From NCBI GenBank assembly GCA_903928895.1, contig CAIYSR010000186.1, positions 1 through 55,072 of the forward strand: 55,072 nt of DNA. Direction: 5' to 3'. The first letter of the stretch is position 1. Each line of letters begins with the position of its first letter. Source of the stretch: an uncultured Rhodospirillales bacterium. Lineage in GTDB: Bacteria; Pseudomonadota; Alphaproteobacteria; Acetobacterales; Acetobacteraceae. The notes beneath the pieces were generated by a model. It made no database searches. It had not been told where the DNA came from and saw nothing but the letters and a program-made list of their open reading frames with translations. The translations under genes were made by a program, and so were the position numbers. This document shows, one piece after another, positions 1-55,072 of the stretch.

Positions 1-117
1 AGGTCCATCCCGACGTTGACTCATGTTCCCGATCCGCATGCAACCAGCATCAGCGGCAAACGCAAAAAAAGGAACTCACTGTTGCCAATCGGACTCACCG
101 GGGGGGCTTGGGAGTTA

Positions 118-151
118 CCTTTTTTTCAAAAAAGAACGCGCTTGCTTCCTT
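118..151 (+). repeat. Dispersed T/A hairpin repeat, copy A
   Basis: A run of eight T, a short spacer and AAAAAAGAA followed by a GCGCTTG tail. It matches the 3' half of the hairpin repeat seen again near 11.6, 11.7, 20.4, 20.6, 31.8 and 36.0 kb. It lies just beyond the stop codon of the minus-strand DUF1638 gene, so that transcript would carry it in its 3' untranslated region. The preceding 117 bases show no gene. Confidence 0.5.
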
Positions 152-169
152 GATTCTTGCTTGCCTTGC

Positions 170-808
170 CTAAAGAGCGACGAGCGCCGGAGCGAGGTCG
201 CCGTAGCCGGTTTGGCGGCGTTCGTAGGCGAGGCCGAGGCGGGCGGCGGCGGCTTGGGCGGCAGCGTCGAGGGTGGGGTCCTGGGTTTGGGCGAGGTAGA
301 CGACGCGTTCGTAGTTGCCGAAGTACATGTCGCGGAGTTCGGGGTGGCGGTCGAGGCCGAGGCCTTCGATGACGAGGGTGTCGAACTGGCGGGCGAGGAA
401 ATCGGTGAGGTAGAAGCTGCGCATGTCGTCGTCGCCAAGGGCGGCGAAGGCTTCGATGCCGGTGAAGAAGGCGTAGCAGTGGGCGCCGGGGAGGCGTTGG
501 ACGCCTTCTTCTTCGAGGACGCGGTCGAGCGCGCCGCCGGTGCCGCAGTCGGCGTAGGCGATGAAAATGCGAGGATGGGTGGGGCGGGCGGCGGCGATGG
601 CGGCGCGGACGGCGGGGGCGATGCGTTCGGGGCGGTTGTGCAGGAGCGCGGATAGGCAGTGGAGGGTGATGTGATCGAGGTGGTTGGCCGCGATCACGGC
701 GTTGATCTCACGGGCGAGGGCACCGCAGGCGATGATGTGGGTGGGGATCGGTCCTTCGAATTGTGTGATGTCTGGCATCTGGTTGACGCGAACCTCGGAG
801 TGAACCAT
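170..808 (-). CDS. DUF1638 domain-containing protein
   Basis: A soluble 212-residue protein resembling the DUF1638 family. The characteristic central stretch IFIAYADCGTGGALDRV is present, followed by GAHCYAFFTG and a C-terminal half with EGLGLDRHPELRDMYF. No biochemical role is established for the family, but members recur beside corrinoid-dependent methyltransferases. Here it is the last gene of the minus-strand arm that also carries the BHMT-like enzyme and the corrinoid protein, so a supporting role in that pathway is likely. The cysteines in ADCGTG and GAHCY could bind a metal or cofactor, which is inference. The start may be the first Met (808) or the Met at 778; neither has a strong ribosome site. 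A low-GC DUF3800 gene separates it from its usual partner. Confidence 0.8.
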   Translation of the reverse strand: MVHSEVRVNQMPDITQFEGPIPTHIIACGALAREINAVIAANHLDHITLHCLSALLHNRPERIAPAVRAAIAAARPTHPRIFIAYADCGTGGALDRVLEEEGVQRLPGAHCYAFFTGIEAFAALGDDDMRSFYLTDFLARQFDTLVIEGLGLDRHPELRDMYFGNYERVVYLAQTQDPTLDAAAQAAAARLGLAYERRQTGYGDLAPALVAL

Positions 809-854
809 CTTACGAGCGGAGGCTTTGTGGTGCTGCTTGCTGCATTGCCTTTTC

Positions 855-1739
855 TTACGTCACGTCATCATCAATATCGATCTCGGCCCGCGTCCGGAGA
901 TCACTGATATGGCTGAAACTCCAGATCACGAAGTCCTGTTGCCCTTTCCTATCACGTGTCGTTCTGTGACGCAGGCAGCCGACCTGATCGGCGAAAGGCT
1001 TGAGTTCCGCGCGTGGAGCCTTTGTCATACTGTTCATCCTGAACCCCCAAGAAACAGTGTAGGCGACCAGATCGGCAATCTGAATTCCGGTCGTCAGGTC
1101 GCTATGAACAAAAAATGGCTCCGGAATGATCTGGCTTGCCCGCTGTCGACCTGTCGCCGTGTCCTTGAAGTAACGATGAGCCTGTTCGATCAGGATGTGG
1201 CTTTGCGTTTTCTCTAGTTCGTCAAAAACGATAACCCCGTATTCGCGGTCCCTCTGGTCTTCCAGAAAGTAGAAAAACCGTTCAAACAGATATCCGTAGT
1301 CTTTCCGAAGCCCATCAGATACTGTAGGTCGCGCGTCGGTCTCGACGATGCTGGCGAAGGCTCGACAGTGGAATCGAGAGCAAATCTCAAAAACTTCCTG
1401 CACATATTTTGTCTTGGCGATCGCCAATGCCTTGAGTTGCCGAACACTCGCATTCGCACCGTCATCAAGCGCCGCCTTCGCGAGGCTGGCCACATCAGCG
1501 TCGGGAACCGAGGCATTCAGCCTTAGGTGATTGAAGACCTTTGTCTTAAGAAGTTCTCGACCTTTGAGTTCTGCTTTCCCAGCGCTGTAGCGCCGACCAA
1601 AGTGTTCAAGTTCGGCCGAGTGAAGTGCATTTATAAGGTTCCACAAGTCACGATCTTGGACCGCAACCCCTGCAAGGACCTCGTATGGTGATGCCCTTCG
1701 ATCATGTCCGCTTTCGTCGATGAACAGAAACCACGCCAC
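855..1739 (-). CDS. DUF3800 domain-containing protein (probable insertion)
   Basis: Predicted 294-residue protein of the DUF3800 family. It has the N-terminal acidic motif FIDESGHD and a C-terminal GIQIADLVAY motif, both typical of this family, which has a predicted RNase H-like fold and is often found in mobile or defence-associated DNA. The GTG at 1739 is preferred over the upstream Met at 1784: it is preceded by GGGAGGG at good spacing, and the family motif begins four residues later. The upstream Met would also overlap the corrinoid gene. Base composition is visibly lower in GC than either neighbour, with A/T-rich codons. It sits between the corrinoid protein and DUF1638, splitting a conserved pair, so recent acquisition is likely. 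Its function is not known. Confidence 0.8.
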   Translation of the reverse strand: MAWFLFIDESGHDRRASPYEVLAGVAVQDRDLWNLINALHSAELEHFGRRYSAGKAELKGRELLKTKVFNHLRLNASVPDADVASLAKAALDDGANASVRQLKALAIAKTKYVQEVFEICSRFHCRAFASIVETDARPTVSDGLRKDYGYLFERFFYFLEDQRDREYGVIVFDELEKTQSHILIEQAHRYFKDTATGRQRASQIIPEPFFVHSDLTTGIQIADLVAYTVSWGFRMNSMTKAPRAELKPFADQVGCLRHRTTRDRKGQQDFVIWSFSHISDLRTRAEIDIDDDVT

Positions 1740-1755
1740 GTGCCAGCCCTCCCGG

Positions 1756-2469
1756 CTAGGCCGGTTCGGGGGCGGCGAGGCCACCCTGGTTGGAGCGGCG
1801 TTTCATGAAGGTCTGGGCGGTCTCCACGGCCACCGCGGCGTCGCGGCAGTAGGCGTCGGCGCCGACGGACATGGCGAATTCTTCGTTGAGGGGCGCGCCG
1901 CCGACGAGGACGACGAGGTCGTCGCGGATGCCTTTGTCCTTGAGCGCCTGGATGACGACTTTCATGTAGGGCATCGTGGTGGTCAGCAGCGCGGACATGC
2001 CGAGGATTTCGGGCTTGTGTTCATCGATGGCGGCGAGGAAGCGTTCGACGGAGGTGTTGACGCCGAGGTCGATGACTTCGAAGCCGGCGCCTTCGAGCAT
2101 CATGCCGACCAGGTTCTTGCCGATGTCGTGGATGTCGCCCTTGACGGTGCCGACGACCATTTTGCCGATTTTGGGGGCGCCGGTTTCGGCCAGCAGCGGG
2201 CGCAGGATGAACATGCCCGCCTTCATGGCGTTGGCGGAGAGCAGGACTTCGGGGACGAAGAGGATGCCGTCGCGGAAATCCTCGCCGACGATGCGCATGC
2301 CTTCGACGAGGGCAACGGTGAGGACTTTGTAGGGGGTCCAGCCGCGGCCGAGGAGGATGTTGACGCCGTCAATGATCTCCTCTTTGAGGCCGTCGTAGAG
2401 GTCGTCATGCATCTGGGCGACGAGGTCATCGTCGGAGAGCGCGGCGAGATTGATTTCGGCGTCGGACAT
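1756..2469 (-). CDS. Methyltransferase corrinoid protein (MttC/MtgC-like)
   Basis: A 237-residue B12-binding protein that shuttles a methyl group from a substrate methyltransferase to an acceptor methyltransferase. Residues 1-95 form the helical cap region. The cobalamin domain has the base-off signature DIHDIGKN, with the axial ligand His114 in D112-x-H114-x-x-G117. It continues with GMSALLTTTM near 157-166 and VLVGGAPLNEEFA near 187-199, both usual in this family. Length is normal for MttC/MtgC proteins. The start is supported by GAGGAA six bases upstream, overlapping the stop of the BHMT-like gene, so the two are probably translated together. The likely methyl donor enzyme is the MttB homolog at 5874-7442, encoded on the divergent arm. 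Confidence 0.93.
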   Translation of the reverse strand: MSDAEINLAALSDDDLVAQMHDDLYDGLKEEIIDGVNILLGRGWTPYKVLTVALVEGMRIVGEDFRDGILFVPEVLLSANAMKAGMFILRPLLAETGAPKIGKMVVGTVKGDIHDIGKNLVGMMLEGAGFEVIDLGVNTSVERFLAAIDEHKPEILGMSALLTTTMPYMKVVIQALKDKGIRDDLVVLVGGAPLNEEFAMSVGADAYCRDAAVAVETAQTFMKRRSNQGGLAAPEPA

Positions 2470-2478
2470 GGCGGTTCC

Positions 2479-3474
2479 TCAGGAGGCGCGGCGGCGATTG
2501 GGGCGGCGGGTGGAGGTGGCGGTGCTGGGGGGGGAGGCGAGTGGGCCGAGGCCAGCGATGACCTGTTCGAGATCGGGGCGGGCGCGCGGAGTGTGGCGGT
2601 CGAGGGCGTCGCGCATGGCGGCGAGGTGTTCGGGCGAGGTGCCGCAGCAGCCGCCGATGATGCGCGCACCGGCGTCGCGCGCGAGGCGGGCGTATTCGGC
2701 CATCAGTTCGGGGGTGCCGGTGTAGACGACGCTGTCGCCTTTGACGCGGGGGACGCCGCAATTGGCTTTGGCGATGACGATGGCGTCGGGCTGGGCTTCG
2801 GTGATGGAGAGCACGGAGCAGACCAGGTCGGAGGCGCCGACGCCGCAATTGCAGCCGACGCCGTGGGGCGGCGGGGTGAAGCCGAGGGTGGCGGTGGCCA
2901 TGGAGGCCGGCGAGAGTCCCATCATAGTCATGCCGGCGGTGTCGAAGCTGGCGGTGATGGTGAATTCCATGCCGCACTGGGTGGCGGCGACGGCGGCGGC
3001 GCGCATTTCCTCGAGCGCGGACATGGTCTCGATCCAGATCACGTCGGCGCCGCCGGCCTTGAGGCCCTCGATCTGTTCGGCGAAGATCTCGACGGCGATG
3101 GCTTCGGTGAGTTCGCCGAGGGGGGCGAAGAGGTCGCCGGTGGGGCCGACGGAGCCGCCGACGAGCATGCGGCGGCCGGATTTGGCGGCGACGTCTCGTG
3201 CGAGGGAGGCGGCGACTTTGTTGAGCTCGTGGACGCGGGTGTGGGCGTTGTGCAGGCGCAGGCGGCGCGAGGTGCCGCCGAAGGTGTTGGTGAGGATGAT
3301 GTCGGCGCCGGCGTCGACGAAGGACTGGTGGAGGCGGCGGATTTCGTCGGGCCGGTCGGTGTTCCAGAGTTCGGGGGCCTCGCCCGAGGTGAGGCCCCGG
3401 TCGAACAGGTTGGTGCCGGTGGCGCCATCGGCGAGCAGCCAGCCGCGTTCGCTCAGCAGGTTCTCGATGATCAT
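2479..3474 (-). CDS. Homocysteine S-methyltransferase family protein (BHMT/MetH-N like)
   Basis: A cytoplasmic 331-residue zinc-dependent methyltransferase of the homocysteine S-methyltransferase family. The opening ADGATGTNLFDRG motif, LTNTFGGTS, GGSVGPTGDL and the C-terminal zinc-binding GGCCGTSPEH are all visible, with a third cysteine in NCGVGASDL, the usual thiolate set. It probably moves the methyl group from the methyl-corrinoid protein encoded next to it to homocysteine; that acceptor is inferred from family. I place the start at the Met at 3474, because the 29 residues in front of it are proline/arginine-rich and do not resemble the family. Only nine bases separate it from the corrinoid gene. 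Confidence 0.9.
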   Translation of the reverse strand: MIIENLLSERGWLLADGATGTNLFDRGLTSGEAPELWNTDRPDEIRRLHQSFVDAGADIILTNTFGGTSRRLRLHNAHTRVHELNKVAASLARDVAAKSGRRMLVGGSVGPTGDLFAPLGELTEAIAVEIFAEQIEGLKAGGADVIWIETMSALEEMRAAAVAATQCGMEFTITASFDTAGMTMMGLSPASMATATLGFTPPPHGVGCNCGVGASDLVCSVLSITEAQPDAIVIAKANCGVPRVKGDSVVYTGTPELMAEYARLARDAGARIIGGCCGTSPEHLAAMRDALDRHTPRARPDLEQVIAGLGPLASPPSTATSTRRPNRRRAS

Positions 3475-3527
3475 CTGCCCGTGCCCCCTTGCCTCTCGCC
3501 AAGCCCGTGTCGGGGCCGGTAGTGTGG

Positions 3528-3543
3528 CCGGCCCTTCGGCCGG
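3528..3543. promoter_or_regulatory. Inverted repeat in the divergent methyltransferase promoter region
   Basis: CCGGCC and GGCCGG flank a CTTC loop, giving a perfect six-base inverted repeat. It lies in the 112-base region between the divergent starts at 3474 and 3587. It could be an operator or a hairpin. No sigma-70 boxes are convincing around it. Confidence 0.35.
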
Positions 3544-3586
3544 TTGTTGGAAGGGCTTCATTTAGCGAGGTTTCGTCGGGTTCGCC

Positions 3587-3883
3587 ATGGCACAACGCAT
3601 CATTCTCTATTGGCGGGATATTCCGACCCAGGTGATCGTCCGGCAGGGACGGACGACGGCGAAACGGGAGCTCGCGCCGCGCTTCGCCATTGCGGTGGAT
3701 GCGGCGGCGATGAAGGCGGGGATGCACGGGTCGGACGCGTATCTGGAGCAATGGCGGCGGGGGGCGCCGGAGGTGTGCGGGGACGATCTTGAGGCGGAGG
3801 TGGTTCGGGCGGCGGCAGCGCTGGAGGCGGAGTATGATCCGCAGCGGCTGGCGGCGTTGGTCCAGAATGGCGGCGCGGGCTGA
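3587..3883 (+). CDS. PF13769-like small protein ('virulence factor' family)
   Basis: A 98-residue soluble protein opening IILYWRDIPTQVIVRQGR, with a central ELAPRFAIAVDAAAM and an acidic C-terminal helix. This resembles the short proteins named 'virulence factor' (PF13769) that often accompany MttB-type methyltransferases in alphaproteobacteria. The family name is historical and no function is established. Its stop overlaps the start of the corrinoid activator by one base (TGATG), so it heads the plus-strand operon and is probably made in step with the activator. No transmembrane segment or signal peptide is visible, and the ribosome site is weak. Confidence 0.75.
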   Translation: MAQRIILYWRDIPTQVIVRQGRTTAKRELAPRFAIAVDAAAMKAGMHGSDAYLEQWRRGAPEVCGDDLEAEVVRAAAALEAEYDPQRLAALVQNGGAG

Positions 3884-5877
3884 TGGAGGTTCAGGATAAG
3901 CTGCCCGCTGAAAAACTGGTTGTTTTTCAACCGAGTGGGCGACGGGGGCGGTTTGCGGTGGGGACGCCGTTGCTTGATGCCGCGCGGTCGCTGGGGGTTT
4001 ACATCGAGAGCGTGTGTGGCGGGCGGGCGATGTGCGCGCGCTGCCAGATCGAGGTGGCGGAGGGGCAGTTCGACAAGCATGGGATCACCAGCAGCAACGA
4101 TCATCTGAGCCCGATGGGCGAGGCCGAGCGGCGCTGGAAGGTGCCGGGGGCGCGGCGGATGTCGTGCCAGGCGCGGATCACGGGCGATCTGGTGGTGGAT
4201 GTGCCGACGGAATTCGCGGTCAACCGCCAGGTGGTGCGCAAGCGGGCCGAAGTGCGGCGGATTGCGCTGGATACGGCGACGCGGCTGGTGCGGGTGGAAT
4301 TGCCGGCGGCGGAGATGGAGCGGCCGATTGGCGATGCGGACCGGTTGATCGAGGCGATCGAGGCGCAGGCGGGGTATCGCGGGCTGGTGCTGGATGTGAC
4401 GTTGCTGGGCTCGGTGCAGGCGGTGGTGTCGGGGGGCTCGCTGACGGCGGCGGTGCATGAGGATGCGGACAGGCCGGTGATCGTGGCGTTGTGGCCAGGG
4501 GAGCGGACCAGCGTGTTCGGGCTCGCGTTCGATATCGGCTCGACCACGATTGCGGGGCATCTGGTGGATCTGGCCACGGGGCGGGCGGTGGCGTCGGCGG
4601 GGACGGCCAATCCGCAGATCCGGTTCGGCGAGGACCTGATGAGCCGGGTGTCGTATGTGATGATGCACCCGGAAGGGTGCGCGGCGCTGACAACGGCGGT
4701 GCGCGGCGCGATTGCGACGCTGGTGACCCGACTGGCGGGGCAGGCGGGGATTGCGGCCACCGATATCCTGGAGGCGGTGTTTGTCGGCAATCCGGTGATG
4801 CATCATCTGTTTCTGGGGATCGATCCGAGTGCGCTGGGGCAGGCGCCGTTCGCGCTGGCAGTGTCTGGCGCGTTGCGGCTCAATGCGCGTGATCTGGGGC
4901 TTGGGCTGCATCCGGGGGCGCGGGTCTATATGCCGCCATGCATTGCCGGGCATGTGGGGGCGGATGCGGCGGCGGTGGCGCTGGCGGAGGGGCCGCAGCA
5001 CCATGACGAGGTGACGCTGGTGATCGATGTCGGCACCAATGCGGAGATCCTGCTGGGCAATCGCGCCCGGGTGCTGGCGGCGAGTTCGCCGACCGGGCCG
5101 GCGTTCGAGGGCGCGCAGATTTCCTCGGGGCAGCGGGCGGCGCCCGGCGCCATCGAGCGGGTGCGGATCGACCCGCTGACGTTCGAGCCGCGGATCAAGG
5201 TGCTGGGGGTCGACCTCTGGTCCGACGAGGCGGGGTTCGAGGAGGCGGTGGCCGCGACCGGGGTGACCGGGATTTGCGGGTCGGGGATCATCGAGGCGGT
5301 GGCGGAGATGTTCCTGGTGGGGATCGTGGCCGCGGACGGGACGATCGTGGAGGTGGCATCGGACCGGATGAGGGCGAGCGGGCGGGTGTTCGATTTCGTG
5401 CTGTGGCGGGGCGAGATCGAGATCGCGGTGACGCAGACCGATATCCGCGCGATCCAGTTGGCGAAGGGCGCGCTCTATGCCGGGGCGCGGCTGCTGATGG
5501 ATCATCTCGGCGTGAGCGAGGTCGGCCGGATCAAACTGGCCGGGGCATTTGGTTCTTATATCGATCCAAAATATGCGATGGTGCTGGGGATGATCCCGGA
5601 TTGTGCGCTGGACCGGGTGAGTTCGATCGGCAATGCGGCGGGGACGGGGGCGCGGATGGCGCTGCTCAACCGGGGGCATCGGGCCGAAATGGAGGCGCTG
5701 GTGCGGCGGGTGGAGAAGATCGAGACGGCGCTGGAGCCGCGGTTCCAGGAGCATTTCGTGAGCGCGATGGCACTGCCGAACGCGATCGATCCGTTTCCGC
5801 ATCTGGCGGCGGCGGTGGTATTGCCGGTGGCGTCGAGCGCGCCACGGGAACGGCGTGGCGGCAGGAGGCGGGGATGA
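3883..5877 (+). CDS. Corrinoid reductive activator, 2Fe-2S ferredoxin plus ASKHA ATPase (RACo/RamA-like)
   Basis: A 664-residue protein that re-reduces inactive cob(II)alamin on the corrinoid protein, driving the uphill electron transfer with ATP. Residues about 13-105 form a plant-type 2Fe-2S domain with ligands C45, C51, C54 and C95 (CGGRAMCARC, then MSC). A linker follows. From about residue 212 the ASKHA-fold domain carries FDIGSTT as phosphate-binding loop, then VIDVGTNAE and a C-terminal KLAGAFGSYIDP. Length and order match RACo proteins (DUF4445 family). It overlaps the MttB gene by four bases (ATGA) and follows the small PF13769-like gene by one-base overlap. The natural electron donor is unknown; the membrane Rieske module immediately downstream of mttB is a candidate (inference). 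Confidence 0.92.
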   Translation: MEVQDKLPAEKLVVFQPSGRRGRFAVGTPLLDAARSLGVYIESVCGGRAMCARCQIEVAEGQFDKHGITSSNDHLSPMGEAERRWKVPGARRMSCQARITGDLVVDVPTEFAVNRQVVRKRAEVRRIALDTATRLVRVELPAAEMERPIGDADRLIEAIEAQAGYRGLVLDVTLLGSVQAVVSGGSLTAAVHEDADRPVIVALWPGERTSVFGLAFDIGSTTIAGHLVDLATGRAVASAGTANPQIRFGEDLMSRVSYVMMHPEGCAALTTAVRGAIATLVTRLAGQAGIAATDILEAVFVGNPVMHHLFLGIDPSALGQAPFALAVSGALRLNARDLGLGLHPGARVYMPPCIAGHVGADAAAVALAEGPQHHDEVTLVIDVGTNAEILLGNRARVLAASSPTGPAFEGAQISSGQRAAPGAIERVRIDPLTFEPRIKVLGVDLWSDEAGFEEAVAATGVTGICGSGIIEAVAEMFLVGIVAADGTIVEVASDRMRASGRVFDFVLWRGEIEIAVTQTDIRAIQLAKGALYAGARLLMDHLGVSEVGRIKLAGAFGSYIDPKYAMVLGMIPDCALDRVSSIGNAAGTGARMALLNRGHRAEMEALVRRVEKIETALEPRFQEHFVSAMALPNAIDPFPHLAAAVVLPVASSAPRERRGGRRRG

Positions 5878-7442
5878 GCGAGACCGCGATGAAGGAAGGT
5901 GGGGGTGCGCGGCGCGGCGGACGGGCCGGACGAGCGGGGCGGAGTGCCCTGCCCTTCCCGGTTGATCAGAAGCCGTTCCGCCAGCCACGGCGGCGGTTTC
6001 CGGCGACGGATGTGGTTTCGGCCGATGCGCTGGAGGCAATCCATGCGGCGTCGCTGACGATCCTTGAGGAAATCGGGATGGATTTCCTCAATGCCGAGGC
6101 CCGCGACATCATGGTCAAGGCGGGCGCTTCGGTGGCGCCGGGGACGATCCGGGTGCGGATGCCGCGCGAGATGATCGAGGCGGCGATTACGACGTGTCCG
6201 GCGGAATTCACCCTGCATGCGCGCAATCCGGCCCATGACGTGCGCATCGGCGGCGACACGGTGGCGTTCGCGCAGATGGCGAGCGCGCCGAACTGCTCCG
6301 ATCTCGATGGCGGGCGGCGGGCCGGGAGCCAGGCCGATTTCCGCAACCTCATCAAGCTCGGCCAGAGCTTCAATATCCTGCATCTGACGGCAGGGTATCC
6401 GGTGGAGCCGGTCGATCTGCATCCCTCCGTCCGGCATCTGGATTGCCTGCATGATTTCGCGGTGATGACGGACAAGGTGTTTCATGCCTATTCGCTCGGC
6501 ACCGAGCGGATCAGGGATGGCATCGAGATCGCGCGGATCGCGCGGGGGATTTCACGGTCTGAATTGCTGGAGCAGCCATCGCTGCTGACGGTGATCAATT
6601 CGAGCTCGCCGCTGCGGCTGGATGATCCGATGCTGGAGGGGATCATCGAGATGGCGCGGATGGGGCAGTGCGTGGTGATGACCCCGTTCACGCTCGCGGG
6701 GGCGATGGCGCCGGTGACGATCGCGGGAGCGCTGGCGCAGCAGAATGCGGAGGCGCTGGCGGGGATTGCGCTGTCACAGCTGGTGCGGCCGGGCGCGCCG
6801 GTGATGTATGGCGGGTTCACCTCCAACGTCGACATGAAGTCGGGCGCCCCCGCGTTCGGGACGCCGGAATACATGAAGGCGGCGATGGCGGGGGGGCAAC
6901 TGGCGCGGCGCTACGGGATTCCGTACCGGACGTCCAATGTGTGTGCCGCCAACACGGTGGATGCGCAGGCAGCGTATGAGAGCGTGTTCTCGCTGTGGGG
7001 GACCACCATGGGGGGCGGGAATTTCATCATGCATTCCGCCGGGTGGCTGGAGGGGGGGCTCACCTGTTCGTTCGAGAAGACTATCCTTGACATCGATTTG
7101 TTGCAGATGGTGGCGGAGTTTCTCGATCCGCTAGTGGTGGATGACGCGACGCTGGCGCTCGATGCGGTGCGCGAGGTGGGGCCGGGCGGGCATTTCTTCG
7201 GCACCGAGCATACGCAGGCACGGTATCGCGATGCGTTCTATGCCCCGGTTTTGTCGGATTGGCGGAATTTCGAGAGCTGGCAGGAGGCGGGGAGCCCGAC
7301 GGCGATGGAAAAAGCCAATCTTGTGTGGAAAGAATGTCTGGCGGCGTATCAGGCGCCGCCGATCGACCCGGGAGTGGCCGAGGAACTCGGGGCCTATGTC
7401 GGGCGGCGCAAGGCCGAGGGCGGGTTCAAGACGGATTTCTGA
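5874..7442 (+). CDS. MttB/MtgB-family methyltransferase, non-pyrrolysine type
   Basis: A 522-residue TIM-barrel methyltransferase of the trimethylamine/glycine-betaine methyltransferase family. It would demethylate a quaternary amine and pass the methyl to the corrinoid protein at 1756-2469. Family stretches include LEEIGMDFLNAEARDIM, VMTPFTLAGAMAPVTIAG, VMYGGFTSNVDMKSGAPAFGTPEY and WLEGGLTCSFEK. The frame runs without an internal amber codon, so it is of the pyrrolysine-free class, known for glycine betaine, proline betaine, carnitine and similar substrates. The actual substrate cannot be told from sequence. The start is ATG at 5874, with GGAGG upstream and a four-base overlap with the activator gene. 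The first 30 residues are a basic, Gly/Arg-rich extension before the conserved core. Confidence 0.93.
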   Translation: MSETAMKEGGGARRGGRAGRAGRSALPFPVDQKPFRQPRRRFPATDVVSADALEAIHAASLTILEEIGMDFLNAEARDIMVKAGASVAPGTIRVRMPREMIEAAITTCPAEFTLHARNPAHDVRIGGDTVAFAQMASAPNCSDLDGGRRAGSQADFRNLIKLGQSFNILHLTAGYPVEPVDLHPSVRHLDCLHDFAVMTDKVFHAYSLGTERIRDGIEIARIARGISRSELLEQPSLLTVINSSSPLRLDDPMLEGIIEMARMGQCVVMTPFTLAGAMAPVTIAGALAQQNAEALAGIALSQLVRPGAPVMYGGFTSNVDMKSGAPAFGTPEYMKAAMAGGQLARRYGIPYRTSNVCAANTVDAQAAYESVFSLWGTTMGGGNFIMHSAGWLEGGLTCSFEKTILDIDLLQMVAEFLDPLVVDDATLALDAVREVGPGGHFFGTEHTQARYRDAFYAPVLSDWRNFESWQEAGSPTAMEKANLVWKECLAAYQAPPIDPGVAEELGAYVGRRKAEGGFKTDF

Positions 7443-7778
7443 ATGGGACATGGCATCATCGTCGCGGCCGAAATCTATGGCGGGATCGGCGCCTTGGTTG
7501 CGGCGTGGTTCCTGCTGGTGCGGATCGAGCGCGATGATGCGATGGCGCGGGGGGCGTATGGGTTCCGCCCGCTGCTGGTGCCAGGGCTGGTGATGCTGTG
7601 GCCGCTGGTGCTGTGGCGGGTGGGGGCGCCGGCGCCGCTGGCGCGTTCGTTCCGGCGGGGGCATTTGGTGATCTGGGGGGCGCTTGCGGTGGTGTTGCCG
7701 ATCCTGGTGCTGGGGAGCCTGGTGCTCCGGCAGAACGGGCCGATCGAGACGCCGCCGGTTCGGTTGTCCGCGCCATGA
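7443..7778 (+). CDS. Small membrane protein of the methyltransferase operon
   Basis: A 111-residue protein with no family I recognise. It has three hydrophobic stretches: about 5-25 (IIVAAEIYGGIGALVAAWFLLV), 44-60 (LLVPGLVMLWPLVLW) and 75-95 (LVIWGALAVVLPILVLGSLV). The middle loop carries the basic motif RSFRRGH. Its ATG follows the stop codon of mttB directly, and its own stop overlaps the start of the Rieske fusion gene (ATGA). It is therefore translated with both. The close packing suggests a subunit or assembly partner of the cytochrome/Rieske protein (inference). Confidence 0.75.
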   Translation: MGHGIIVAAEIYGGIGALVAAWFLLVRIERDDAMARGAYGFRPLLVPGLVMLWPLVLWRVGAPAPLARSFRRGHLVIWGALAVVLPILVLGSLVLRQNGPIETPPVRLSAP

Positions 7779-8818
7779 GCGTGAAATATGTCCCGGTCGG
7801 GTGGAGCCGGACCAAGCTGGTCTATGACTTCGTGCTGGTGGCCGGCGTGCTGGTTTATCTGCTGGCTTATCTCGGGTTGGCCGGGCCGTTGCAGCCCGAA
7901 TTGATGCCGCCCGATGGGGGGTCGTTGCCGATCAAGGCGTTCGGGACCTGCGCATTTCTGCTGCTGGGGGCGGCGCTGGCGATCGGGCCTTTGGCGCGGC
8001 TGGACCGGCGGTTTTTGCCGCTGCTGTATAACCGGCGGCATTTCGGGGTGATCACCACTTCGGTGGCGGCGGCCCATGCCTGGCATGTGGTGGGATGGTA
8101 TTTCGCCTTTGCCGCGACGCCGCCGCTGGAGGGGATGCTGACGGCGGATACCGCGTTTTTCCAGCTGCGCGGGTTTCCGTTCATCCCGTTCGGGATTGCG
8201 GCGCTCGCGATCTTGATGGCGCTGGCGTTCACCAGCCATGATTTCTGGTTGAATTTCCTTGGCGCGCCGGTGTGGAAGCGGCTGCATATGGCGGTCTATC
8301 CGGCCTATGGGTTGGCGGTGCTGCATGTCTGCCTGGGCGCGTTGCAGGATGCGCGCAATCCGTTGTTCGCGATGGTGGTGGCGGGGCAGGTGGCGGTGCT
8401 GTGCGGGCTGCATGTCGCGGCGGGGCGCAAGGCGCGGGGCGAGGATGTGGCGCCGGAGGTTTCGGGGGATTGGGTGGATGCGGGGCCGGTGGCGGCGATC
8501 GCCGAGGGGCGCGGGGTGGTGGTGGCGCTGGGGGACGGGGTGTCGGCGGCGGTGTTCCGCGATGGCGGCCGGTTGTCGGCGATCAGCAATTTGTGCGCGC
8601 ACCAGAACGGGCCGCTCGGCGAGGGGCGGGTGATCGATGGTTGCGTGACCTGCCCGTGGCATGGCTATCAATATCGGCTGATCGATGGCTGCGCGCCGGC
8701 GCCGTTCAGCGAGAGGCTGGCGACCTACCGGCTGCGGCTGGCGGGCGGGCGGGTGTGGCTGGATCGCCAGGGGAATCCGCCGGGGACCGCGGTGGAGCCG
8801 CTTGAGGTGGGGATATGA
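7775..8818 (+). CDS. Ferric-reductase-like membrane protein with C-terminal Rieske 2Fe-2S domain
   Basis: A 347-residue membrane redox protein. The N-terminal 220 residues contain about six hydrophobic segments with paired histidines in suitable places for b-type heme (H101/H104 and H171/H184 are candidates), resembling ferric-reductase-like transmembrane domains. The C-terminal 110 residues are a Rieske domain with C274-x-H276 and C293-x-x-H296 (NLCAHQ and TCPWHGYQ). It lacks the flavin/NAD-binding module of true ferric reductases. The start codon overlaps the preceding gene and its stop overlaps the next, so it belongs to the mttB operon. It probably moves electrons between the membrane quinone pool and a soluble acceptor. 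Whether it serves the corrinoid activator or an oxygenase-type reaction is open. Confidence 0.85.
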   Translation: MSVKYVPVGWSRTKLVYDFVLVAGVLVYLLAYLGLAGPLQPELMPPDGGSLPIKAFGTCAFLLLGAALAIGPLARLDRRFLPLLYNRRHFGVITTSVAAAHAWHVVGWYFAFAATPPLEGMLTADTAFFQLRGFPFIPFGIAALAILMALAFTSHDFWLNFLGAPVWKRLHMAVYPAYGLAVLHVCLGALQDARNPLFAMVVAGQVAVLCGLHVAAGRKARGEDVAPEVSGDWVDAGPVAAIAEGRGVVVALGDGVSAAVFRDGGRLSAISNLCAHQNGPLGEGRVIDGCVTCPWHGYQYRLIDGCAPAPFSERLATYRLRLAGGRVWLDRQGNPPGTAVEPLEVGI

Positions 8819-9561
8819 GCGGGCACGAGGATTTCTTCATCGGCTGGGCCGACCGGGTGCCGCACGGGCATGGGCGGGTGCTGGGGTGGGCGGCGGCAGG
8901 GTTCGTGCTGGGGCTGTTGCTGCTGGCGGTCGGCCTGGCGTGGACGATCGATGACGCGGGGGCCGGCGGTGGTGACTGGGCGGCGGGGGAGCAGACGCTG
9001 GTCGGGGTGGTGACGACGAAGCCCTATGCACTGCTGCATCTGCCCGCCGACGCGAAGCATCCGGCGCCGCATACGATGATGCTGAGCGTGGTGGGGAAGT
9101 ATCCGGTGGTGGTGCCCGAGGCGTGGGAGGGGCGCGCCATCGTCGCCAAGGGCTGGGTGGTGCGCCGCGGCGCACTCGATATGGTGCAGATGACCGCCGC
9201 ACCGGTGCTGGCGGAGGGCCCGGGCGGGGCACAAGAGGCCGTCGAGCGGTTGGGGCGGTGGCGGGTGACCGGGGAGATCTGCGATGGGCAATGCTATGTC
9301 GGGCTGATGCGGCCTGGCACCGGGATTGCGCATCGGGCCTGCGCCGATTTCTGCCTCGCCGGGGGGGTGCCGCCGGTGTTTGTCACCACCGCGCCGTTGC
9401 GCGGGCAGTCGTTCCTGGTGATGGCCGATGCCGCCGGGGGGCCGGTGGGCAAGGAGATGTTCGACTATGTCGGGCTGCGCGTACGGCTCGATGGCGAGGT
9501 GGAGCGGCATGGCGACATGCTGGTGTTCAAGGCGGACTTTGCTTCGGTGAAGGTGCCATGA
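8815..9561 (+). CDS. Hypothetical membrane-anchored protein, redox operon
   Basis: A 248-residue protein with one N-terminal membrane anchor at about 22-47 (VLGWAAAGFVLGLLLLAVGLAW) and a soluble region predicted outside the cytoplasm. That region contains YALLHLP, a GEICDGQCYVGLMRPG stretch and HRACADFCLAGG: four cysteines in two clusters that could form disulfides or hold a metal. The latter half, with PVFVTTAPLRGQSFLV and KEMFDYVGLRVRLDG, suggests a beta-rich OB-like fold. I do not recognise a named family. It overlaps both neighbours by four bases (ATGA), implying a fixed ratio with the Rieske protein. A periplasmic redox or assembly partner is inferred. Confidence 0.75.
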   Translation: MSGHEDFFIGWADRVPHGHGRVLGWAAAGFVLGLLLLAVGLAWTIDDAGAGGGDWAAGEQTLVGVVTTKPYALLHLPADAKHPAPHTMMLSVVGKYPVVVPEAWEGRAIVAKGWVVRRGALDMVQMTAAPVLAEGPGGAQEAVERLGRWRVTGEICDGQCYVGLMRPGTGIAHRACADFCLAGGVPPVFVTTAPLRGQSFLVMADAAGGPVGKEMFDYVGLRVRLDGEVERHGDMLVFKADFASVKVP

Positions 9562-9746
9562 GAGTGGTGCTCACCCTGGTCGCCGTGGCCATCGGAGCGG
9601 CGGCTTGGCAAGGTGGCGGCTGGCTCGGGGAGCATCTCGGGTTGGAGGTGTTCGATCCGCTGACCCGGCTCGCGCTGCTGCTCGCGGTGCTCGCCGGGTT
9701 CGAGCGGGTGCTGACGTTCGGGAATGGAAAAAACCATGCTGACTGA
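9558..9746 (+). CDS. Small two-helix membrane protein
   Basis: A 62-residue protein with a hydrophobic start (MRVVLTLVAVAIGAAAW) and a second segment near 37-50 (LTRLALLLAVLAGFE), ending in a polar tail. Its ATG overlaps the stop of the previous gene (ATGA), which is the main reason to accept it. The start of the downstream lactonase lies inside its last codons. It has no recognised family. It is probably the fourth membrane component of the 7.4-9.7 kb redox module. Confidence 0.6.
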   Translation: MRVVLTLVAVAIGAAAWQGGGWLGEHLGLEVFDPLTRLALLLAVLAGFERVLTFGNGKNHAD

Positions 9747-10641
9747 CGATTTCGTGGTGCTCGATCCGCGCTTTGCCGCGCTCGCGATGGGCAATGTGCA
9801 TGTCGAGAAACTCTTCACCGGCTGCCGTTGGGCGGAGGGGCCGGCCTGGTTCGGCGGCGGGCGGTATCTGGTGTGGTCGGATATTCCGAACGACCGGATG
9901 ATGCGGTTCGACGAGACCGACGGTTCGGTGTCCGTGTTCCGGCAGCCCGCGATGAATTCCAACGGCAACACGGTTGACCGCGAGGGCCGGCTGGTGACCT
10001 GCGAGCATCGCGGCCGACGCGTCACCCGGACCGAGCATGACGGGCGGATCACGGTGCTGGCCGACCGGTTCGAGGGCAAGCGGTTCAACTCGCCGAACGA
10101 CGCGGTGGTGAAGTCCGACGGCAGCGTGTGGTTCACCGATCCGTCCTACGGCATCGATTCCGACTATGAAGGCGATGCCGCACCGTCCGAGATCGGGGCG
10201 TGTCATGTCTATCGGATCGATCCCGACGGCTCCGTGACCGTGGTGGCGGATGATTTCGCCAAGCCCAACGGGCTCGCCTTTTCGCCCGACGAGAGCCGGC
10301 TCTTCATCGTCGATACCGGGCGCTCGCACGGGGCGCAGTATCCCAAGCACATGCGCCGCTTCGAGGTGAACACCGATGGGCGGACATTGTCCGGCGGCGG
10401 CGTGTTCGCCGAAAGCGAGGTCGGCATGTTCGACGGGCTGCGGGTGGATGTGCACGGCAATGTCTGGACCAGCTCGGGCGACGGGGTGCGCTGCTACGCG
10501 GGCGACGGCACCCTGCTCGGGATCATCCGCATTCCCGAAGTGGTGGCGAATTGCTGTTTCGGCGGGCGCAAGCGCAACCGGCTGTTCATCTGCGGCACCA
10601 CCAGCCTGTATGCGGTCTATCTCAACACCAGGGGGGCGTGA
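9736..10641 (+). CDS. SMP-30/gluconolactonase/LRE family lactonase
   Basis: A 301-residue six-bladed propeller lactonase or hydrolase. Typical motifs are CRWAEGPAWFGGGRYLVWSD, the N-rich MNSNGNTVDREGRLVTCEH, RFNSPNDAVVKSDGSVWFTDPSYG, KPNGLAFSPDESRLFIVDT and DGLRVDVHGNVWTSS. The metal-site residues Glu (AEGP), Asn (SPND) and Asp (FDGLRVD) are present. It would open a sugar-acid lactone or related cyclic ester. I chose the ATG at 9736 over the ATG at 9724 because it has GGA at better spacing. It overlaps the preceding small membrane gene by eleven bases and the next gene by one. Its link to the methyltransferase pathway is by position only. Confidence 0.88.
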   Translation: MLTDDFVVLDPRFAALAMGNVHVEKLFTGCRWAEGPAWFGGGRYLVWSDIPNDRMMRFDETDGSVSVFRQPAMNSNGNTVDREGRLVTCEHRGRRVTRTEHDGRITVLADRFEGKRFNSPNDAVVKSDGSVWFTDPSYGIDSDYEGDAAPSEIGACHVYRIDPDGSVTVVADDFAKPNGLAFSPDESRLFIVDTGRSHGAQYPKHMRRFEVNTDGRTLSGGGVFAESEVGMFDGLRVDVHGNVWTSSGDGVRCYAGDGTLLGIIRIPEVVANCCFGGRKRNRLFICGTTSLYAVYLNTRGA

Positions 10642-11327
10642 TGCGGCTCTGCTGGTTCGCCAATGTCCGCGGCCCCGCCATCGATGCCGCCACCGAAGCC
10701 AGGCTCGCCGATCTGCTCGCACAAACCCCCGGCGCCGGGGAGATCCTGATCCATACCTCCGCCAGCACCCACGACCCCTACCTCGATGACGGCCCCCCTC
10801 CCACCCTTGCCCTTCAGGTTTACTTCGACGACATCGCCGCCCTCGAAGCGGCCTGCGCCAAAGCCGGCCACCTCCAGGCCCTCCAGGCAGCACTGCCCGG
10901 CCTCACCTCGGCCTCCCAGCAAGCCATGCTCGCTCGCGCCTTCCCAGTGCCGGATGCAACCTTCCGGACCCCGCCCGGGGCCAAACCCTGTACCTACCTC
11001 GTCGCCTATGAAGGCCAGGCGGAAAATCTCAACGCCTGGCTCGACTACTACATCGCCTCACACCCCCCGATCATGGCCCGCTTCCCTGCCATCCGGCAGA
11101 TCGAAATCTGCACCCGCATCGACTGGATCACCCACCTCCCCTTCCCCGCCATCAGCCATATGCAACGCAACAAAGTGGTGTTCGACGACCAAACCGCCCT
11201 GACCGCCGCCCTCAACTCCCCCACCCGCCACGAGATGCGCGCCGACTTCGCCCACTTCCCGCCCTTCACGGGCCCGACATCGCACTACCCCATGCATACG
11301 AGGATGGTGGGGCCGAGCAGAGGGTAG
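10641..11327 (+). CDS. EthD-like/dimeric alpha-beta barrel hypothetical protein
   Basis: A 228-residue protein with two ferredoxin-like halves. The first has LALQVYFDDIAALEAA; the second has CTYLVAYEGQAENLNAWLDY, HPPIMARFPAIRQIEI and NKVVFDD. This arrangement resembles EthD or stress-responsive dimeric barrel proteins, though I cannot name a precise family. It starts one base before the end of the lactonase gene (TGATG), so the two are co-translated. Base composition changes here: the coding strand is C-rich, whereas the preceding 9 kb is G-rich on the same strand. The C-terminus ends just short of an IS630 fossil, so the last few residues may be altered. Confidence 0.7.
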   Translation: MRLCWFANVRGPAIDAATEARLADLLAQTPGAGEILIHTSASTHDPYLDDGPPPTLALQVYFDDIAALEAACAKAGHLQALQAALPGLTSASQQAMLARAFPVPDATFRTPPGAKPCTYLVAYEGQAENLNAWLDYYIASHPPIMARFPAIRQIEICTRIDWITHLPFPAISHMQRNKVVFDDQTALTAALNSPTRHEMRADFAHFPPFTGPTSHYPMHTRMVGPSRG

Positions 11328-11329
11328 GA

Positions 11330-11550
11330 AGGAAGGCTGGGCGGCGCCCGGATTGTCGAGCACAACGATGTCGCGCGGTCGCAGGGTCAAGACCAGAAAC
11401 TCGTGCACATATGCGAGCAAGCTCGGCCCGTTGATTGGCCGATCGAATACACATGGTGCGGTGACACTGTCGGGTCGCAGGGCCGCAACCGGGGTCAAGG
11501 TCCTTCAGTGGCCATGCGGGACTTTGCGCTCCTACCAACCCTGCTAAATG
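11330..11550 (-). pseudogene. IS630-family transposase fragment
   Basis: Translation of the minus strand gives KVPHGH-stop-RTLTPVAALR, then VFDRPINGPSLLAYV and LRPRDIVVLDN. This is the DDE-domain core of IS630-type transposases, where an intact copy reads HGHWKT and DGPINGxxFxAYV. The Trp codon has become TGA, another in-frame stop lies a few codons further upstream, and the homology ends after VLDNPGA. Both ends of the element are missing. It is a decayed insertion sequence lying 3' of the EthD-like gene. Confidence 0.75.
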
Positions 11551-11591
11551 CTCACCTTTGCGGATCGCGAGGAAGGAACAGCAGGCAGGAA

Positions 11592-11636
11592 GAAAGCGTT
11601 TCTTTTATTGAAAATAAAGAAACAAAAAAACTTCAC
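11592..11636 (-). repeat. Dispersed T/A hairpin repeat, copy B1 (reverse)
   Basis: Reads on the plus strand as AAGCGTTTCTTTTATTG, then AAAATAAAGAAAC and AAAAAAACTTCAC. It is a diverged reverse-orientation copy of the repeat at 11674-11720, forming a back-to-back pair about 40 bases apart. It lies downstream of the plus-strand EthD-like gene, beyond the IS630 fossil. Confidence 0.5.
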
Positions 11637-11673
11637 TAATGGTCTCTCCGGAGCTAAAATCGCAGACTCCAAC

Positions 11674-11720
11674 GGATAAAAGTTTTTTGCTTCTTTTTTT
11701 CAAAAAAGAAGTGCTTTTCT
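11674..11720 (+). repeat. Dispersed T/A hairpin repeat, copy B2
   Basis: Reads GGATAAAAGTTTTTTGC, TTCTTTTTTTC, AAAAAAGAAGTGCTT. The arms CTTCTTTTTT and AAAAAAGAAG form a ten-base hairpin. It lies 3' of the minus-strand VOC gene. The stretch 11721-11857 shows no gene. Confidence 0.6.
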
Positions 11721-11857
11721 GCGCCAATCAAGAAAGCGTCATTCTTTTCGGGGGGTGGTATCAGACACTTTCCAACCGCGCACCATGCGCGGGTCGGCCT
11801 TAGTTTGGTCTTTGCCCAGGCTTCATCGAAGAACATCTTTCCGAACTACCGAACGTC

Positions 11858-12682
11858 CTAGGCCTCGAACGCCAAGGTCACCCCGAAGGTCTCGGCGGGC
11901 GCCACCACGAGCCGCCCGGACATCTCCGCCACCGTCACCCCGGCGAGCCCGGCATGCGCGGTCGCGAGCGAGGTGGTGCGCAGGATCAGCGCCGCCATCG
12001 CCTCGCTGCGCCCGTCATCCGCCATCGCCGCGGCGCCGAACCGGGCCGCCAGCGCCGCGGGGGTGATCACCTCGACGCCGGTCAGTGCGACCGCGAGCCG
12101 CAGGCCGCCCTCGATCGGGCGCAGCGCCTGCGCGCCGAACATCCGGGCGAACAGCGCCCCGAGCCGGCCCGGGTCGCGCGCCAGGATGATGGCGGCGCTG
12201 ACGCCCACGGTGCCGTTGGCGTGCCGGCGCCATGCGTCGCGCCACACCAGTGCGCGCGTCAGGTGCTGGCAGAAATACAGCCGCCCCGCCGGCGTCGTCC
12301 CGGCGGGCAACCGCACCGTGCGGAACGCCGCATCCTGCGCCCCATCGTCCAGTTCCACTGGCCGGGTGAAGGACTGCACCGCCAGCGGCTCGACGCCGGC
12401 CGCGTCCAGCCCCGCATGCGTCGCAGCCGCGTCCTCGCTACCCCAAACCAGCCCGTTCAAACCGATCGGCCACTCCAGCAGATCCTGCCGCCCGCCCTCC
12501 GGCCGCACCCCGATCAACTCAAGATAATCGGTCCCGAAGATCGCCAGATGGTTCATCGATCCCAGTGAATGATGGCCGCGCGGCGTCAGGGTGAAGCCGA
12601 GCCGCCGATAGGCCTGCGCCGCCGCGTCCATCCGGTCATGCACATTGACGACGACATGGTCGAGCGTGGGAAACAAGGTCAT
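11858..12682 (-). CDS. VOC-family (glyoxalase-like) protein
   Basis: A 274-residue protein with a vicinal-oxygen-chelate fold. It opens with LDHVVVNVHDRMDAAAQAYRRLGFTLTPRG, then MNHLAIFGTDYLELIGV, as in glyoxalase-like domain proteins. The His of LDHVV and the Glu of YLELIG are candidate metal ligands. A second, less conserved half begins near residue 145. Members include dioxygenases, lyases and resistance proteins, and the reaction here cannot be assigned. It lies upstream of, and in the same direction as, no obvious partner; the GST gene 64 bases away could be co-transcribed. Confidence 0.8.
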   Translation of the reverse strand: MTLFPTLDHVVVNVHDRMDAAAQAYRRLGFTLTPRGHHSLGSMNHLAIFGTDYLELIGVRPEGGRQDLLEWPIGLNGLVWGSEDAAATHAGLDAAGVEPLAVQSFTRPVELDDGAQDAAFRTVRLPAGTTPAGRLYFCQHLTRALVWRDAWRRHANGTVGVSAAIILARDPGRLGALFARMFGAQALRPIEGGLRLAVALTGVEVITPAALAARFGAAAMADDGRSEAMAALILRTTSLATAHAGLAGVTVAEMSGRLVVAPAETFGVTLAFEA

Positions 12683-12746
12683 TGCGTTATGTGCTCAGGT
12701 CCAGGGCGTGGCCCCCCTCCCGTCGTGACGGAAGGGGGAGCGAGGA

Positions 12747-13358
12747 TTAGGCCGCCGCGCTCGGCCGCGCCTTGACGCGCTCGAACCAGGCCGCGATGTT
12801 TTTGTTCTCGGCATTCATCGGTTGCCCCACGGCCGCCCCGAACGCGAGGAAGCAGTAGAGGAAGATGTCGCAGATCGTGAAACGGTCACCGCAGATCCAG
12901 GTCTTGCCTGCCATCTGCCCATCCAGCCAGGTCAGCCGCTCCTGCGCGGTCAGCTTCAGGTCATCGGCCGCCTGCGGAATGCAACGGATCCGGTTCTCGA
13001 ACAGCTTCAGCCCCTGCGAGAAGCGAAACCCGTTGGCGAGCGGCTCCACGATGTTGAGATCGATCCGGCGCAGCCACATGCGCGCCTCGGCCTTCTCCCG
13101 CGCATTGGCGCCGAACAGCGACAACCCCGGGGTGATGTCGTCGAGATATTCGCAGATCACCGTGATCTCTGCGATCACCGTGCCATCGTCAAGTTCGAGG
13201 CACGGCATCTGTCCCATTGCATTTTTCGCCAGATAGGCCGCCTGCCGGTTCTCGCCGCCGCGCAAGTCGACAGTGACCGAGTCAACAGCAATGCCGCGCT
13301 CGGCCATGAACACGCGCACGACCTGCGGATTCGGGCCGACAGAATTATAGAATTTCAT
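12747..13358 (-). CDS. Glutathione S-transferase family protein
   Basis: A 203-residue cytosolic glutathione transferase. The N-terminal thioredoxin-like domain has KFYNSVGPNPQVVRVFMAE, GQMPCLELDDGTVIAE and the glutathione-contact Glu-Ser/Thr region (AEITVICEYLDD). The all-alpha C-terminal domain starts near residue 90 and carries the N-capping motif GDRFTICDIFLY. Start at 13358: AGGAGG lies seven bases upstream, while the frame upstream is not GST-like. It probably conjugates or detoxifies electrophiles; the substrate is unknown. Confidence 0.9.
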   Translation of the reverse strand: MKFYNSVGPNPQVVRVFMAERGIAVDSVTVDLRGGENRQAAYLAKNAMGQMPCLELDDGTVIAEITVICEYLDDITPGLSLFGANAREKAEARMWLRRIDLNIVEPLANGFRFSQGLKLFENRIRCIPQAADDLKLTAQERLTWLDGQMAGKTWICGDRFTICDIFLYCFLAFGAAVGQPMNAENKNIAAWFERVKARPSAAA

Positions 13359-13455
13359 TGTAGTTCCTCCCTGTGGGTGGGACGAACGTACAGCATGAAG
13401 AGCGGCGGGGGAATCACCGCTCGCGCGAAAAACAGGCAGGCGTCGTCCCGTTGGT

Positions 13456-13977
13456 TCAGACCAACCCGGCACCCCCCAGCAACGCGCCCGCGCCCAGCAG
13501 CCACAGCGGATGGATCGCGGTTCCCAGGCTCAACCCGGCGACCGCCAGGGTCACCAGTCCGAGTGCGATGCTGCGATCGGCCGCCAACGCGATCATGCTG
13601 GCCGCAGCCAGGAATAGCCCCACCGTCACCGGCACCAGCCCAGCCTGAATGGCACGGCGCCAGGGCGCGTCGCGGAAGCGGTCCCACAAACGGACCACGC
13701 CGATGGTCAGCAGTGAGGACGGCCCGATCATGCCCAACGTCGCCGCCAGCGCTCCCCACAGCCCCGCGACGTGCAGGCCGACGAGGGTGGAGACCATCAT
13801 GTTCGGCCCCGGTGCGGCCTGCGCGAGCGCGAACAATGCGGCGAAATCGGCGGCCGACATCCAGTGGTGCACGTCCACAATCTGCCGCTGCATTTCTGGC
13901 AACACCGTGGGGCCACCACCGAAGGCGAGCAGCGAGAGTTGGGCATAGAGCAGGAACAGCGCCAGCGGATCGGTCAT
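13456..13977 (-). CDS. Chromate transporter family protein, C-terminal half partner
   Basis: A 173-residue membrane protein of the short-chain CHR family, in which two half-size proteins together make one transporter. Conserved pieces are SLLAFGGGPTVLPEMQRQ near the N-terminus and ALAQAAPGPNMMV, then four to five hydrophobic segments. The start at 13977 overlaps the stop of the other half (ATGA), so the pair is translated together. The role is chromate or sulfate-like anion transport at the inner membrane. The true substrate in such pairs is often unproven. Confidence 0.88.
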   Translation of the reverse strand: MTDPLALFLLYAQLSLLAFGGGPTVLPEMQRQIVDVHHWMSAADFAALFALAQAAPGPNMMVSTLVGLHVAGLWGALAATLGMIGPSSLLTIGVVRLWDRFRDAPWRRAIQAGLVPVTVGLFLAAASMIALAADRSIALGLVTLAVAGLSLGTAIHPLWLLGAGALLGGAGLV

Positions 13978-14537
13978 CGGCCGCGCCGCCACGCCATCGC
14001 GATGCCGAGCGGCGCCATCACCGCCATCGTCGCCAGCATCGGCACGCGCAGCACGGCGATCGCCACCAACGTCAGCGCCGCCAGTCCGGCTGCCGGCAGG
14101 TCACGGCGCAGCGGCAGCGCGACCTTCAGTGCCATCGCCACGATGAGCCCGCCCGCCGCCGCCGCCAACCCAGCAAAGCCATGGCGCACCGCGGGTTCGC
14201 CTTCGAAGCGGGCGTAGAATAGCCCAAGCGCGATCACCACGGCACAGGGCGCGCACATCAGCCCGGCCAGCCCAGCCAACGCCCCCCGCCAGCCGCGGAA
14301 GCGCAACCCCACCGCAGCCGAGAGGTTGATCACATTGCCACCGGGCAGGAACTGGCACAGCGCAAGCATGTCAGTGAATTCCGCCCCGCTCATCCAGCGC
14401 CGCTCCTCGACGATCATCCGCCGCGCCAGCGGCAGCACGCCGCCGAAGCCGATGATGCCCACTGAAAAAAAACCGCCGAAGATCGCGGCGACGCTGGGCG
14501 GGGCGGCAACGGAGGGCGTGGGAACGATGTCGATCAT
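13974..14537 (-). CDS. Chromate transporter family protein, N-terminal half partner
   Basis: A 187-residue membrane protein with the CHR signature FSVGIIGFGGVLPLARRMIVEE and ALCQFLPGGNVINLS, followed by alternating hydrophobic helices. It pairs with the 173-residue half that starts within its stop codon. The Met at 14537 is preferred over the Met at 14579, which would overlap the divergent tag gene and adds residues unlike the family. The ribosome site is weak. Only about 34 bases separate it from the divergent tag start, so their promoters must overlap. Confidence 0.88.
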   Translation of the reverse strand: MIDIVPTPSVAAPPSVAAIFGGFFSVGIIGFGGVLPLARRMIVEERRWMSGAEFTDMLALCQFLPGGNVINLSAAVGLRFRGWRGALAGLAGLMCAPCAVVIALGLFYARFEGEPAVRHGFAGLAAAAGGLIVAMALKVALPLRRDLPAAGLAALTLVAIAVLRVPMLATMAVMAPLGIAMAWRRGR

Positions 14538-14571
14538 GTGGCATGGATAGGGGGAAACCAGGGGATTGGAA

Positions 14572-15099
14572 ATGAGCACCTATTGTCGCATCGCGCCCGG
14601 CCATCCGGTCCATCACGACTATCATGCGACCGAATACGGGTTTCCGCAGCGCGACGAGACCGTGCTGTTCGAGCGTCTGGTGCTGGAGATCATGCAGGCC
14701 GGTCTGTCCTGGGAGCTGGTGTTGAAACGCCGCGCCGGCATGCGCGCCGCGTTCCATGGCTTCGACGTTGCGCGCATCGCGGCCTATGGCGAGACCGACT
14801 CGGCACGGCTCTTGGCGGACCCCGCGATCATCCGCAACCGCCTGAAAGTGGCCGCGATCATCCACAACGCGAACGTGGTGCTCGGCTTGCGCCGCTGCGG
14901 CGGCTTCGCCCGCTGGCTCGACACCCACCACCCTCGCGACAAGGCCGCCTGGGTCAAACTGTTCGGCGGGACCTTCAAATTCACCGGCGGCGAAATCGTC
15001 GGAGAATTCCTCATGAGCCTCGGCTACCTCCCCGGCGCCCACGCCGAGGACTGCCCGATCGGCGCGGAAATCCGCGCCCGCCATCCTGCCGCGGCTTAG
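14572..15099 (+). CDS. tag: DNA-3-methyladenine glycosylase I
   Basis: A 175-residue base-excision repair enzyme that removes 3-methyladenine from DNA. The sequence shows HDYHATEYGFP, then VLFERLVLEIMQAGLSWELVLKRR, with Glu39 and Trp47 in the positions of the base-recognition residues. The structural zinc set is complete: Cys5, His18, His157 and Cys161. Length is slightly short compared with the E. coli enzyme (187) but covers the whole fold. The ATG at 14572 follows GGGGATTGGAA. It is transcribed away from the chromate transporter pair. Confidence 0.95.
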   Translation: MSTYCRIAPGHPVHHDYHATEYGFPQRDETVLFERLVLEIMQAGLSWELVLKRRAGMRAAFHGFDVARIAAYGETDSARLLADPAIIRNRLKVAAIIHNANVVLGLRRCGGFARWLDTHHPRDKAAWVKLFGGTFKFTGGEIVGEFLMSLGYLPGAHAEDCPIGAEIRARHPAAA

Positions 15100-15158
15100 A
15101 CACACTGCTCCCCAGCGGCTTACCGCACACGATCACCTGCCCCGCGCACCCGGCCATC

Positions 15159-15186
15159 TTGCGTCCGCCGGCCCGGTGTGTATTTT
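15159..15186 (+). promoter_or_regulatory. Candidate sigma-70 promoter of tRNA-Ser
   Basis: TTGCGT at 15159-15164 and TATTTT at 15181-15186 are separated by 16 bases. The predicted start lies about 14 bases before the mature tRNA 5' end. This is pattern only. Confidence 0.4.
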
Positions 15187-15206
15187 CCCGCCTGTCGAAC
15201 CGCTCA

Positions 15207-15296
15207 GGAGGGATGGCCGAGCGGCTTAAGGCGCACGCTTGGAAAGCGTGTGTGCGTTAACGCGTACCGTGGGTTCGAATCCCACTCCCTCCGCCA
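15207..15296 (+). tRNA. tRNA-Ser(GGA)
   Basis: A type II tRNA with acceptor stem GGAGGGA pairing with TCCCTCC, D-arm GGCCGAGCGGCTTAAGGC, anticodon stem CACGC/GCGTG with loop TTGGAAA and anticodon GGA at 15241-15243. A variable arm and the T-loop GGTTCGAATCC follow. The discriminator G and CCA end are encoded. It reads UCC/UCU serine codons. The last part of the gene is duplicated just downstream (15304-15317). Confidence 0.97.
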
Positions 15297-15303
15297 GTTC
15301 ATT

Positions 15304-15317
15304 TTCGAATCCCACTC
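15304..15317 (+). repeat. Duplicate of the tRNA-Ser T-loop/3' segment
   Basis: TTCGAATCCCACTC is an exact 14-base repeat of tRNA positions 15274-15287, spaced 30 bases apart. Such repeats are left by tRNA-targeting integrases or by element excision. No integrase gene is visible in the flanking sequence, so this may be a scar. Confidence 0.5.
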
Positions 15318-15686
15318 TCCGGCTTGGCCGGTAGCGCCGTCAGGCGCAGGCTTCCTGCGGTTTTCAGAGTGGACCTGTTGACCGGCTCGACGGCTGTGAG
15401 GCCGAAAATCGCTCTCCGAGGGCGGTTTCTCTCCGGACCTGTGGACTGGGGTGATCCACTACGGTGCAAGATTTCTATTGTTTTCAATCATATAAACCTG
15501 ATGACCGTCTGATGACTTCGGCGGCTTTTTTCGGTCGATTGAAGCGGGGCACGAATAGTCGCGCCGCACACTCATGCCGCAGTTCTTGAATCGCGCGAAC
15601 CCCCTCTGAGGCCTGAATCAGTTCGCGATCGGCGGCGCAGATCTTCCCGCTCTAAAGGGGGGGTCGCTCTCGAGGAGTCCGCCCCT
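15318..15686. other. Intergenic stretch without a supported gene
   Basis: About 370 bases between the tRNA repeat and the truncated enolase-family start. Short open frames exist on both strands, but none has a family I recognise or a ribosome site. The GC content falls around 15470-15560. Confidence 0.5.
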
Positions 15687-15782
15687 ATGAAAATCATCGT
15701 GCTCGAAACCATCCAGGTCGGCGAATATGCCCCATACAGGCGTTCCAAGGCCCGCGAACCGCTGGCTCGTCATACGCGCTGA
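15687..15782 (+). pseudogene. 5' fragment of an enolase/mandelate-racemase superfamily gene
   Basis: An ATG preceded by GAGGAG starts MKIIVLETIQVGEYAP, the beta-strand opening of the N-terminal capping domain of sugar-acid dehydratases and lactone cycloisomerases in this superfamily. The frame then becomes unrelated (YRRSKAREPLARHTR) and stops after 31 residues. The remaining 350 or so codons of a normal gene are missing. It sits next to the cupin/LacI/ABC locus and may once have belonged to it. Confidence 0.55.
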
Positions 15783-15928
15783 ACGTTCCGTTTCACGCCT
15801 AAATGATCGTCATGCTCGTGAGCGCCCAACGCGCATTTAGTCGGCTGCTGAGGCGCAGGGGCTCGATCCCGACCGCCTGCGCACCCTGCAGAAGGTAACG
15901 CGGACAATCCGACAATGATACGATATAA

Positions 15929-16291
15929 CTATAATCTCCCGTAATCATCGGCCAACCGCTCGATGTCGTTCTCATCGAGGGTGGCGCCGGTCTGGACCTC
16001 GATGAATACCACATCCTCGGCGCCGCGATTGGCGACCCGATGGGTCTTGAACCGCGCGACCTGCACGCATTCGCCTGGCCCGGCGCTGAAGATGTCATCG
16101 CCCAGCGTGACCTCGGCCACTCCGGCCACCATTGTCCAGACCTCGGCGCGATGCCGGTGCCGTTGCAGCGACAGCACGCCGCCGGGCCTTACGGTGATGC
16201 GCTTGATCGCATAGCCGGGACCGGTGTCGAGCACCGTCCAGGCACCCCAGGGTCGCTCTGCGCTGGCACCCGCGGTATAGAGGTTTTGCAT
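15929..16291 (-). CDS. Cupin, phosphomannose-isomerase type II-like
   Basis: A 120-residue single cupin domain. Residues GAWTVLDTGPGYAIKRITVRPG, SLQRHRHRAEVWTMVAG, AGPGECVQVARFKTHRVAN and DVVFIEVQTG follow the C-terminal domain of mannose-6-phosphate isomerase/GDP-mannose pyrophosphorylase. The metal-binding set would be the His/His/Glu of RHRHRAEVW and the His of THRVAN. The start at 16291 is chosen because the upstream extension would run through the LacI promoter. It is divergent from the LacI gene and near a candidate operator, so it is probably part of the same sugar regulon. Isomerase or sugar-binding activity is inferred. Confidence 0.82.
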   Translation of the reverse strand: MQNLYTAGASAERPWGAWTVLDTGPGYAIKRITVRPGGVLSLQRHRHRAEVWTMVAGVAEVTLGDDIFSAGPGECVQVARFKTHRVANRGAEDVVFIEVQTGATLDENDIERLADDYGRL

Positions 16292-16314
16292 GGCGTCCCC
16301 GCTGTTCTTGACTC

Positions 16315-16332
16315 CCAAATCGATTGGGAATA
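16315..16332. promoter_or_regulatory. Candidate LacI-family operator
   Basis: CCCAAATCGATTGGGAAT contains a near-perfect palindrome around TCGA (CCCAA / TTGGG). It lies between the divergent cupin and LacI genes, with a related half-site AAACGATTTGG about 20 bases further on. LacI-family operators are palindromes with a central CG, and autoregulation from such a position is usual. No binding data support it. Confidence 0.45.
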
Positions 16333-16373
16333 CCGAATTCATCATAGAAAAACGATTTGGAACGTCCACTCCT

Positions 16374-17429
16374 TTGTCACTCTCCCGTATCGCTGCCGCT
16401 CTCGGCCTGTCCGTCACCACCGTCTCGCGTGCCCTCGCGGGGTATGACGACGTGGCCGCGACCACCCGCGCGCGGGTGGAGGTGGAGGCTCGGCGGATCG
16501 ACTACCGCCCCAATGTCGCCGCTCGGAGGCTGCGCCGCGGACGGGCCGAGGCGGTGGGCATGGTGCTGCCGGTGGGGGCCGGCCAGTTTGACGATCCGTT
16601 CTTCATTCGTATGCTCTCGGCGGTCGGCCCAGCGCTCGAAGCGGCCCGGCTTGACCTTCTCGTGACCACCGCACGCCCCGGCACGGACGAAATCCGCGCC
16701 TACCGCAAACTGGTCGAGAGCCGCAAGGTCGACGGCATCCTGCTGGCCCGCACCCGCTGCCACGACGAGCGGATCGCCTATCTGCTCGACCAGGACTTCC
16801 CCTTCGTCGCCCATGGCCGCGCCCTCGAGCCCCGCCCCTTCGCCTTCGTCGACATCGACGGTGAGGCCGCCTGCCGCGAAGCCACCGAGCGCCTGGTCGC
16901 CTTCGGCCACACCCGCATCGCCCTCATCAACGCCCGCCCCGCCTATATGTTCGCCGCCCACCGCCGCGCCGGCTGGCGGGCCGCCCTGGGCGGCGACGGT
17001 CCCTTGCGCGAAGTCGAACCCTCCGAGGAAAACGGCTTCCTCGCCATGCAGGACCTCCTCGCCACCGACCGACCGACCGCGGTGCTCTGCGCCACCGACC
17101 GCATCGCCGTCGGTGCGCTGCACGCCCTCACCGCCGCCGGCCTGCGCGCCGGGCGCGACATCTCGGTGATCGGCTATGATGACCTTCCGCTCGCCACCTA
17201 CACCGACCCGCCGCTCACCACGATCGCCCAGCCCATCGAGCGCGCCGGGCGGCGCATGGTCGAGATGCTGCTCGCCCGCATCGCCGGCGCGCCCGCCACC
17301 GGCCTCCAGGAAATCTGGCCGGCCCGCCTGATCGCACGGGCCTCCGACGGGCCGATCGCCTTGAATCTCCAATCAAGAAACCACCAGGGAGTACCCCCCC
17401 ATGTCTCGATCGCGCATCCTCACCCTTAG
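16374..17429 (+). CDS. LacI-family transcriptional regulator
   Basis: A protein of about 351 residues. The N-terminal helix-turn-helix reads SRIAAALGLSVTTVSRALAGYDDV, followed by the hinge RARVEVEARRIDYRPNVAARRLRRGR. A periplasmic-binding-protein-like effector domain runs to the end, with ALINARPAYMFAAHRRAGW, AVLCATDRIAVGALHAL and SVIGYDDLPLATYTDPPLTT. A TTG at 16374 is the start closest to the usual LacI N-terminus; the frame is open back to an ATG at 16290. Its last 29 bases overlap the solute-binding protein gene. It probably represses the downstream importer and hydrolase until a sugar or glycoside ligand binds. Confidence 0.9.
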   Translation: MSLSRIAAALGLSVTTVSRALAGYDDVAATTRARVEVEARRIDYRPNVAARRLRRGRAEAVGMVLPVGAGQFDDPFFIRMLSAVGPALEAARLDLLVTTARPGTDEIRAYRKLVESRKVDGILLARTRCHDERIAYLLDQDFPFVAHGRALEPRPFAFVDIDGEAACREATERLVAFGHTRIALINARPAYMFAAHRRAGWRAALGGDGPLREVEPSEENGFLAMQDLLATDRPTAVLCATDRIAVGALHALTAAGLRAGRDISVIGYDDLPLATYTDPPLTTIAQPIERAGRRMVEMLLARIAGAPATGLQEIWPARLIARASDGPIALNLQSRNHQGVPPHVSIAHPHP

Positions 17430-18687
17430 CGGCGCCCTGCTGGCCGCCGCCCTCGCCGCGGCCCCCGCCGTCGCAGCCGATCTGATCTTCTCCTCGGGCG
17501 CCCTCGCCCCGGTGCAGGAGACCCAGAAAATGCGGACCGTCATCCTCAAGGACTACAAGGGCAAGGTCACCTTCCTGCCCGACGAACCCCCGGCCCTGCT
17601 CACCCGGCTGAAGGCCGAAATGCAAGGCGGCGCCCGCGTCACCAGCCTGATCGGCGGCAATGACGGCGATCTCGCGGTCCTCGCCGCCGGCGGCGTGCTC
17701 GCCCCGGTCGACGACGTCGCGGCCAGCCTCGCCAGCCGCGGCTTCGCCCCCGACCTGCTCGCCATGGGCAAGCTCGGCACCGACAAGCAGATGTACATCC
17801 CCTGGATGCAGGCGACCTACTTCATGGTCGCCAACAAGAAGGCCCTGCCCTACCTCCCCGCCGGCGCCGACATCAACGCGCTGACCTTCGAGCAGCTGCG
17901 CGCGTGGGGCGAGGCCGTCCAGAAGGCCACCGGCAAGCGCGTCGTCGGCTTCCCCGCCGGGCCGAACGGCCTGATGCACCGCTTCTTCCAGGGCTTCCTG
18001 CTGCCCTCCTACACCGGCGGCGTGGTCACCACCTTCAAATCCACCGATGCCGAGAAAGCCTGGACCGAATTCGCCGCCCTGTGGAAAACGGTGACGCCGA
18101 ATTCCACCTCGATCAATTTCATGCAGGAAAGCCTGCTGTCCGAGGATGTCTGGATCGGCTTCGACCACGTTGCCCGCCTGCTCAACGCACTCGAGCAGAA
18201 ACCCAATGATTTCGTCGCCTTCCCCGCCCCCTCCGGCCCCAAGGGCCGCGGCTGGATGCCCGTCGTCGTCGGCCTCGGCATCATGAAGGACGCGCCCGAC
18301 GCTGCCGGCGCCAAAGACCTGATCTCCTACCTCACCACCGACACCGTGCAGCTCGTCACCGCCCGCGAGGTTGGCTTCTTCCCCACCGTGCGCGCCACCC
18401 TGCCGCCCGATCTCTCGCCCGGCCTGAAAATGGCGGTCGCCGCCATCCAGGGCACCGGCCAGGCCAAGGACAGCCTCGCCGCCATGCTCCCGGTCGGTCT
18501 CGGCGCCAAGGGCGGCGAGTTCAACAAGGTCTTCCTCGACACCTTCCAGCGCGTCGTGCTGCGCGGCGAACCCGTCAAGGACGTGCTGGCCCGCCAAGGC
18601 GAGACACTGCAGCGGATCATGACCGAAGCCAACGCGCCCTGCTGGAAGCCCGACCCGGCCAGCACCGGCGCCTGCCAGGTGAAGTGA
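17401..18687 (+). CDS. ABC sugar transporter, extracellular solute-binding protein
   Basis: A 428-residue periplasmic binding protein of the family-1 (maltose/glycerol-phosphate type) group. A clear signal peptide ends near residue 25 (ILTLSGALLAAALAAAPAVAAD). Typical family stretches are TYFMVANKKALPYLPAG, a helix with LRAWGEAVQKATG, and KDLISYLTTDTVQL. GGGAG stands eight bases before the ATG. It begins inside the 3' end of the LacI gene and is followed one base later by the first permease. It probably binds a sugar or glycoside; the hydrolase at the end of the operon suggests a compatible-solute glycoside. Confidence 0.9.
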   Translation: MSRSRILTLSGALLAAALAAAPAVAADLIFSSGALAPVQETQKMRTVILKDYKGKVTFLPDEPPALLTRLKAEMQGGARVTSLIGGNDGDLAVLAAGGVLAPVDDVAASLASRGFAPDLLAMGKLGTDKQMYIPWMQATYFMVANKKALPYLPAGADINALTFEQLRAWGEAVQKATGKRVVGFPAGPNGLMHRFFQGFLLPSYTGGVVTTFKSTDAEKAWTEFAALWKTVTPNSTSINFMQESLLSEDVWIGFDHVARLLNALEQKPNDFVAFPAPSGPKGRGWMPVVVGLGIMKDAPDAAGAKDLISYLTTDTVQLVTAREVGFFPTVRATLPPDLSPGLKMAVAAIQGTGQAKDSLAAMLPVGLGAKGGEFNKVFLDTFQRVVLRGEPVKDVLARQGETLQRIMTEANAPCWKPDPASTGACQVK

Positions 18688-18688
18688 G

Positions 18689-19534
18689 ATGCGCGGGCGC
18701 GCCCTCCCCTATCTGCTGGTCGCGCCCGCCGTCATCTTCCTGACGGTGCTGTTCTTCGTGCCGCTGGTGCAAACCATCGCGCTGGCCTTCGAGACCCGCA
18801 CCGGCTTCGGCCTCGGCAATTTCCTGCGCATGGAAGACGACCTGAATTTCCATGATGCGGTGGTCAACACCTTCCGCTTCGTCGGCCTCGCCGTGCCGCT
18901 GCAACTCGCCGCCGCCATGGGCATGGCCATGATGCTGCGCCACCTCGGCCGCGGACGGGACCTCGTTCTCTGGATCTGGACCATCCCGCTCGGCCTGTCC
19001 GACCTCGCCGCCGGCCTCGTCTGGCTCGCGCTGCTCAATGACCGCGGCTACATCGCCTCCCTGCTGTTTCACCTCGGCCTCGTCGCCGAACCCCAGTCCT
19101 GGCTGACCTACGAAACCCCGATCGCCCTGTTCGCTGCCGTGGTGATCGCCGAGTTCTGGCGCGCCACCGCCATCGTCGTGGTAATCCTCGTCGCCGGCCT
19201 GCAACTGGTGCCCAAGGAATACGCCGAGGCCGCCTCTGTGTTCGGCGCCTCGCCCTGGCGCATCTTCACCCGCATCACCCTGCCGCTGATGAAACCCTCG
19301 ATCCAGTCGGCCCTGATCCTGCGCACCGTGCTCGCCTTCGAGGCCTTCGCCGTGGTGATCGCCATCGGCGGACGGAACTTCCCCGTCCTGGTGAGCGAGG
19401 CCTACAACTGGCAGAACTTCAACCAGGAACCCTCGGTCGCCGCCGCCTACGCGGTGGTGGTGATGTGCCTCTCGCTGCTCGCCACGGTCGTCTGGCTCTG
19501 GCTCCTGAAAACCCCCGCGGAACAACGCGCATGA
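18689..19534 (+). CDS. ABC sugar transporter, permease 1 (MalF-type)
   Basis: A 281-residue inner-membrane permease with six hydrophobic segments. The first is LPYLLVAPAVIFLTVLFFVPLV. The cytoplasmic coupling loop shows the EAA motif, here EYAEAASVFGASPWRIFTRITLPLM. It starts one base after the binding protein stop and overlaps the next permease by four bases. It forms the translocation path together with the product of the next gene. Confidence 0.92.
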   Translation: MRGRALPYLLVAPAVIFLTVLFFVPLVQTIALAFETRTGFGLGNFLRMEDDLNFHDAVVNTFRFVGLAVPLQLAAAMGMAMMLRHLGRGRDLVLWIWTIPLGLSDLAAGLVWLALLNDRGYIASLLFHLGLVAEPQSWLTYETPIALFAAVVIAEFWRATAIVVVILVAGLQLVPKEYAEAASVFGASPWRIFTRITLPLMKPSIQSALILRTVLAFEAFAVVIAIGGRNFPVLVSEAYNWQNFNQEPSVAAAYAVVVMCLSLLATVVWLWLLKTPAEQRA

Positions 19535-20334
19535 GCGGCCGCCGCGCCTTCTATCTCACCGGCGTCGTGGTGATCTGCGCCTGGGTGCTGGTCCCCCTCT
19601 GGCTGCTTGCCGCCAACGCCCTGGGCGGCCAACCCGTCATCGCCGCCTGGCCCAAGCCCTGGTTCCCCGGCGCCCTCTCCTTTGCCACCATGGCCGAATT
19701 CCTTGCCATCGAAGGCGTCTTCCGCGCCATGCTGATCGGCTTCGAAGTCGCCGTCCTCTGCACCCTCTTCTCGGTCGCCCTCGGCCTGCCCGCCGGCTAC
19801 GCCCTCGCGCGCTACACCTTCCGCGGCGCCAACGCCTTCCGCCTCATGGTGCTCCTCACCCGCGCCTTCCCCGTCGGCATCCTCGCCCTCCCGCTCACCG
19901 TGGGCTTCATCCGCCTTGGCCTCTACGACACCCCCCTCGGCATCGCCTTGATGCACACCGCCCTCGCTTTGCCCTTCGCCGTCCTGGTCTCCGCCAGCCT
20001 GTTCCAGGCCATCCCCCGCGAACTCGAAGAAGCCGCCTGGGTCTTCGGCTGCTCCCCCATCCAGGCCGCCTACAAGGTGGTCATGCCGCTCGCACTGCCC
20101 GGCGTCTCCGCCGTCGCCATCTTCGCCTTCGTGATCTCCTGGAACGAAGTCTTCGCCGCCTCCGTCCTTTCCGCCCGCAACCGCACCCTGACCGCCTATC
20201 TCCTGGCCATGCTCTCGGAAAGCCCGCTGACCTACCAATTCGCCGGCGGGCTGCTGCTCATCGTGCCCTCCGTGCTGTTCATCTTCCTGGTGCGGCGGCA
20301 TCTGTTCGCGATGTGGGGGATCGCGAGCCGATGA
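19531..20334 (+). CDS. ABC sugar transporter, permease 2 (MalG-type)
   Basis: A 267-residue inner-membrane permease. The start at 19531 (ATGA overlap with permease 1) gives an N-terminal membrane helix directly. The EAA loop reads RELEEAAWVFGCSPIQAAYKVVMPLALPG, and ISWNEVFAASVL is typical of MalG proteins. It lies upstream of a 271-base gap holding two repeat elements before the ATPase gene, an unusual break in such an operon. Confidence 0.92.
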   Translation: MSGRRAFYLTGVVVICAWVLVPLWLLAANALGGQPVIAAWPKPWFPGALSFATMAEFLAIEGVFRAMLIGFEVAVLCTLFSVALGLPAGYALARYTFRGANAFRLMVLLTRAFPVGILALPLTVGFIRLGLYDTPLGIALMHTALALPFAVLVSASLFQAIPRELEEAAWVFGCSPIQAAYKVVMPLALPGVSAVAIFAFVISWNEVFAASVLSARNRTLTAYLLAMLSESPLTYQFAGGLLLIVPSVLFIFLVRRHLFAMWGIASR

Positions 20335-20350
20335 GGGACCTTCGAATCGA

Positions 20351-20400
20351 GGAAGCAAGGGCTTCTTTTTTGGAAAAAAGAAGCAAAAAACTTTTATCCC
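20351..20400 (-). repeat. Dispersed T/A hairpin repeat, copy C (reverse)
   Basis: Reads GCTTCTTTTTT, GG, AAAAAAGAAGC, then AAAAAACTTTTATCCC. The two arms form a perfect eleven-base hairpin. It starts about 17 bases after the stop of permease 2, within the operon. Confidence 0.65.
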
Positions 20401-20536
20401 TTGTCGAGCGGGGGACCGGCGAAGCCATTCATTCCTGGCTCCACGCAAGATGGCGCCAGGGACCATGGATCAATGCCTGCGGCGCAAGACAAGAACGGCG
20501 TCCTCGCCTGAACGCAAGCCCGACCACCACGCAAAC

Positions 20537-20592
20537 GGATGAAGTTTTTTTGCTTCTTTTTTTACAAAAAAAGAAGCGCTTCCTTCCCTTTC
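20537..20592 (+). repeat. Dispersed T/A hairpin repeat, copy D
   Basis: Reads GGATGAAG, a T7 run, GCTTCTTTTTTT, AC, AAAAAAAGAAGC, GCTTCC. It is the mirror image of copy C, 137 bases away, so the pair resembles the ends of a small inverted-repeat element. It ends about 14 bases before the ATPase start. The interior 20401-20536 has no gene. Confidence 0.65.
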
Positions 20593-20605
20593 CCAAGGTT
20601 CCCCA

Positions 20606-21610
20606 ATGGCCGGCATAACCATCGACGGCGTCCGAAAATCCTTCGGCGCCACCACCGCGCTCGAAGCCGTGAACCTCGAAATCGCCGACCACGAATTCGT
20701 CGCCCTGCTCGGCCCCTCCGGCTGCGGCAAGACCACGCTGCTGCGCATCATCGCCGGCCTCGAAACCCAGACCGCCGGGCGCGTGCTGATCGGCGGGCGC
20801 GACATCTCGGCCCTGCCGCCCCGCGCCCGCGGCCTCGCCATGGTGTTCCAGAACTACGCGGTCTTCCCCCATCTGCGCGTGCGCGAAAACATCGCTTTCG
20901 GCCTGCGCATGCACGGCGCCGACAGCGCCCGCATCGCGCGCCAGGTCACCCGCACCGCCGGCCTGCTGCGCCTGGAGCCGCTGCTCGACCGCTACCCCGC
21001 CCAGCTCTCCGGAGGCCAGCGCCAGCGCGTCGCCGTCGCCCGCGCCTTGGCCGTCGAACCCGCGGTCCTGCTGATGGACGAACCGCTCTCCAATCTCGAC
21101 GCCTTGCTCCGCCTCGACATGCGCGCCGAACTCAAGGAAGTCCTGCGCGAGGCCGGCACCACCACCATCTACGTCACCCACGACCAGACCGAAGCCATGG
21201 GCCTCGCCGACCGCATCGCGGTGCTGCATGCCGGGCGGATCGAGCAGATCGGCACGCCGTCGGAGATCTACCACCACCCCGCCACCCGCTTCGTCGGCGG
21301 CTTCGTCGGCTCGCCGCCGATGAATTTCCTCGCCCGCGACGGCCGACTCCTCGGCATCCGGCCGGAGGACCTCGACATCGTCGCCACCGGCGACGGCCTG
21401 CCCTTCCGCGTCAACGTCGTCGAGCCCCTCGGTGCCCAAACCCTGCTGACCGGCATCGCTGAAGGCCACCTCGTGCGCGTCGCGTTGAACGGCGAGCACC
21501 ACGTGCCCCCCGGCGCCGAACTCCACATCCGCCCCCGCCCCGAGCGCATCCGCTGGATGGATGCCACTACCGGACGGGCCATCCCCCCAGGAACCGAGCC
21601 CAGCCCATGA
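20606..21610 (+). CDS. ABC sugar transporter ATP-binding protein (MalK/UgpC-type)
   Basis: A 334-residue ATPase. Walker A is GPSGCGKT at 36-43, the Q-loop VFQNYAVFPH follows, the signature LSGGQ is at 134-138, Walker B LLMDE at 156-160 and the switch His at 192. The C-terminal third is the OB-type regulatory domain (LGIRPEDLDI). It energises the two permeases upstream. It overlaps the hydrolase gene by four bases. The leading 271 bases with repeats C and D may let it be expressed separately. MalK-type ATPases can be shared, so it could also serve the ATPase-less importer at 27.7-31.0 kb (inference). Confidence 0.93.
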   Translation: MAGITIDGVRKSFGATTALEAVNLEIADHEFVALLGPSGCGKTTLLRIIAGLETQTAGRVLIGGRDISALPPRARGLAMVFQNYAVFPHLRVRENIAFGLRMHGADSARIARQVTRTAGLLRLEPLLDRYPAQLSGGQRQRVAVARALAVEPAVLLMDEPLSNLDALLRLDMRAELKEVLREAGTTTIYVTHDQTEAMGLADRIAVLHAGRIEQIGTPSEIYHHPATRFVGGFVGSPPMNFLARDGRLLGIRPEDLDIVATGDGLPFRVNVVEPLGAQTLLTGIAEGHLVRVALNGEHHVPPGAELHIRPRPERIRWMDATTGRAIPPGTEPSP

Positions 21611-22908
21611 TCAATCCCGACACCCGCGTCGCCGATGCGCAGGCAACCCTGCGCGCCAACGACCGTGGCGGCTATACCGTGCCCAATCCGCGCATCTACC
21701 CGTTCCAGTGGAACTGGGATTCGGCCTTCGTCGCCATGGGCTTCGGCACCTTCGACCTCCCCCGCGCCTTCGACGAAATCGATCTGCTGCTCAAGGGTCA
21801 GTGGGAAAACGGCCTCGTCCCCCACATCGTCTTCCACGCCCCGGCCGACAACTACTTCCCCGGCCCCGCGATCTGGGGCACCAAGCAGGCGGTACCCTCC
21901 TCTGGCATCACCCAGAGCCCCGTTCTCGCCTCGGCGGCGAAACACCTCTGGGACATCACCAAAGGCCAGCCCGAGGCCGAGGCCCGCCTCGCCCGAGTCT
22001 ACCCTGGCCTGGTCCGCTACCACGACTGGTGGCGCAACACCCGCGACCCGCGCGGCACCGGCCTGGTCACCACCCTGCACCCGTGGGAAACCGGCGGCGA
22101 CAACTCCCCCGCCTGGGACCTCCCGCTTGAACGCGTCCCCTCCGAAACCATCACCCAGGTCGTCCGCCGCGACGACAAGGTGGTGGACCCCTCGATGCGC
22201 CCGCTCGCGATCGATTACCAGCGCTACATCCACCTCGTCGACACCTACCGCGAGACGGGCTGGGACCCGGCGCGGATGCTGGCGGTGGCGCCGTTCCGGG
22301 TGGCCGATATCGGCACCAATGCTATCCTGCACCGCGCCGAACTTGACCTCCTCGCCCTCTCCCACCGCTTCGGCACCGCCGACGAGCGCGCCCGCATCGT
22401 TGCCCGGATCCCGCTTATGGGCGCCGCGATCGCCAGGCAATGGGATGCGGTGGACGGGCATTTCTATTCGCGCGACCTGATCTCCAACACCCCCATCAAG
22501 GTCGCGACTTCTGCCGGCTTCCTGCCGCTCTGGGCCGGCATTGCGAGTGCCGCCCAGGTCCATGAGATGGAAGGAACGCTGCGCCGCTGGCTCGGCCAGG
22601 TCGCCTACGCTGTCCCCTCGACCAATCCCGCCGACCCCCGCTACGAGCCGCGGCGCTACTGGCGCGGCCCGATCTGGTCGGTGGTGAACTGGATGATCGC
22701 CGAGGGTTTCGCGAGCTACGGCCGCGACAGCATCGCCACCCGCATCCGCTCCGATACCCGCGCGCTCGTTGAGAAAAACGGATTCTGGGAGTATTTCGAT
22801 CCCCGCGACGGCACCGGCCTCGGCGGCCCCGATTTCTCGTGGACGGCAGCGATCGATCTGCTGCTCACGCCCTCAGCCGAGGCAACGCCTCATGAGGCTA
22901 GTCCCTGA
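21607..22908 (+). CDS. MGH1-type glycoside hydrolase (GH63-like, mannosyl/glucosylglycerate hydrolase-like)
   Basis: A 433-residue soluble alpha/alpha-barrel glycosidase. It shows FQWNWDSAF (34-41), GLVPHIVF, WETGGDNSPAWD (160-171), RRYWRGPIWSVVNWM (349-363) and GFWEYFDPRDG (392-402). In characterised mannosylglycerate and glucosylglycerate hydrolases the acid is the Asp of the DNSPxWD motif (here D165) and the base is the Glu of the EYFDP motif (here E395). Both are present. No signal peptide is seen, so it acts in the cytoplasm on an imported glycoside. The four-base overlap with the ATPase gene ties it to the importer. Substrate is inferred from family. Confidence 0.87.
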   Translation: MINPDTRVADAQATLRANDRGGYTVPNPRIYPFQWNWDSAFVAMGFGTFDLPRAFDEIDLLLKGQWENGLVPHIVFHAPADNYFPGPAIWGTKQAVPSSGITQSPVLASAAKHLWDITKGQPEAEARLARVYPGLVRYHDWWRNTRDPRGTGLVTTLHPWETGGDNSPAWDLPLERVPSETITQVVRRDDKVVDPSMRPLAIDYQRYIHLVDTYRETGWDPARMLAVAPFRVADIGTNAILHRAELDLLALSHRFGTADERARIVARIPLMGAAIARQWDAVDGHFYSRDLISNTPIKVATSAGFLPLWAGIASAAQVHEMEGTLRRWLGQVAYAVPSTNPADPRYEPRRYWRGPIWSVVNWMIAEGFASYGRDSIATRIRSDTRALVEKNGFWEYFDPRDGTGLGGPDFSWTAAIDLLLTPSAEATPHEASP

Positions 22909-23054
22909 CCGAACGGCCCCTCTCATTAACCAGGTGACACGGCATTCTACCTCGCCCTCGGCCGCGTGGACGGAATCGCTGATATGTCCATTTCACTGAT
23001 TCCGGACTCGGATTTTGTTCGAACCACTGCGTGACCGGCATCAAGGAGCTGGGC

Positions 23055-23174
23055 ATGCTGACGGGAATGACGAAGCGGAAGTGGTCGCTCGTGCTGCAAG
23101 TGTTCGATGTGGCGCAATCGAGCCGAGGCGAACCCGGGCATGATGACCGCAAATTCCTGGAGGCGCTCCCCTAA
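23055..23174 (+). pseudogene. IS5-family transposase N-terminal fragment
   Basis: Translation gives WSLVLQVFDVAQSSRGEPGH, then DDRKFLEAL, then a stop, with FTVH and MWRAF continuing beyond it in the same frame. Intact IS5-type transposases read LEALHYFTVHxxxWRAL here. The rest of the element is absent. It fills the middle of the 366-base gap 22909-23274, in which no other gene is visible. Confidence 0.65.
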
Positions 23175-23274
23175 TTCACTGTCCACAGAACAATGTGGCG
23201 CGCCTTCCGAAGATAAAGGCCACCGGGGTTGGTTCACGCACGCGGCTTGTCAGCCCCTCCCAGCAGAGGACGTG

Positions 23275-24504
23275 TCAGGCTCGGGCTACCGGAGCATCGT
23301 AGTCCTGCACCGTGCCAATGGCTGGAGCGGTGGTGCGGCGCAACCGCATCCCTTCTCGATCCACAGACCGCCACACCCGCACGAAGTTCTGGCTGGCGAT
23401 GCCGGCGATAGCGTCGTCGGACCAGCCACGCCGGATGAGCTCGGCGAGTAGGTACGGATAGCGGCTGACATCCATCAGCCCGACGGGCTTGGTGGGCACG
23501 CCGAAATAGTCCGAGCCGATGCCGACCCGCGCCGGCCCGAGTTTCTGGGCAAGGTACTCGATATGGCCAACCACCTGCTCCAGCGTCGCAAGCGGGCGCG
23601 GACCATGGGTCTGCTCCCAGGCAGTGATCGCAGCCAGCCAGCCGCCACCGGTATTGCGTTTGAACGCCTCGCGCAGGGGATGCATCCAGGCGGAAATTTC
23701 ATCGCTGATGAAGTCAGGGACGAAGGTCGCCATGACGATGCCGTCCCGAGCCGCGCGCAGTCGTTCCAGCACGTCATCCGGTACGTTGCGCGGGTGGCTG
23801 CATAGTGCACGAGCGTTGGAATGAGAGAACACGATCGGTGCCGTGGAGATATCGAGCGCGTGGTGCATCACCTCGGCCGAGACATGGCTGCAATCGACCA
23901 TCATGCCCAGGCGATTGAGCTCTCTCACCACCTGCTTGCCGAAGGCCGTGAGCCCGCCATGACGCGGCGTATCGGTGGCCGAATCGCACCAATCGAGTGT
24001 GCCAAAATGGCAGAGCGTTAAAAGCCTCGCCCCGGCAGCGTGCCATAGCCGCAGCGGCGCCAGGCTATTCTCCATCCCTACGCCACCCTCAACCGCGATG
24101 ATGGAGGCGATCCTGCCCTGCCGCTTGGCCAGGGCAATATCGGACGGCTTCGTGGCCGACATGAACACTTCGGGATGCACGTCATGCATACGGCGAATGA
24201 GGTCGATCTGTTCCAGGGCAGTTCGCGCCGGGTGCTCCATCGCCGAGGGGACATACGCCGCCCACACTTGCGCGCTCACGCGACCCTCGCGCAGGCGAGG
24301 AATGTCGGTGTCACTCTCCGGATGAACGCGCATCAGGTCGTAGGCCGCGACGTCGCCGCGCGCGTGCTCGTCCAGCCGAATCACCCAAGGTAAGTCATTG
24401 TGCCCGTCCAGCAACGGCACCGTCTCCAGTAGATCGAGTGCGTGCTTGTGGGCTTTGTCCATGCGTGCGCGGGATGCGGCCATGACGGTCCCTTTCTGGT
24501 CCAT
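23275..24504 (-). CDS. Membrane dipeptidase (peptidase M19 family)
   Basis: A 409-residue zinc dipeptidase of the renal dipeptidase family. Binuclear metal residues are visible: DGHNDLPW (His-x-Asp), the bridging Glu in AVEGG, and the two histidines in CSHVS and FSHSNARAL. The late GIGSDYFG motif supplies the active-site Asp. It has no signal peptide, so it is probably cytoplasmic, cleaving dipeptides or dipeptide-like amides, including D-residues at the C-terminal side. The start at 24504 has GGAAGAG upstream; 24483 is an alternative. It is divergent from an oligopeptide-binding protein, fitting a peptide uptake and hydrolysis pair. Confidence 0.92.
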   Translation of the reverse strand: MDQKGTVMAASRARMDKAHKHALDLLETVPLLDGHNDLPWVIRLDEHARGDVAAYDLMRVHPESDTDIPRLREGRVSAQVWAAYVPSAMEHPARTALEQIDLIRRMHDVHPEVFMSATKPSDIALAKRQGRIASIIAVEGGVGMENSLAPLRLWHAAGARLLTLCHFGTLDWCDSATDTPRHGGLTAFGKQVVRELNRLGMMVDCSHVSAEVMHHALDISTAPIVFSHSNARALCSHPRNVPDDVLERLRAARDGIVMATFVPDFISDEISAWMHPLREAFKRNTGGGWLAAITAWEQTHGPRPLATLEQVVGHIEYLAQKLGPARVGIGSDYFGVPTKPVGLMDVSRYPYLLAELIRRGWSDDAIAGIASQNFVRVWRSVDREGMRLRRTTAPAIGTVQDYDAPVARA

Positions 24505-24603
24505 CTCGTCTCTTCCACCATGCTTCCGGCTGGCGTGGCTGACAACCGTTGATTTGCGCGCGTCGCCGGGTCAGAGTGGCCTCAAATCGGGAAGGAAAGT
24601 GCC

Positions 24604-26202
24604 ATGCTGACACGCCGTTCTCTGTTCGCGGCCACAGCGTCGGGTCCAATCCTCTGGTATGCGGCTGTCGATGCCGCGCTTGCCGACACGCCGCGCGACA
24701 TACTGGTAATGGTTCGTCACATCGGCGATGTCATCAGCTTCGATCCTGCCGAGGCCTACGAGTTCACCGCCAACGAGATCATCGGCAACTGCTATCGCAA
24801 GCTGATCTCGCCAGATCCCGACGATACCTCACGCATCGTCGGTGACCTCGCGGAAAGCTGGTCCATTAGCCCCGATGGCCTGACATTCACGTTCCGCCTT
24901 CGGGCGGGCGCGAAATTTGAATCCGGCAACACGGTGACCGCGCACGATGCCGCATTCTCGCTGCACCGAGTGGTGAAGCTGAACAAAACGCCCGGCTTCA
25001 TCATTACCCAGTTTGGCTTCAAGCGAGACAATGTTGAGAGCCTGATCCGCGCGGTCGACGAGCGCACGCTGGTTGTCGAGCTGCCCGAGAAGCGGGCCTC
25101 CAGCTTCGTGCTGTATTGTTTCTCCGCCGCTGTCGGCTCGATCGTCGAGCGGGCCGCCGTGCTGGCGAAACAGGTCGGCGAAGATCTCGGCAACCAGTGG
25201 CTCAAGACCAACACCGCCGGGGCGGGGCCTTACAAGCTGCTCTCGTGGGCGGCGAGTGAACGGATCACCTTGGTCGGCAACCCTCACTATCCCTCGCTTG
25301 CGCGAATGCGTCGCGTGGTTCTCACGCACGTGGCCGACTCAGGTGCCCAGTTGCTGATCCTGCAAAAGGGTGATGCCGACGTGGCCCGTGACCTCGGCGC
25401 CGACCAGTTGCGCACTGTTGCAGCGAACCCGGACCTGCACATGGTCAGCCACAGCCAGGGCACGTCGTGTTACATCGCGCTGAACCTTGCGATGCCAGAG
25501 TTGGCGAAGGCGGCGGTGCAGCAGGCAGTGAAATGGGCCATCGACTACGAGGGCATCGCCGCCAATATCACGCCGAATATCTGGGGCGTGCACCAGGCCT
25601 TCCTGCCGATCGGCATGCCTGGTGCCATCTCCGACCGCCCGTTCCGGCGCGACGTAGCCCGGGCAAAGGCGTTGATGGCCGAAGCCGGACTTGCCGGTGG
25701 CTTCGCGGTGGATATGGACCACTACTCGGTATGGCCTTTTCCTGATATTGCGCAGGCGCTCCAGGCGAACCTCGCCGAGATCGGCATCCGCGTTACTCTG
25801 GTGGCCGGCGATGGACGCCAGGTTCTGACCAAGTCGCGCGCGCGAAACCACCAGATGGCGCTGTTCCGATGGAGCACTGATTATTTTGATCCGCACTCCA
25901 ACGCCCAGTTCTTCTGCGAGAATGGTGACGATACCGACGCCAGCCCGTTGAAGGTCATGGCTTGGCGCTGCCATTTCCAGGATGCCGAACTGACCGCCAT
26001 GGCACGAAACGGCACATTGGAGGGTGACACGGCCAAACGGCTGGCCCTGTACGGCGCGATGCAGCGCGCCTTTTTCGAGCGCGGCCCCATGGCGTTCATG
26101 CTACAACGAAACGAGGTCGCAGTGCTGCGGCGCGGCGTATCCGGCCTGAAACTGGGGTTGATGGCCGACTACACGAAGTATGGAGCACTCGAAAAGGGGT
26201 GA
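24604..26202 (+). CDS. ABC transporter peptide-binding protein (SBP_bac_5, DppA/OppA-like)
   Basis: A 532-residue periplasmic binding protein of family 5. A secretion signal with twin Arg (LTRRSLFAATASGPILWYAAVDAALAD) is followed by DVISFDPAEAYEFTANEIIGN, LAESWSISPDGLTFTFRLR and NTAGAGPYKLLSW, all family landmarks. It would bind di- or oligopeptides or similar solutes. GGAAGG precedes the ATG at good spacing. No permease or ATPase of the Dpp type follows. Instead, recombinase debris begins within 560 bases, so the rest of the importer was probably lost, or this protein feeds a transporter elsewhere. The gap 26203-26355 holds no gene. Confidence 0.9.
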   Translation: MLTRRSLFAATASGPILWYAAVDAALADTPRDILVMVRHIGDVISFDPAEAYEFTANEIIGNCYRKLISPDPDDTSRIVGDLAESWSISPDGLTFTFRLRAGAKFESGNTVTAHDAAFSLHRVVKLNKTPGFIITQFGFKRDNVESLIRAVDERTLVVELPEKRASSFVLYCFSAAVGSIVERAAVLAKQVGEDLGNQWLKTNTAGAGPYKLLSWAASERITLVGNPHYPSLARMRRVVLTHVADSGAQLLILQKGDADVARDLGADQLRTVAANPDLHMVSHSQGTSCYIALNLAMPELAKAAVQQAVKWAIDYEGIAANITPNIWGVHQAFLPIGMPGAISDRPFRRDVARAKALMAEAGLAGGFAVDMDHYSVWPFPDIAQALQANLAEIGIRVTLVAGDGRQVLTKSRARNHQMALFRWSTDYFDPHSNAQFFCENGDDTDASPLKVMAWRCHFQDAELTAMARNGTLEGDTAKRLALYGAMQRAFFERGPMAFMLQRNEVAVLRRGVSGLKLGLMADYTKYGALEKG

Positions 26203-26355
26203 CATCGAGCTTCGCGGATCGGCCTTGGAATATTGGGCTCTTATGGCGATCTGCGACGATGTTTATGTCCTCGCTGCGCTTGGGAAAATCGCTGCAGATC
26301 ACACGACCATCTGTATTTGTAGGGCGAGGCGCGACGCCCACGAAAACTACCTAAT

Positions 26356-26763
26356 TCAGTTAAGCGAACCTCCAACTACACTTTGATTTCCGCGAGGCGG
26401 TTTCCTCGGTTCTGCCCACTCCACCTCCACCCCCTCCATCAACCCCGGGAAGGTCATCCCCTCAGGTTGCCGCCCCTCCAGGATCGCCTCCACCACATCC
26501 GGCGCCAGCAGAGCCAGCTTCGGGATGCGCGAGACGTAGGAGGCGTTGATCCTCTCCGCCGCGGCCAACTCCGTGATCGTCGAGAACCTCCCGGTCTCCA
26601 GCAAGCGCAGCCCGCGGAACGCCCACGCCACCGCCTTGATCAGCGTGATGTCGTGCCGCGTTTCCATCTCCAGCACGCCGGGCGAGATGATGGCCCTTCG
26701 CCCACCGCGCGGCTTGACGTCGAGCGGAACGAGCCCCGCCATCGTGTGACCGTCTGCGCTCAT
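26356..26763 (-). CDS. Small HTH-type protein associated with a serine recombinase
   Basis: A 135-residue protein. The core TELAAAERINASYVSRIPKLALLAPDVVEAILEG is a helix-turn-helix resembling those of small proteins encoded immediately downstream of serine recombinases in alphaproteobacterial prophage and island DNA. A basic N-terminus (KPRGGRRAI) precedes it. The last 15 residues (PPRGNQSVVGGSLN) look unlike the family and may be a read-out into neighbouring sequence. It overlaps the recombinase fragment by four bases. The role is unknown; its partner is broken, so it is probably no longer functional. Confidence 0.6.
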   Translation of the reverse strand: MSADGHTMAGLVPLDVKPRGGRRAIISPGVLEMETRHDITLIKAVAWAFRGLRLLETGRFSTITELAAAERINASYVSRIPKLALLAPDVVEAILEGRQPEGMTFPGLMEGVEVEWAEPRKPPRGNQSVVGGSLN

Positions 26764-27150
26764 GCTGCGCCCCTCTCGACGTCGGCGTTTCCCGCCTCAA
26801 GGTCCCGCACCGTACTGCCGAGCCCGTCGAGCCGCAGCCTAACGGCGTCGCCGTCGGCGCGCACGTCAATGCAGTCCACCAGCAGCAGCACGATCCGCGC
26901 CCGCTCGGAATGGAACAACCCGTCCCACAGTGGCTCGATCCGCTCCAGCGCCCGCAGCACGTCGTGCTCGGTGACGTCGGACGCCGCCATGCGCGCCGTC
27001 TGCCATGTGCCGACCCCCACCTCGGGCAGGCGCAGCAGCGCGCGCACCTGCGCCACCACGGCCACCTCGAGTTCGCCTACCGGCAGCCGCGCGATCTCTG
27101 ACCGGTCGGTGGCACCGCCCTTCGACACCGCCTGGCTGATGTGGTACCCA
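26760..27150 (-). pseudogene. Serine recombinase, C-terminal fragment
   Basis: The segment reading YHISQAVSKGG, then ARLPVGELEVAVVAQVRALL, ERIEPLWDGLFHSERARIVLLL and a final LRLDGLG is the tail of large serine recombinases. The catalytic N-terminal domain with its Ser and the zinc-ribbon are missing. The open frame continues upstream to 27257, but that part is unrelated. The break falls about 120 bases from the truncated end of the ABC ATPase, so both genes appear to have been cut by the same rearrangement. Confidence 0.7.
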
Positions 27151-27272
27151 TATATTGGTCTGCGCTGTCCGCGGGCGTGGCTCGCCGATCCGCGCCTCCA
27201 CTCCCGCGGCGACGACGCCCAGAACTCAAGCGTCGTCTCGATCGAGGCACCCGACATCCATGATCTCTCATC

Positions 27273-27695
27273 TCATAGTTTCGGATCAATTTCGAAATCA
27301 AGTAAATCCTTAATAGAAATATCAGTCGCAGCGAACACGACGCTCGGCGCGAAAACCCAAGGGCGTGTGAACCCGCCGATGTAGCCGAGACCTATACCGA
27401 AGGCCATGTTGTCGAAAGCCGGACGCGGGGGGGGAGAGGGCATAGTTCTGGAAGACCATTGCGATGTCGCGGTCGCGGGGGGGGCGTCTTTGACGACGTT
27501 ACCGCCGATGGCGATTTCGCCGCGGGAGATTTCCTCGAGACCGGCGATCATGCGCAGGGTGGTGGATTTGCCGCAGCCGGAGGGGCCGACGAGGACGACG
27601 AATTCCTGGTTGGCGATTTCGAGGACGATTTCCTTCACCGCCTCGGCGTTGCATTCGTAATCCTTTACGACCTTGCGGATCGATACCTGCGCCAT
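27273..27695 (-). pseudogene. Truncated and frameshifted ABC sugar ATPase (UgpC/MalK-type)
   Basis: The product starts MAQVSIRKVVKDYE and has a good Walker A, GPSGCGKST. It then leaves frame: between two runs of eight G (27427-27434 and 27477-27484) the plus strand encodes, out of frame, the expected RDRDIAMVFQNYAL. After the second run the frame returns with FDNMAFGIGL, and homology stops. Signature, Walker B and switch regions are all absent. It follows the two permeases of the importer by seven bases. A functional ATPase cannot be made from this copy. Confidence 0.8.
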
Positions 27696-27702
27696 GCGGC
27701 GC

Positions 27703-28596
27703 CTATCCTTTCGTTGCGCCAGCGGTGAGACCAGCAATGTAGTAGTCCATGAGGAAGGCGTAGATAATCACCGGTGGTAGCGCGCCAAGGACGCAGGCAG
27801 CCATGATTTTCCCCCACAGGAACACGTCACCGCGGATGAGGTCGGAAATTATGCCGACGGTCAGCGTCAACTGGTCGCCGTTGTAAAGGTAGGCGAGCGG
27901 ATAAAGGAAGGCGCCCCAACTGATAGTGAAGGCGAAGATAGTGGCCGCGATGATGCCCGGCAGGGCGACGGGTATAAAGATGCGGATCAGGATCTGCGGG
28001 TAGCTGGCGCCGTCGATGAGGGCGGCTTCGTCGAGTTCGCGGGGGATGGAACTGAAGTAGCCGATCATTATCCAGGTGCAGAACGGCACGGCGATCGTCG
28101 GGAACAGCAGCACCAAGCACCAGGTGCTGTTGATAAGCCCGAGCCAGCCGATGATCTGGAACAGCGGGATGAACAGCAGCGAGGCGGGGATCAGATAGGT
28201 AAGGAATACCCCAGTGGCGATAGCCTGGCTGCCCCAGAACCCCATCCGGGTGAGACTGAAGGCGGCCATGATAGAAATAATCATCGAGACCAAGACGGTG
28301 AGCGCGGTGACCCAGACGGAGTTCCAGAAGTAGCGCAGGAAGTTGTTGTAGGTGAGAAGGTAGATAAAGTTTTCCAGAGTCGGGGCGTGTGGGTACCACG
28401 GGTTGCCTTCCTGCGCCGAAATCTCGGCCGAACCCTTCAGGCTGGTCACGATCATATAGAAGGGCGGCACCAGGAAGATCACAACAAACACCGCGAGGGC
28501 AGCGTAACTACCCCACAGCGCCCAGAGGCGCTGGCGGTGCAGGCTGGTGGTGTGGAGCCAAGGCAGGGTACCGGTAGGGTCGGATGCGTTGCTCAT
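27703..28596 (-). CDS. ABC sugar transporter, permease 2 (MalG-type)
   Basis: A 297-residue inner-membrane permease with six hydrophobic segments. The EAA loop is RELDEAALIDGASYPQILIRIFIPVALPG and ISWGAFLYPLAYL follows. The start at 28596 overlaps the preceding permease stop by four bases. It is intact, but the ATPase gene immediately downstream is broken. Confidence 0.9.
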   Translation of the reverse strand: MSNASDPTGTLPWLHTTSLHRQRLWALWGSYAALAVFVVIFLVPPFYMIVTSLKGSAEISAQEGNPWYPHAPTLENFIYLLTYNNFLRYFWNSVWVTALTVLVSMIISIMAAFSLTRMGFWGSQAIATGVFLTYLIPASLLFIPLFQIIGWLGLINSTWCLVLLFPTIAVPFCTWIMIGYFSSIPRELDEAALIDGASYPQILIRIFIPVALPGIIAATIFAFTISWGAFLYPLAYLYNGDQLTLTVGIISDLIRGDVFLWGKIMAACVLGALPPVIIYAFLMDYYIAGLTAGATKG

Positions 28597-29543
28597 GCCG
28601 CGATCTCCTGGGTCCGCCGGGTGACGCCGCGGAGTACGAAGTATGCGGCCACAGCGAGGATGGGGAACATGAACAGGCTGACAGAGGCGCCGAGCGGAAT
28701 GTCGCCGGACTGGATCCCGACAGCAAATGCGTAGGTTGCGAACAGATGCGTCATGTCCTGCGGGCCGCCCGAGGTGAGGATCCGGACGATGTCGAAATCG
28801 GCGAAGGTGGTGATCAGGCTGAAGAGGATGGTGATGCTGATGATGTTGCGCATCATCGGCAAGGTGACGAAGAACAGTTTCTGCAGGGCGCCGGCGCCGT
28901 CGATGGCGGCGGCTTCGTAAAGTTGTTCCGGTACAGATTTTAGAGCGGCAAGGTACATGATCATGAAAAATGGGGTGCCGAACCAAACGTTGACAGTGAT
29001 AACGGCGATTCGGGCGTTCCATCCAGTGCCGAGGAAGGGAATGGCCTCGAAGCCAAACTTGTTCAGCAGCCAGTTGAATCCGGAGTAGGCGGGATCGAAC
29101 AGCCACCACCACGATAGTGTCGACAGGGCGAGCGGAATCACCCAGGGGATGAGCAACAAGCCACGCCAGATGCGCTGACTTTTACTCGGGATGTTGTGCA
29201 TCAGGTGAGCCAGGATGAAGCCAAGGAATGCCTTCAGGATCACCGCCGTGACGGCAAACAGGCACGACTGGAAGATCACCAAGTGGAAAGTGTTGCGCTT
29301 GAGCAGGAAGATAAAATTGCCGAGGCCGACGAATGAGGTCATCCGCTTGTTCAGCATGCTCAAATAGACGGCGTAGACTGCCGGGTAGATGACGAGACTG
29401 CCGATCAAGAAGATCAATGGCAGTGCGAGCAGGAAGGCGGTTGTTGAGCGCCGTCGGAGCAGCCGTTGCAACCTGGCGTTTCCCGCGCGCCGCACTTTCG
29501 GGTGGTCGTTGGCCCCTGCCACCATCAAGCCACCGTCGGCCAT
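28593..29543 (-). CDS. ABC sugar transporter, permease 1 (MalF-type)
   Basis: A 316-residue inner-membrane permease. The N-terminus is basic (LQRLLRRRSTTAFLLALPL), leading into the first helix. The EAA loop reads EQLYEAAAIDGAGALQKLFFVTLPMM. GGAGG stands seven bases before the ATG. It lies 65 bases after the binding-protein gene. Confidence 0.9.
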   Translation of the reverse strand: MADGGLMVAGANDHPKVRRAGNARLQRLLRRRSTTAFLLALPLIFLIGSLVIYPAVYAVYLSMLNKRMTSFVGLGNFIFLLKRNTFHLVIFQSCLFAVTAVILKAFLGFILAHLMHNIPSKSQRIWRGLLLIPWVIPLALSTLSWWWLFDPAYSGFNWLLNKFGFEAIPFLGTGWNARIAVITVNVWFGTPFFMIMYLAALKSVPEQLYEAAAIDGAGALQKLFFVTLPMMRNIISITILFSLITTFADFDIVRILTSGGPQDMTHLFATYAFAVGIQSGDIPLGASVSLFMFPILAVAAYFVLRGVTRRTQEIAA

Positions 29544-29608
29544 TCGCGTTCCTCCTGATCATAATCCATCCCTGCGGGCCGCCCGCCGGCGGCGGCCCGC
29601 AGACTTGG

Positions 29609-30958
29609 TCAGCGCACGAAGCCTTCGAGTTCTTCCTTGGCCCAGGCAACAACCTGCGGGATCGACTGGCCGCTCAGGAGCTTGGCGAACATCGTCGGCA
29701 TGGTGCCACGGTTGTATATCTGCACGGCGATGTCTGGCGGCGCCGGCAGGGCGGCCATGTGTGTTTCCATGTTGTGCGACTTGCGCACGGGATAGTTGAA
29801 GACGGTCCCCTTGGGCGGTCCGGTTTCTTCCCACACCTTGAAGTTGGTGAAGTTTTCGTACGGGGGAAGGTCGTAGCCGAGGGTGGCGTTGTCGCGTTCC
29901 TCGCACAACTCGCGTTGCATGAGGTATTCGATCAGTTCCTTTGCTGCGGTTTTGTTGGGGCTGAATTTCCAGATGCCCCAGAAGTTGATGTTGTGGGGCA
30001 TGAAGCGGCCCTTGGGGCCCATCGGGGTGGGGAAGGTCCAGCAGTCCTCGGCAACTTTAGGATTGTCGCGCACGGCCACCGCCCAGGCCGAGGGTGGGTT
30101 CCAGATCATCGCCGAATTGCCGGAGATCAGGGCGCGGTTATTGGAGGCGTCGTCATAGCTGACCGCGTCGGGTGGCAGGAATTTGACGAGTTGTCTGCCA
30201 TATTCGAGCACCTGTTTGACCGCATCGGACTCGACCGTTATTTCGCCCTTCGCGTTGACCAGTTCGGCACCGAAGGAAGCGAAGATGGCGCCCGCGGTAT
30301 CAACCGAGTCGGCCGTAATGCCGAGTCCTATTCCGAAATGTTTGCCGACCTTGGCGCATGCTTCGGCTGCCTTCAGCATGGCTTCATAGGTCCAGCCCTT
30401 GGCTTCCGGGGTCTCGACGGCCTGGGTGGGGAACATCTTCTGCACATCGATGCCGGCGGCGTCGCGCAGGATCGAGATACGGCCGCAGGGGCCCTTGTTC
30501 TGTGTGCCCCAGGGCGCGGGCACAGCGGCCCAGTTGCCCTTGTACTTGCCCAGATAGGTTGCCACGCGATTGGCGGCGCCGGCTTTGGCGACGACGCGGC
30601 CGACCACATCGTCGACAGGTTCGAGCAGTTGGCCTTGGTTCTGCACTTCCCAATTGCCGATGGTGATGATGTCGTGCCCTGACTTGGCCTGGGCCTCGGC
30701 ATTGATGGTCAGGAGCGTCTTGAAGCCGTTGGATGTGATGAAGTCGAGCGAGACGTCGACCTTGTTTTTTTCGGCCCAGGCAGCGATCTGCTTGCGCGCG
30801 ACATCATTGCCAGCAGGCACCCAGTGGTCCCACAGGAAAATGGATAGTTTTCCAGCCGCCGCTGCGGTCCGGATGTGGACCAGAGGCAACGCGGTTGCCG
30901 CGGCTCCCAACCTTATTGCACCGCGACGAGTCACATGTTGAATGGACATTGCCGTCAT
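29609..30958 (-). CDS. ABC transporter extracellular solute-binding protein
   Basis: A 449-residue periplasmic binding protein of the family-1 type. The N-terminus RRGAIRLGAAATALPLVHIRTAAA has paired arginines and a short hydrophobic core, compatible with Tat export. Later stretches such as LSIFLWDHWVPAGN, TIGNWEVQNQGQLLEPVDD and AAKELIEYLMQRE support the family. GGGGAG is placed for the Met at 30958. It is first in the operon of binding protein, two permeases and a damaged ATPase. The ligand is unknown. Confidence 0.9.
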   Translation of the reverse strand: MTAMSIQHVTRRGAIRLGAAATALPLVHIRTAAAAGKLSIFLWDHWVPAGNDVARKQIAAWAEKNKVDVSLDFITSNGFKTLLTINAEAQAKSGHDIITIGNWEVQNQGQLLEPVDDVVGRVVAKAGAANRVATYLGKYKGNWAAVPAPWGTQNKGPCGRISILRDAAGIDVQKMFPTQAVETPEAKGWTYEAMLKAAEACAKVGKHFGIGLGITADSVDTAGAIFASFGAELVNAKGEITVESDAVKQVLEYGRQLVKFLPPDAVSYDDASNNRALISGNSAMIWNPPSAWAVAVRDNPKVAEDCWTFPTPMGPKGRFMPHNINFWGIWKFSPNKTAAKELIEYLMQRELCEERDNATLGYDLPPYENFTNFKVWEETGPPKGTVFNYPVRKSHNMETHMAALPAPPDIAVQIYNRGTMPTMFAKLLSGQSIPQVVAWAKEELEGFVR

Positions 30959-31328
30959 ATTCTCCCCTACGATCCCGGGGTGAGTCCCCGGTTGTGATTG
31001 AGCCGGTACAGTCGTTCGCTGCAGCCCAAGCGGAAGGACGAAGGCGAATGCAATAAAGCCACGAACGCTCGTCTTACCCTGAGCCACACTTCAGTCGGCA
31101 TTCTAGGAGGCGACAGACTTAGCGGGTTTCCCCGCATTCGTGAATACCAAGCTACGCACAAGCCGCGGTCCGACGCAATGTCAAGATGCGTCGCATTGGG
31201 CCTTATCGATAACCTGTCTGATCGCGATCGACAGAGGCAGTTCAAGAAATCTGTGCAGTTGGGCGAGATCGTGGCCCGCCGCGTGGTGTAACCAAGTTGC
31301 AAGCTCTGGCGAGAGGCGTCCCAAACCT
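30959..31328. other. Intergenic region without a supported gene
   Basis: About 370 bases upstream of the binding-protein operon. It should contain that operon's promoter, but I see no convincing boxes. Short open frames on both strands have no recognised family. Confidence 0.5.
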
Positions 31329-31807
31329 TCCCCCTTGATCAAGCCGCTGATTCCGCCTGCGAAGCGCGGCGGCAGCAAGCGGACGGTGAACGGGCACGAA
31401 ATCGTCAACGGTCTGATGTATATCCTGAGCACGGGGTGCCAATGGGCGTTCATCCCGCCGACATCCAGGACCGGGACGGCGGCGTGCTGGTGATGTCGAC
31501 CCCGTTCGGGCTGTATCCATTCCTGAAGAAGCTGTATGCCGACGGTGGCTCTCAGGGTCCGAACTTCCGCGACGGGCCGAGGCGGGTGTGTCGCTCGGTC
31601 GATGTCGAGATCGGCAAGCGGTCCGACCAGGCGAAGGGCTTCACGGTGCTACCAGGTGCTGGATCGTCGAACGCAGCATTGCCTGGCATCAACCGATGCC
31701 GCAGGCTCGCCAAGGACTTTGAATGCCCCAGCCGCTCGGCACTGGCTTTCCGCAGATGGGCGGCCATCCGCGTGACGCCCAGAAGGCTATGTCAGGACAG
31801 TATTTGA
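31329..31807 (+). pseudogene. IS5-family transposase with internal deletion
   Basis: The first part reads LIKPLIPPAKRGG, then EIVNGLMYILSTGCQW, the N-terminal region of an IS5-group transposase. After CQW the sequence jumps into VHPADIQDRDGG and LYPFLKKLYADGG, a C-terminal-half segment, in another frame. It ends with RSDQAKGFTVLP, a frame-damaged RWIVERTIAW region, and NRCRRLAKDFEC. A few hundred bases encoding the middle of the DDE domain are missing, and the N-terminus is cut. It is dead and different from the fragment at 23.1 kb. Confidence 0.8.
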
Positions 31808-31822
31808 TCCCGGATGATGCCT

Positions 31823-31850
31823 GACCGCTTCCAAAAAAGAAGCTCTTGTC
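31823..31850 (+). repeat. Dispersed T/A hairpin repeat, partial copy F
   Basis: GCTTCC, AAAAAAGAAGC and TCTTGTC match the 3' half of the repeat. It touches the stop codon of the minus-strand globin gene. The 5' T-rich arm is missing, perhaps removed with the IS5 rearrangement next to it. Confidence 0.45.
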
Positions 31851-32239
31851 TATTGGTCGAGCGCAGCGGCCGTGGCTGCTGCGATGGTGCGGGTCCAGGC
31901 GGCCTCCATGGCGGGCGTCCAGTCGACGCCGGCGATGTCGCGGAAGGTCGCCATCAGCACGCGGTAGAAGCTGTCGAACGCGTCGGCGGGCACACCGAGG
32001 CCCTGGTGGTTGACACGCTCGGTCTGAAGCAAACCGCTTGCGTAGGCTCCATCGCCGGCGAGGTCGAGTAGGGTCTCGATGGTGACCTGGAGCATCTGCC
32101 CGCGAATGATGCCGGAGCGGTCGCGCACGAAGAGTGCCTCCACCTCGGGGTGTTCCGCGAACAGGCGGGCATAGACCAACGGCGCGGGGTCGGCGACGCG
32201 GGAGGCAACGAGTTCGAGGCTCTCGATCAGCGCGTGCAT
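31850..32239 (-). CDS. Globin-family protein
   Basis: A 129-residue all-helical protein with a globin pattern. YARLFAEHPEVEALFVRD gives the B-C-E helix region, and the ERVNHQGLGVPADAFDSFY segment gives the F-G region with a candidate proximal heme ligand at His78. LMATFRDIAGVDWTPAMEAAW matches the H helix. The distal position has Gln/Met rather than a clear His. Oxygen or nitric-oxide binding is possible but unproven. It overlaps the DUF1330 gene by one base. Confidence 0.75.
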   Translation of the reverse strand: MHALIESLELVASRVADPAPLVYARLFAEHPEVEALFVRDRSGIIRGQMLQVTIETLLDLAGDGAYASGLLQTERVNHQGLGVPADAFDSFYRVLMATFRDIAGVDWTPAMEAAWTRTIAAATAAALDQ

Positions 32240-32529
32240 CAGGCGACGCCGTCGACGGCCACCGAGTCAGTGGTGGCCAGGCGCAGGCGCAGCGCTTTGA
32301 AGGGCGCGTAGTCGGGATCGTCGAGGAAGGCGTGGATGGCGGCGCGGTTTGGGAAGCGGAACAGGACCAGCCGGGTGGGGGTCCAGGTGCCTTCGATGAT
32401 CTCGAAATCGCCGCCGCGGACAAGATATTCGCCGCCATGGCGGGCGACGATCGCGGGGACGGCGGCTTTGTAGGGCTCGTAGGCCGCAGCGTCGGTCAGA
32501 GCGACGTCAGCGATGAGGTAGGCTGGCAT
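32239..32529 (-). CDS. DUF1330 domain-containing protein
   Basis: A 96-residue small protein with the DUF1330 dimeric alpha-beta barrel fold. It starts AYLIADVALTDAAAYEPYKAA, with GGEYLVRGG and LVLFRFPNRAAIHAFLDDPDY following. No enzymatic role is established for the family. It is co-translated with the globin gene (one-base overlap) and lies 40 bases after lolD. Confidence 0.88.
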   Translation of the reverse strand: MPAYLIADVALTDAAAYEPYKAAVPAIVARHGGEYLVRGGDFEIIEGTWTPTRLVLFRFPNRAAIHAFLDDPDYAPFKALRLRLATTDSVAVDGVA

Positions 32530-32569
32530 GGGTCTCTCCCGTCTGATGCAGCCGAGCCTAGCGGCTCTG

Positions 32570-33280
32570 TCAACGCAGGGGAACTATGCGGCCCTCGTGC
32601 AACGTCACTGTGCGGTCCATGCGGGCGGCGAGGTCGGGGTTGTGGGTGGCGATCAAAGCCGCCGCGCCGTGATGGCGGACGATGGACAACAACTCCTCGA
32701 ACACCCGGGCGGCGGTGGCAACGTCGAGATTGCCAGTCGGCTCGTCCGCCAGCAGAACCGCGGGATGGTTGGCCAGCGCGCGGGCGATCGCGACTCGCTG
32801 TTTCTCGCCGCCGGAAAGCCGGCCCGGCACGTGCTCGGCCCGTGCTGCCAGCCCGAAATCGGCGAGCAACTGGCGCGCCCGGGACTCGGCATCGCGCCGC
32901 GCGGTGCCAGCGATCATTTGCGGGATCGCGATGTTCTCGACGGCGGTGAATTCGCCGAGCAGATGATGAAACTGGTAAACAAAGCCGATCGCGTCTCGCC
33001 GCAGCGCGGTGCGGGCGGCGTCGGACAGTCCCGACGCCGCACTTCCCGCGACCACGACCTCGCCGCCATCCGGCTGGTCGAGCAGCCCAGCGATGTGCAG
33101 GAGGGTCGACTTGCCGGCGCCAGACGGCGCAACCAGCGCCACGATCTCGCCGGCCCGCAGCGTCAGGTTCGCGCCGCGCAGCACCTGAAGGCGCTCGTTG
33201 CCGGACGGGTAGGTGCGCAGGAGATCGCGCAGCACGAGGCGCTCGTTTCCCTTGTGCTGGCTGCCGGAATGTTCACTCAT
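32570..33280 (-). CDS. lolD: Lipoprotein-releasing system ATP-binding protein LolD
   Basis: A 236-residue ATPase powering the LolCDE complex that extracts lipoproteins from the inner membrane. Walker A is APSGAGKST, signature LSGGEKQR, Walker [13 protein letters not shown]. Features of LolD are [21 protein letters not shown] and [13 protein letters not shown]. The start at 33280 overlaps the lolC stop by eight bases; the longer frame upstream lies inside lolC. Confidence 0.92.
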
Positions 33281-34526
33281 GGCGCAGCGCCTCCACCGGA
33301 TCGGTGCGGGCGGCCTTCCAGCTCGGGTACACCGTCGCCAACAGCGACAAGGCGAGGCCGAGGACGACGACGCGGCTGACATCGGCCCAGTCGACCTGGT
33401 CGGGCAGCGCGGTGAGCAGGAAGGCCCGGCTGTCGAACACCTGGCCGCCGGTCAGACTCTCGATGGCGTGCTGGATGGCGACGATGTTGCGGCAGAAGAC
33501 GACGCCGATCACGGTGCCGATCAGGGTGCCGCTGACGCCGACGAAGCCGCCGCACATCAGAAAAATGCGCAGGATCGCGCCCGAACTGGCGCCGATGGTG
33601 CGCAGCACCGCGATGTCGGCGGTCTTGTCCTTGACCAGCATGATGAGCGAGGAAATCACGTTGAAGGCGGCGACGAGGATGATCATGCCGAGCACGATGA
33701 ACATCGTATCCTTCTGGATTTGCAGGATACCGATGATCTGGTCGTTGCTGTGCCGCCAGTCCCGCAGCAGGAGCTGGCGGCTGCCCAGGGCAGCGCGCAG
33801 GCCGGGCAGGACGGCCTCGGCCCGGGTGGGATCGGCGACGCGGATCTGGAAGCCGGTGACCGCGTTGTCTTTCTGGAAAAAGGTCTGCGCCATCGCCAGG
33901 GGCAGGAAGACGACGCCGTTGTTGTAGTCGGAGAGTCCGGCGTCGAACACCGCGGCGACGCTGAAGGCGCGCACCCGCGGCACCACGCCGAAGGCGGTCG
34001 CGGCGCCCTCGGGCGAAAGCAGCGTCACCCGGCTGCCCGGACGCAGGCGGTAGGAGGCGGCGAGGCCGGCGCCGACGACGATGGCGTCATCGCCCTCGAA
34101 GGCGTTGAGCGAGCCGGCGATGATATGGCCGCCGATGGCGGGGATACTCCGCAGGTCGTCGCGCTCAACGCCGCGCACCAGGGCGCCGCGCTGGCCGGCC
34201 TGCGGCACACTGACCAGGACTTGCCCGTCGAGCACGGGCAGTACGGAGGTCACCCCGGGCACGCGGCGGATCGCGGCGGCGAGGTTGACAAACCCATCGA
34301 TGCGCTCCCCAGCATAGGCCTCGATGCTGACATGGCCGGAGACGCCGAGCGCGCGGTTGACCAGCTCGGTCTGAAATCCGCTCATCACCGAGGAGACCAC
34401 GATCAGCGTCGCCACGCCGAGGGCGATGCCGACGAGGGAGAAGATCGCGATGATGGAGACGAAGCGCTCGCCCTTGCGCGCCCGCAGGTAGCGGGCCGCC
34501 ATCATCCGCTCGAAGGCGGTGAACAC
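33273..34526 (-). CDS. lolC: Lipoprotein-releasing system permease LolC/LolE
   Basis: A 417-residue inner-membrane protein with one N-terminal helix ([23 protein letters not shown]), a large periplasmic domain of about 210 residues, and three C-terminal helices. The family motif MSGFQTEL appears near residue 48, and the FtsX-type region [20 protein letters not shown] near 307. Alphaproteobacteria usually carry a single LolC/E permease, which works as a homodimer with LolD. It lies nine bases after proS. Confidence 0.92.
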
Positions 34527-34535
34527 GCGGGCGGC

Positions 34536-35849
34536 CTAGCCGAGCACCTTTGCGATCGCCTCGGCGACAGTGAGTTCGACGCGCTCGCCGCTGGCGCGGC
34601 GCTTGAGTTCGACCATGCCGTTGGCGGCGCCGCGGGGGCCGACGATGACCTGCCAGGGATGGCCCATCAGGTCGGCATCGGCGAATTTTCCGCCGGCGCG
34701 CTCATTGCGGTCGTCGTAGAGGGCGTTGCCGTGCAGCGCGGCGTAGACCTGCTCGCAGATGGCATCGCACGCAGCGTCGCCGGATTTGAGGTTGAGGATG
34801 GCGGCCTTCCACGGTGCCACGCTGTCGGGCCAGATGATGCCGGCGTCGTCATGGCTCGCCTCGATGATGGCGCCGACCAGGCGGGAGACGCCGATGCCGT
34901 AGCTGCCCATGTGCGGGATGATCGGCTTGCCCTCCGGCCCCGCCACCGAGAGCTTCATCGGTTCGCTGTACTTGGTGCCGAAGTAGAAGATGTGGCCGAC
35001 CTCGATGCCGCGGCCCTCGCGCTTGCGGAAATCAGGCACGCCGGCCCACTTGGCGGTGTCGTGCTTCTCGTCGGTGGCGGCGTACATGCTGGTCATCAGG
35101 GTGGTGAAGGCTTCCAGATCGACCGGATTGTTGATGTCGTAGTCCGCCTTCAGCCAGTCGATGTTCTCGAACTCGCCGTCGAAATACACCGCGCTCTCGC
35201 CCGTCGGCGCCAGGACGATGAACTCGTGGGACAAATCGCCGCCGATCGGGCCGGTGTCGGCCACCATCGGAATCGCCTTGAGGCCGAGCCGCTGGAACGT
35301 CCGCATATAGGCCAGCATCATCTTGCGATAGGCGATCACCGCGCCTTCGTAGTCGAGATCGAAGCTGTAGGCGTCCTTCATCAGGAACTCCCGGCCGCGC
35401 ATGACGCCGAAGCGCGGGCGCACCTCGTCGCGGAACTTCCACTGGATGTGGTAGAGATTCTGCGGGAACTCGCGGTAGGACTTCACGCCCGAGGCGAATA
35501 TCTCGGTGATCATCTCCTCGTTGGTTGGCCCGTACAGCAGATCGCGCTCGTGCCGATCCTTCAGCCGCAACATCTCCTGGCCGTAGCCGTCGTACCGACC
35601 GGACTGGCGCCACAGGTCGGCCGACTGGATCGTCGGCATCAGCACCTCCTGCGCGCCGGAGGCGTCCTGCTCCTCGCGCACGATCTGGGCGATGTTCTGC
35701 AACACCCGCAGCCCCGCCGGCAGCCAAGCATAGATCCCGGCCGCGGTCTGGCGCACCAGCCCCGCCCGCAGCATCAGCCGATGCGACGCGATCTGCGCCT
35801 CATTGGGGGTTTCCTTGAGGGTGGGCACGAAACTGCGGGAGAGGCGCAT
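34536..35849 (-). CDS. proS: Prolyl-tRNA synthetase, short alphaproteobacterial type
   Basis: A 437-residue class II aminoacyl-tRNA synthetase that charges tRNA-Pro. Motif 2 is in [20 protein letters not shown], with LMKDAYSFD following. Motif 3 is [31 protein letters not shown] and [12 protein letters not shown] are strongly conserved in ProS. It lacks the about 180-residue editing insertion of the E. coli enzyme, as in mitochondrial and alphaproteobacterial forms. It heads the proS-lolC-lolD operon. Confidence 0.97.
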
Positions 35850-35950
35850 GAGATGATCCGGCTGTTGAAACGTCGGCGAGGGCGCAACCTACAGCCCATC
35901 CCCGAAACGCGAAAGCCGTTGTGCCGGCCGAGGATGGCAGCAAGCCAAGC

Positions 35951-35989
35951 GGCCTCCGGCGGCCAAGGGGCAGTGGCCCCTTGAAACCC
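35951..35989. repeat. REP-like GC hairpin
   Basis: GGCCTCCGGCGGCC is followed by AAGGGGC, AGTG, GCCCCTT and GAAACCC. The inner arms at 35965-35971 and 35976-35982 are a perfect seven-base inverted repeat. I recall similar intergenic hairpins in Acetobacteraceae, which supports the taxonomic guess. Confidence 0.5.
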
Positions 35990-36033
35990 GCCCCTGCTCG
36001 CGGCTGGGTCAGCGGGATGCGCCGACAGCTATG

Positions 36034-36072
36034 GTTTTTTGCTTCTTTTCTCCAAAAAACGAAGCGCTTCTC
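36034..36072 (+). repeat. Dispersed T/A hairpin repeat, copy E
   Basis: Reads GTTTTTTGCTTCTTTTC, TCC, AAAAAACGAAGCGCTTC. It lies about 45 bases beyond the stop of the minus-strand acyl-CoA synthetase gene, with the same polarity relative to that gene as the other copies. Confidence 0.6.
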
Positions 36073-36115
36073 TCCCCTGCCTTCCCGGCCGGAATCGCTT
36101 CCCTCGGTGGGTCGC

Positions 36116-37885
36116 CTACCCTCCGAGTTTCGCAAGCACCGTCGCGTGTTGCTGGCGCACCAGATGGCGCTTGATTTTCTGGGTCGCGGTCATCAGCCCG
36201 TTTTCGATGGTGAAGGGGGGCACCAAGGCGTGGCGGCGGATACGTTCGGTCACTGACAGGCGTTTGTTTATGTCGCTGACGGCTGCCGCGACGTCACCGT
36301 CGTCAAAGCCGTCGGCGGTGACGATCAGGGCGGTCAAGCCGGACTTGCCTTCGCCGAGCACCACCGCCTGGGCGATCGGCGGCTCGGCGATCAGCATGCC
36401 TTCGATCCGCGCAGGCGAAACGTTCTCGCCGCCGGAGAGCACGATCATGTCCTTCTTGCGGTCGGTGATGCGAAGGTAGTTGTCGACGTCCAGCGTGCCG
36501 ATATCGCCGGTGTGCAGCCAGCCGTCGCGGATGGCGTTGTCGGTCTCGTCCGGGCGGCCCCAGTAGCCCTGCATCACCAGGTCTCCGCGCACCAGGATCT
36601 CGCCATCTTCGGCAACCTTGAGTTCGACGCCTTCGAGCGGCACGCCGACGCTGTCGATGCGGACGGCCTCGGGGGGATTGGCCGAGATGATCGGCCCGGC
36701 CTCGGTCTGCCCGTAGCCCTGGATCAGCAGGATGCCCATGGCGAGGTAGAAGCGCCCGATCTCGGGCTCAAGCCGGGCGCCGCCCGAGACCGCGGCGACC
36801 AGACGTCCGCCAAAGCGGGCACGCACTTTCTGTCGCACCAAGCGATCGAGCGCGCCATCGAGCAGGCGTTCGACCAGACCGAGCCGCTCGCCGTCGACCC
36901 GCTTGAGCCCGATTGCCAGCGCCTTGTTGAACAGGGCCTGCTTGAGCCGCGGCTCGCGTGCGATCTGGCTCAATACCCGGCTGCGGATCACTTCGAGCAC
37001 GCGCGGCACCATCGTCATCAGGGTCGGCCGGATCGCCAGCATGTCGGCGGCGAGGAATTCCACGCCGCGGGAATAGACGATCTCCGAGCCGATCGAGAGG
37101 AACAGGAACTGCCCCGCAGTGTGCTCGTAGCTGTGCGACAGCGGCAGGAACGACAGATAGGTCTCGCGGTGGAGCTTGAGCGGCAGTGTCAGGATATAGG
37201 CGCCGCGGCAGTTCGACAGGATCGCCCGATGCGGCAGCATGACCCCCTTGGGCGAGCCGCCGGTGCCGGAGGTGTAGATCATGCAGGACAGCGTGCCACC
37301 GTCGATCAGGTCCGCTTCGGCCTCGATGTCGGCAGGGTCCTCGGCATCGGCAACGAACGTGTCCCAGCGCGCCGCTTTCACGCCGGTGGCCTCGAAGTCG
37401 TCGATCGAGATCAGCAGGTCGAGCGGCCCGGCGGCGGCCACCTTCAGCGCCAGCGCGGCGGTCGAGACGAAGGCCACCCGGGCGCCGCAGTCGTTCAGGA
37501 TATGGCGGTGATCGTCGACCGTGTTGGTGGTGTAGGTTGGCACCGGCACCGCCCGGATCGCCATCAGCGCGATCTCGATGACGGGGTATTCCGGCCGGTT
37601 CTCCGAGACGATCATCACCCGGTCGCCCGGCTTGACGCCCGCGGCGCGCAGGTGGCGGGCGGCGGAGGCGGCCATCACGGAGAATTGCCGCCAGGTGATG
37701 CTGCGCCAGGCGCCGTCGCGGAAGTCGCGCAGCATCGGCTGATCCGGCCACTGGCGCGCGCGCTGGAACATCATGGTGGCCAGATTCGGCCAGTCGGGAT
37801 AGTCGTACCCGGCAGCAGGCGTCACGTCGTCGCTCCCTGACTCGGCCGCGGCATTCCTGCCACGCGTTTGAACTTCACGCCGCAT
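36116..37885 (-). CDS. AMP-dependent long-chain acyl-CoA synthetase
   Basis: A 589-residue adenylate-forming ligase converting a fatty or related acid to its CoA thioester. The P-loop-like motif YTSGTGGSPKGVMLPH is at 204-219; GYGQTEAGPIIS, HTGDIGTLDVDNYLRITDRKKD and LSGGENVSP are the later A-motifs. The presence of GQTE and the long lid are typical of FadD15/FAA1-like long-chain enzymes. It is divergent from the oligopeptidase gene with a 45-base gap. The first 25 residues are not conserved, so a start slightly downstream is possible. Confidence 0.9.
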   Translation of the reverse strand: MRREVQTRGRNAAAESGSDDVTPAAGYDYPDWPNLATMMFQRARQWPDQPMLRDFRDGAWRSITWRQFSVMAASAARHLRAAGVKPGDRVMIVSENRPEYPVIEIALMAIRAVPVPTYTTNTVDDHRHILNDCGARVAFVSTAALALKVAAAGPLDLLISIDDFEATGVKAARWDTFVADAEDPADIEAEADLIDGGTLSCMIYTSGTGGSPKGVMLPHRAILSNCRGAYILTLPLKLHRETYLSFLPLSHSYEHTAGQFLFLSIGSEIVYSRGVEFLAADMLAIRPTLMTMVPRVLEVIRSRVLSQIAREPRLKQALFNKALAIGLKRVDGERLGLVERLLDGALDRLVRQKVRARFGGRLVAAVSGGARLEPEIGRFYLAMGILLIQGYGQTEAGPIISANPPEAVRIDSVGVPLEGVELKVAEDGEILVRGDLVMQGYWGRPDETDNAIRDGWLHTGDIGTLDVDNYLRITDRKKDMIVLSGGENVSPARIEGMLIAEPPIAQAVVLGEGKSGLTALIVTADGFDDGDVAAAVSDINKRLSVTERIRRHALVPPFTIENGLMTATQKIKRHLVRQQHATVLAKLGG

Positions 37886-37930
37886 AGCCTACATCTGGCT
37901 CACCCGCCAGCAGCACAGGTCACCCGCCGC

Positions 37931-39691
37931 ATGTCCGACGCCCTTCCGAGTTGGGATCTCGCCGATCTGTTTCCCGGCCCCGACAGCCCGGAACTCGAAG
38001 CGGCGCTGGCGGGTGCGGAGCGGCAGGCTGAGGCATTCGCGGCGAGCCATGCCGGCCGGCTCGACCGTCTCTCGGGCGCCGGGCTTGCGGCCGCCATCGC
38101 CACCTACGAGACCATCGAGGAAACCCTGGGCCGGGTGATGTCCTATGCCCAGCTTCTGTTCAGCGGCGACTCGACCGACGCCGCGATCGGCCGCTTCTAC
38201 CAGTCGATGAACGAGCGGGTGACCGGCATTTCGAGCCATCTCATCTTCTTCACCCTCGAACTCAACGGCCTCGACGAAGCCGCCCTGGAAGCCCGCTTCG
38301 CCGACCCGGCCCTGGCGCGCTACCGCCCTTGGCTGCGTGACCTGCGCGTCTTCCGCCCCCACCAGCTCGACGCCGCGCTCGAGAAGCTGCTGCACGAAAA
38401 GGAGGTTACCGGGCGGTCCGCCTGGTCCCGGCTGTTCGACGAGACCATCGCCAGCCTCAAGGTGCCGCTGGACGGGCAGGACCTCACCATCTCCGCGGTG
38501 CTGAACAAGCTCTCCGATCCCAGCCGCCCCACCCGCGAAGCCGCTGGTCGCGCCATCGGGGATGTGTTCGCCCGGAACATCCGTCTCTTCGCCCTGATCA
38601 CCAACACCCTGGCCAAGGACAAGGAGATCGTCGACACGTGGCGCCAGTACCCGCGCCCGACGAGCTACCGCAACCGTACCAACATGGTGGAGGATGCGGT
38701 GGTGGACGCGCTCGTCACCGCCGTGTCGTCCGACTACCAGCGCCTGTCGCACCGTTATTACGCATTGAAGGCGAAATGGCTCGGGCTCGATAAGCTGCAG
38801 CACTGGGACCGCAATGCGCCGTTGCCGGACGACGCGGACAGCGCGATCGCATGGCCCGAGGCGCGGCGCCGCGTGCTCGACGCCTATGGCGCGTTTTCGC
38901 CCGAGCTCGCCACCATCGGCCGGCGGTTCTTCGACAAGCCCTGGATCGACGCCGGGCTGCGGCCGGGCAAGGCGGGTGGCGCCTTCGCTCACCCCACGGT
39001 GCCGTCGGCGCATCCCTATCTGCTGCTGAACTATCACGGCCGCACCCGCGATGTGATGACGCTGGCCCATGAGCTCGGCCACGGCGTGCACCAGGTGCTG
39101 GCCGCGGACCAGGGCTACCTGATGGCCGGCACGCCGCTGACACTGGCCGAGACCGCCTCCGTGTTCGGGGAAATGCTGACCTTCCGCGCCCTGCTCGATG
39201 CCGAGACCGACCCTGCCCGCCGCCGGATCATGCTGGCCGGCAAGGTCGAGGACATGCTCAACACTGTGGTCCGCCAGGTCGCGTTCTATCAGTTCGAATC
39301 CCTGCTCCATGCCGAGCGACGGCACGGCGAACTCGTGGCCGAGCGGATCGGCGAGTTGTGGATGCAGGTGCAGACCGAGAGCCTCGGGCCGGCCTTCACG
39401 TTCAGCCCCGAATATCGCGTTTTCTGGGCCTATGTGCCCCATTTCATCCACACGCCGTTCTACGTCTATGCCTATGCCTTCGGCGATTGTCTGGTGAATG
39501 CCCTCTACAGCGTGTTCCAGTCCGGCCATCCCGGGTTCCAGCAGAAATACCTCGACATGCTCCGTGCCGGCGGCACCAAGCGCCACCAGGACCTGCTCGC
39601 CCCGTTCGGCCTCGACGCCAGCGACCCCGCGTTCTGGCGCCGCGGCCTGGATGTGATCAGCGGCTTCATCGACGAGCTGGCTGCCGCATGA
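37931..39691 (+). CDS. M3 family oligoendopeptidase (PepF-like)
   Basis: A 586-residue cytoplasmic zinc metallopeptidase cutting short peptides. The catalytic HELGHGVHQ is at 380-388 with His380, Glu381 and His384, and the third ligand is expected in LAETASVFGEML about 25 residues on. The C-terminal helical region with RVFWAYVPHFIHTPFYVYAYAFG is typical of the PepF clade. The start at 37931 gives the normal N-terminus DLADLFPG and avoids overlap with the divergent gene. The UbiB-like gene follows 49 bases later. Confidence 0.92.
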   Translation: MSDALPSWDLADLFPGPDSPELEAALAGAERQAEAFAASHAGRLDRLSGAGLAAAIATYETIEETLGRVMSYAQLLFSGDSTDAAIGRFYQSMNERVTGISSHLIFFTLELNGLDEAALEARFADPALARYRPWLRDLRVFRPHQLDAALEKLLHEKEVTGRSAWSRLFDETIASLKVPLDGQDLTISAVLNKLSDPSRPTREAAGRAIGDVFARNIRLFALITNTLAKDKEIVDTWRQYPRPTSYRNRTNMVEDAVVDALVTAVSSDYQRLSHRYYALKAKWLGLDKLQHWDRNAPLPDDADSAIAWPEARRRVLDAYGAFSPELATIGRRFFDKPWIDAGLRPGKAGGAFAHPTVPSAHPYLLLNYHGRTRDVMTLAHELGHGVHQVLAADQGYLMAGTPLTLAETASVFGEMLTFRALLDAETDPARRRIMLAGKVEDMLNTVVRQVAFYQFESLLHAERRHGELVAERIGELWMQVQTESLGPAFTFSPEYRVFWAYVPHFIHTPFYVYAYAFGDCLVNALYSVFQSGHPGFQQKYLDMLRAGGTKRHQDLLAPFGLDASDPAFWRRGLDVISGFIDELAAA

Positions 39692-39740
39692 GCAACGCTT
39701 GGACGCCAGCCCCTTTCGCGGCCGCACAGGACATTTTCGC

Positions 39741-41105
39741 ATGAGCGAAGACAAGTCGACATTCATGGGCGAGTTGCGCCGGATGGCGCGCACCTCCAGC
39801 GCGGTCGGCGGCATCGCCGCCCGCGTCGTGGGTGAGCGCGCCTTCGGCATCAAGACCAACCGGGCCGACCATGCCGAGGACCTCAAGGCCATCCTCGGCG
39901 GGCTCAAGGGTCCGCTGATGAAGGTGGCGCAGTTCCTCTCCACCGTGCCCAACGCCCTGCCGGCCGAATACGCCGCCGAACTCGCCAGCCTGCAAGCCAA
40001 TGCGCCGGCCATGGGGTGGCCCTTCGTGCGCCGGCGCATGCAGGCCGAGCTCGGCGCCAACTGGGAAGGCAAATTCACCAGCTTCACCCACGAAGCCGTT
40101 GCCGCCGCCTCGCTCGGCCAGGTCCATCGCGCCACCCTGCCCGACGGCACCGATGTCGCCTGCAAGCTGCAATACCCCGATATGACCAGTACGGTGGAAG
40201 CCGATCTGCGCCAGCTCAAGCTCGCCATGGCGATCTTCCATCGCATGGACGGCGCCATCCAGCACGACGAGGTCTACGCCGAACTCACCGAACGTCTGCG
40301 CGAGGAACTCGACTACACCCGCGAAGCCGCTCAGATGCGGCTCTACCACGCCATGCTGGACGACACCCCGGAAGTCCACATCCCGACCCCGATCCCCGCC
40401 TTCTCGACCAAGCGGCTGCTCACCATGACCTGGCTCGACGGTCGCCCGCTGATGGCCCGCCTCGCCGAGGACCCGCCGCAGGACGAGCGCAACCGCATGG
40501 CCGAGGCCCTGTTCAAGGCTTGGTACGTGCCGTTCTATCGCTACGGCGTGATCCACGGCGACCCGCATCTCGGCAACTATCAGGTGCGCCCGGATGCCTC
40601 GGTCAACCTGCTCGATTTCGGCGCCATCCGGGTGTTTCCGGCCAGCTTCGTGCAGGGAGTGATCACCCTGTACGAGGCCATCCGCGACCGCGACGACGCC
40701 AAGGCACATCACGCCTACGAGATCTGGGGCTTCGACAAGCTGTCCGACGAGAAGATGAGCGTGCTCAATGAATGGGCGCATTTCCTCTACGACCCGCTCA
40801 CCCAGGACCGCACCCGCCGCATCTCCGAAACCGACGACCCGATGTTCGGCCGCGCGGTGGCCGAACGCGTCCATGCCGGGCTGCGCCGCACCGGGGGCGT
40901 GAAGCCGCCGCGCGAATTCGTGCTGATGGATCGCAGCGCGGTCGGGCTGGGCAGCGTCTTTCTGCGGCTGCGCGCGGAACTCAACTGGCACAGGTTGTTT
41001 CAAGATCTGATCGCTGACTTCAACGCCGATACGCTCGCCATGCGCCAGGCTGCGGCCCTTGCCGCGGCGGGGGTTCCGGGAACGGATCAGGGCAAAAATG
41101 GGTAG
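39741..41105 (+). CDS. UbiB/ABC1/AarF-family atypical kinase
   Basis: A 454-residue protein of the UbiB family, linked to quinone synthesis or lipid homeostasis. The KxGQ-like motif is here GPLMKVAQFLS near 55-65, followed by the Ala-rich loop EAVAAASLGQVHRAT that replaces the glycine-rich loop. VACKLQYP carries the nucleotide-contact Lys. HGDPHLGNY and NLLDFGA supply catalytic and metal residues. No membrane helices are seen at the C-terminus, unlike UbiB of E. coli. The start at 39741 is chosen because the 14 residues before it are unlike the family. Confidence 0.87.
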   Translation: MSEDKSTFMGELRRMARTSSAVGGIAARVVGERAFGIKTNRADHAEDLKAILGGLKGPLMKVAQFLSTVPNALPAEYAAELASLQANAPAMGWPFVRRRMQAELGANWEGKFTSFTHEAVAAASLGQVHRATLPDGTDVACKLQYPDMTSTVEADLRQLKLAMAIFHRMDGAIQHDEVYAELTERLREELDYTREAAQMRLYHAMLDDTPEVHIPTPIPAFSTKRLLTMTWLDGRPLMARLAEDPPQDERNRMAEALFKAWYVPFYRYGVIHGDPHLGNYQVRPDASVNLLDFGAIRVFPASFVQGVITLYEAIRDRDDAKAHHAYEIWGFDKLSDEKMSVLNEWAHFLYDPLTQDRTRRISETDDPMFGRAVAERVHAGLRRTGGVKPPREFVLMDRSAVGLGSVFLRLRAELNWHRLFQDLIADFNADTLAMRQAAALAAAGVPGTDQGKNG

Positions 41106-41201
41106 GTGAAGCGGCAGCCGGGCAAGAGGGATGCGCTGCCGTTGACGCTCATATCCCCTGCCCGCCTTGCCGCAGTGCAGCGTGGCCCCTAACGTCGGGC
41201 G

Positions 41202-42245
41202 ATGTCCGCCTCCCAGCACGCCAGTGACCTGATTTTCCCCCGCCCCGTCCCGCCGCAGCCCGGCGAGATCGTCGCAATCGCGCCCGGAATCCGATGGCTT
41301 CGCCTGGCGCTGCCGTTCGCGCTGGATCACGTCAACATCTATCTGATCGACGACGGAGACGGCTGGGCCGTGGTCGATACCGGCGTGGCCGATGTCCGCA
41401 CCCGTACCGTGTGGAACGAGGTGATCGCCAACCATCTCGATGGCCGTCCGCTCGCCCGCCTCATCCTCACCCATTTCCACCCCGACCATCTCGGCCTCGC
41501 CGGCTGGATGACCGGCGATTGCGGACTCGAACTGCACATGACGCCGGGCGAATACCGCGCCGGGCGCAATGCCGGGCGCCTGCTCGACGAGTCCGGGCGC
41601 CTCGCCCATCGCGCCTTCTTCACCCGCCACGGCCTGGACAGCCCCACCATCGACGCCGCCATGGGACGCGGCACCGCTTACATGCGGATGACCACCGGCC
41701 TGCCCGCCGCCTTCACGCCGCTCGTCGCCGGCGAAACCCTACGCCTCGGTGGGCGCGACTTCGAGATCTACACCGGCGGCGGCCACGCCCCCGAGCAGGC
41801 CATGCTGCTCAACCGCGCCGACCGCCTGTTTCTCGCCGCCGACCAGGTGCTGGCCCGCATTTCGCCCAATATCGGGGTCTGGCCGACCGAGCCTGATTCC
41901 AATCCGCTCGCGGCCTACCTGACCTCACTCGCGGCGCTGCGACAGCAGATCCCCGACGACGTCTTCGCCCTGCCCGCCCATAATCTTCCCTTTTTCGGCC
42001 TGCACCACCGCATCGAGGCGTTGCAACGCCATCACGAAGCCCGCTGCAACGACATCATCGCCGCCTGCGCGACACCGAGCACGACGGCCCAGGTCCTGCC
42101 GGTCCTGTTCCCGCGCCTGCTCGACGCCCACCAGATCGGCTTCGCCTTTGGCGAGGTGCTCGCCCACATCAACTACCTCGTCGGCACCGGCGCGCTGGCG
42201 TCCGCCACCGATGCCGAAGGGGTAGTGCGGGTGGAGCGGGCTTAA
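41202..42245 (+). CDS. MBL-fold metallo-hydrolase
   Basis: A 347-residue metallo-beta-lactamase-fold hydrolase. The metal motif TH91-x-H93-x-D95-H96 appears as LTHFHPDHLGLAG, with GGGHAPEQAML and FLAADQVLARISPN supplying further ligands. The C-terminal 110 residues form a helical extension. The substrate is unknown; thioesters or lactones are common for such proteins. It converges with the M20 peptidase gene. Confidence 0.9.
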   Translation: MSASQHASDLIFPRPVPPQPGEIVAIAPGIRWLRLALPFALDHVNIYLIDDGDGWAVVDTGVADVRTRTVWNEVIANHLDGRPLARLILTHFHPDHLGLAGWMTGDCGLELHMTPGEYRAGRNAGRLLDESGRLAHRAFFTRHGLDSPTIDAAMGRGTAYMRMTTGLPAAFTPLVAGETLRLGGRDFEIYTGGGHAPEQAMLLNRADRLFLAADQVLARISPNIGVWPTEPDSNPLAAYLTSLAALRQQIPDDVFALPAHNLPFFGLHHRIEALQRHHEARCNDIIAACATPSTTAQVLPVLFPRLLDAHQIGFAFGEVLAHINYLVGTGALASATDAEGVVRVERA

Positions 42246-42260
42246 GCGGGTCGTTTTCGA

Positions 42261-42276
42261 AGAAAGGGAACTTTCT
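42261..42276. terminator. Candidate bidirectional hairpin between convergent genes
   Basis: AGAAAG, GGAA, CTTTCT forms a six-base stem between two convergent genes. T-rich and A-rich flanks suit a weak terminator. Confidence 0.35.
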
Positions 42277-42277
42277 C

Positions 42278-43420
42278 CTACTTTCCTAAAACCTCGAACA
42301 ACCCCAGCAACAACTTCGCCCGCGGTACCAGCGATGACACGTAGAGTTGCTCATGGTCGGTATGGGCGCCTTTGCCATCCACCCCCAGCCCGTCCAGCGT
42401 CGGCGCCATCGCGGCGGTGAAATTGCCGTCGCTGCCACCGCCGGTCGCGACATCCTTCAGATCGAAGCCGATCTCCGCCGCGATCGCCCGCGCCTGCTCG
42501 AACAGAAGCGCGATCTCCGGCCCTTTCTCGTAGCCGGGGCGATTGAGCCCGCCGGTGATCTCCAGCGTGCAATCCGGGTCGTATGGCCTCAGGGCAAGGA
42601 ACCGCGCGATCGCGGTCTCCGCGACCTCGGGGTTCGGCACCCGCATATCCACCGCCGCATGGGCCTCGTCCGGCACCACATTGGCCCGCGAGCCACCCGA
42701 GATCACGCCGACATTCAACGTCAGCCCGGTCCCGTAATCCGTCATCGCCTCGATATCGAGTATCTGCCGGGCGAGTTCCTTGATTGCGCTCCGTCCGTCC
42801 TGGTGCCGCGCGCCGGAATGCGCCGCCTGACCACGCACCACGAGATCGAACCGCGCCGTCCCCTTGCGTGCCGTGACGATCCGTCCGCCTTCGCGCGCCG
42901 GCTCGGTCACCAGAACCACCGCCGCGCGGCGTGCCTCGCGCTCGATATGTTCGCGCGAGGTCGGGCTGCCGACCTCCTCCTCGGACACCAGCAGATGACG
43001 GATCGGCAGTCGCGTCGCCTTGCCCGCGCGCACCAGATGCCGCATCGCCGCGAGCGCCAGAAAGGCGCCGCCCTTCATGTCGTAGATGCCGGGGCCATAG
43101 GCGACATCGCCTTCGACGCGGAACGGCAGCCGGCCGGCGAGCATGCCGACGTCGTGCACGGTGTCGATATGGCTCAGCACCAGGATGCCGGGCGCCTCGA
43201 GGTCGCCCCATGGCGAGGTCACCAGCAGGTGGTCGCCGAACCCGTCCTGCCCGGCGATGCGCTCCACCCGCGCGCCGATCGCGGCATAGTCGGCCTGCAC
43301 CTTGTCGGCCATCCGGTTCACCGCGGCCGCATCCTGGGTCGGACTCTCGATCTCCACCCAGGCCCGAATGCCGTCAAGAATCTCGGCGGTCTCCAGTTCG
43401 GGGATGTTGCGTTCGGTCAT
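42278..43420 (-). CDS. M20-family metallopeptidase (carboxypeptidase G2-like)
   Basis: A 380-residue zinc hydrolase. Metal and active-site residues are visible in LSHIDTVHD (His84, Asp86), YDMKGG (Asp114) and SEEEVGS (Glu147/148), with the dimerisation domain between about 180 and 290 (GQAAHSGARHQDGRSAIKEL). GGGSDGNFTAA near the end supplies the late residues. It would remove a C-terminal Glu or similar amide-linked amino acid; the exact substrate is unknown. Confidence 0.9.
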   Translation of the reverse strand: MTERNIPELETAEILDGIRAWVEIESPTQDAAAVNRMADKVQADYAAIGARVERIAGQDGFGDHLLVTSPWGDLEAPGILVLSHIDTVHDVGMLAGRLPFRVEGDVAYGPGIYDMKGGAFLALAAMRHLVRAGKATRLPIRHLLVSEEEVGSPTSREHIEREARRAAVVLVTEPAREGGRIVTARKGTARFDLVVRGQAAHSGARHQDGRSAIKELARQILDIEAMTDYGTGLTLNVGVISGGSRANVVPDEAHAAVDMRVPNPEVAETAIARFLALRPYDPDCTLEITGGLNRPGYEKGPEIALLFEQARAIAAEIGFDLKDVATGGGSDGNFTAAMAPTLDGLGVDGKGAHTDHEQLYVSSLVPRAKLLLGLFEVLGK

Positions 43421-43498
43421 GCACGACTCCTGCTTTGGCGGAGAGCCTAAAGCAACATCGCGTGGACTGAAATCCGCCGGATCACGCGCTGGGCGACG

Positions 43499-44725
43499 CT
43501 ATGACCCGGCGACGACGCTTCCCGCCGCAAGCAGGGCTTCGATTTCGGTGTCCGCCAACCCGGCCGAAGCGAGGATTTCGCGGCTGTGCTGGCCGAGCTT
43601 GGGCGGCAGGCGGGTCACCCGGGCAGGGTCGGCCGAGGCCTGCACCGGGGGGGCGATCAGGCGGATGCGGCCTTCGCTCGGGTGGTCGTATTCGGGAAAC
43701 ATGCCGAGCGCGGCGAGATGCGGGTCCTCGATGAGCTGCTCGGGGCTCAGCGCCTCGCCGAACAGGATGTCCGCGGCGAGCAGGTCGGCGATCCAGTCCT
43801 TGCTGCGTCGCGCCGGCATCGCCTCGGCGATCCGGCCGTAGAATTCCGGCGTGCGGGCGGTGCGCTTGACCGGATCGAGCAGGTCGGGATCGGCGGCCCA
43901 GTCCTCGCGACCGATCAGCCGGAAGAAGCGCTGCCACTGCTGGGCCGAATACGGCAGCACACAGAGATAGCCGTCCGCGGTGGCGAAGGGGCGGCGCGTC
44001 GGAGTGACGATGCGGCCATAGCCGGAAGGGCCGCGCGACGGCACATAGGCGTTGCCGGCGAGATGTTCGGGCAGCACGAAGGCGACCATGCTCTCGAACA
44101 TCGGCACTTCGAGATACTGCCCCGCGCCGGTGCGCAGACGGTGAATGATGGCGGCCATCACGGCGTTGACCAGGACCAGGCCGACCGCCTTGTCCGCCAG
44201 CACGGTGGCGGCGAGCTGGGGCGGGCCGCCAGTGGCGCGGCCGTTGAGATTGGCCAGGCCCGACATCGCCTGCATCGTATCGTCCGCGGCGGGACGGCCG
44301 GCATAGGGGCCCTGCTCGGAGAAGCCATAGGCGCCGCAGTAGATGATGGCCGGGTTGATCGCACGCACGGCGTCGTAGTCGAGCCCGAGTCCGGCCATGC
44401 CGGCCGGGCGGACGTTCGAGACAAAGATGTCGGCAGCCGCGATCAGCCGGCGGAACGCCGCGCCCGCATCCGGCGCCTTGAGATCGATGGCCAGGCTGCG
44501 CTTGTTGCGGTTGAGTTGGAGAAAAGGGTGGCCCATGCCGGCGGTGACGGTCGGCAGGTTGTTGCGGAGCGGGTCGCCGGCGGGAGGTTCGACCTTGATG
44601 ACATCGGCGCCGTAGTCGCCCAGGGTCTGGGTGGCGAGCGGTCCCATGACCAGGGTGGTCATGTCGAGCACCACCATGCCGCTCAGCGGTTGCGGCGCGG
44701 AATTTTCTGGAACGGGGGCACTCAT
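43499..44725 (-). CDS. Class III CoA-transferase (CaiB/BaiF family)
   Basis: A 408-residue enzyme moving CoA between carboxylic acids. N-terminal GMVVLDMTTLVMGPLATQTLGDYGADVIKVE is the family hallmark, and YAGRPAADDTMQAMSG carries the catalytic Asp, probably Asp148 in D-x3-Q. The DWIADL and EHLAGNAY regions fit. Its start overlaps the amidohydrolase stop by four bases, so both act in one pathway, perhaps activation and hydrolysis of an aromatic or branched acid. Confidence 0.92.
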   Translation of the reverse strand: MSAPVPENSAPQPLSGMVVLDMTTLVMGPLATQTLGDYGADVIKVEPPAGDPLRNNLPTVTAGMGHPFLQLNRNKRSLAIDLKAPDAGAAFRRLIAAADIFVSNVRPAGMAGLGLDYDAVRAINPAIIYCGAYGFSEQGPYAGRPAADDTMQAMSGLANLNGRATGGPPQLAATVLADKAVGLVLVNAVMAAIIHRLRTGAGQYLEVPMFESMVAFVLPEHLAGNAYVPSRGPSGYGRIVTPTRRPFATADGYLCVLPYSAQQWQRFFRLIGREDWAADPDLLDPVKRTARTPEFYGRIAEAMPARRSKDWIADLLAADILFGEALSPEQLIEDPHLAALGMFPEYDHPSEGRIRLIAPPVQASADPARVTRLPPKLGQHSREILASAGLADTEIEALLAAGSVVAGS

Positions 44726-45708
44726 CGGAAGAACAGCCGCTGCGCGTTGTCGTGCAGCACCCGGCGCAGGTCGGCGTCGGGCAGCGGCAGCGCGCGGGCG
44801 GCGCTTGTGGCGCGGGCGAGATCGAGCAGGGGATAGTCGGAAGCGTAGATCACCTTATCGGCGCCCCGGGTACCGTGCCAGCTTCCGGCCATGAACGCCA
44901 TAAGCGCCGCAGGGTAGGCCTTGGGCGACCAGGCCGAGGTGCAGATGTAGTAGTTGGCGTGTCGGGCCGCCAGACGGACGGCCATGTCGTTCCAGGGATC
45001 GCCGATGTGATGGGCGATGATGGGCAGATCGGGGAAGGCGAGCGCCACGTCGTCGAGATGGGCTGGGTCGTTGGGACCCATCGGCCAAAGCGGTCCGGGC
45101 ATGCCGACATAGGTGAACAGAGCGAGGCCGAGCTCGGCGCAGGTGGTGTAGAGCGGATAGTACCAGCGGTCGTTCGGCGCCAGCCCCCAGGGTGAGGGGG
45201 TGATGTGGACGCCGACGAGCCCGGGCAGGCCGGCGAGGGCGCGCAGGATGCGCGGCCCCTGCATCAGGTCCCAGTAGGAGCCGGGCCCGTGCGCGGGCGG
45301 CATCACGGTGGCGATCCAGTGCAGCCGGCCGGTGGAGGCGGCGCTGGCGCTGGCGAGTTCGTCGTGGAGCGAGTCCAGCGCATCGGCCGTCGTGGGGTAG
45401 TAGACCTTGGCCGCCACGATGCCGGTGGTCACGCCGCTGGCGTCCATGTCGGCCAGCACCGTGGGCAGGTCGCGGCGCGGGGCCTCGGCGCCGGGCTGAT
45501 CGGCGTGGTGGAAGGTGCGCATGACGCGGCGCAGGCGGCGGTCATCGGTCCAGGGCACCAGGTCGGCACGCGGGCTCCGGCCGGGGCCGCCGATCCAGGG
45601 GCCGTGGAGAAAGGCATCGCAGATCGGGCCGTCATACATCGGCGGCGGCCCAGGGATCGCCGGTCCGCCGGGGCGCGCGGGCGGAGGAATATCTGTCATG
45701 CATGGCAT
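44722..45708 (-). CDS. Amidohydrolase family protein (PF04909-like)
   Basis: A TIM-barrel metal-dependent hydrolase or decarboxylase of about 328 residues. It has AGLPGLVGVHITPSPWGLAP, PIIAHHIGDPWNDMAVRLA with the metal histidines, and KVIYASDYPLLD with the catalytic Asp. The usual HxH near the N-terminus is replaced by CDAFLHGPW, so metal binding may differ. Of three possible Met starts, the one at 45708 has GGAAGG best placed. It is translated with the CoA-transferase. Confidence 0.82.
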   Translation of the reverse strand: MPCMTDIPPPARPGGPAIPGPPPMYDGPICDAFLHGPWIGGPGRSPRADLVPWTDDRRLRRVMRTFHHADQPGAEAPRRDLPTVLADMDASGVTTGIVAAKVYYPTTADALDSLHDELASASAASTGRLHWIATVMPPAHGPGSYWDLMQGPRILRALAGLPGLVGVHITPSPWGLAPNDRWYYPLYTTCAELGLALFTYVGMPGPLWPMGPNDPAHLDDVALAFPDLPIIAHHIGDPWNDMAVRLAARHANYYICTSAWSPKAYPAALMAFMAGSWHGTRGADKVIYASDYPLLDLARATSAARALPLPDADLRRVLHDNAQRLFFR

Positions 45709-45806
45709 GAGCCCTTCCATAGCCGAAAAACCATGTCAATCCTGGCCCCGAGGAGCAGTCCCGCCGCGCGGCCGGACGGGCAAACCAACAGGAAGGCCAA
45801 CCGATC

Positions 45807-46856
45807 ATGAAAGTCTGGGCCATCACGGCACACAAGGCGCCGCTCGAATGCGTGGAATTGCCTGACCTGCACGCCACCGGCAGCGAGGTCGTCGTCGAGG
45901 TTACCCATTGCGGGGTGTGCCATTCCGACCTGCACATGTGGCACGGCGGCTATCAGATGGGCGGCGGCAAGTTCCTCTCCGTGGCGGATCGCGGGTTGAA
46001 GCTGCCGGCGGCGCCGGGGCATGAAATGGTAGGCCGGGTGGTCGAGATCGGACCGGATGCCGAGGGGGTCGCGATCGGCGATTCGCGGGTGGTCTATCCG
46101 TGGATCGGCTGCGGTGCCTGCGACCGCTGCGCCACCGGGGACGACAACATGTGCACGCGCCAGCGCAGCCTCGGCGCGGTGCTCAACGGCGGCTTCGCGC
46201 GTCAGGTCAAGGTCCCGCATCCGCGCTATCTGCTGGACTATAGTGGGATCGGCGCCGCGCTGGCGGCGACCTATGCCTGCTCCGGCATCACCACCTATTC
46301 CGCGATCCGCAAGGTGATGCCGCTGCGCAAGGACCAGCCGGTGGTGCTGATCGGGGCCGGCGGGCTCGGTCACGCCGCCATCGCGATGCTCAAGGCGTTC
46401 GGCCACGAGGCCATCATGGTGATCGACACCTCGGCCGAAAAGCGCGCGGCGGCGATCGCGGCCGGCGCGGTGCGCGCGTTCGACGGCGGCGCGGCGGCGC
46501 AGTCGGAACTCCTGGCGCTGCCGGTGTCGGTGGCCGCGGTGATCGACTTCGTCGGCAACAACGCCACTGCCAATACCGGGATGGCAATTCTGCCCAAGGG
46601 CGGCAAGCTGATCCTGGTGGGAATCGGGGGCGGCGAGATCGTGCTGTCGGTCTCCGCCACCATTTTCAAGGCGCAGACGGTGCAGGGCAGCCTCACCGGG
46701 TCATTGAACGATCTGCACGACGTACTGGCTTTGGCCCGCTCCGGCAAACTCAAGCCGTCGCTGGTCATCGAGCGGCCGAAAACCGAGGCCAATGCGGCGA
46801 TGCATGACCTTGAAGCCGGGATTGTCACCGGACGCCAGGTGCTGGTTGACAGTTAG
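45807..46856 (+). CDS. Zinc-containing alcohol dehydrogenase
   Basis: A 349-residue medium-chain dehydrogenase. Catalytic zinc ligands lie in CGVCHSDLH (Cys38) and GHE (His72); the structural zinc is held by Cys102, Cys105, Cys108 and Cys116 in GCGACDRC and DNMC. The Rossmann motif GAGGLGHAAI follows, with a DTSAEKRAAA segment suggesting NAD use. It would oxidise an alcohol to an aldehyde. It is divergent from the amidohydrolase pair. Confidence 0.93.
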   Translation: MKVWAITAHKAPLECVELPDLHATGSEVVVEVTHCGVCHSDLHMWHGGYQMGGGKFLSVADRGLKLPAAPGHEMVGRVVEIGPDAEGVAIGDSRVVYPWIGCGACDRCATGDDNMCTRQRSLGAVLNGGFARQVKVPHPRYLLDYSGIGAALAATYACSGITTYSAIRKVMPLRKDQPVVLIGAGGLGHAAIAMLKAFGHEAIMVIDTSAEKRAAAIAAGAVRAFDGGAAAQSELLALPVSVAAVIDFVGNNATANTGMAILPKGGKLILVGIGGGEIVLSVSATIFKAQTVQGSLTGSLNDLHDVLALARSGKLKPSLVIERPKTEANAAMHDLEAGIVTGRQVLVDS

Positions 46857-46988
46857 GCAGCCATGGTCCGAAGGCAAGGGCCCCCGGCAGCCAAGCGCCT
46901 CTCTGCCCTGCTTCACCCTGCTGACCGGCATCGCAAGCGATCATCCACGCCACCGCGCAGAGGATGATTGACCCGCCGCCCCGGAAAA

Positions 46989-47002
46989 CTTTAAGCTTGA
47001 AG
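46989..47002. promoter_or_regulatory. Candidate MarR-type operator upstream of the aryl-CoA ligase
   Basis: CTTTAAGCTTGAAG is an imperfect 14-base palindrome centred on AAGCTT, mismatched at one symmetrical pair. MarR-family regulators of aromatic acid genes bind TTTAAGCTTAAA-like sites. No MarR gene is present in the window. Confidence 0.4.
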
Positions 47003-47023
47003 CAATTCGACAGGGGGACATGG

Positions 47024-48652
47024 ATGGCACAGCGCGACGATTTCGTGCGAGAGGCGCTGCCGCCCCGCGAGCAGTGGCCCGAGATGATCTTCACCTTGCC
47101 GGAGCTGCGCTATCCGGCCCGCCTGAACGCCGTCAGTGCGCTGCTCGACGCCTGGATCGCCCGCGGCCATGGCGGTGCGCCCTGCCTGATCGGCTCCGAG
47201 TTCAGCTGGACCTACGCCGGGACCGCCGAGCGGGTGAACCGTATCGCCAATGTGCTGGTCAACCGCCTCGGCGTCGTCCCCGGTCAGGCGGTGCTGCTGC
47301 GCTCCGCCAACTCGCCGATGATGGCGGCCTGTATTCTCGCGGTGATCAAGGCCGGTGCGGTGGCGGTTCCCACCATGCCGATGCTGCGCGCCCGCGAGAT
47401 CGCCTATCCCCTGAACAAGGCCCGTGTCACCGTCGCCTTATGTGACGAGCGCCTCGCCGCCGACCTTGAAGCCGCCCGCCCGCTGGCCCCGGCACTGACT
47501 CGCGTGGTCTATTTCCACGCCGCTGGCGCCGACGGGCTCGAAGCGATGATGGCGGAGGCGAGCCCCAGCTTCGCCGCCGCCGACACCGCCGCCGAGGATG
47601 TCTGCCTCATCGCCTTCACGTCCGGCACCACCGGCGAGCCCAAGGGCGCGATGCATGTCCAGCGCGACCTTCTCGCGGTCTGCGATAGCTACGGCGGGCA
47701 CGTTCTCAAGCCGCGGCCCGATGACCGTTTCGTGGGCTCGCCGCCGCTCGCCTTCAGTTTCGGCCTCGGCGGCCTGCTGCTGTTCCCGCTGCGCGTCGGC
47801 GCCGCCACCATCCTGCTCGAACGCGCCGGCCCCGACGACCTGCTCGACGCCATTCCCCGGCTTGGCGCCACCATCTGTTTCACCGCGCCCACTGCCTATC
47901 GTGTCATCCTGGGCAAGATGCCGGCGGCGAAGTCGGACGGCGCCGATTTTTCGGGGCTCCGCATCTGCGTCTCCGCCGGCGAACATTTGCCGCGCGCCAC
48001 CTTCGAGGCCTGGCGTGCCGCCACCGGCATCACCTTGATGGACGGCATCGGCTCCACCGAGATGCTGCACATCTTCATCGGCGCCCCCGCCGAGGCGGCG
48101 CGCCCCGGCTCCACCGGCACCGTCGTGCCCGGCTACGAGGCCCGCATCATCGACGATGCCGGCAACCCGCTGCCGGACAATGTGGTCGGCCGTCTCGCCG
48201 TGCGCGGCCCCACCGGCTGCCGCTACATGGCCGACGAACGTCAGAAAATATACGTCCAGAACGGCTGGAACATCACCGGCGACAGTTTCCTGCGCGATGC
48301 GGACGGGTATTTTTGGTACCAAGCCCGCAACGACGACATGATCGTCTCCTCCGGCTACAACATCGCCGGCCCCGAAGTCGAGACCGTATTGTTACAGCAC
48401 GAGGCGGTGGTGGAATGTGCGGTCATCGGCATGCCCGATCCTGCCCGTGGCATGGTGGTCACTGCCGTGGTGGTCCTGAGTCCCGGTTTCACAGGCGATA
48501 ACGCGATGACCGAAGCCCTGCAAAACTTCGTCAAGGCCACTATCGCGCCCTATAAATATCCCCGCGCCATTTACTACCGCGACAGCCTGCCCAAAACCCC
48601 CACCGGCAAGCTGCAGCGCTTCCTGCTGCGCCAGGACATCGCCCCGACTTGA
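47024..48652 (+). CDS. Aryl-CoA ligase (benzoate/2-aminobenzoate-CoA ligase-like)
   Basis: A 542-residue AMP-forming ligase. N-terminal LPPREQWPEMIFTLPELRYP is characteristic of benzoate and 2-aminobenzoate-CoA ligases. The P-loop is FTSGTTGEPKGAMH, GIGSTEMLHIF is the A5 region with the substrate pocket, and WNITGDSFLRDADGYFWYQAR leads to the hinge. TPTGKLQRF carries the catalytic Lys. The start at 47024 fits this N-terminus, with GGGGGA upstream; an in-frame ATG at 46964 is unlikely. The exact acid is not predictable. Confidence 0.9.
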   Translation: MAQRDDFVREALPPREQWPEMIFTLPELRYPARLNAVSALLDAWIARGHGGAPCLIGSEFSWTYAGTAERVNRIANVLVNRLGVVPGQAVLLRSANSPMMAACILAVIKAGAVAVPTMPMLRAREIAYPLNKARVTVALCDERLAADLEAARPLAPALTRVVYFHAAGADGLEAMMAEASPSFAAADTAAEDVCLIAFTSGTTGEPKGAMHVQRDLLAVCDSYGGHVLKPRPDDRFVGSPPLAFSFGLGGLLLFPLRVGAATILLERAGPDDLLDAIPRLGATICFTAPTAYRVILGKMPAAKSDGADFSGLRICVSAGEHLPRATFEAWRAATGITLMDGIGSTEMLHIFIGAPAEAARPGSTGTVVPGYEARIIDDAGNPLPDNVVGRLAVRGPTGCRYMADERQKIYVQNGWNITGDSFLRDADGYFWYQARNDDMIVSSGYNIAGPEVETVLLQHEAVVECAVIGMPDPARGMVVTAVVVLSPGFTGDNAMTEALQNFVKATIAPYKYPRAIYYRDSLPKTPTGKLQRFLLRQDIAPT

Positions 48653-48712
48653 CCCCGCACCCATCCCCGCCGCACCCTTGTCATACCAAGATCAACCAGA
48701 AGGTGACGCCAA

Positions 48713-49228
48713 ATGCCCCACACACTCGAAGGCTTTGCCGCAAGCTGCCATAACATCCTCGCCGCCGACCCTGGCCCCGCCGGCTGCCAGAAGGTCTGCG
48801 ACCTGTTGCGGGACGTCCTGCAGGACCCCGACTTCGTCGCCGCCAACGTTGATCCCAACGGCCCGGAACGCCACATTCTCTACGAAGACCCGGAACTCAA
48901 ATTCACCATCCTCGCCCATAGCTACAAGGGCGCCAAGAACGCCCCGCCGCACGACCATGGTCCGACCTGGGCGATTTACGGCCAGGCCAGTGGCACCACC
49001 ATCATGACCGACTGGGAGGCGATCGAGCGCGCAACCGCGGACAAGCCGGGAACCTGCCGCCATGTCCGCGACTACGAGCTGACCCCGGGCATGGCCTATC
49101 TCTACAATCCCGGCGAGCTCCACTCACCGCGTCGCGACGCCTCGACCACGCTGATCCGCATCGAGGGCATCAACGTCACCAAGATCCGCCGCTTTCCCTA
49201 TATCGCGGTCGCCACCGCAGCGGCCTGA
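48713..49228 (+). CDS. Cupin-domain protein (cysteine-dioxygenase-like)
   Basis: A 171-residue mononuclear-metal cupin. Motif 1 is KNAPPHDHGPTWAIYGQASG with two histidines in place for iron, and motif 2 is NPGELHSPRRD with the third. Cysteine and thiol dioxygenases share this 3-His arrangement. It lies 60 bases after the aryl-CoA ligase, probably in the same transcript. A role as thiol or ring-cleaving dioxygenase is inference. Confidence 0.82.
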   Translation: MPHTLEGFAASCHNILAADPGPAGCQKVCDLLRDVLQDPDFVAANVDPNGPERHILYEDPELKFTILAHSYKGAKNAPPHDHGPTWAIYGQASGTTIMTDWEAIERATADKPGTCRHVRDYELTPGMAYLYNPGELHSPRRDASTTLIRIEGINVTKIRRFPYIAVATAAA

Positions 49229-49288
49229 GGCAAGCGGCAACCTGGCGCGATTCACCTTCCGTCAACCCGGCATCGTCATGCTGGGGGG

Positions 49289-50809
49289 ATGCCGAAAGCG
49301 GATGCTTTGCTGAACCAGGGCTTGGCCCATCACCGCGCGGGCCGGCCCGGCGCGGCCGAACCTTACTATCGCGCGGCACTGGCCGCCCGCCCCGGCGATG
49401 CGGACGCCCAGCATCTCCTCGGCGTTGCGCTGCACCACCAGGGCCACCACGCCGCCGCCCGCCCGCCGCTTGAACGGGCATGCCACGCAAGGCCGGACCA
49501 GCCGGTTTACGCCGCGAGTCTGGCGCGGCTGTGCCTCGAAGCCGGGGACCAAGCGCGCGCCGAGGCCATCCTGCGGCAGGCGCTGCGGCTGCGACCCGAC
49601 GACGTCGACCTGCGCCACGATCTCGGCCGCGCGGTACTCGGGCAAGGCCGCACCGACGAGGCGGAGGCGCTGCTGCGGCAGGGGCTTGCCGAATTCCCCT
49701 GCCACCCCGGTCTGTGCGGGACTCTCGGCCTTCTGCTGCGGGCCGACGGGCGCATCGCCGCCGCCCTGCCGCTGCTGGAACGGGCCGCCGACCCCGGCGA
49801 TGCAGACAGCCTCAACCAGTTCGGCCTCGCCTTGACCGACACTGGCGCGCTCGATGCGGCGATCGCCCGCTTCGATGCCGCCCTGGCGCTGGCCCCCGGC
49901 CATGCCGACGCCGCCTACAACCGCGCCACCGCCCTTCTTCTCGCCGGCCGCCTGCTCGATGGCTGGCCCGGCTTCGAACAGCGCTGGCAGCGCCGCGGCC
50001 ACCGGCCGCCCTGGCGGACCACGGCGCCACTGTGGCTGGGCGAGCCCACCGGGGAAGCGACGCTGCTGCTGCACGCCGACCAGGGGATCGGCGACACCAT
50101 CCAGATGGCACGCTTCCTGCCCGCATTGGCCTCCCGCCACCGACTGCACATCGCCGTCCATCGCACCTTGTTGACGCTGCTTCGTCCCTTGGCTGAAGGC
50201 GCCTCCTGGCGTGCGATCGAGGACGACCTGCCGCTGACCGACTTGCAACTGCCGATGATGAGCCTGCCGCATCGGATGGGAATCGATTTACCGCATCTGC
50301 CGGGGCCGCTGCCCTATCTCGGTGCTGAGGCTGCTGCCGCCGCGCACTGGCGCGACCGGCTGGCCGTCCATCCCGGCCCGCGCATCGGCCTCGCCTGGCG
50401 CGGCAACCCGGCCTATCCCGCCGATGCCGCGCGCTCGCTGGGCCCCTGCCAAGTCGCGGCGCTGGCCGGCATGCCCGGGCTGACCCTGGTTTCGCTGCAA
50501 CCGGGCCTTGCCGCCCCGCCCCCCCTGCTCGACTGGACCGCGGAGCTGACCGACATGGCCGCCACCGCCGCGCTGGTGGCCGGGTTGGACCTCGTCATCA
50601 CCGTCGACACCGCAATCGTCCACCTCGCCGGCGCGCTCGGCCGCCCGGTCTGGCTGCTCAACCGCTTCACCCCCTGTTGGCGCTGGATGCTGCACCGCGA
50701 GGACAGCCCGTGGTACCCGACGCTACGTCAGTTCCGCCAGCCCGCGCCTGGCGACTGGGCCAGCGTGATGGCCCGCGTCATGGCGGCGCTGCAAAGGCTC
50801 CTAGGGTGA
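49289..50809 (+). CDS. TPR-repeat protein with GT9-like C-terminal domain
   Basis: A 506-residue protein. Residues 1-220 hold about six TPR helical repeats (for example AEPYYRAALAARPGDADAQ and ARFDAALALAPGHADAAYN). The C-terminal half has LHADQGIGDTIQMARFLPAL, IGLAWRGNP and DLVITVDTAIVHLAGALGRPV, matching glycosyltransferase family 9-like domains often fused to TPRs. It may act in surface sugar or flagellin modification. It overlaps the convergent DUF445 gene by nine bases. Confidence 0.85.
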   Translation: MPKADALLNQGLAHHRAGRPGAAEPYYRAALAARPGDADAQHLLGVALHHQGHHAAARPPLERACHARPDQPVYAASLARLCLEAGDQARAEAILRQALRLRPDDVDLRHDLGRAVLGQGRTDEAEALLRQGLAEFPCHPGLCGTLGLLLRADGRIAAALPLLERAADPGDADSLNQFGLALTDTGALDAAIARFDAALALAPGHADAAYNRATALLLAGRLLDGWPGFEQRWQRRGHRPPWRTTAPLWLGEPTGEATLLLHADQGIGDTIQMARFLPALASRHRLHIAVHRTLLTLLRPLAEGASWRAIEDDLPLTDLQLPMMSLPHRMGIDLPHLPGPLPYLGAEAAAAAHWRDRLAVHPGPRIGLAWRGNPAYPADAARSLGPCQVAALAGMPGLTLVSLQPGLAAPPPLLDWTAELTDMAATAALVAGLDLVITVDTAIVHLAGALGRPVWLLNRFTPCWRWMLHREDSPWYPTLRQFRQPAPGDWASVMARVMAALQRLLG

Positions 50810-52060
50810 GCCGAAGCCAAGCCGGGTGAGCGCGAACAGCACGCCGCCGGCGATGAACCCGACCAGGGTGCCGTTCACCCGCACGAACTGGAGGTCGCGC
50901 CCGATCCGCAGCTCGATCTTGTCGACCAGCGTCCGCTCGTCCCATTTGTCGATGATCCGGGCGATGAAGTCGGACAATTGCGCCTGCGCGCCCGGCAGCA
51001 GGCTCCCCACCACCCCGAGCGCCGCCCGCCGCACCCGCGCACGCGCCTCGGCATCGTCGGCCAGCACGGTGCCGAGATTGCCCAGCGCGCCCTCGATCAG
51101 CGCCACCGTGCGCCCGTTCGGCCGCGCCGCATCGGTCTCTAGCGCCAAACGCATCCGGCTCCAGACATCCCAGAACCACACCTTCACCGTGTCATGCGTG
51201 AGCACCCGGCGCAGCGCCGCCCCGATCTCGGCGGCACGGCCCGGCTCGGTCTCGATCCGGTCGATCTCGTGACGGATCCACACGTCGAACGCCGCCCGCA
51301 GTTCGGATCCGTCGCTCTCCATCCGTTCAAGCTCGACATTGACCTGCGCCAACACCCGCCGCGCGACCGAGGCGCCCAGCGCCCAGCCGATCAGCCGCCC
51401 CCCCTGCTCGCGCACGCGCTCCTCGATCGCCGCCTGCAAGGCGCTCTCGCGCTCCACCAGCAGCACCTTCACCTGCTTGAAGATGAAGCTGAACATGTCG
51501 TTGTGGCGACCGCCCTCGACGAGTTGCCGCAGCGCCCGGCCGACAACCCGCGCCGCATCCGGCCCGCCCAGCAGCCGCGGCACCAGCCGGGTCGCCACCC
51601 GTCGCGCCCGCCCGTCTTCGATCGCCCCGAGCAGCCGCGGCACCAGCCCGGCGATGGTCTCCGCGGCGGGCCGGGTGGCGCCGGGGTCGGTCAGGAAGCG
51701 GCTGAGAATCAAAGATACATCCAACGTCCCCAGGGCCTTCTCGAGTTCCGTCCGGGTGATCACATGGGTGGCGATGAAGCTGCCGAATGCCCGCCCCAGC
51801 CTAGCCCGCTGCGCCGGGATGATCGCGGTATGCGGAATCGGCAGGCCGAGCGGATGGCGGAACAGGGCGGTCACCGCGAACCAGTCGGCGAGCCCGCCGA
51901 CCAGCCCCGCCGTCGCCGCCGCCCGCAGCAGATCGGTGGCGAACCCCGGTGCCAGGAAATGGCTGCCCAGGGTCAGCACCGCCATCGCCGCCAGCAGCAG
52001 GCTGGCGAAGCGTTTGTGACGGCGCAGCGTGGCCCGCAACGGCGCATCAGGATCGGTCAT
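50801..52060 (-). CDS. DUF445 domain-containing membrane protein
   Basis: A 419-residue protein of the DUF445 (YjiN-like) family. N-terminal hydrophobic stretches (SLLLAAMAVLTLGSHFLA and ATAGLVGGLADWFAVTALF) carry the family motif GGLADWFAVTALFRHPLGLPIPHTAIIP. A long helical region follows, and it ends with a C-terminal helix VNGTLVGFIAGGVLFALTRLG. The start at 52060 has GGGAG upstream. No function is established. Its 5' end lies close to the Zur-type promoter on the opposite strand. Confidence 0.92.
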   Translation of the reverse strand: MTDPDAPLRATLRRHKRFASLLLAAMAVLTLGSHFLAPGFATDLLRAAATAGLVGGLADWFAVTALFRHPLGLPIPHTAIIPAQRARLGRAFGSFIATHVITRTELEKALGTLDVSLILSRFLTDPGATRPAAETIAGLVPRLLGAIEDGRARRVATRLVPRLLGGPDAARVVGRALRQLVEGGRHNDMFSFIFKQVKVLLVERESALQAAIEERVREQGGRLIGWALGASVARRVLAQVNVELERMESDGSELRAAFDVWIRHEIDRIETEPGRAAEIGAALRRVLTHDTVKVWFWDVWSRMRLALETDAARPNGRTVALIEGALGNLGTVLADDAEARARVRRAALGVVGSLLPGAQAQLSDFIARIIDKWDERTLVDKIELRIGRDLQFVRVNGTLVGFIAGGVLFALTRLGFGSP

Positions 52061-52092
52061 GCAGTTCTCCCGTGAAACCATCGCCGCAGCGT

Positions 52093-52126
52093 TTGCACGG
52101 GCGCCAATGAAATGTTATACTATAAC
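52093..52126 (+). promoter_or_regulatory. Sigma-70 promoter with overlapping Zur-type operator
   Basis: TTGCAC at 52093-52098 and TATACT at 52116-52121 are 17 bases apart, a near-ideal promoter. The -10 box lies inside the perfect palindrome GTTATA-C-TATAAC (52114-52126), which matches alphaproteobacterial Zur boxes (AATGTTATA-type). Repressor binding would block the promoter directly. Predicted transcription start falls about 7 bases after the -10 box, at or next to the ATG at 52128. Confidence 0.7.
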
Positions 52127-52127
52127 G

Positions 52128-52232
52128 ATGCTGAACCCGCTCACCCCAACCCAGGGCGCCGCGCCACGCCTCATCCTGGCATTGGGCCTCGTACTTGTCA
52201 TATGGCTCGTCGCCGCATGGGCGATGGCATGA
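52128..52232 (+). CDS. 34-residue single-pass membrane peptide in the znu operon
   Basis: Predicted MLNPLTPTQGAAPR followed by a single hydrophobic helix LILALGLVLVIWLVAAWAMA. The ATG begins two bases after the Zur-type palindrome, too close for a ribosome site, so the message may be leaderless. Its stop overlaps the start of the znuC-like gene (ATGA), giving translational coupling. It has no recognised family. It may be an accessory of the importer or act mainly as a coupling leader. It should be regarded as predicted. Confidence 0.5.
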   Translation: MLNPLTPTQGAAPRLILALGLVLVIWLVAAWAMA

Positions 52233-53038
52233 TCGCGCTCGACGACGTGACATGCGTGCATGGCAGCCGCCCTGCCATCCGCCATTTGTCCGGCCGCTTC
52301 GCGCCGGGCAGCCTGACTGCCATCATCGGACCCAACGGCGCCGGTAAAACCACTTTGCTGCGGGCGCTGGCCGGCCTGCACCGCGAAACCCGCGGCACCA
52401 TCTCCCGCGGTGCCCGAACCGCCTTCCTGCCCCAGGCCACCACCCTCGAACGCGGCTTCCCGCTGACCTGCGGCGAGGTCGTGGCCCAGGGCGGCTATTC
52501 CGCCAGCCGCCTGTTCGGCCCCACCGCCGACAGCGAGCGCATCGCCCACGCCCTCAAGACCGTCGGCCTCGCCGGCTCGGCCAAGCGGCTCGTCGGCACC
52601 CTTTCCGGCGGCCAGTTCCAGCGCCTGCTGTTCGCCCGGCTGATACTGCAGGATGCGCCTGTGATGCTGCTCGACGAACCATTCGCCAACGTCGACACCC
52701 AGACCGCCGCCGACCTCATGCGCCTGCTCCATCAGTGGCACCAGTCCGGCCGCACCCTCATCGTCGTGCTCCACGATATCGAGCTCGTCGCCCGCGAATT
52801 CCCGCAAACCCTGCTCCTCGCCCGCGATCCCGTCGCCTGGGGGCCGACCGCCGAAACCCTGTCCGACGCCAACCGCCTGCGCGCCCGCATCCTCGCCGCA
52901 CAATGGGACATGGAGACCGACCTGCTGATGGAGCCCCACAGCGCGGCCCACGTGGCTCCCGTGCGCGGCGCTCCCTTGCGGGACGCGGCAATCCCGGAGG
53001 CCCCCGTGCAGGACGCCCCCATCCAGGATGCCGCGTGA
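52229..53038 (+). CDS. znuC: Zinc ABC transporter ATP-binding protein
   Basis: A 269-residue ATPase of the metal-uptake class. Walker A is GPNGAGKTT, the signature LSGGQFQR, Walker B VMLLDEPFANVD and the switch His in VVLHDIE. The Zur-type promoter upstream and the membrane partner downstream indicate zinc. ATG at 52229 is preferred; one at 52217 is also in frame. The last 35 residues are a repetitive Ala/Pro/Asp-rich tail (APVRGAPLRDAAIPEAP) beyond the normal fold. No zinc-binding protein gene (znuA) is in the window. Confidence 0.88.
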   Translation: MIALDDVTCVHGSRPAIRHLSGRFAPGSLTAIIGPNGAGKTTLLRALAGLHRETRGTISRGARTAFLPQATTLERGFPLTCGEVVAQGGYSASRLFGPTADSERIAHALKTVGLAGSAKRLVGTLSGGQFQRLLFARLILQDAPVMLLDEPFANVDTQTAADLMRLLHQWHQSGRTLIVVLHDIELVAREFPQTLLLARDPVAWGPTAETLSDANRLRARILAAQWDMETDLLMEPHSAAHVAPVRGAPLRDAAIPEAPVQDAPIQDAA

Positions 53039-53892
53039 TCCATCTGCTGATCGAGCCTTTCGCGCTGGGTTTCATGCGGCGGGCGTTGGCCGGTTGCCTG
53101 GCCATCGCGATCGCCGGCCCGCCGCTCGGCGTCTTCCTGGTCTTGCGCCGCATGAGCCTGATGAGCGATGTACTGCAACACGGCATCCTCCCCGGCATCG
53201 CCCTCGGCGCCCTGGTAGGCGGCCTCTCGGTCTTCGCGATGGGGATCGGCGGCGTCCTCGCCGGCCTCGCCGTCGCCCTCATCGCCGGCTTCCTCACCCG
53301 TGCCACCGGCGCCCGCGAGGACAGCCAGCTCGCCGGCGTCTATCTCCTCGCCCTCGCCTTCGGCGTCGCCCTGCTCTCTGCCCGCCGCGGCATCGACCTC
53401 ACCCATCTTCTGTTCGGCAGCGTTCTTGCCGTCGACGACCTCGCCCTCACCCTGATGGCTGGCGTCGCCACCCTCGTGCTGCCCGTCCTCGCGGTCATCT
53501 GGCGGCCGCTGGTGCTGGAGAGCTTCGACCCCGACTTCCTGCGCGCCGAGGCTGGCAACGGCGGCGTCATCCACGGGGTCTTCCTCACCCTCGTCGTCCT
53601 TGTCGTGGTCGCCGGCTTCACCGCTCTCGGCACGCTGATGTCGGTCGGCCTGATGATGCTGCCCGCCATCGCCGGCCGCCACTGGGGCGAAACCCTGCCC
53701 GCCCAGGTCATCGCCGCCGTCGCCATCGCTGTCCTGTCCGCGATCTGCGGCCTCCTGCTCTCCTACCACGCCGACCTGCCCGCCGGCCCCGCCATCGTGC
53801 TGACCGCTGGCGGTTTCTGGCTCGTCGGCCTGCTCGCCGGCCCCCAGCAAAGTCTCCTGCGCCGCCTTGCGCACCGGGCTCATCCCGCCTGA
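53035..53892 (+). CDS. znuB: Zinc ABC transporter permease
   Basis: A 285-residue ABC-3 type permease. GTG at 53035 overlaps the znuC stop by four bases (GTGA). Hydrophobic helices alternate through the protein, with LRRMSLMSDVLQHGILPGIALG and GTLMSVGLMMLPAIAGRHWG as family landmarks. It would form the zinc channel with ZnuC. Family length is normal. Confidence 0.9.
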   Translation: MIHLLIEPFALGFMRRALAGCLAIAIAGPPLGVFLVLRRMSLMSDVLQHGILPGIALGALVGGLSVFAMGIGGVLAGLAVALIAGFLTRATGAREDSQLAGVYLLALAFGVALLSARRGIDLTHLLFGSVLAVDDLALTLMAGVATLVLPVLAVIWRPLVLESFDPDFLRAEAGNGGVIHGVFLTLVVLVVVAGFTALGTLMSVGLMMLPAIAGRHWGETLPAQVIAAVAIAVLSAICGLLLSYHADLPAGPAIVLTAGGFWLVGLLAGPQQSLLRRLAHRAHPA

Positions 53893-53920
53893 CACTCCCG
53901 CAAAACAGGGAGACGCTCAC

Positions 53921-54928
53921 ATGAGCAACGCCAACCACCGCTTCGTCCTCGCCGCCCGCCCCGCCGGGCTCGCCGGACCCGAACACTTCGCCGCCCAAAC
54001 CCGCCCCGTCCGCGCGCCCGAAGCCGGCGAACTCCTGCTCGAAACCCTCTATCTGTCCGTCGATCCCGCCATGAGGGTCTGGATCAGCGAAAATCCCGGC
54101 TATGTTCCCCGCATCGAGCTCGGCGACACCATGCGCGGCTCCGGCATCTCCCGCGTCCTCATCAGCCGCGACAGCCGCTTCGATACCGGCGACCTCGTGC
54201 AGACCCGCGCCGGCTGGCAATCCCACCCCACCGTGCGGGCCGACGACGTCGAAGCCTTCGACCGCGCGGTCGGCACCCCGGAGGACTGGATGGGCCTCCT
54301 CGGCATGACTGGCCTGACCGCCTATTTCGGCCTGCGCGACGTGGGCGGCGTCCGCCCCGGCGAAACCGTCCTGGTCTCCGGCGCCGCCGGCGCCGTTGGC
54401 CAGGTCGTGGGCCAGATCGCCAACATCGAGCAATGCCGCGTCATCGGTCTCGCCGGCGGCCCCGAAAAATGCGCCTCCCTCACCCGGGACCATGGCTTCC
54501 ACGCCGCCATCGACTACAAGGCCGAGCCCGACCTCGCCGCCGCCATCGCGCGCGCCTGCCCCGGCGGAGTCGATGTCTTCTACGACAATGTCGGTGGCCC
54601 CACGCTGGATGCCGCCATCGCCAACCTGCGCATCGGCGGCCGCGTCGTCATTTGCGGCCGCATCTCGCAAACCGCCGCGTCCGAACTTTACGGCGTCAAG
54701 AATCTCGGCCTCCTCATCGGCCGCCGCGCCCGCATCCAGGGCTTCGTCGTCACCGACTTCGCCGCCCGCTTCGCCGAGGGCCGCACCTGGCTCGCCGGCC
54801 AGCATGCTGCCGGCCGCCTCCACCAGCGGCTGCATGTGCTGGATGGCCTCGACCAGGCCCCCGTCGGCCTCGGCATGCTCTTCCGCGGCGAGAACACCGG
54901 CAAGCTGGTCGTGAAGGTCAATGGATGA
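53921..54928 (+). CDS. NADP-dependent MDR oxidoreductase (CurA/PTGR-like)
   Basis: A 335-residue zinc-free medium-chain reductase. LYLSVDPAMRVWI and GLTAYFGLRDVG are typical of prostaglandin-reductase-type enzymes. The Rossmann motif is VSGAAGAVGQVVGQIA and a second core is DVFYDNVGGPTLDAAI. It would reduce activated double bonds or ketones with NADPH. The start at 53921 gives the usual N-terminus MSNANHRFVLAARP; GGGAG precedes it. Confidence 0.93.
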   Translation: MSNANHRFVLAARPAGLAGPEHFAAQTRPVRAPEAGELLLETLYLSVDPAMRVWISENPGYVPRIELGDTMRGSGISRVLISRDSRFDTGDLVQTRAGWQSHPTVRADDVEAFDRAVGTPEDWMGLLGMTGLTAYFGLRDVGGVRPGETVLVSGAAGAVGQVVGQIANIEQCRVIGLAGGPEKCASLTRDHGFHAAIDYKAEPDLAAAIARACPGGVDVFYDNVGGPTLDAAIANLRIGGRVVICGRISQTAASELYGVKNLGLLIGRRARIQGFVVTDFAARFAEGRTWLAGQHAAGRLHQRLHVLDGLDQAPVGLGMLFRGENTGKLVVKVNG

Positions 54929-54941
54929 AACGTTTTCGCTC

Positions 54942-55072
54942 TTATTGCATAGCTTGTTGATACGGCCCCAACCCAGCGGCTGCCATGATCCAGAGGTTGG
55001 GAGCAGGCGCTGTCGGGAGGGCCTCGATGGCTCTGCGCCAGCCTAGGTAGTTTGGCAGATTGGCTGTTGCGA
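54942..55072 (-). CDS. Transposase C-terminal end, cut by window edge
   Basis: The minus strand encodes at least 42 residues ending NLPNYLGWRRAIEALP, WIMAAAGLGPYQQAMQ and a TAA stop. The NYLGWRR and GPYQQ phrases recall C-termini of transposases I have seen, but I cannot assign the family safely. It probably belongs to an insertion sequence continuing to the right. Confidence 0.5.
   Translation of the reverse strand, partial: ATANLPNYLGWRRAIEALPTAPAPNLWIMAAAGLGPYQQAMQ

What the first reader, a model, noticed from the sequence alone, without database searches (positions are those of the whole stretch)
3587..9746. Aerobic MttB methyltransferase operon fused to a membrane cytochrome/Rieske module
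RACo-type activator and MttB homolog overlap by ATGA. They are followed with no gap by four small to medium membrane genes that overlap one another by four bases: a three-helix protein, a ferric-reductase-like/Rieske fusion, a cysteine-bearing anchored protein and a two-helix protein. Corrinoid activators need a low-potential electron donor, and in aerobes this donor is not known. The sequence shows the coupling; that the module feeds electrons to the activator, or oxidises a methyl-derived product, is inference.
Basis: partly seen in the sequence, partly recalled or inferred. Interest (0 to 1): 0.8.

Follow-up and report, generated by a model that had tools for sequence, protein, structure and literature searches.

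The report
Vitamin-B12 methyltransferase operon with redox cassette
A known set of vitamin-B12-dependent methyl-transfer genes has, in one small group of bacteria, picked up a four-gene membrane electron-transfer cassette that elsewhere mostly lies apart from those genes and has been lost from the same operon in a close relative, so it is probably not needed for the methyl transfer.

Summary
The B12 part is a known system, the split methionine synthase/glycine-betaine methyltransferase of Alphaproteobacteria (PMC12478193, PMC5764234). The membrane part (m1-m4) is a separate conserved cassette: an MsrQ/YedZ-type cytochrome fused to a ferredoxin-type Rieske domain (m2), and an anchored protein with an invariant C4H motif (m3). 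Among the 80 best of 303 m3 relatives it lies in one run with MttB in 3, all close kin of the window, but in one locus with Rieske-tagged FMN or TPP enzymes in 43. It does not track RACo: 5 of 7 RACo genomes in 250 of the order gave no m2 match. A congener keeps the divergon (RACo 89%, MttB 91%, MtgC 98% identical) without m1-m3, with a decayed m4 left behind and no m2 or m3 match elsewhere. That the module supplies the corrinoid activator's electrons is therefore not supported. Best reading: an independent transmembrane electron conduit recruited once into this operon. My searches found no description of the cassette.

The parts
170..808 (-). DUF1638 protein (PF07796), in other Alphaproteobacteria linked to B12 reactivation together with the RamA/RACo-like protein
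   Evidence: PMC5764234 passages
1756..2469 (-). corrinoid (B12-binding) protein, MtgC-like
   Evidence: best NCBIfam match NF047996 MtgC 2.5e-60, 203.5 bits against a cut-off of 370
2479..3561 (-). homocysteine S-methyltransferase, MtgD-like (true start may be the internal ATG at 3474)
   Evidence: PF02574 7e-63; start seen in the translation
3587..3883 (+). small PF13769 protein (Pfam name 'Virulence factor'; nothing here bears on virulence), first gene of the operon
3883..5877 (+). RACo/RamA-like ATP-dependent corrinoid activator with N-terminal [2Fe-2S] ferredoxin domain
   Evidence: one RACo_C_ter match in the genome
5874..7442 (+). MttB-superfamily methyltransferase, one of three matches in the genome
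7443..7778 (+). m1, three-helix membrane protein of the cassette
   Evidence: found upstream of m2 in 70 of 80 relatives
7775..8818 (+). m2, MsrQ/YedZ-type cytochrome b domain (R87, H101, H171, H184) fused to a C-terminal ferredoxin-type Rieske domain (C274-x-H276 ... C293-xx-H296)
8815..9561 (+). m3, one N-terminal helix and a beta-rich body, invariant CxxxC...HxxCxxxC
9558..9746 (+). m4, two-helix membrane protein, weakly conserved
9736..10641 (+). SMP-30/gluconolactonase-like protein; present in all 5 kin loci, including the one without m1-m3
10641..11327 (+). EthD-family protein (TIGR02118), last gene of the coupled run (ATG 10641, or GTG 10638)

Best explanation
It is a composite operon. 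The first half and the divergent genes are the known aerobic B12 system: MttB demethylates a methylated (probably quaternary) amine, the methyl group goes to the MtgC-like corrinoid protein, MtgD passes it to homocysteine, and RACo with DUF1638 re-reduces Co(II) using ATP. The second half, m1-m4, is a self-standing membrane redox cassette joined to the B12 operon once, in this small clade. Most likely mechanism of the cassette: the cytosolic Rieske domain of m2 exchanges electrons with a soluble cytosolic redox enzyme, the MsrQ-type haem carries them through the membrane, and the anchored m3, with its C4H site, is the periplasmic acceptor or donor; m1 and m4 would be small structural subunits. 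In this operon it is an accessory and not required for corrinoid activation. Shown: gene order, domains, conserved ligands, single linkage to mttB in the sampled tree, absence from a congener that keeps the B12 genes. Inferred: direction of electron flow, topology, the partner of m2, and every substrate.
For: The divergon has the parts described as MtgB/C/D, RamA and DUF1638 (families). Cassette independent of it: 13 cassette loci from 12 other genomes of the order (one a partial m2, two without m3) show no MttB, RACo, MtgC or MtgD match in the 12-19.5 kb fetched. Of the 80 best of 303 m3 relatives, MttB is in the same run in 3 and on the other strand about 3.3 kb off in a fourth (L124); Rieske-GltS or Rieske-TPP fusions are in the locus in 43. 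MttB-linked m2 copies form one branch (4 of 64 rows, SH-aLRT 100). Congener G246 lacks m1-m3 and keeps a 91-bp m4 remnant (score 72, best of 200 shuffles 36); it has no m3 (34 of 34 candidates scored) and no m2 (8 of 10 scored), while MtgC and MttB are 98% and 91% identical with dN/dS 0.04 and 0.10. m2 has MsrQ R77/H91/H151/H164 at R87/H101/H171/H184, invariant in 52 of 52 rows, as are the four Rieske ligands; the C4H residues of m3 are invariant in 73 of 73.
Against: Four genomes with 63-77% identity in m1-m3 keep the cassette in the MttB operon under purifying selection, which allows a local functional link. Co-occurrence is not nil: class sample, MttB in 7 of 16 genomes with m3 against 75 of 369 without, Fisher p 0.053 (0.099 without the own genome); order sample, 2 of 12 against 5 of 238, p 0.039 (0.24 without own). 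dN/dS between window and G246 averages time before and after the loss. That G246 lost the cassette, rather than never having had it, rests on the m4 remnant; the m3 end is only 23 of 33 identical bases in one stretch chosen after seeing it (0 of 5000 shuffles reach it, but a blind local alignment of the scar's first 90 bp to m3 was no better than 102 of 500 shuffles, and to m2 8 of 500). Hydropathy flags five segments in m2, not six; TM3 rests on the AlphaFold model. No cofactor, topology or electron flow was measured.
Confidence: 0.6

Rival explanations
1. One reading: the cassette is the low-potential electron donor of RACo in an aerobe; membrane electrons (possibly driven by the proton gradient) pass through haem b and the Rieske domain of m2 to the [2Fe-2S] domain of RACo.
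For: Same coupled run in 4 of 5 kin loci; the Rieske domain would be on RACo's side of the membrane if m2 is N-in/C-in; no donor of the aerobic RamA-like activators was named in the passages read.
Against: 5 of 7 RACo genomes of the order gave no m2 match, 4 of these also no m3; the congener with the same divergon lacks the cassette; MttB is absent from 76 of 80 cassette loci and from 13 of 13 fetched in the order. Energetics: the activator cluster of A. dehalogenans is at -330 mV (PMC6739815 passage), ferredoxin-type Rieske clusters are near -150 mV (recalled, no call), so the step would be uphill.
Confidence: 0.1
2. The cassette serves the downstream half of the operon: it takes electrons from oxidation of a demethylated product handled with the SMP-30 and EthD proteins.
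For: m4 overlaps the SMP-30 gene, and SMP-30-EthD are present in all 5 kin loci.
Against: SMP-30 and EthD stay conserved in the congener without m1-m3; an SMP-30 match near the cassette outside the clade was seen in 1 of 77 loci, on the other strand (L078).
Confidence: 0.1
3. The cassette is an envelope redox-repair or stress module like MsrPQ, unrelated to the B12 genes, placed under their promoter by chance.
For: m2 is MsrQ-like in family and ligands; neighbours in the order are diverse by eye (SDR, patatin-like, phytoene-synthase-like, LysR, of which SDR and patatin families were confirmed in other loci); absence from G246 is tolerated.
Against: Recurrent presence beside Rieske-tagged FMN and TPP enzymes (43 of 80 loci) points to a cytosolic metabolic partner; none of the ten operon proteins scanned with Pfam is an MsrP-like molybdoenzyme.
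Confidence: 0.2

Closest known systems
MtgBCD(E) glycine-betaine demethylase / split methionine synthase of Ruegeria, Phaeobacter, Sinorhizobium (PMC12478193, PMC5764234)
   Same: MttB-family enzyme, MtgC-like corrinoid protein, MtgD-like homocysteine methyltransferase, RamA/RACo-like activator and DUF1638 together
   Different: Here a Rieske-cytochrome cassette and SMP-30/EthD genes follow in the operon; the MttB substrate is unknown; MtgE was not looked for
MsrQ (YedZ), haem subunit of MsrPQ
   Same: Ferric_reduct fold; R87/H101/H171/H184 align with E. coli MsrQ R77/H91/H151/H164
   Different: C-terminal Rieske domain, extra invariant H89 and H155, no MsrP; NF003831 45.4 bits against a cut-off of 130
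Rieske ferredoxins of aromatic dioxygenases (carbazole and naphthalene dioxygenase systems)
   Same: Rieske domain of m2 aligns with target-normalised TM-score 0.81-0.90; CxH...CxxH ligands
   Different: Tethered to a membrane cytochrome instead of serving an oxygenase

Membership tests
Aerobic MtgBCD + RamA/DUF1638 B12 system | MttB-family methyltransferase, corrinoid protein, homocysteine methyltransferase, RACo-like activator and DUF1638 in one locus | tested here: met
   co-location described in PMC12478193 section 7
Aerobic MtgBCD + RamA/DUF1638 B12 system | corrinoid protein scores over the curated MtgC models | tested here: not met
   NF047996 203.5 bits against 370, NF047995 166.1 against 310; the published marine MtgC itself was not compared
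Aerobic MtgBCD + RamA/DUF1638 B12 system | substrate is glycine betaine | not testable with these tools
   nearest PDB entries are 4yyc and 2qne (putative) and 9yce (glycine betaine methyltransferase); sequence does not fix the substrate
RACo-type activators | N-terminal [2Fe-2S] domain plus linker, middle and ASKHA C-terminal domains | tested here: met
   Fer2, RACo_linker, Raco_middle, RACo_C_ter all over cut-off
MsrQ/YedZ cytochromes (m2) | Ferric_reduct domain with Arg in place of the first haem histidine and the three other histidines kept | tested here: met
   signature as given in PMC3591440 passages
MsrQ/YedZ cytochromes (m2) | scores over the curated MsrQ model and pairs with MsrP | tested here: not met
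   NF003831 45.4 bits against 130; no molybdoenzyme among the operon proteins
bc1/b6f-type Rieske proteins | extra disulfide cysteines around the cluster | tested here: not met
   CAHQNGP / CPWH lacks them (motif rule recalled); top structural matches are dioxygenase ferredoxins, though b6f-type chains also match more weakly (8hn2)
Dedicated RACo electron donor | co-occurs with RACo/mttB | tested here: not met
   weak enrichment noted

The most novel reading that the evidence does not exclude
m1-m4 is an undescribed plug-in transmembrane electron conduit of Alphaproteobacteria that docks to cytosolic iron-sulfur enzymes of different classes (Rieske-FMN, Rieske-TPP), and in this clade it has been re-wired to the ferredoxin domain of the corrinoid activator RACo, giving it a membrane-derived electron supply.
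Probability: 0.1. Interest if true: 0.75.

Novelty: new variant of a known kind. Interest (0 to 1): 0.4.

Why it matters
It weakens a tempting candidate for the unknown electron donor of aerobic corrinoid activators: a natural loss shows the B12 genes persisting without the module. It also brings to light a conserved, uncharacterised redox cassette (MsrQ-like cytochrome fused to a Rieske domain, with an anchored C4H partner) that recurs beside Rieske-tagged FMN and TPP enzymes and can be tested in named isolates such as Pseudovibrio and Roseibium strains (titles).

Tried and rejected
Rejected: that the module is a dedicated RACo donor. Rejected: that m2 is a classic four-histidine di-haem FRD; the first haem-histidine position is Arg, though invariant H89 and H155 remain unexplained. 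Led nowhere: PDB sequence search with m3 (no match up to E 10), Foldseek with m3 (best E 0.042), MttB tree for placing the congener (branch order within the clade unresolved). Literature for the cassette. One search listed one paper, on FRD evolution (PMC3591440, passages read), which names Rieske among domain extensions of bacterial FRD proteins; 41, 67 and 84 listed none; 83 listed four, of which I read passages of two (PMC10715153; PMC5676040), neither describing this cassette; the other two were seen as listings only. PMC11334425 (passages) treats MsrQ-like cytochromes without Rieske. Searches were listings; from 65 I read passages of PMC6739815 only.

Limits: the class survey scored at most 7 candidates per genome (m3) or 3 (MttB), so its counts are lower bounds, and its list of MttB matches was cut by the tool. 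The order survey of m2 scored at most 8 per genome. One search kept 80 of 303 relatives and is biased to the nearest; 62 of 80 loci have over 4 kb upstream. 24 of 88 m2 rows were left out of the tree by hand as near-copies or duplicates. In some searches the window genome's matches lie outside the Rieske part; of its 11 TPP matches 8 were listed. One title (L119, Solirubrobacterales) is outside Alphaproteobacteria and may be a mis-binned contig.
Full report
What is there. On the plus strand nine genes run without real gaps: a PF13769 protein (3587-3883), RACo (3883-5877), MttB (5874-7442), m1 (7443-7778), m2 (7775-8818), m3 (8815-9561), m4 (9558-9746), an SMP-30/gluconolactonase (9736-10641) and an EthD-family protein (10641-11327). 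Divergently lie an MtgD-like and an MtgC-like gene and, past a DUF3800 gene, DUF1638.

The B12 half is known. Price et al. (PMC5764234, passages read) found by fitness data that Phaeobacter inhibens uses a three-part methionine synthase with a DUF4445 RamA-like protein and DUF1638. Mausz et al. [quoted passage not shown] The window's divergon has these parts, but its corrinoid protein scores below the curated MtgC models. The genome has three MttB matches and one RACo match.

The membrane half is a separate cassette. In 250 genomes of the order (the own genome included), m2 is full-length in 12, MttB over cut-off in 7 and RACo present in 7; m2 and MttB co-occur in G000 and G227, in the latter on different contigs. 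For 13 cassette loci from 12 other genomes (one with a partial m2, one a second copy in G212), stretches of 12-19.5 kb hold no MttB, RACo, MtgC or MtgD match. A scan of 84,980 species genomes with the m3 alignment gave 303 relatives, of which the best 80 were kept. In 80 of 80, m2 lies just upstream of m3; m1 is found in 70. MttB is in the same run in 3 (L049, L050, L051, the three closest) and on the opposite strand about 3.3 kb away in one more (L124). A Rieske-Glu_synthase (FMN) fusion is in the locus in 39 of 80, a Rieske-TPP fusion in 18, either in 43 (families, counts). In the window's genome the listed matches to both fusion proteins start after the Rieske part.

In 385 genomes of the class, m3 was found in 16, MttB in 82, both in 7. 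Among the MttB matches the tool listed for the 6 other genomes, none is near m3; the list was cut and at most 3 MttB candidates per genome were scored. Fisher tests are borderline with the own genome (p 0.053 class, 0.039 order) and not significant without it (0.099, 0.24).

A natural loss. G246, of the same genus, has the same divergon and operon: DUF1638 85%, MtgC 98%, MtgD 88%, PF13769 91%, RACo 89%, MttB 91%, SMP-30 90%, EthD 77% identical. Between MttB and SMP-30 it has about 250 bp in place of m1-m4. There a decayed m4 remains (91-bp local match, score 72, best of 200 shuffles 36), while matches to m1 (25 against 37) and m2 (33 against 33) do not exceed shuffles. The end of m3 may also remain: 23 of 33 bases up to its stop, reached by 0 of 5000 shuffles, but this stretch was picked after seeing it, and a blind local alignment to m3 was not significant (102 of 500 shuffles as good), with a faint m2 match (8 of 500). 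No m2 (8 of 10 candidates scored) or m3 (34 of 34 scored) was found elsewhere in that genome, which is 96% complete. The B12 genes there are conserved (dN/dS 0.04-0.26, averaged over the time before and after the loss). The m4 remnant says that the ancestor had the cassette; the B12 half outlives it.

What the cassette is. m2 has six long helices in an AlphaFold model (pLDDT 88.7; hydropathy alone flags five segments) and a C-terminal Rieske domain. Aligned to E. coli MsrQ it keeps R87, H101, H171, H184 = R77, H91, H151, H164, the YedZ/STEAP signature described in PMC3591440 (passages). These, the extra H89 and H155, and the Rieske ligands C274, H276, C293, H296 are invariant in 52 of 52 rows. 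The Rieske domain matches dioxygenase ferredoxins best. A cytosolic N- and C-terminus is my inference from six helices; the loop-charge count is weak support. m3 has one N-terminal helix and a beta-rich body, pLDDT 88.7, which I read as two OB-like domains, with C156, C160, H173, C176, C180 invariant in 73 of 73 rows. No solved relative was found by sequence or with confidence by fold (best E 0.042; many of the weak matches are OB-fold proteins by my own knowledge). The four MttB-linked m2 proteins form one branch, support 100, near other cassettes of the order (64 of 88 rows used): one linkage event in this sample.

Mechanism. The parts fit a transmembrane conduit: cytosolic partner - Rieske - haem b - periplasmic m3, direction unknown. 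Supplying RACo is energetically awkward: the activator cluster of A. dehalogenans lies at -330 mV (PMC6739815, passage), while ferredoxin-type Rieske clusters are near -150 mV (recalled, from no call). With the natural loss and the weak co-occurrence I put that reading at 0.1.

Verdict. Observation confirmed and extended; the coupling is real but, in what was sampled, limited to one small clade; the electron-donor inference is not supported. The cassette was not found described in searches and deserves study on its own.

Noticed in passing
window 855-1784 (-): DUF3800 gene (PF12686, 1.4e-21) of 53.9% GC, against 64-71% for the operon genes, sits between DUF1638 and the MtgC-like gene; in congener L136 the flanking matched stretches are 75 bp apart, so it looks like an insertion. 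Weak PADLOC match only (PDC-M04A, 17.6 bits).
   Followed up: partly
L062:4825-6441, L110:9018-11003 and homologues in 43 of 80 loci: Rieske-Glu_synthase (FMN) and Rieske-TPP fusion enzymes beside the cassette, with a Na/H exchanger in 12 of 80 loci; no function known to me.
   Followed up: partly
L081, L084, L095, L104, L105, L106: Two homocysteine-S-methyltransferase-like genes in tandem about 2-3.3 kb downstream of a cassette, with a Rieske-GltS gene between.
   Followed up: no
L045 (G212, contig C45): G212 carries a second, diverged m2 copy (50% identical to the window's) with an m1 match but no m3 match.
   Followed up: no
window 13456-14579 (-): Two adjacent single-domain chromate-transporter genes (PF02417).
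   Followed up: no
window 2479-3561 (-): The listed start of the MtgD-like gene leaves 25 bp to the divergent gene; an internal ATG at 3474 would leave 112 bp for the promoters.
   Followed up: no
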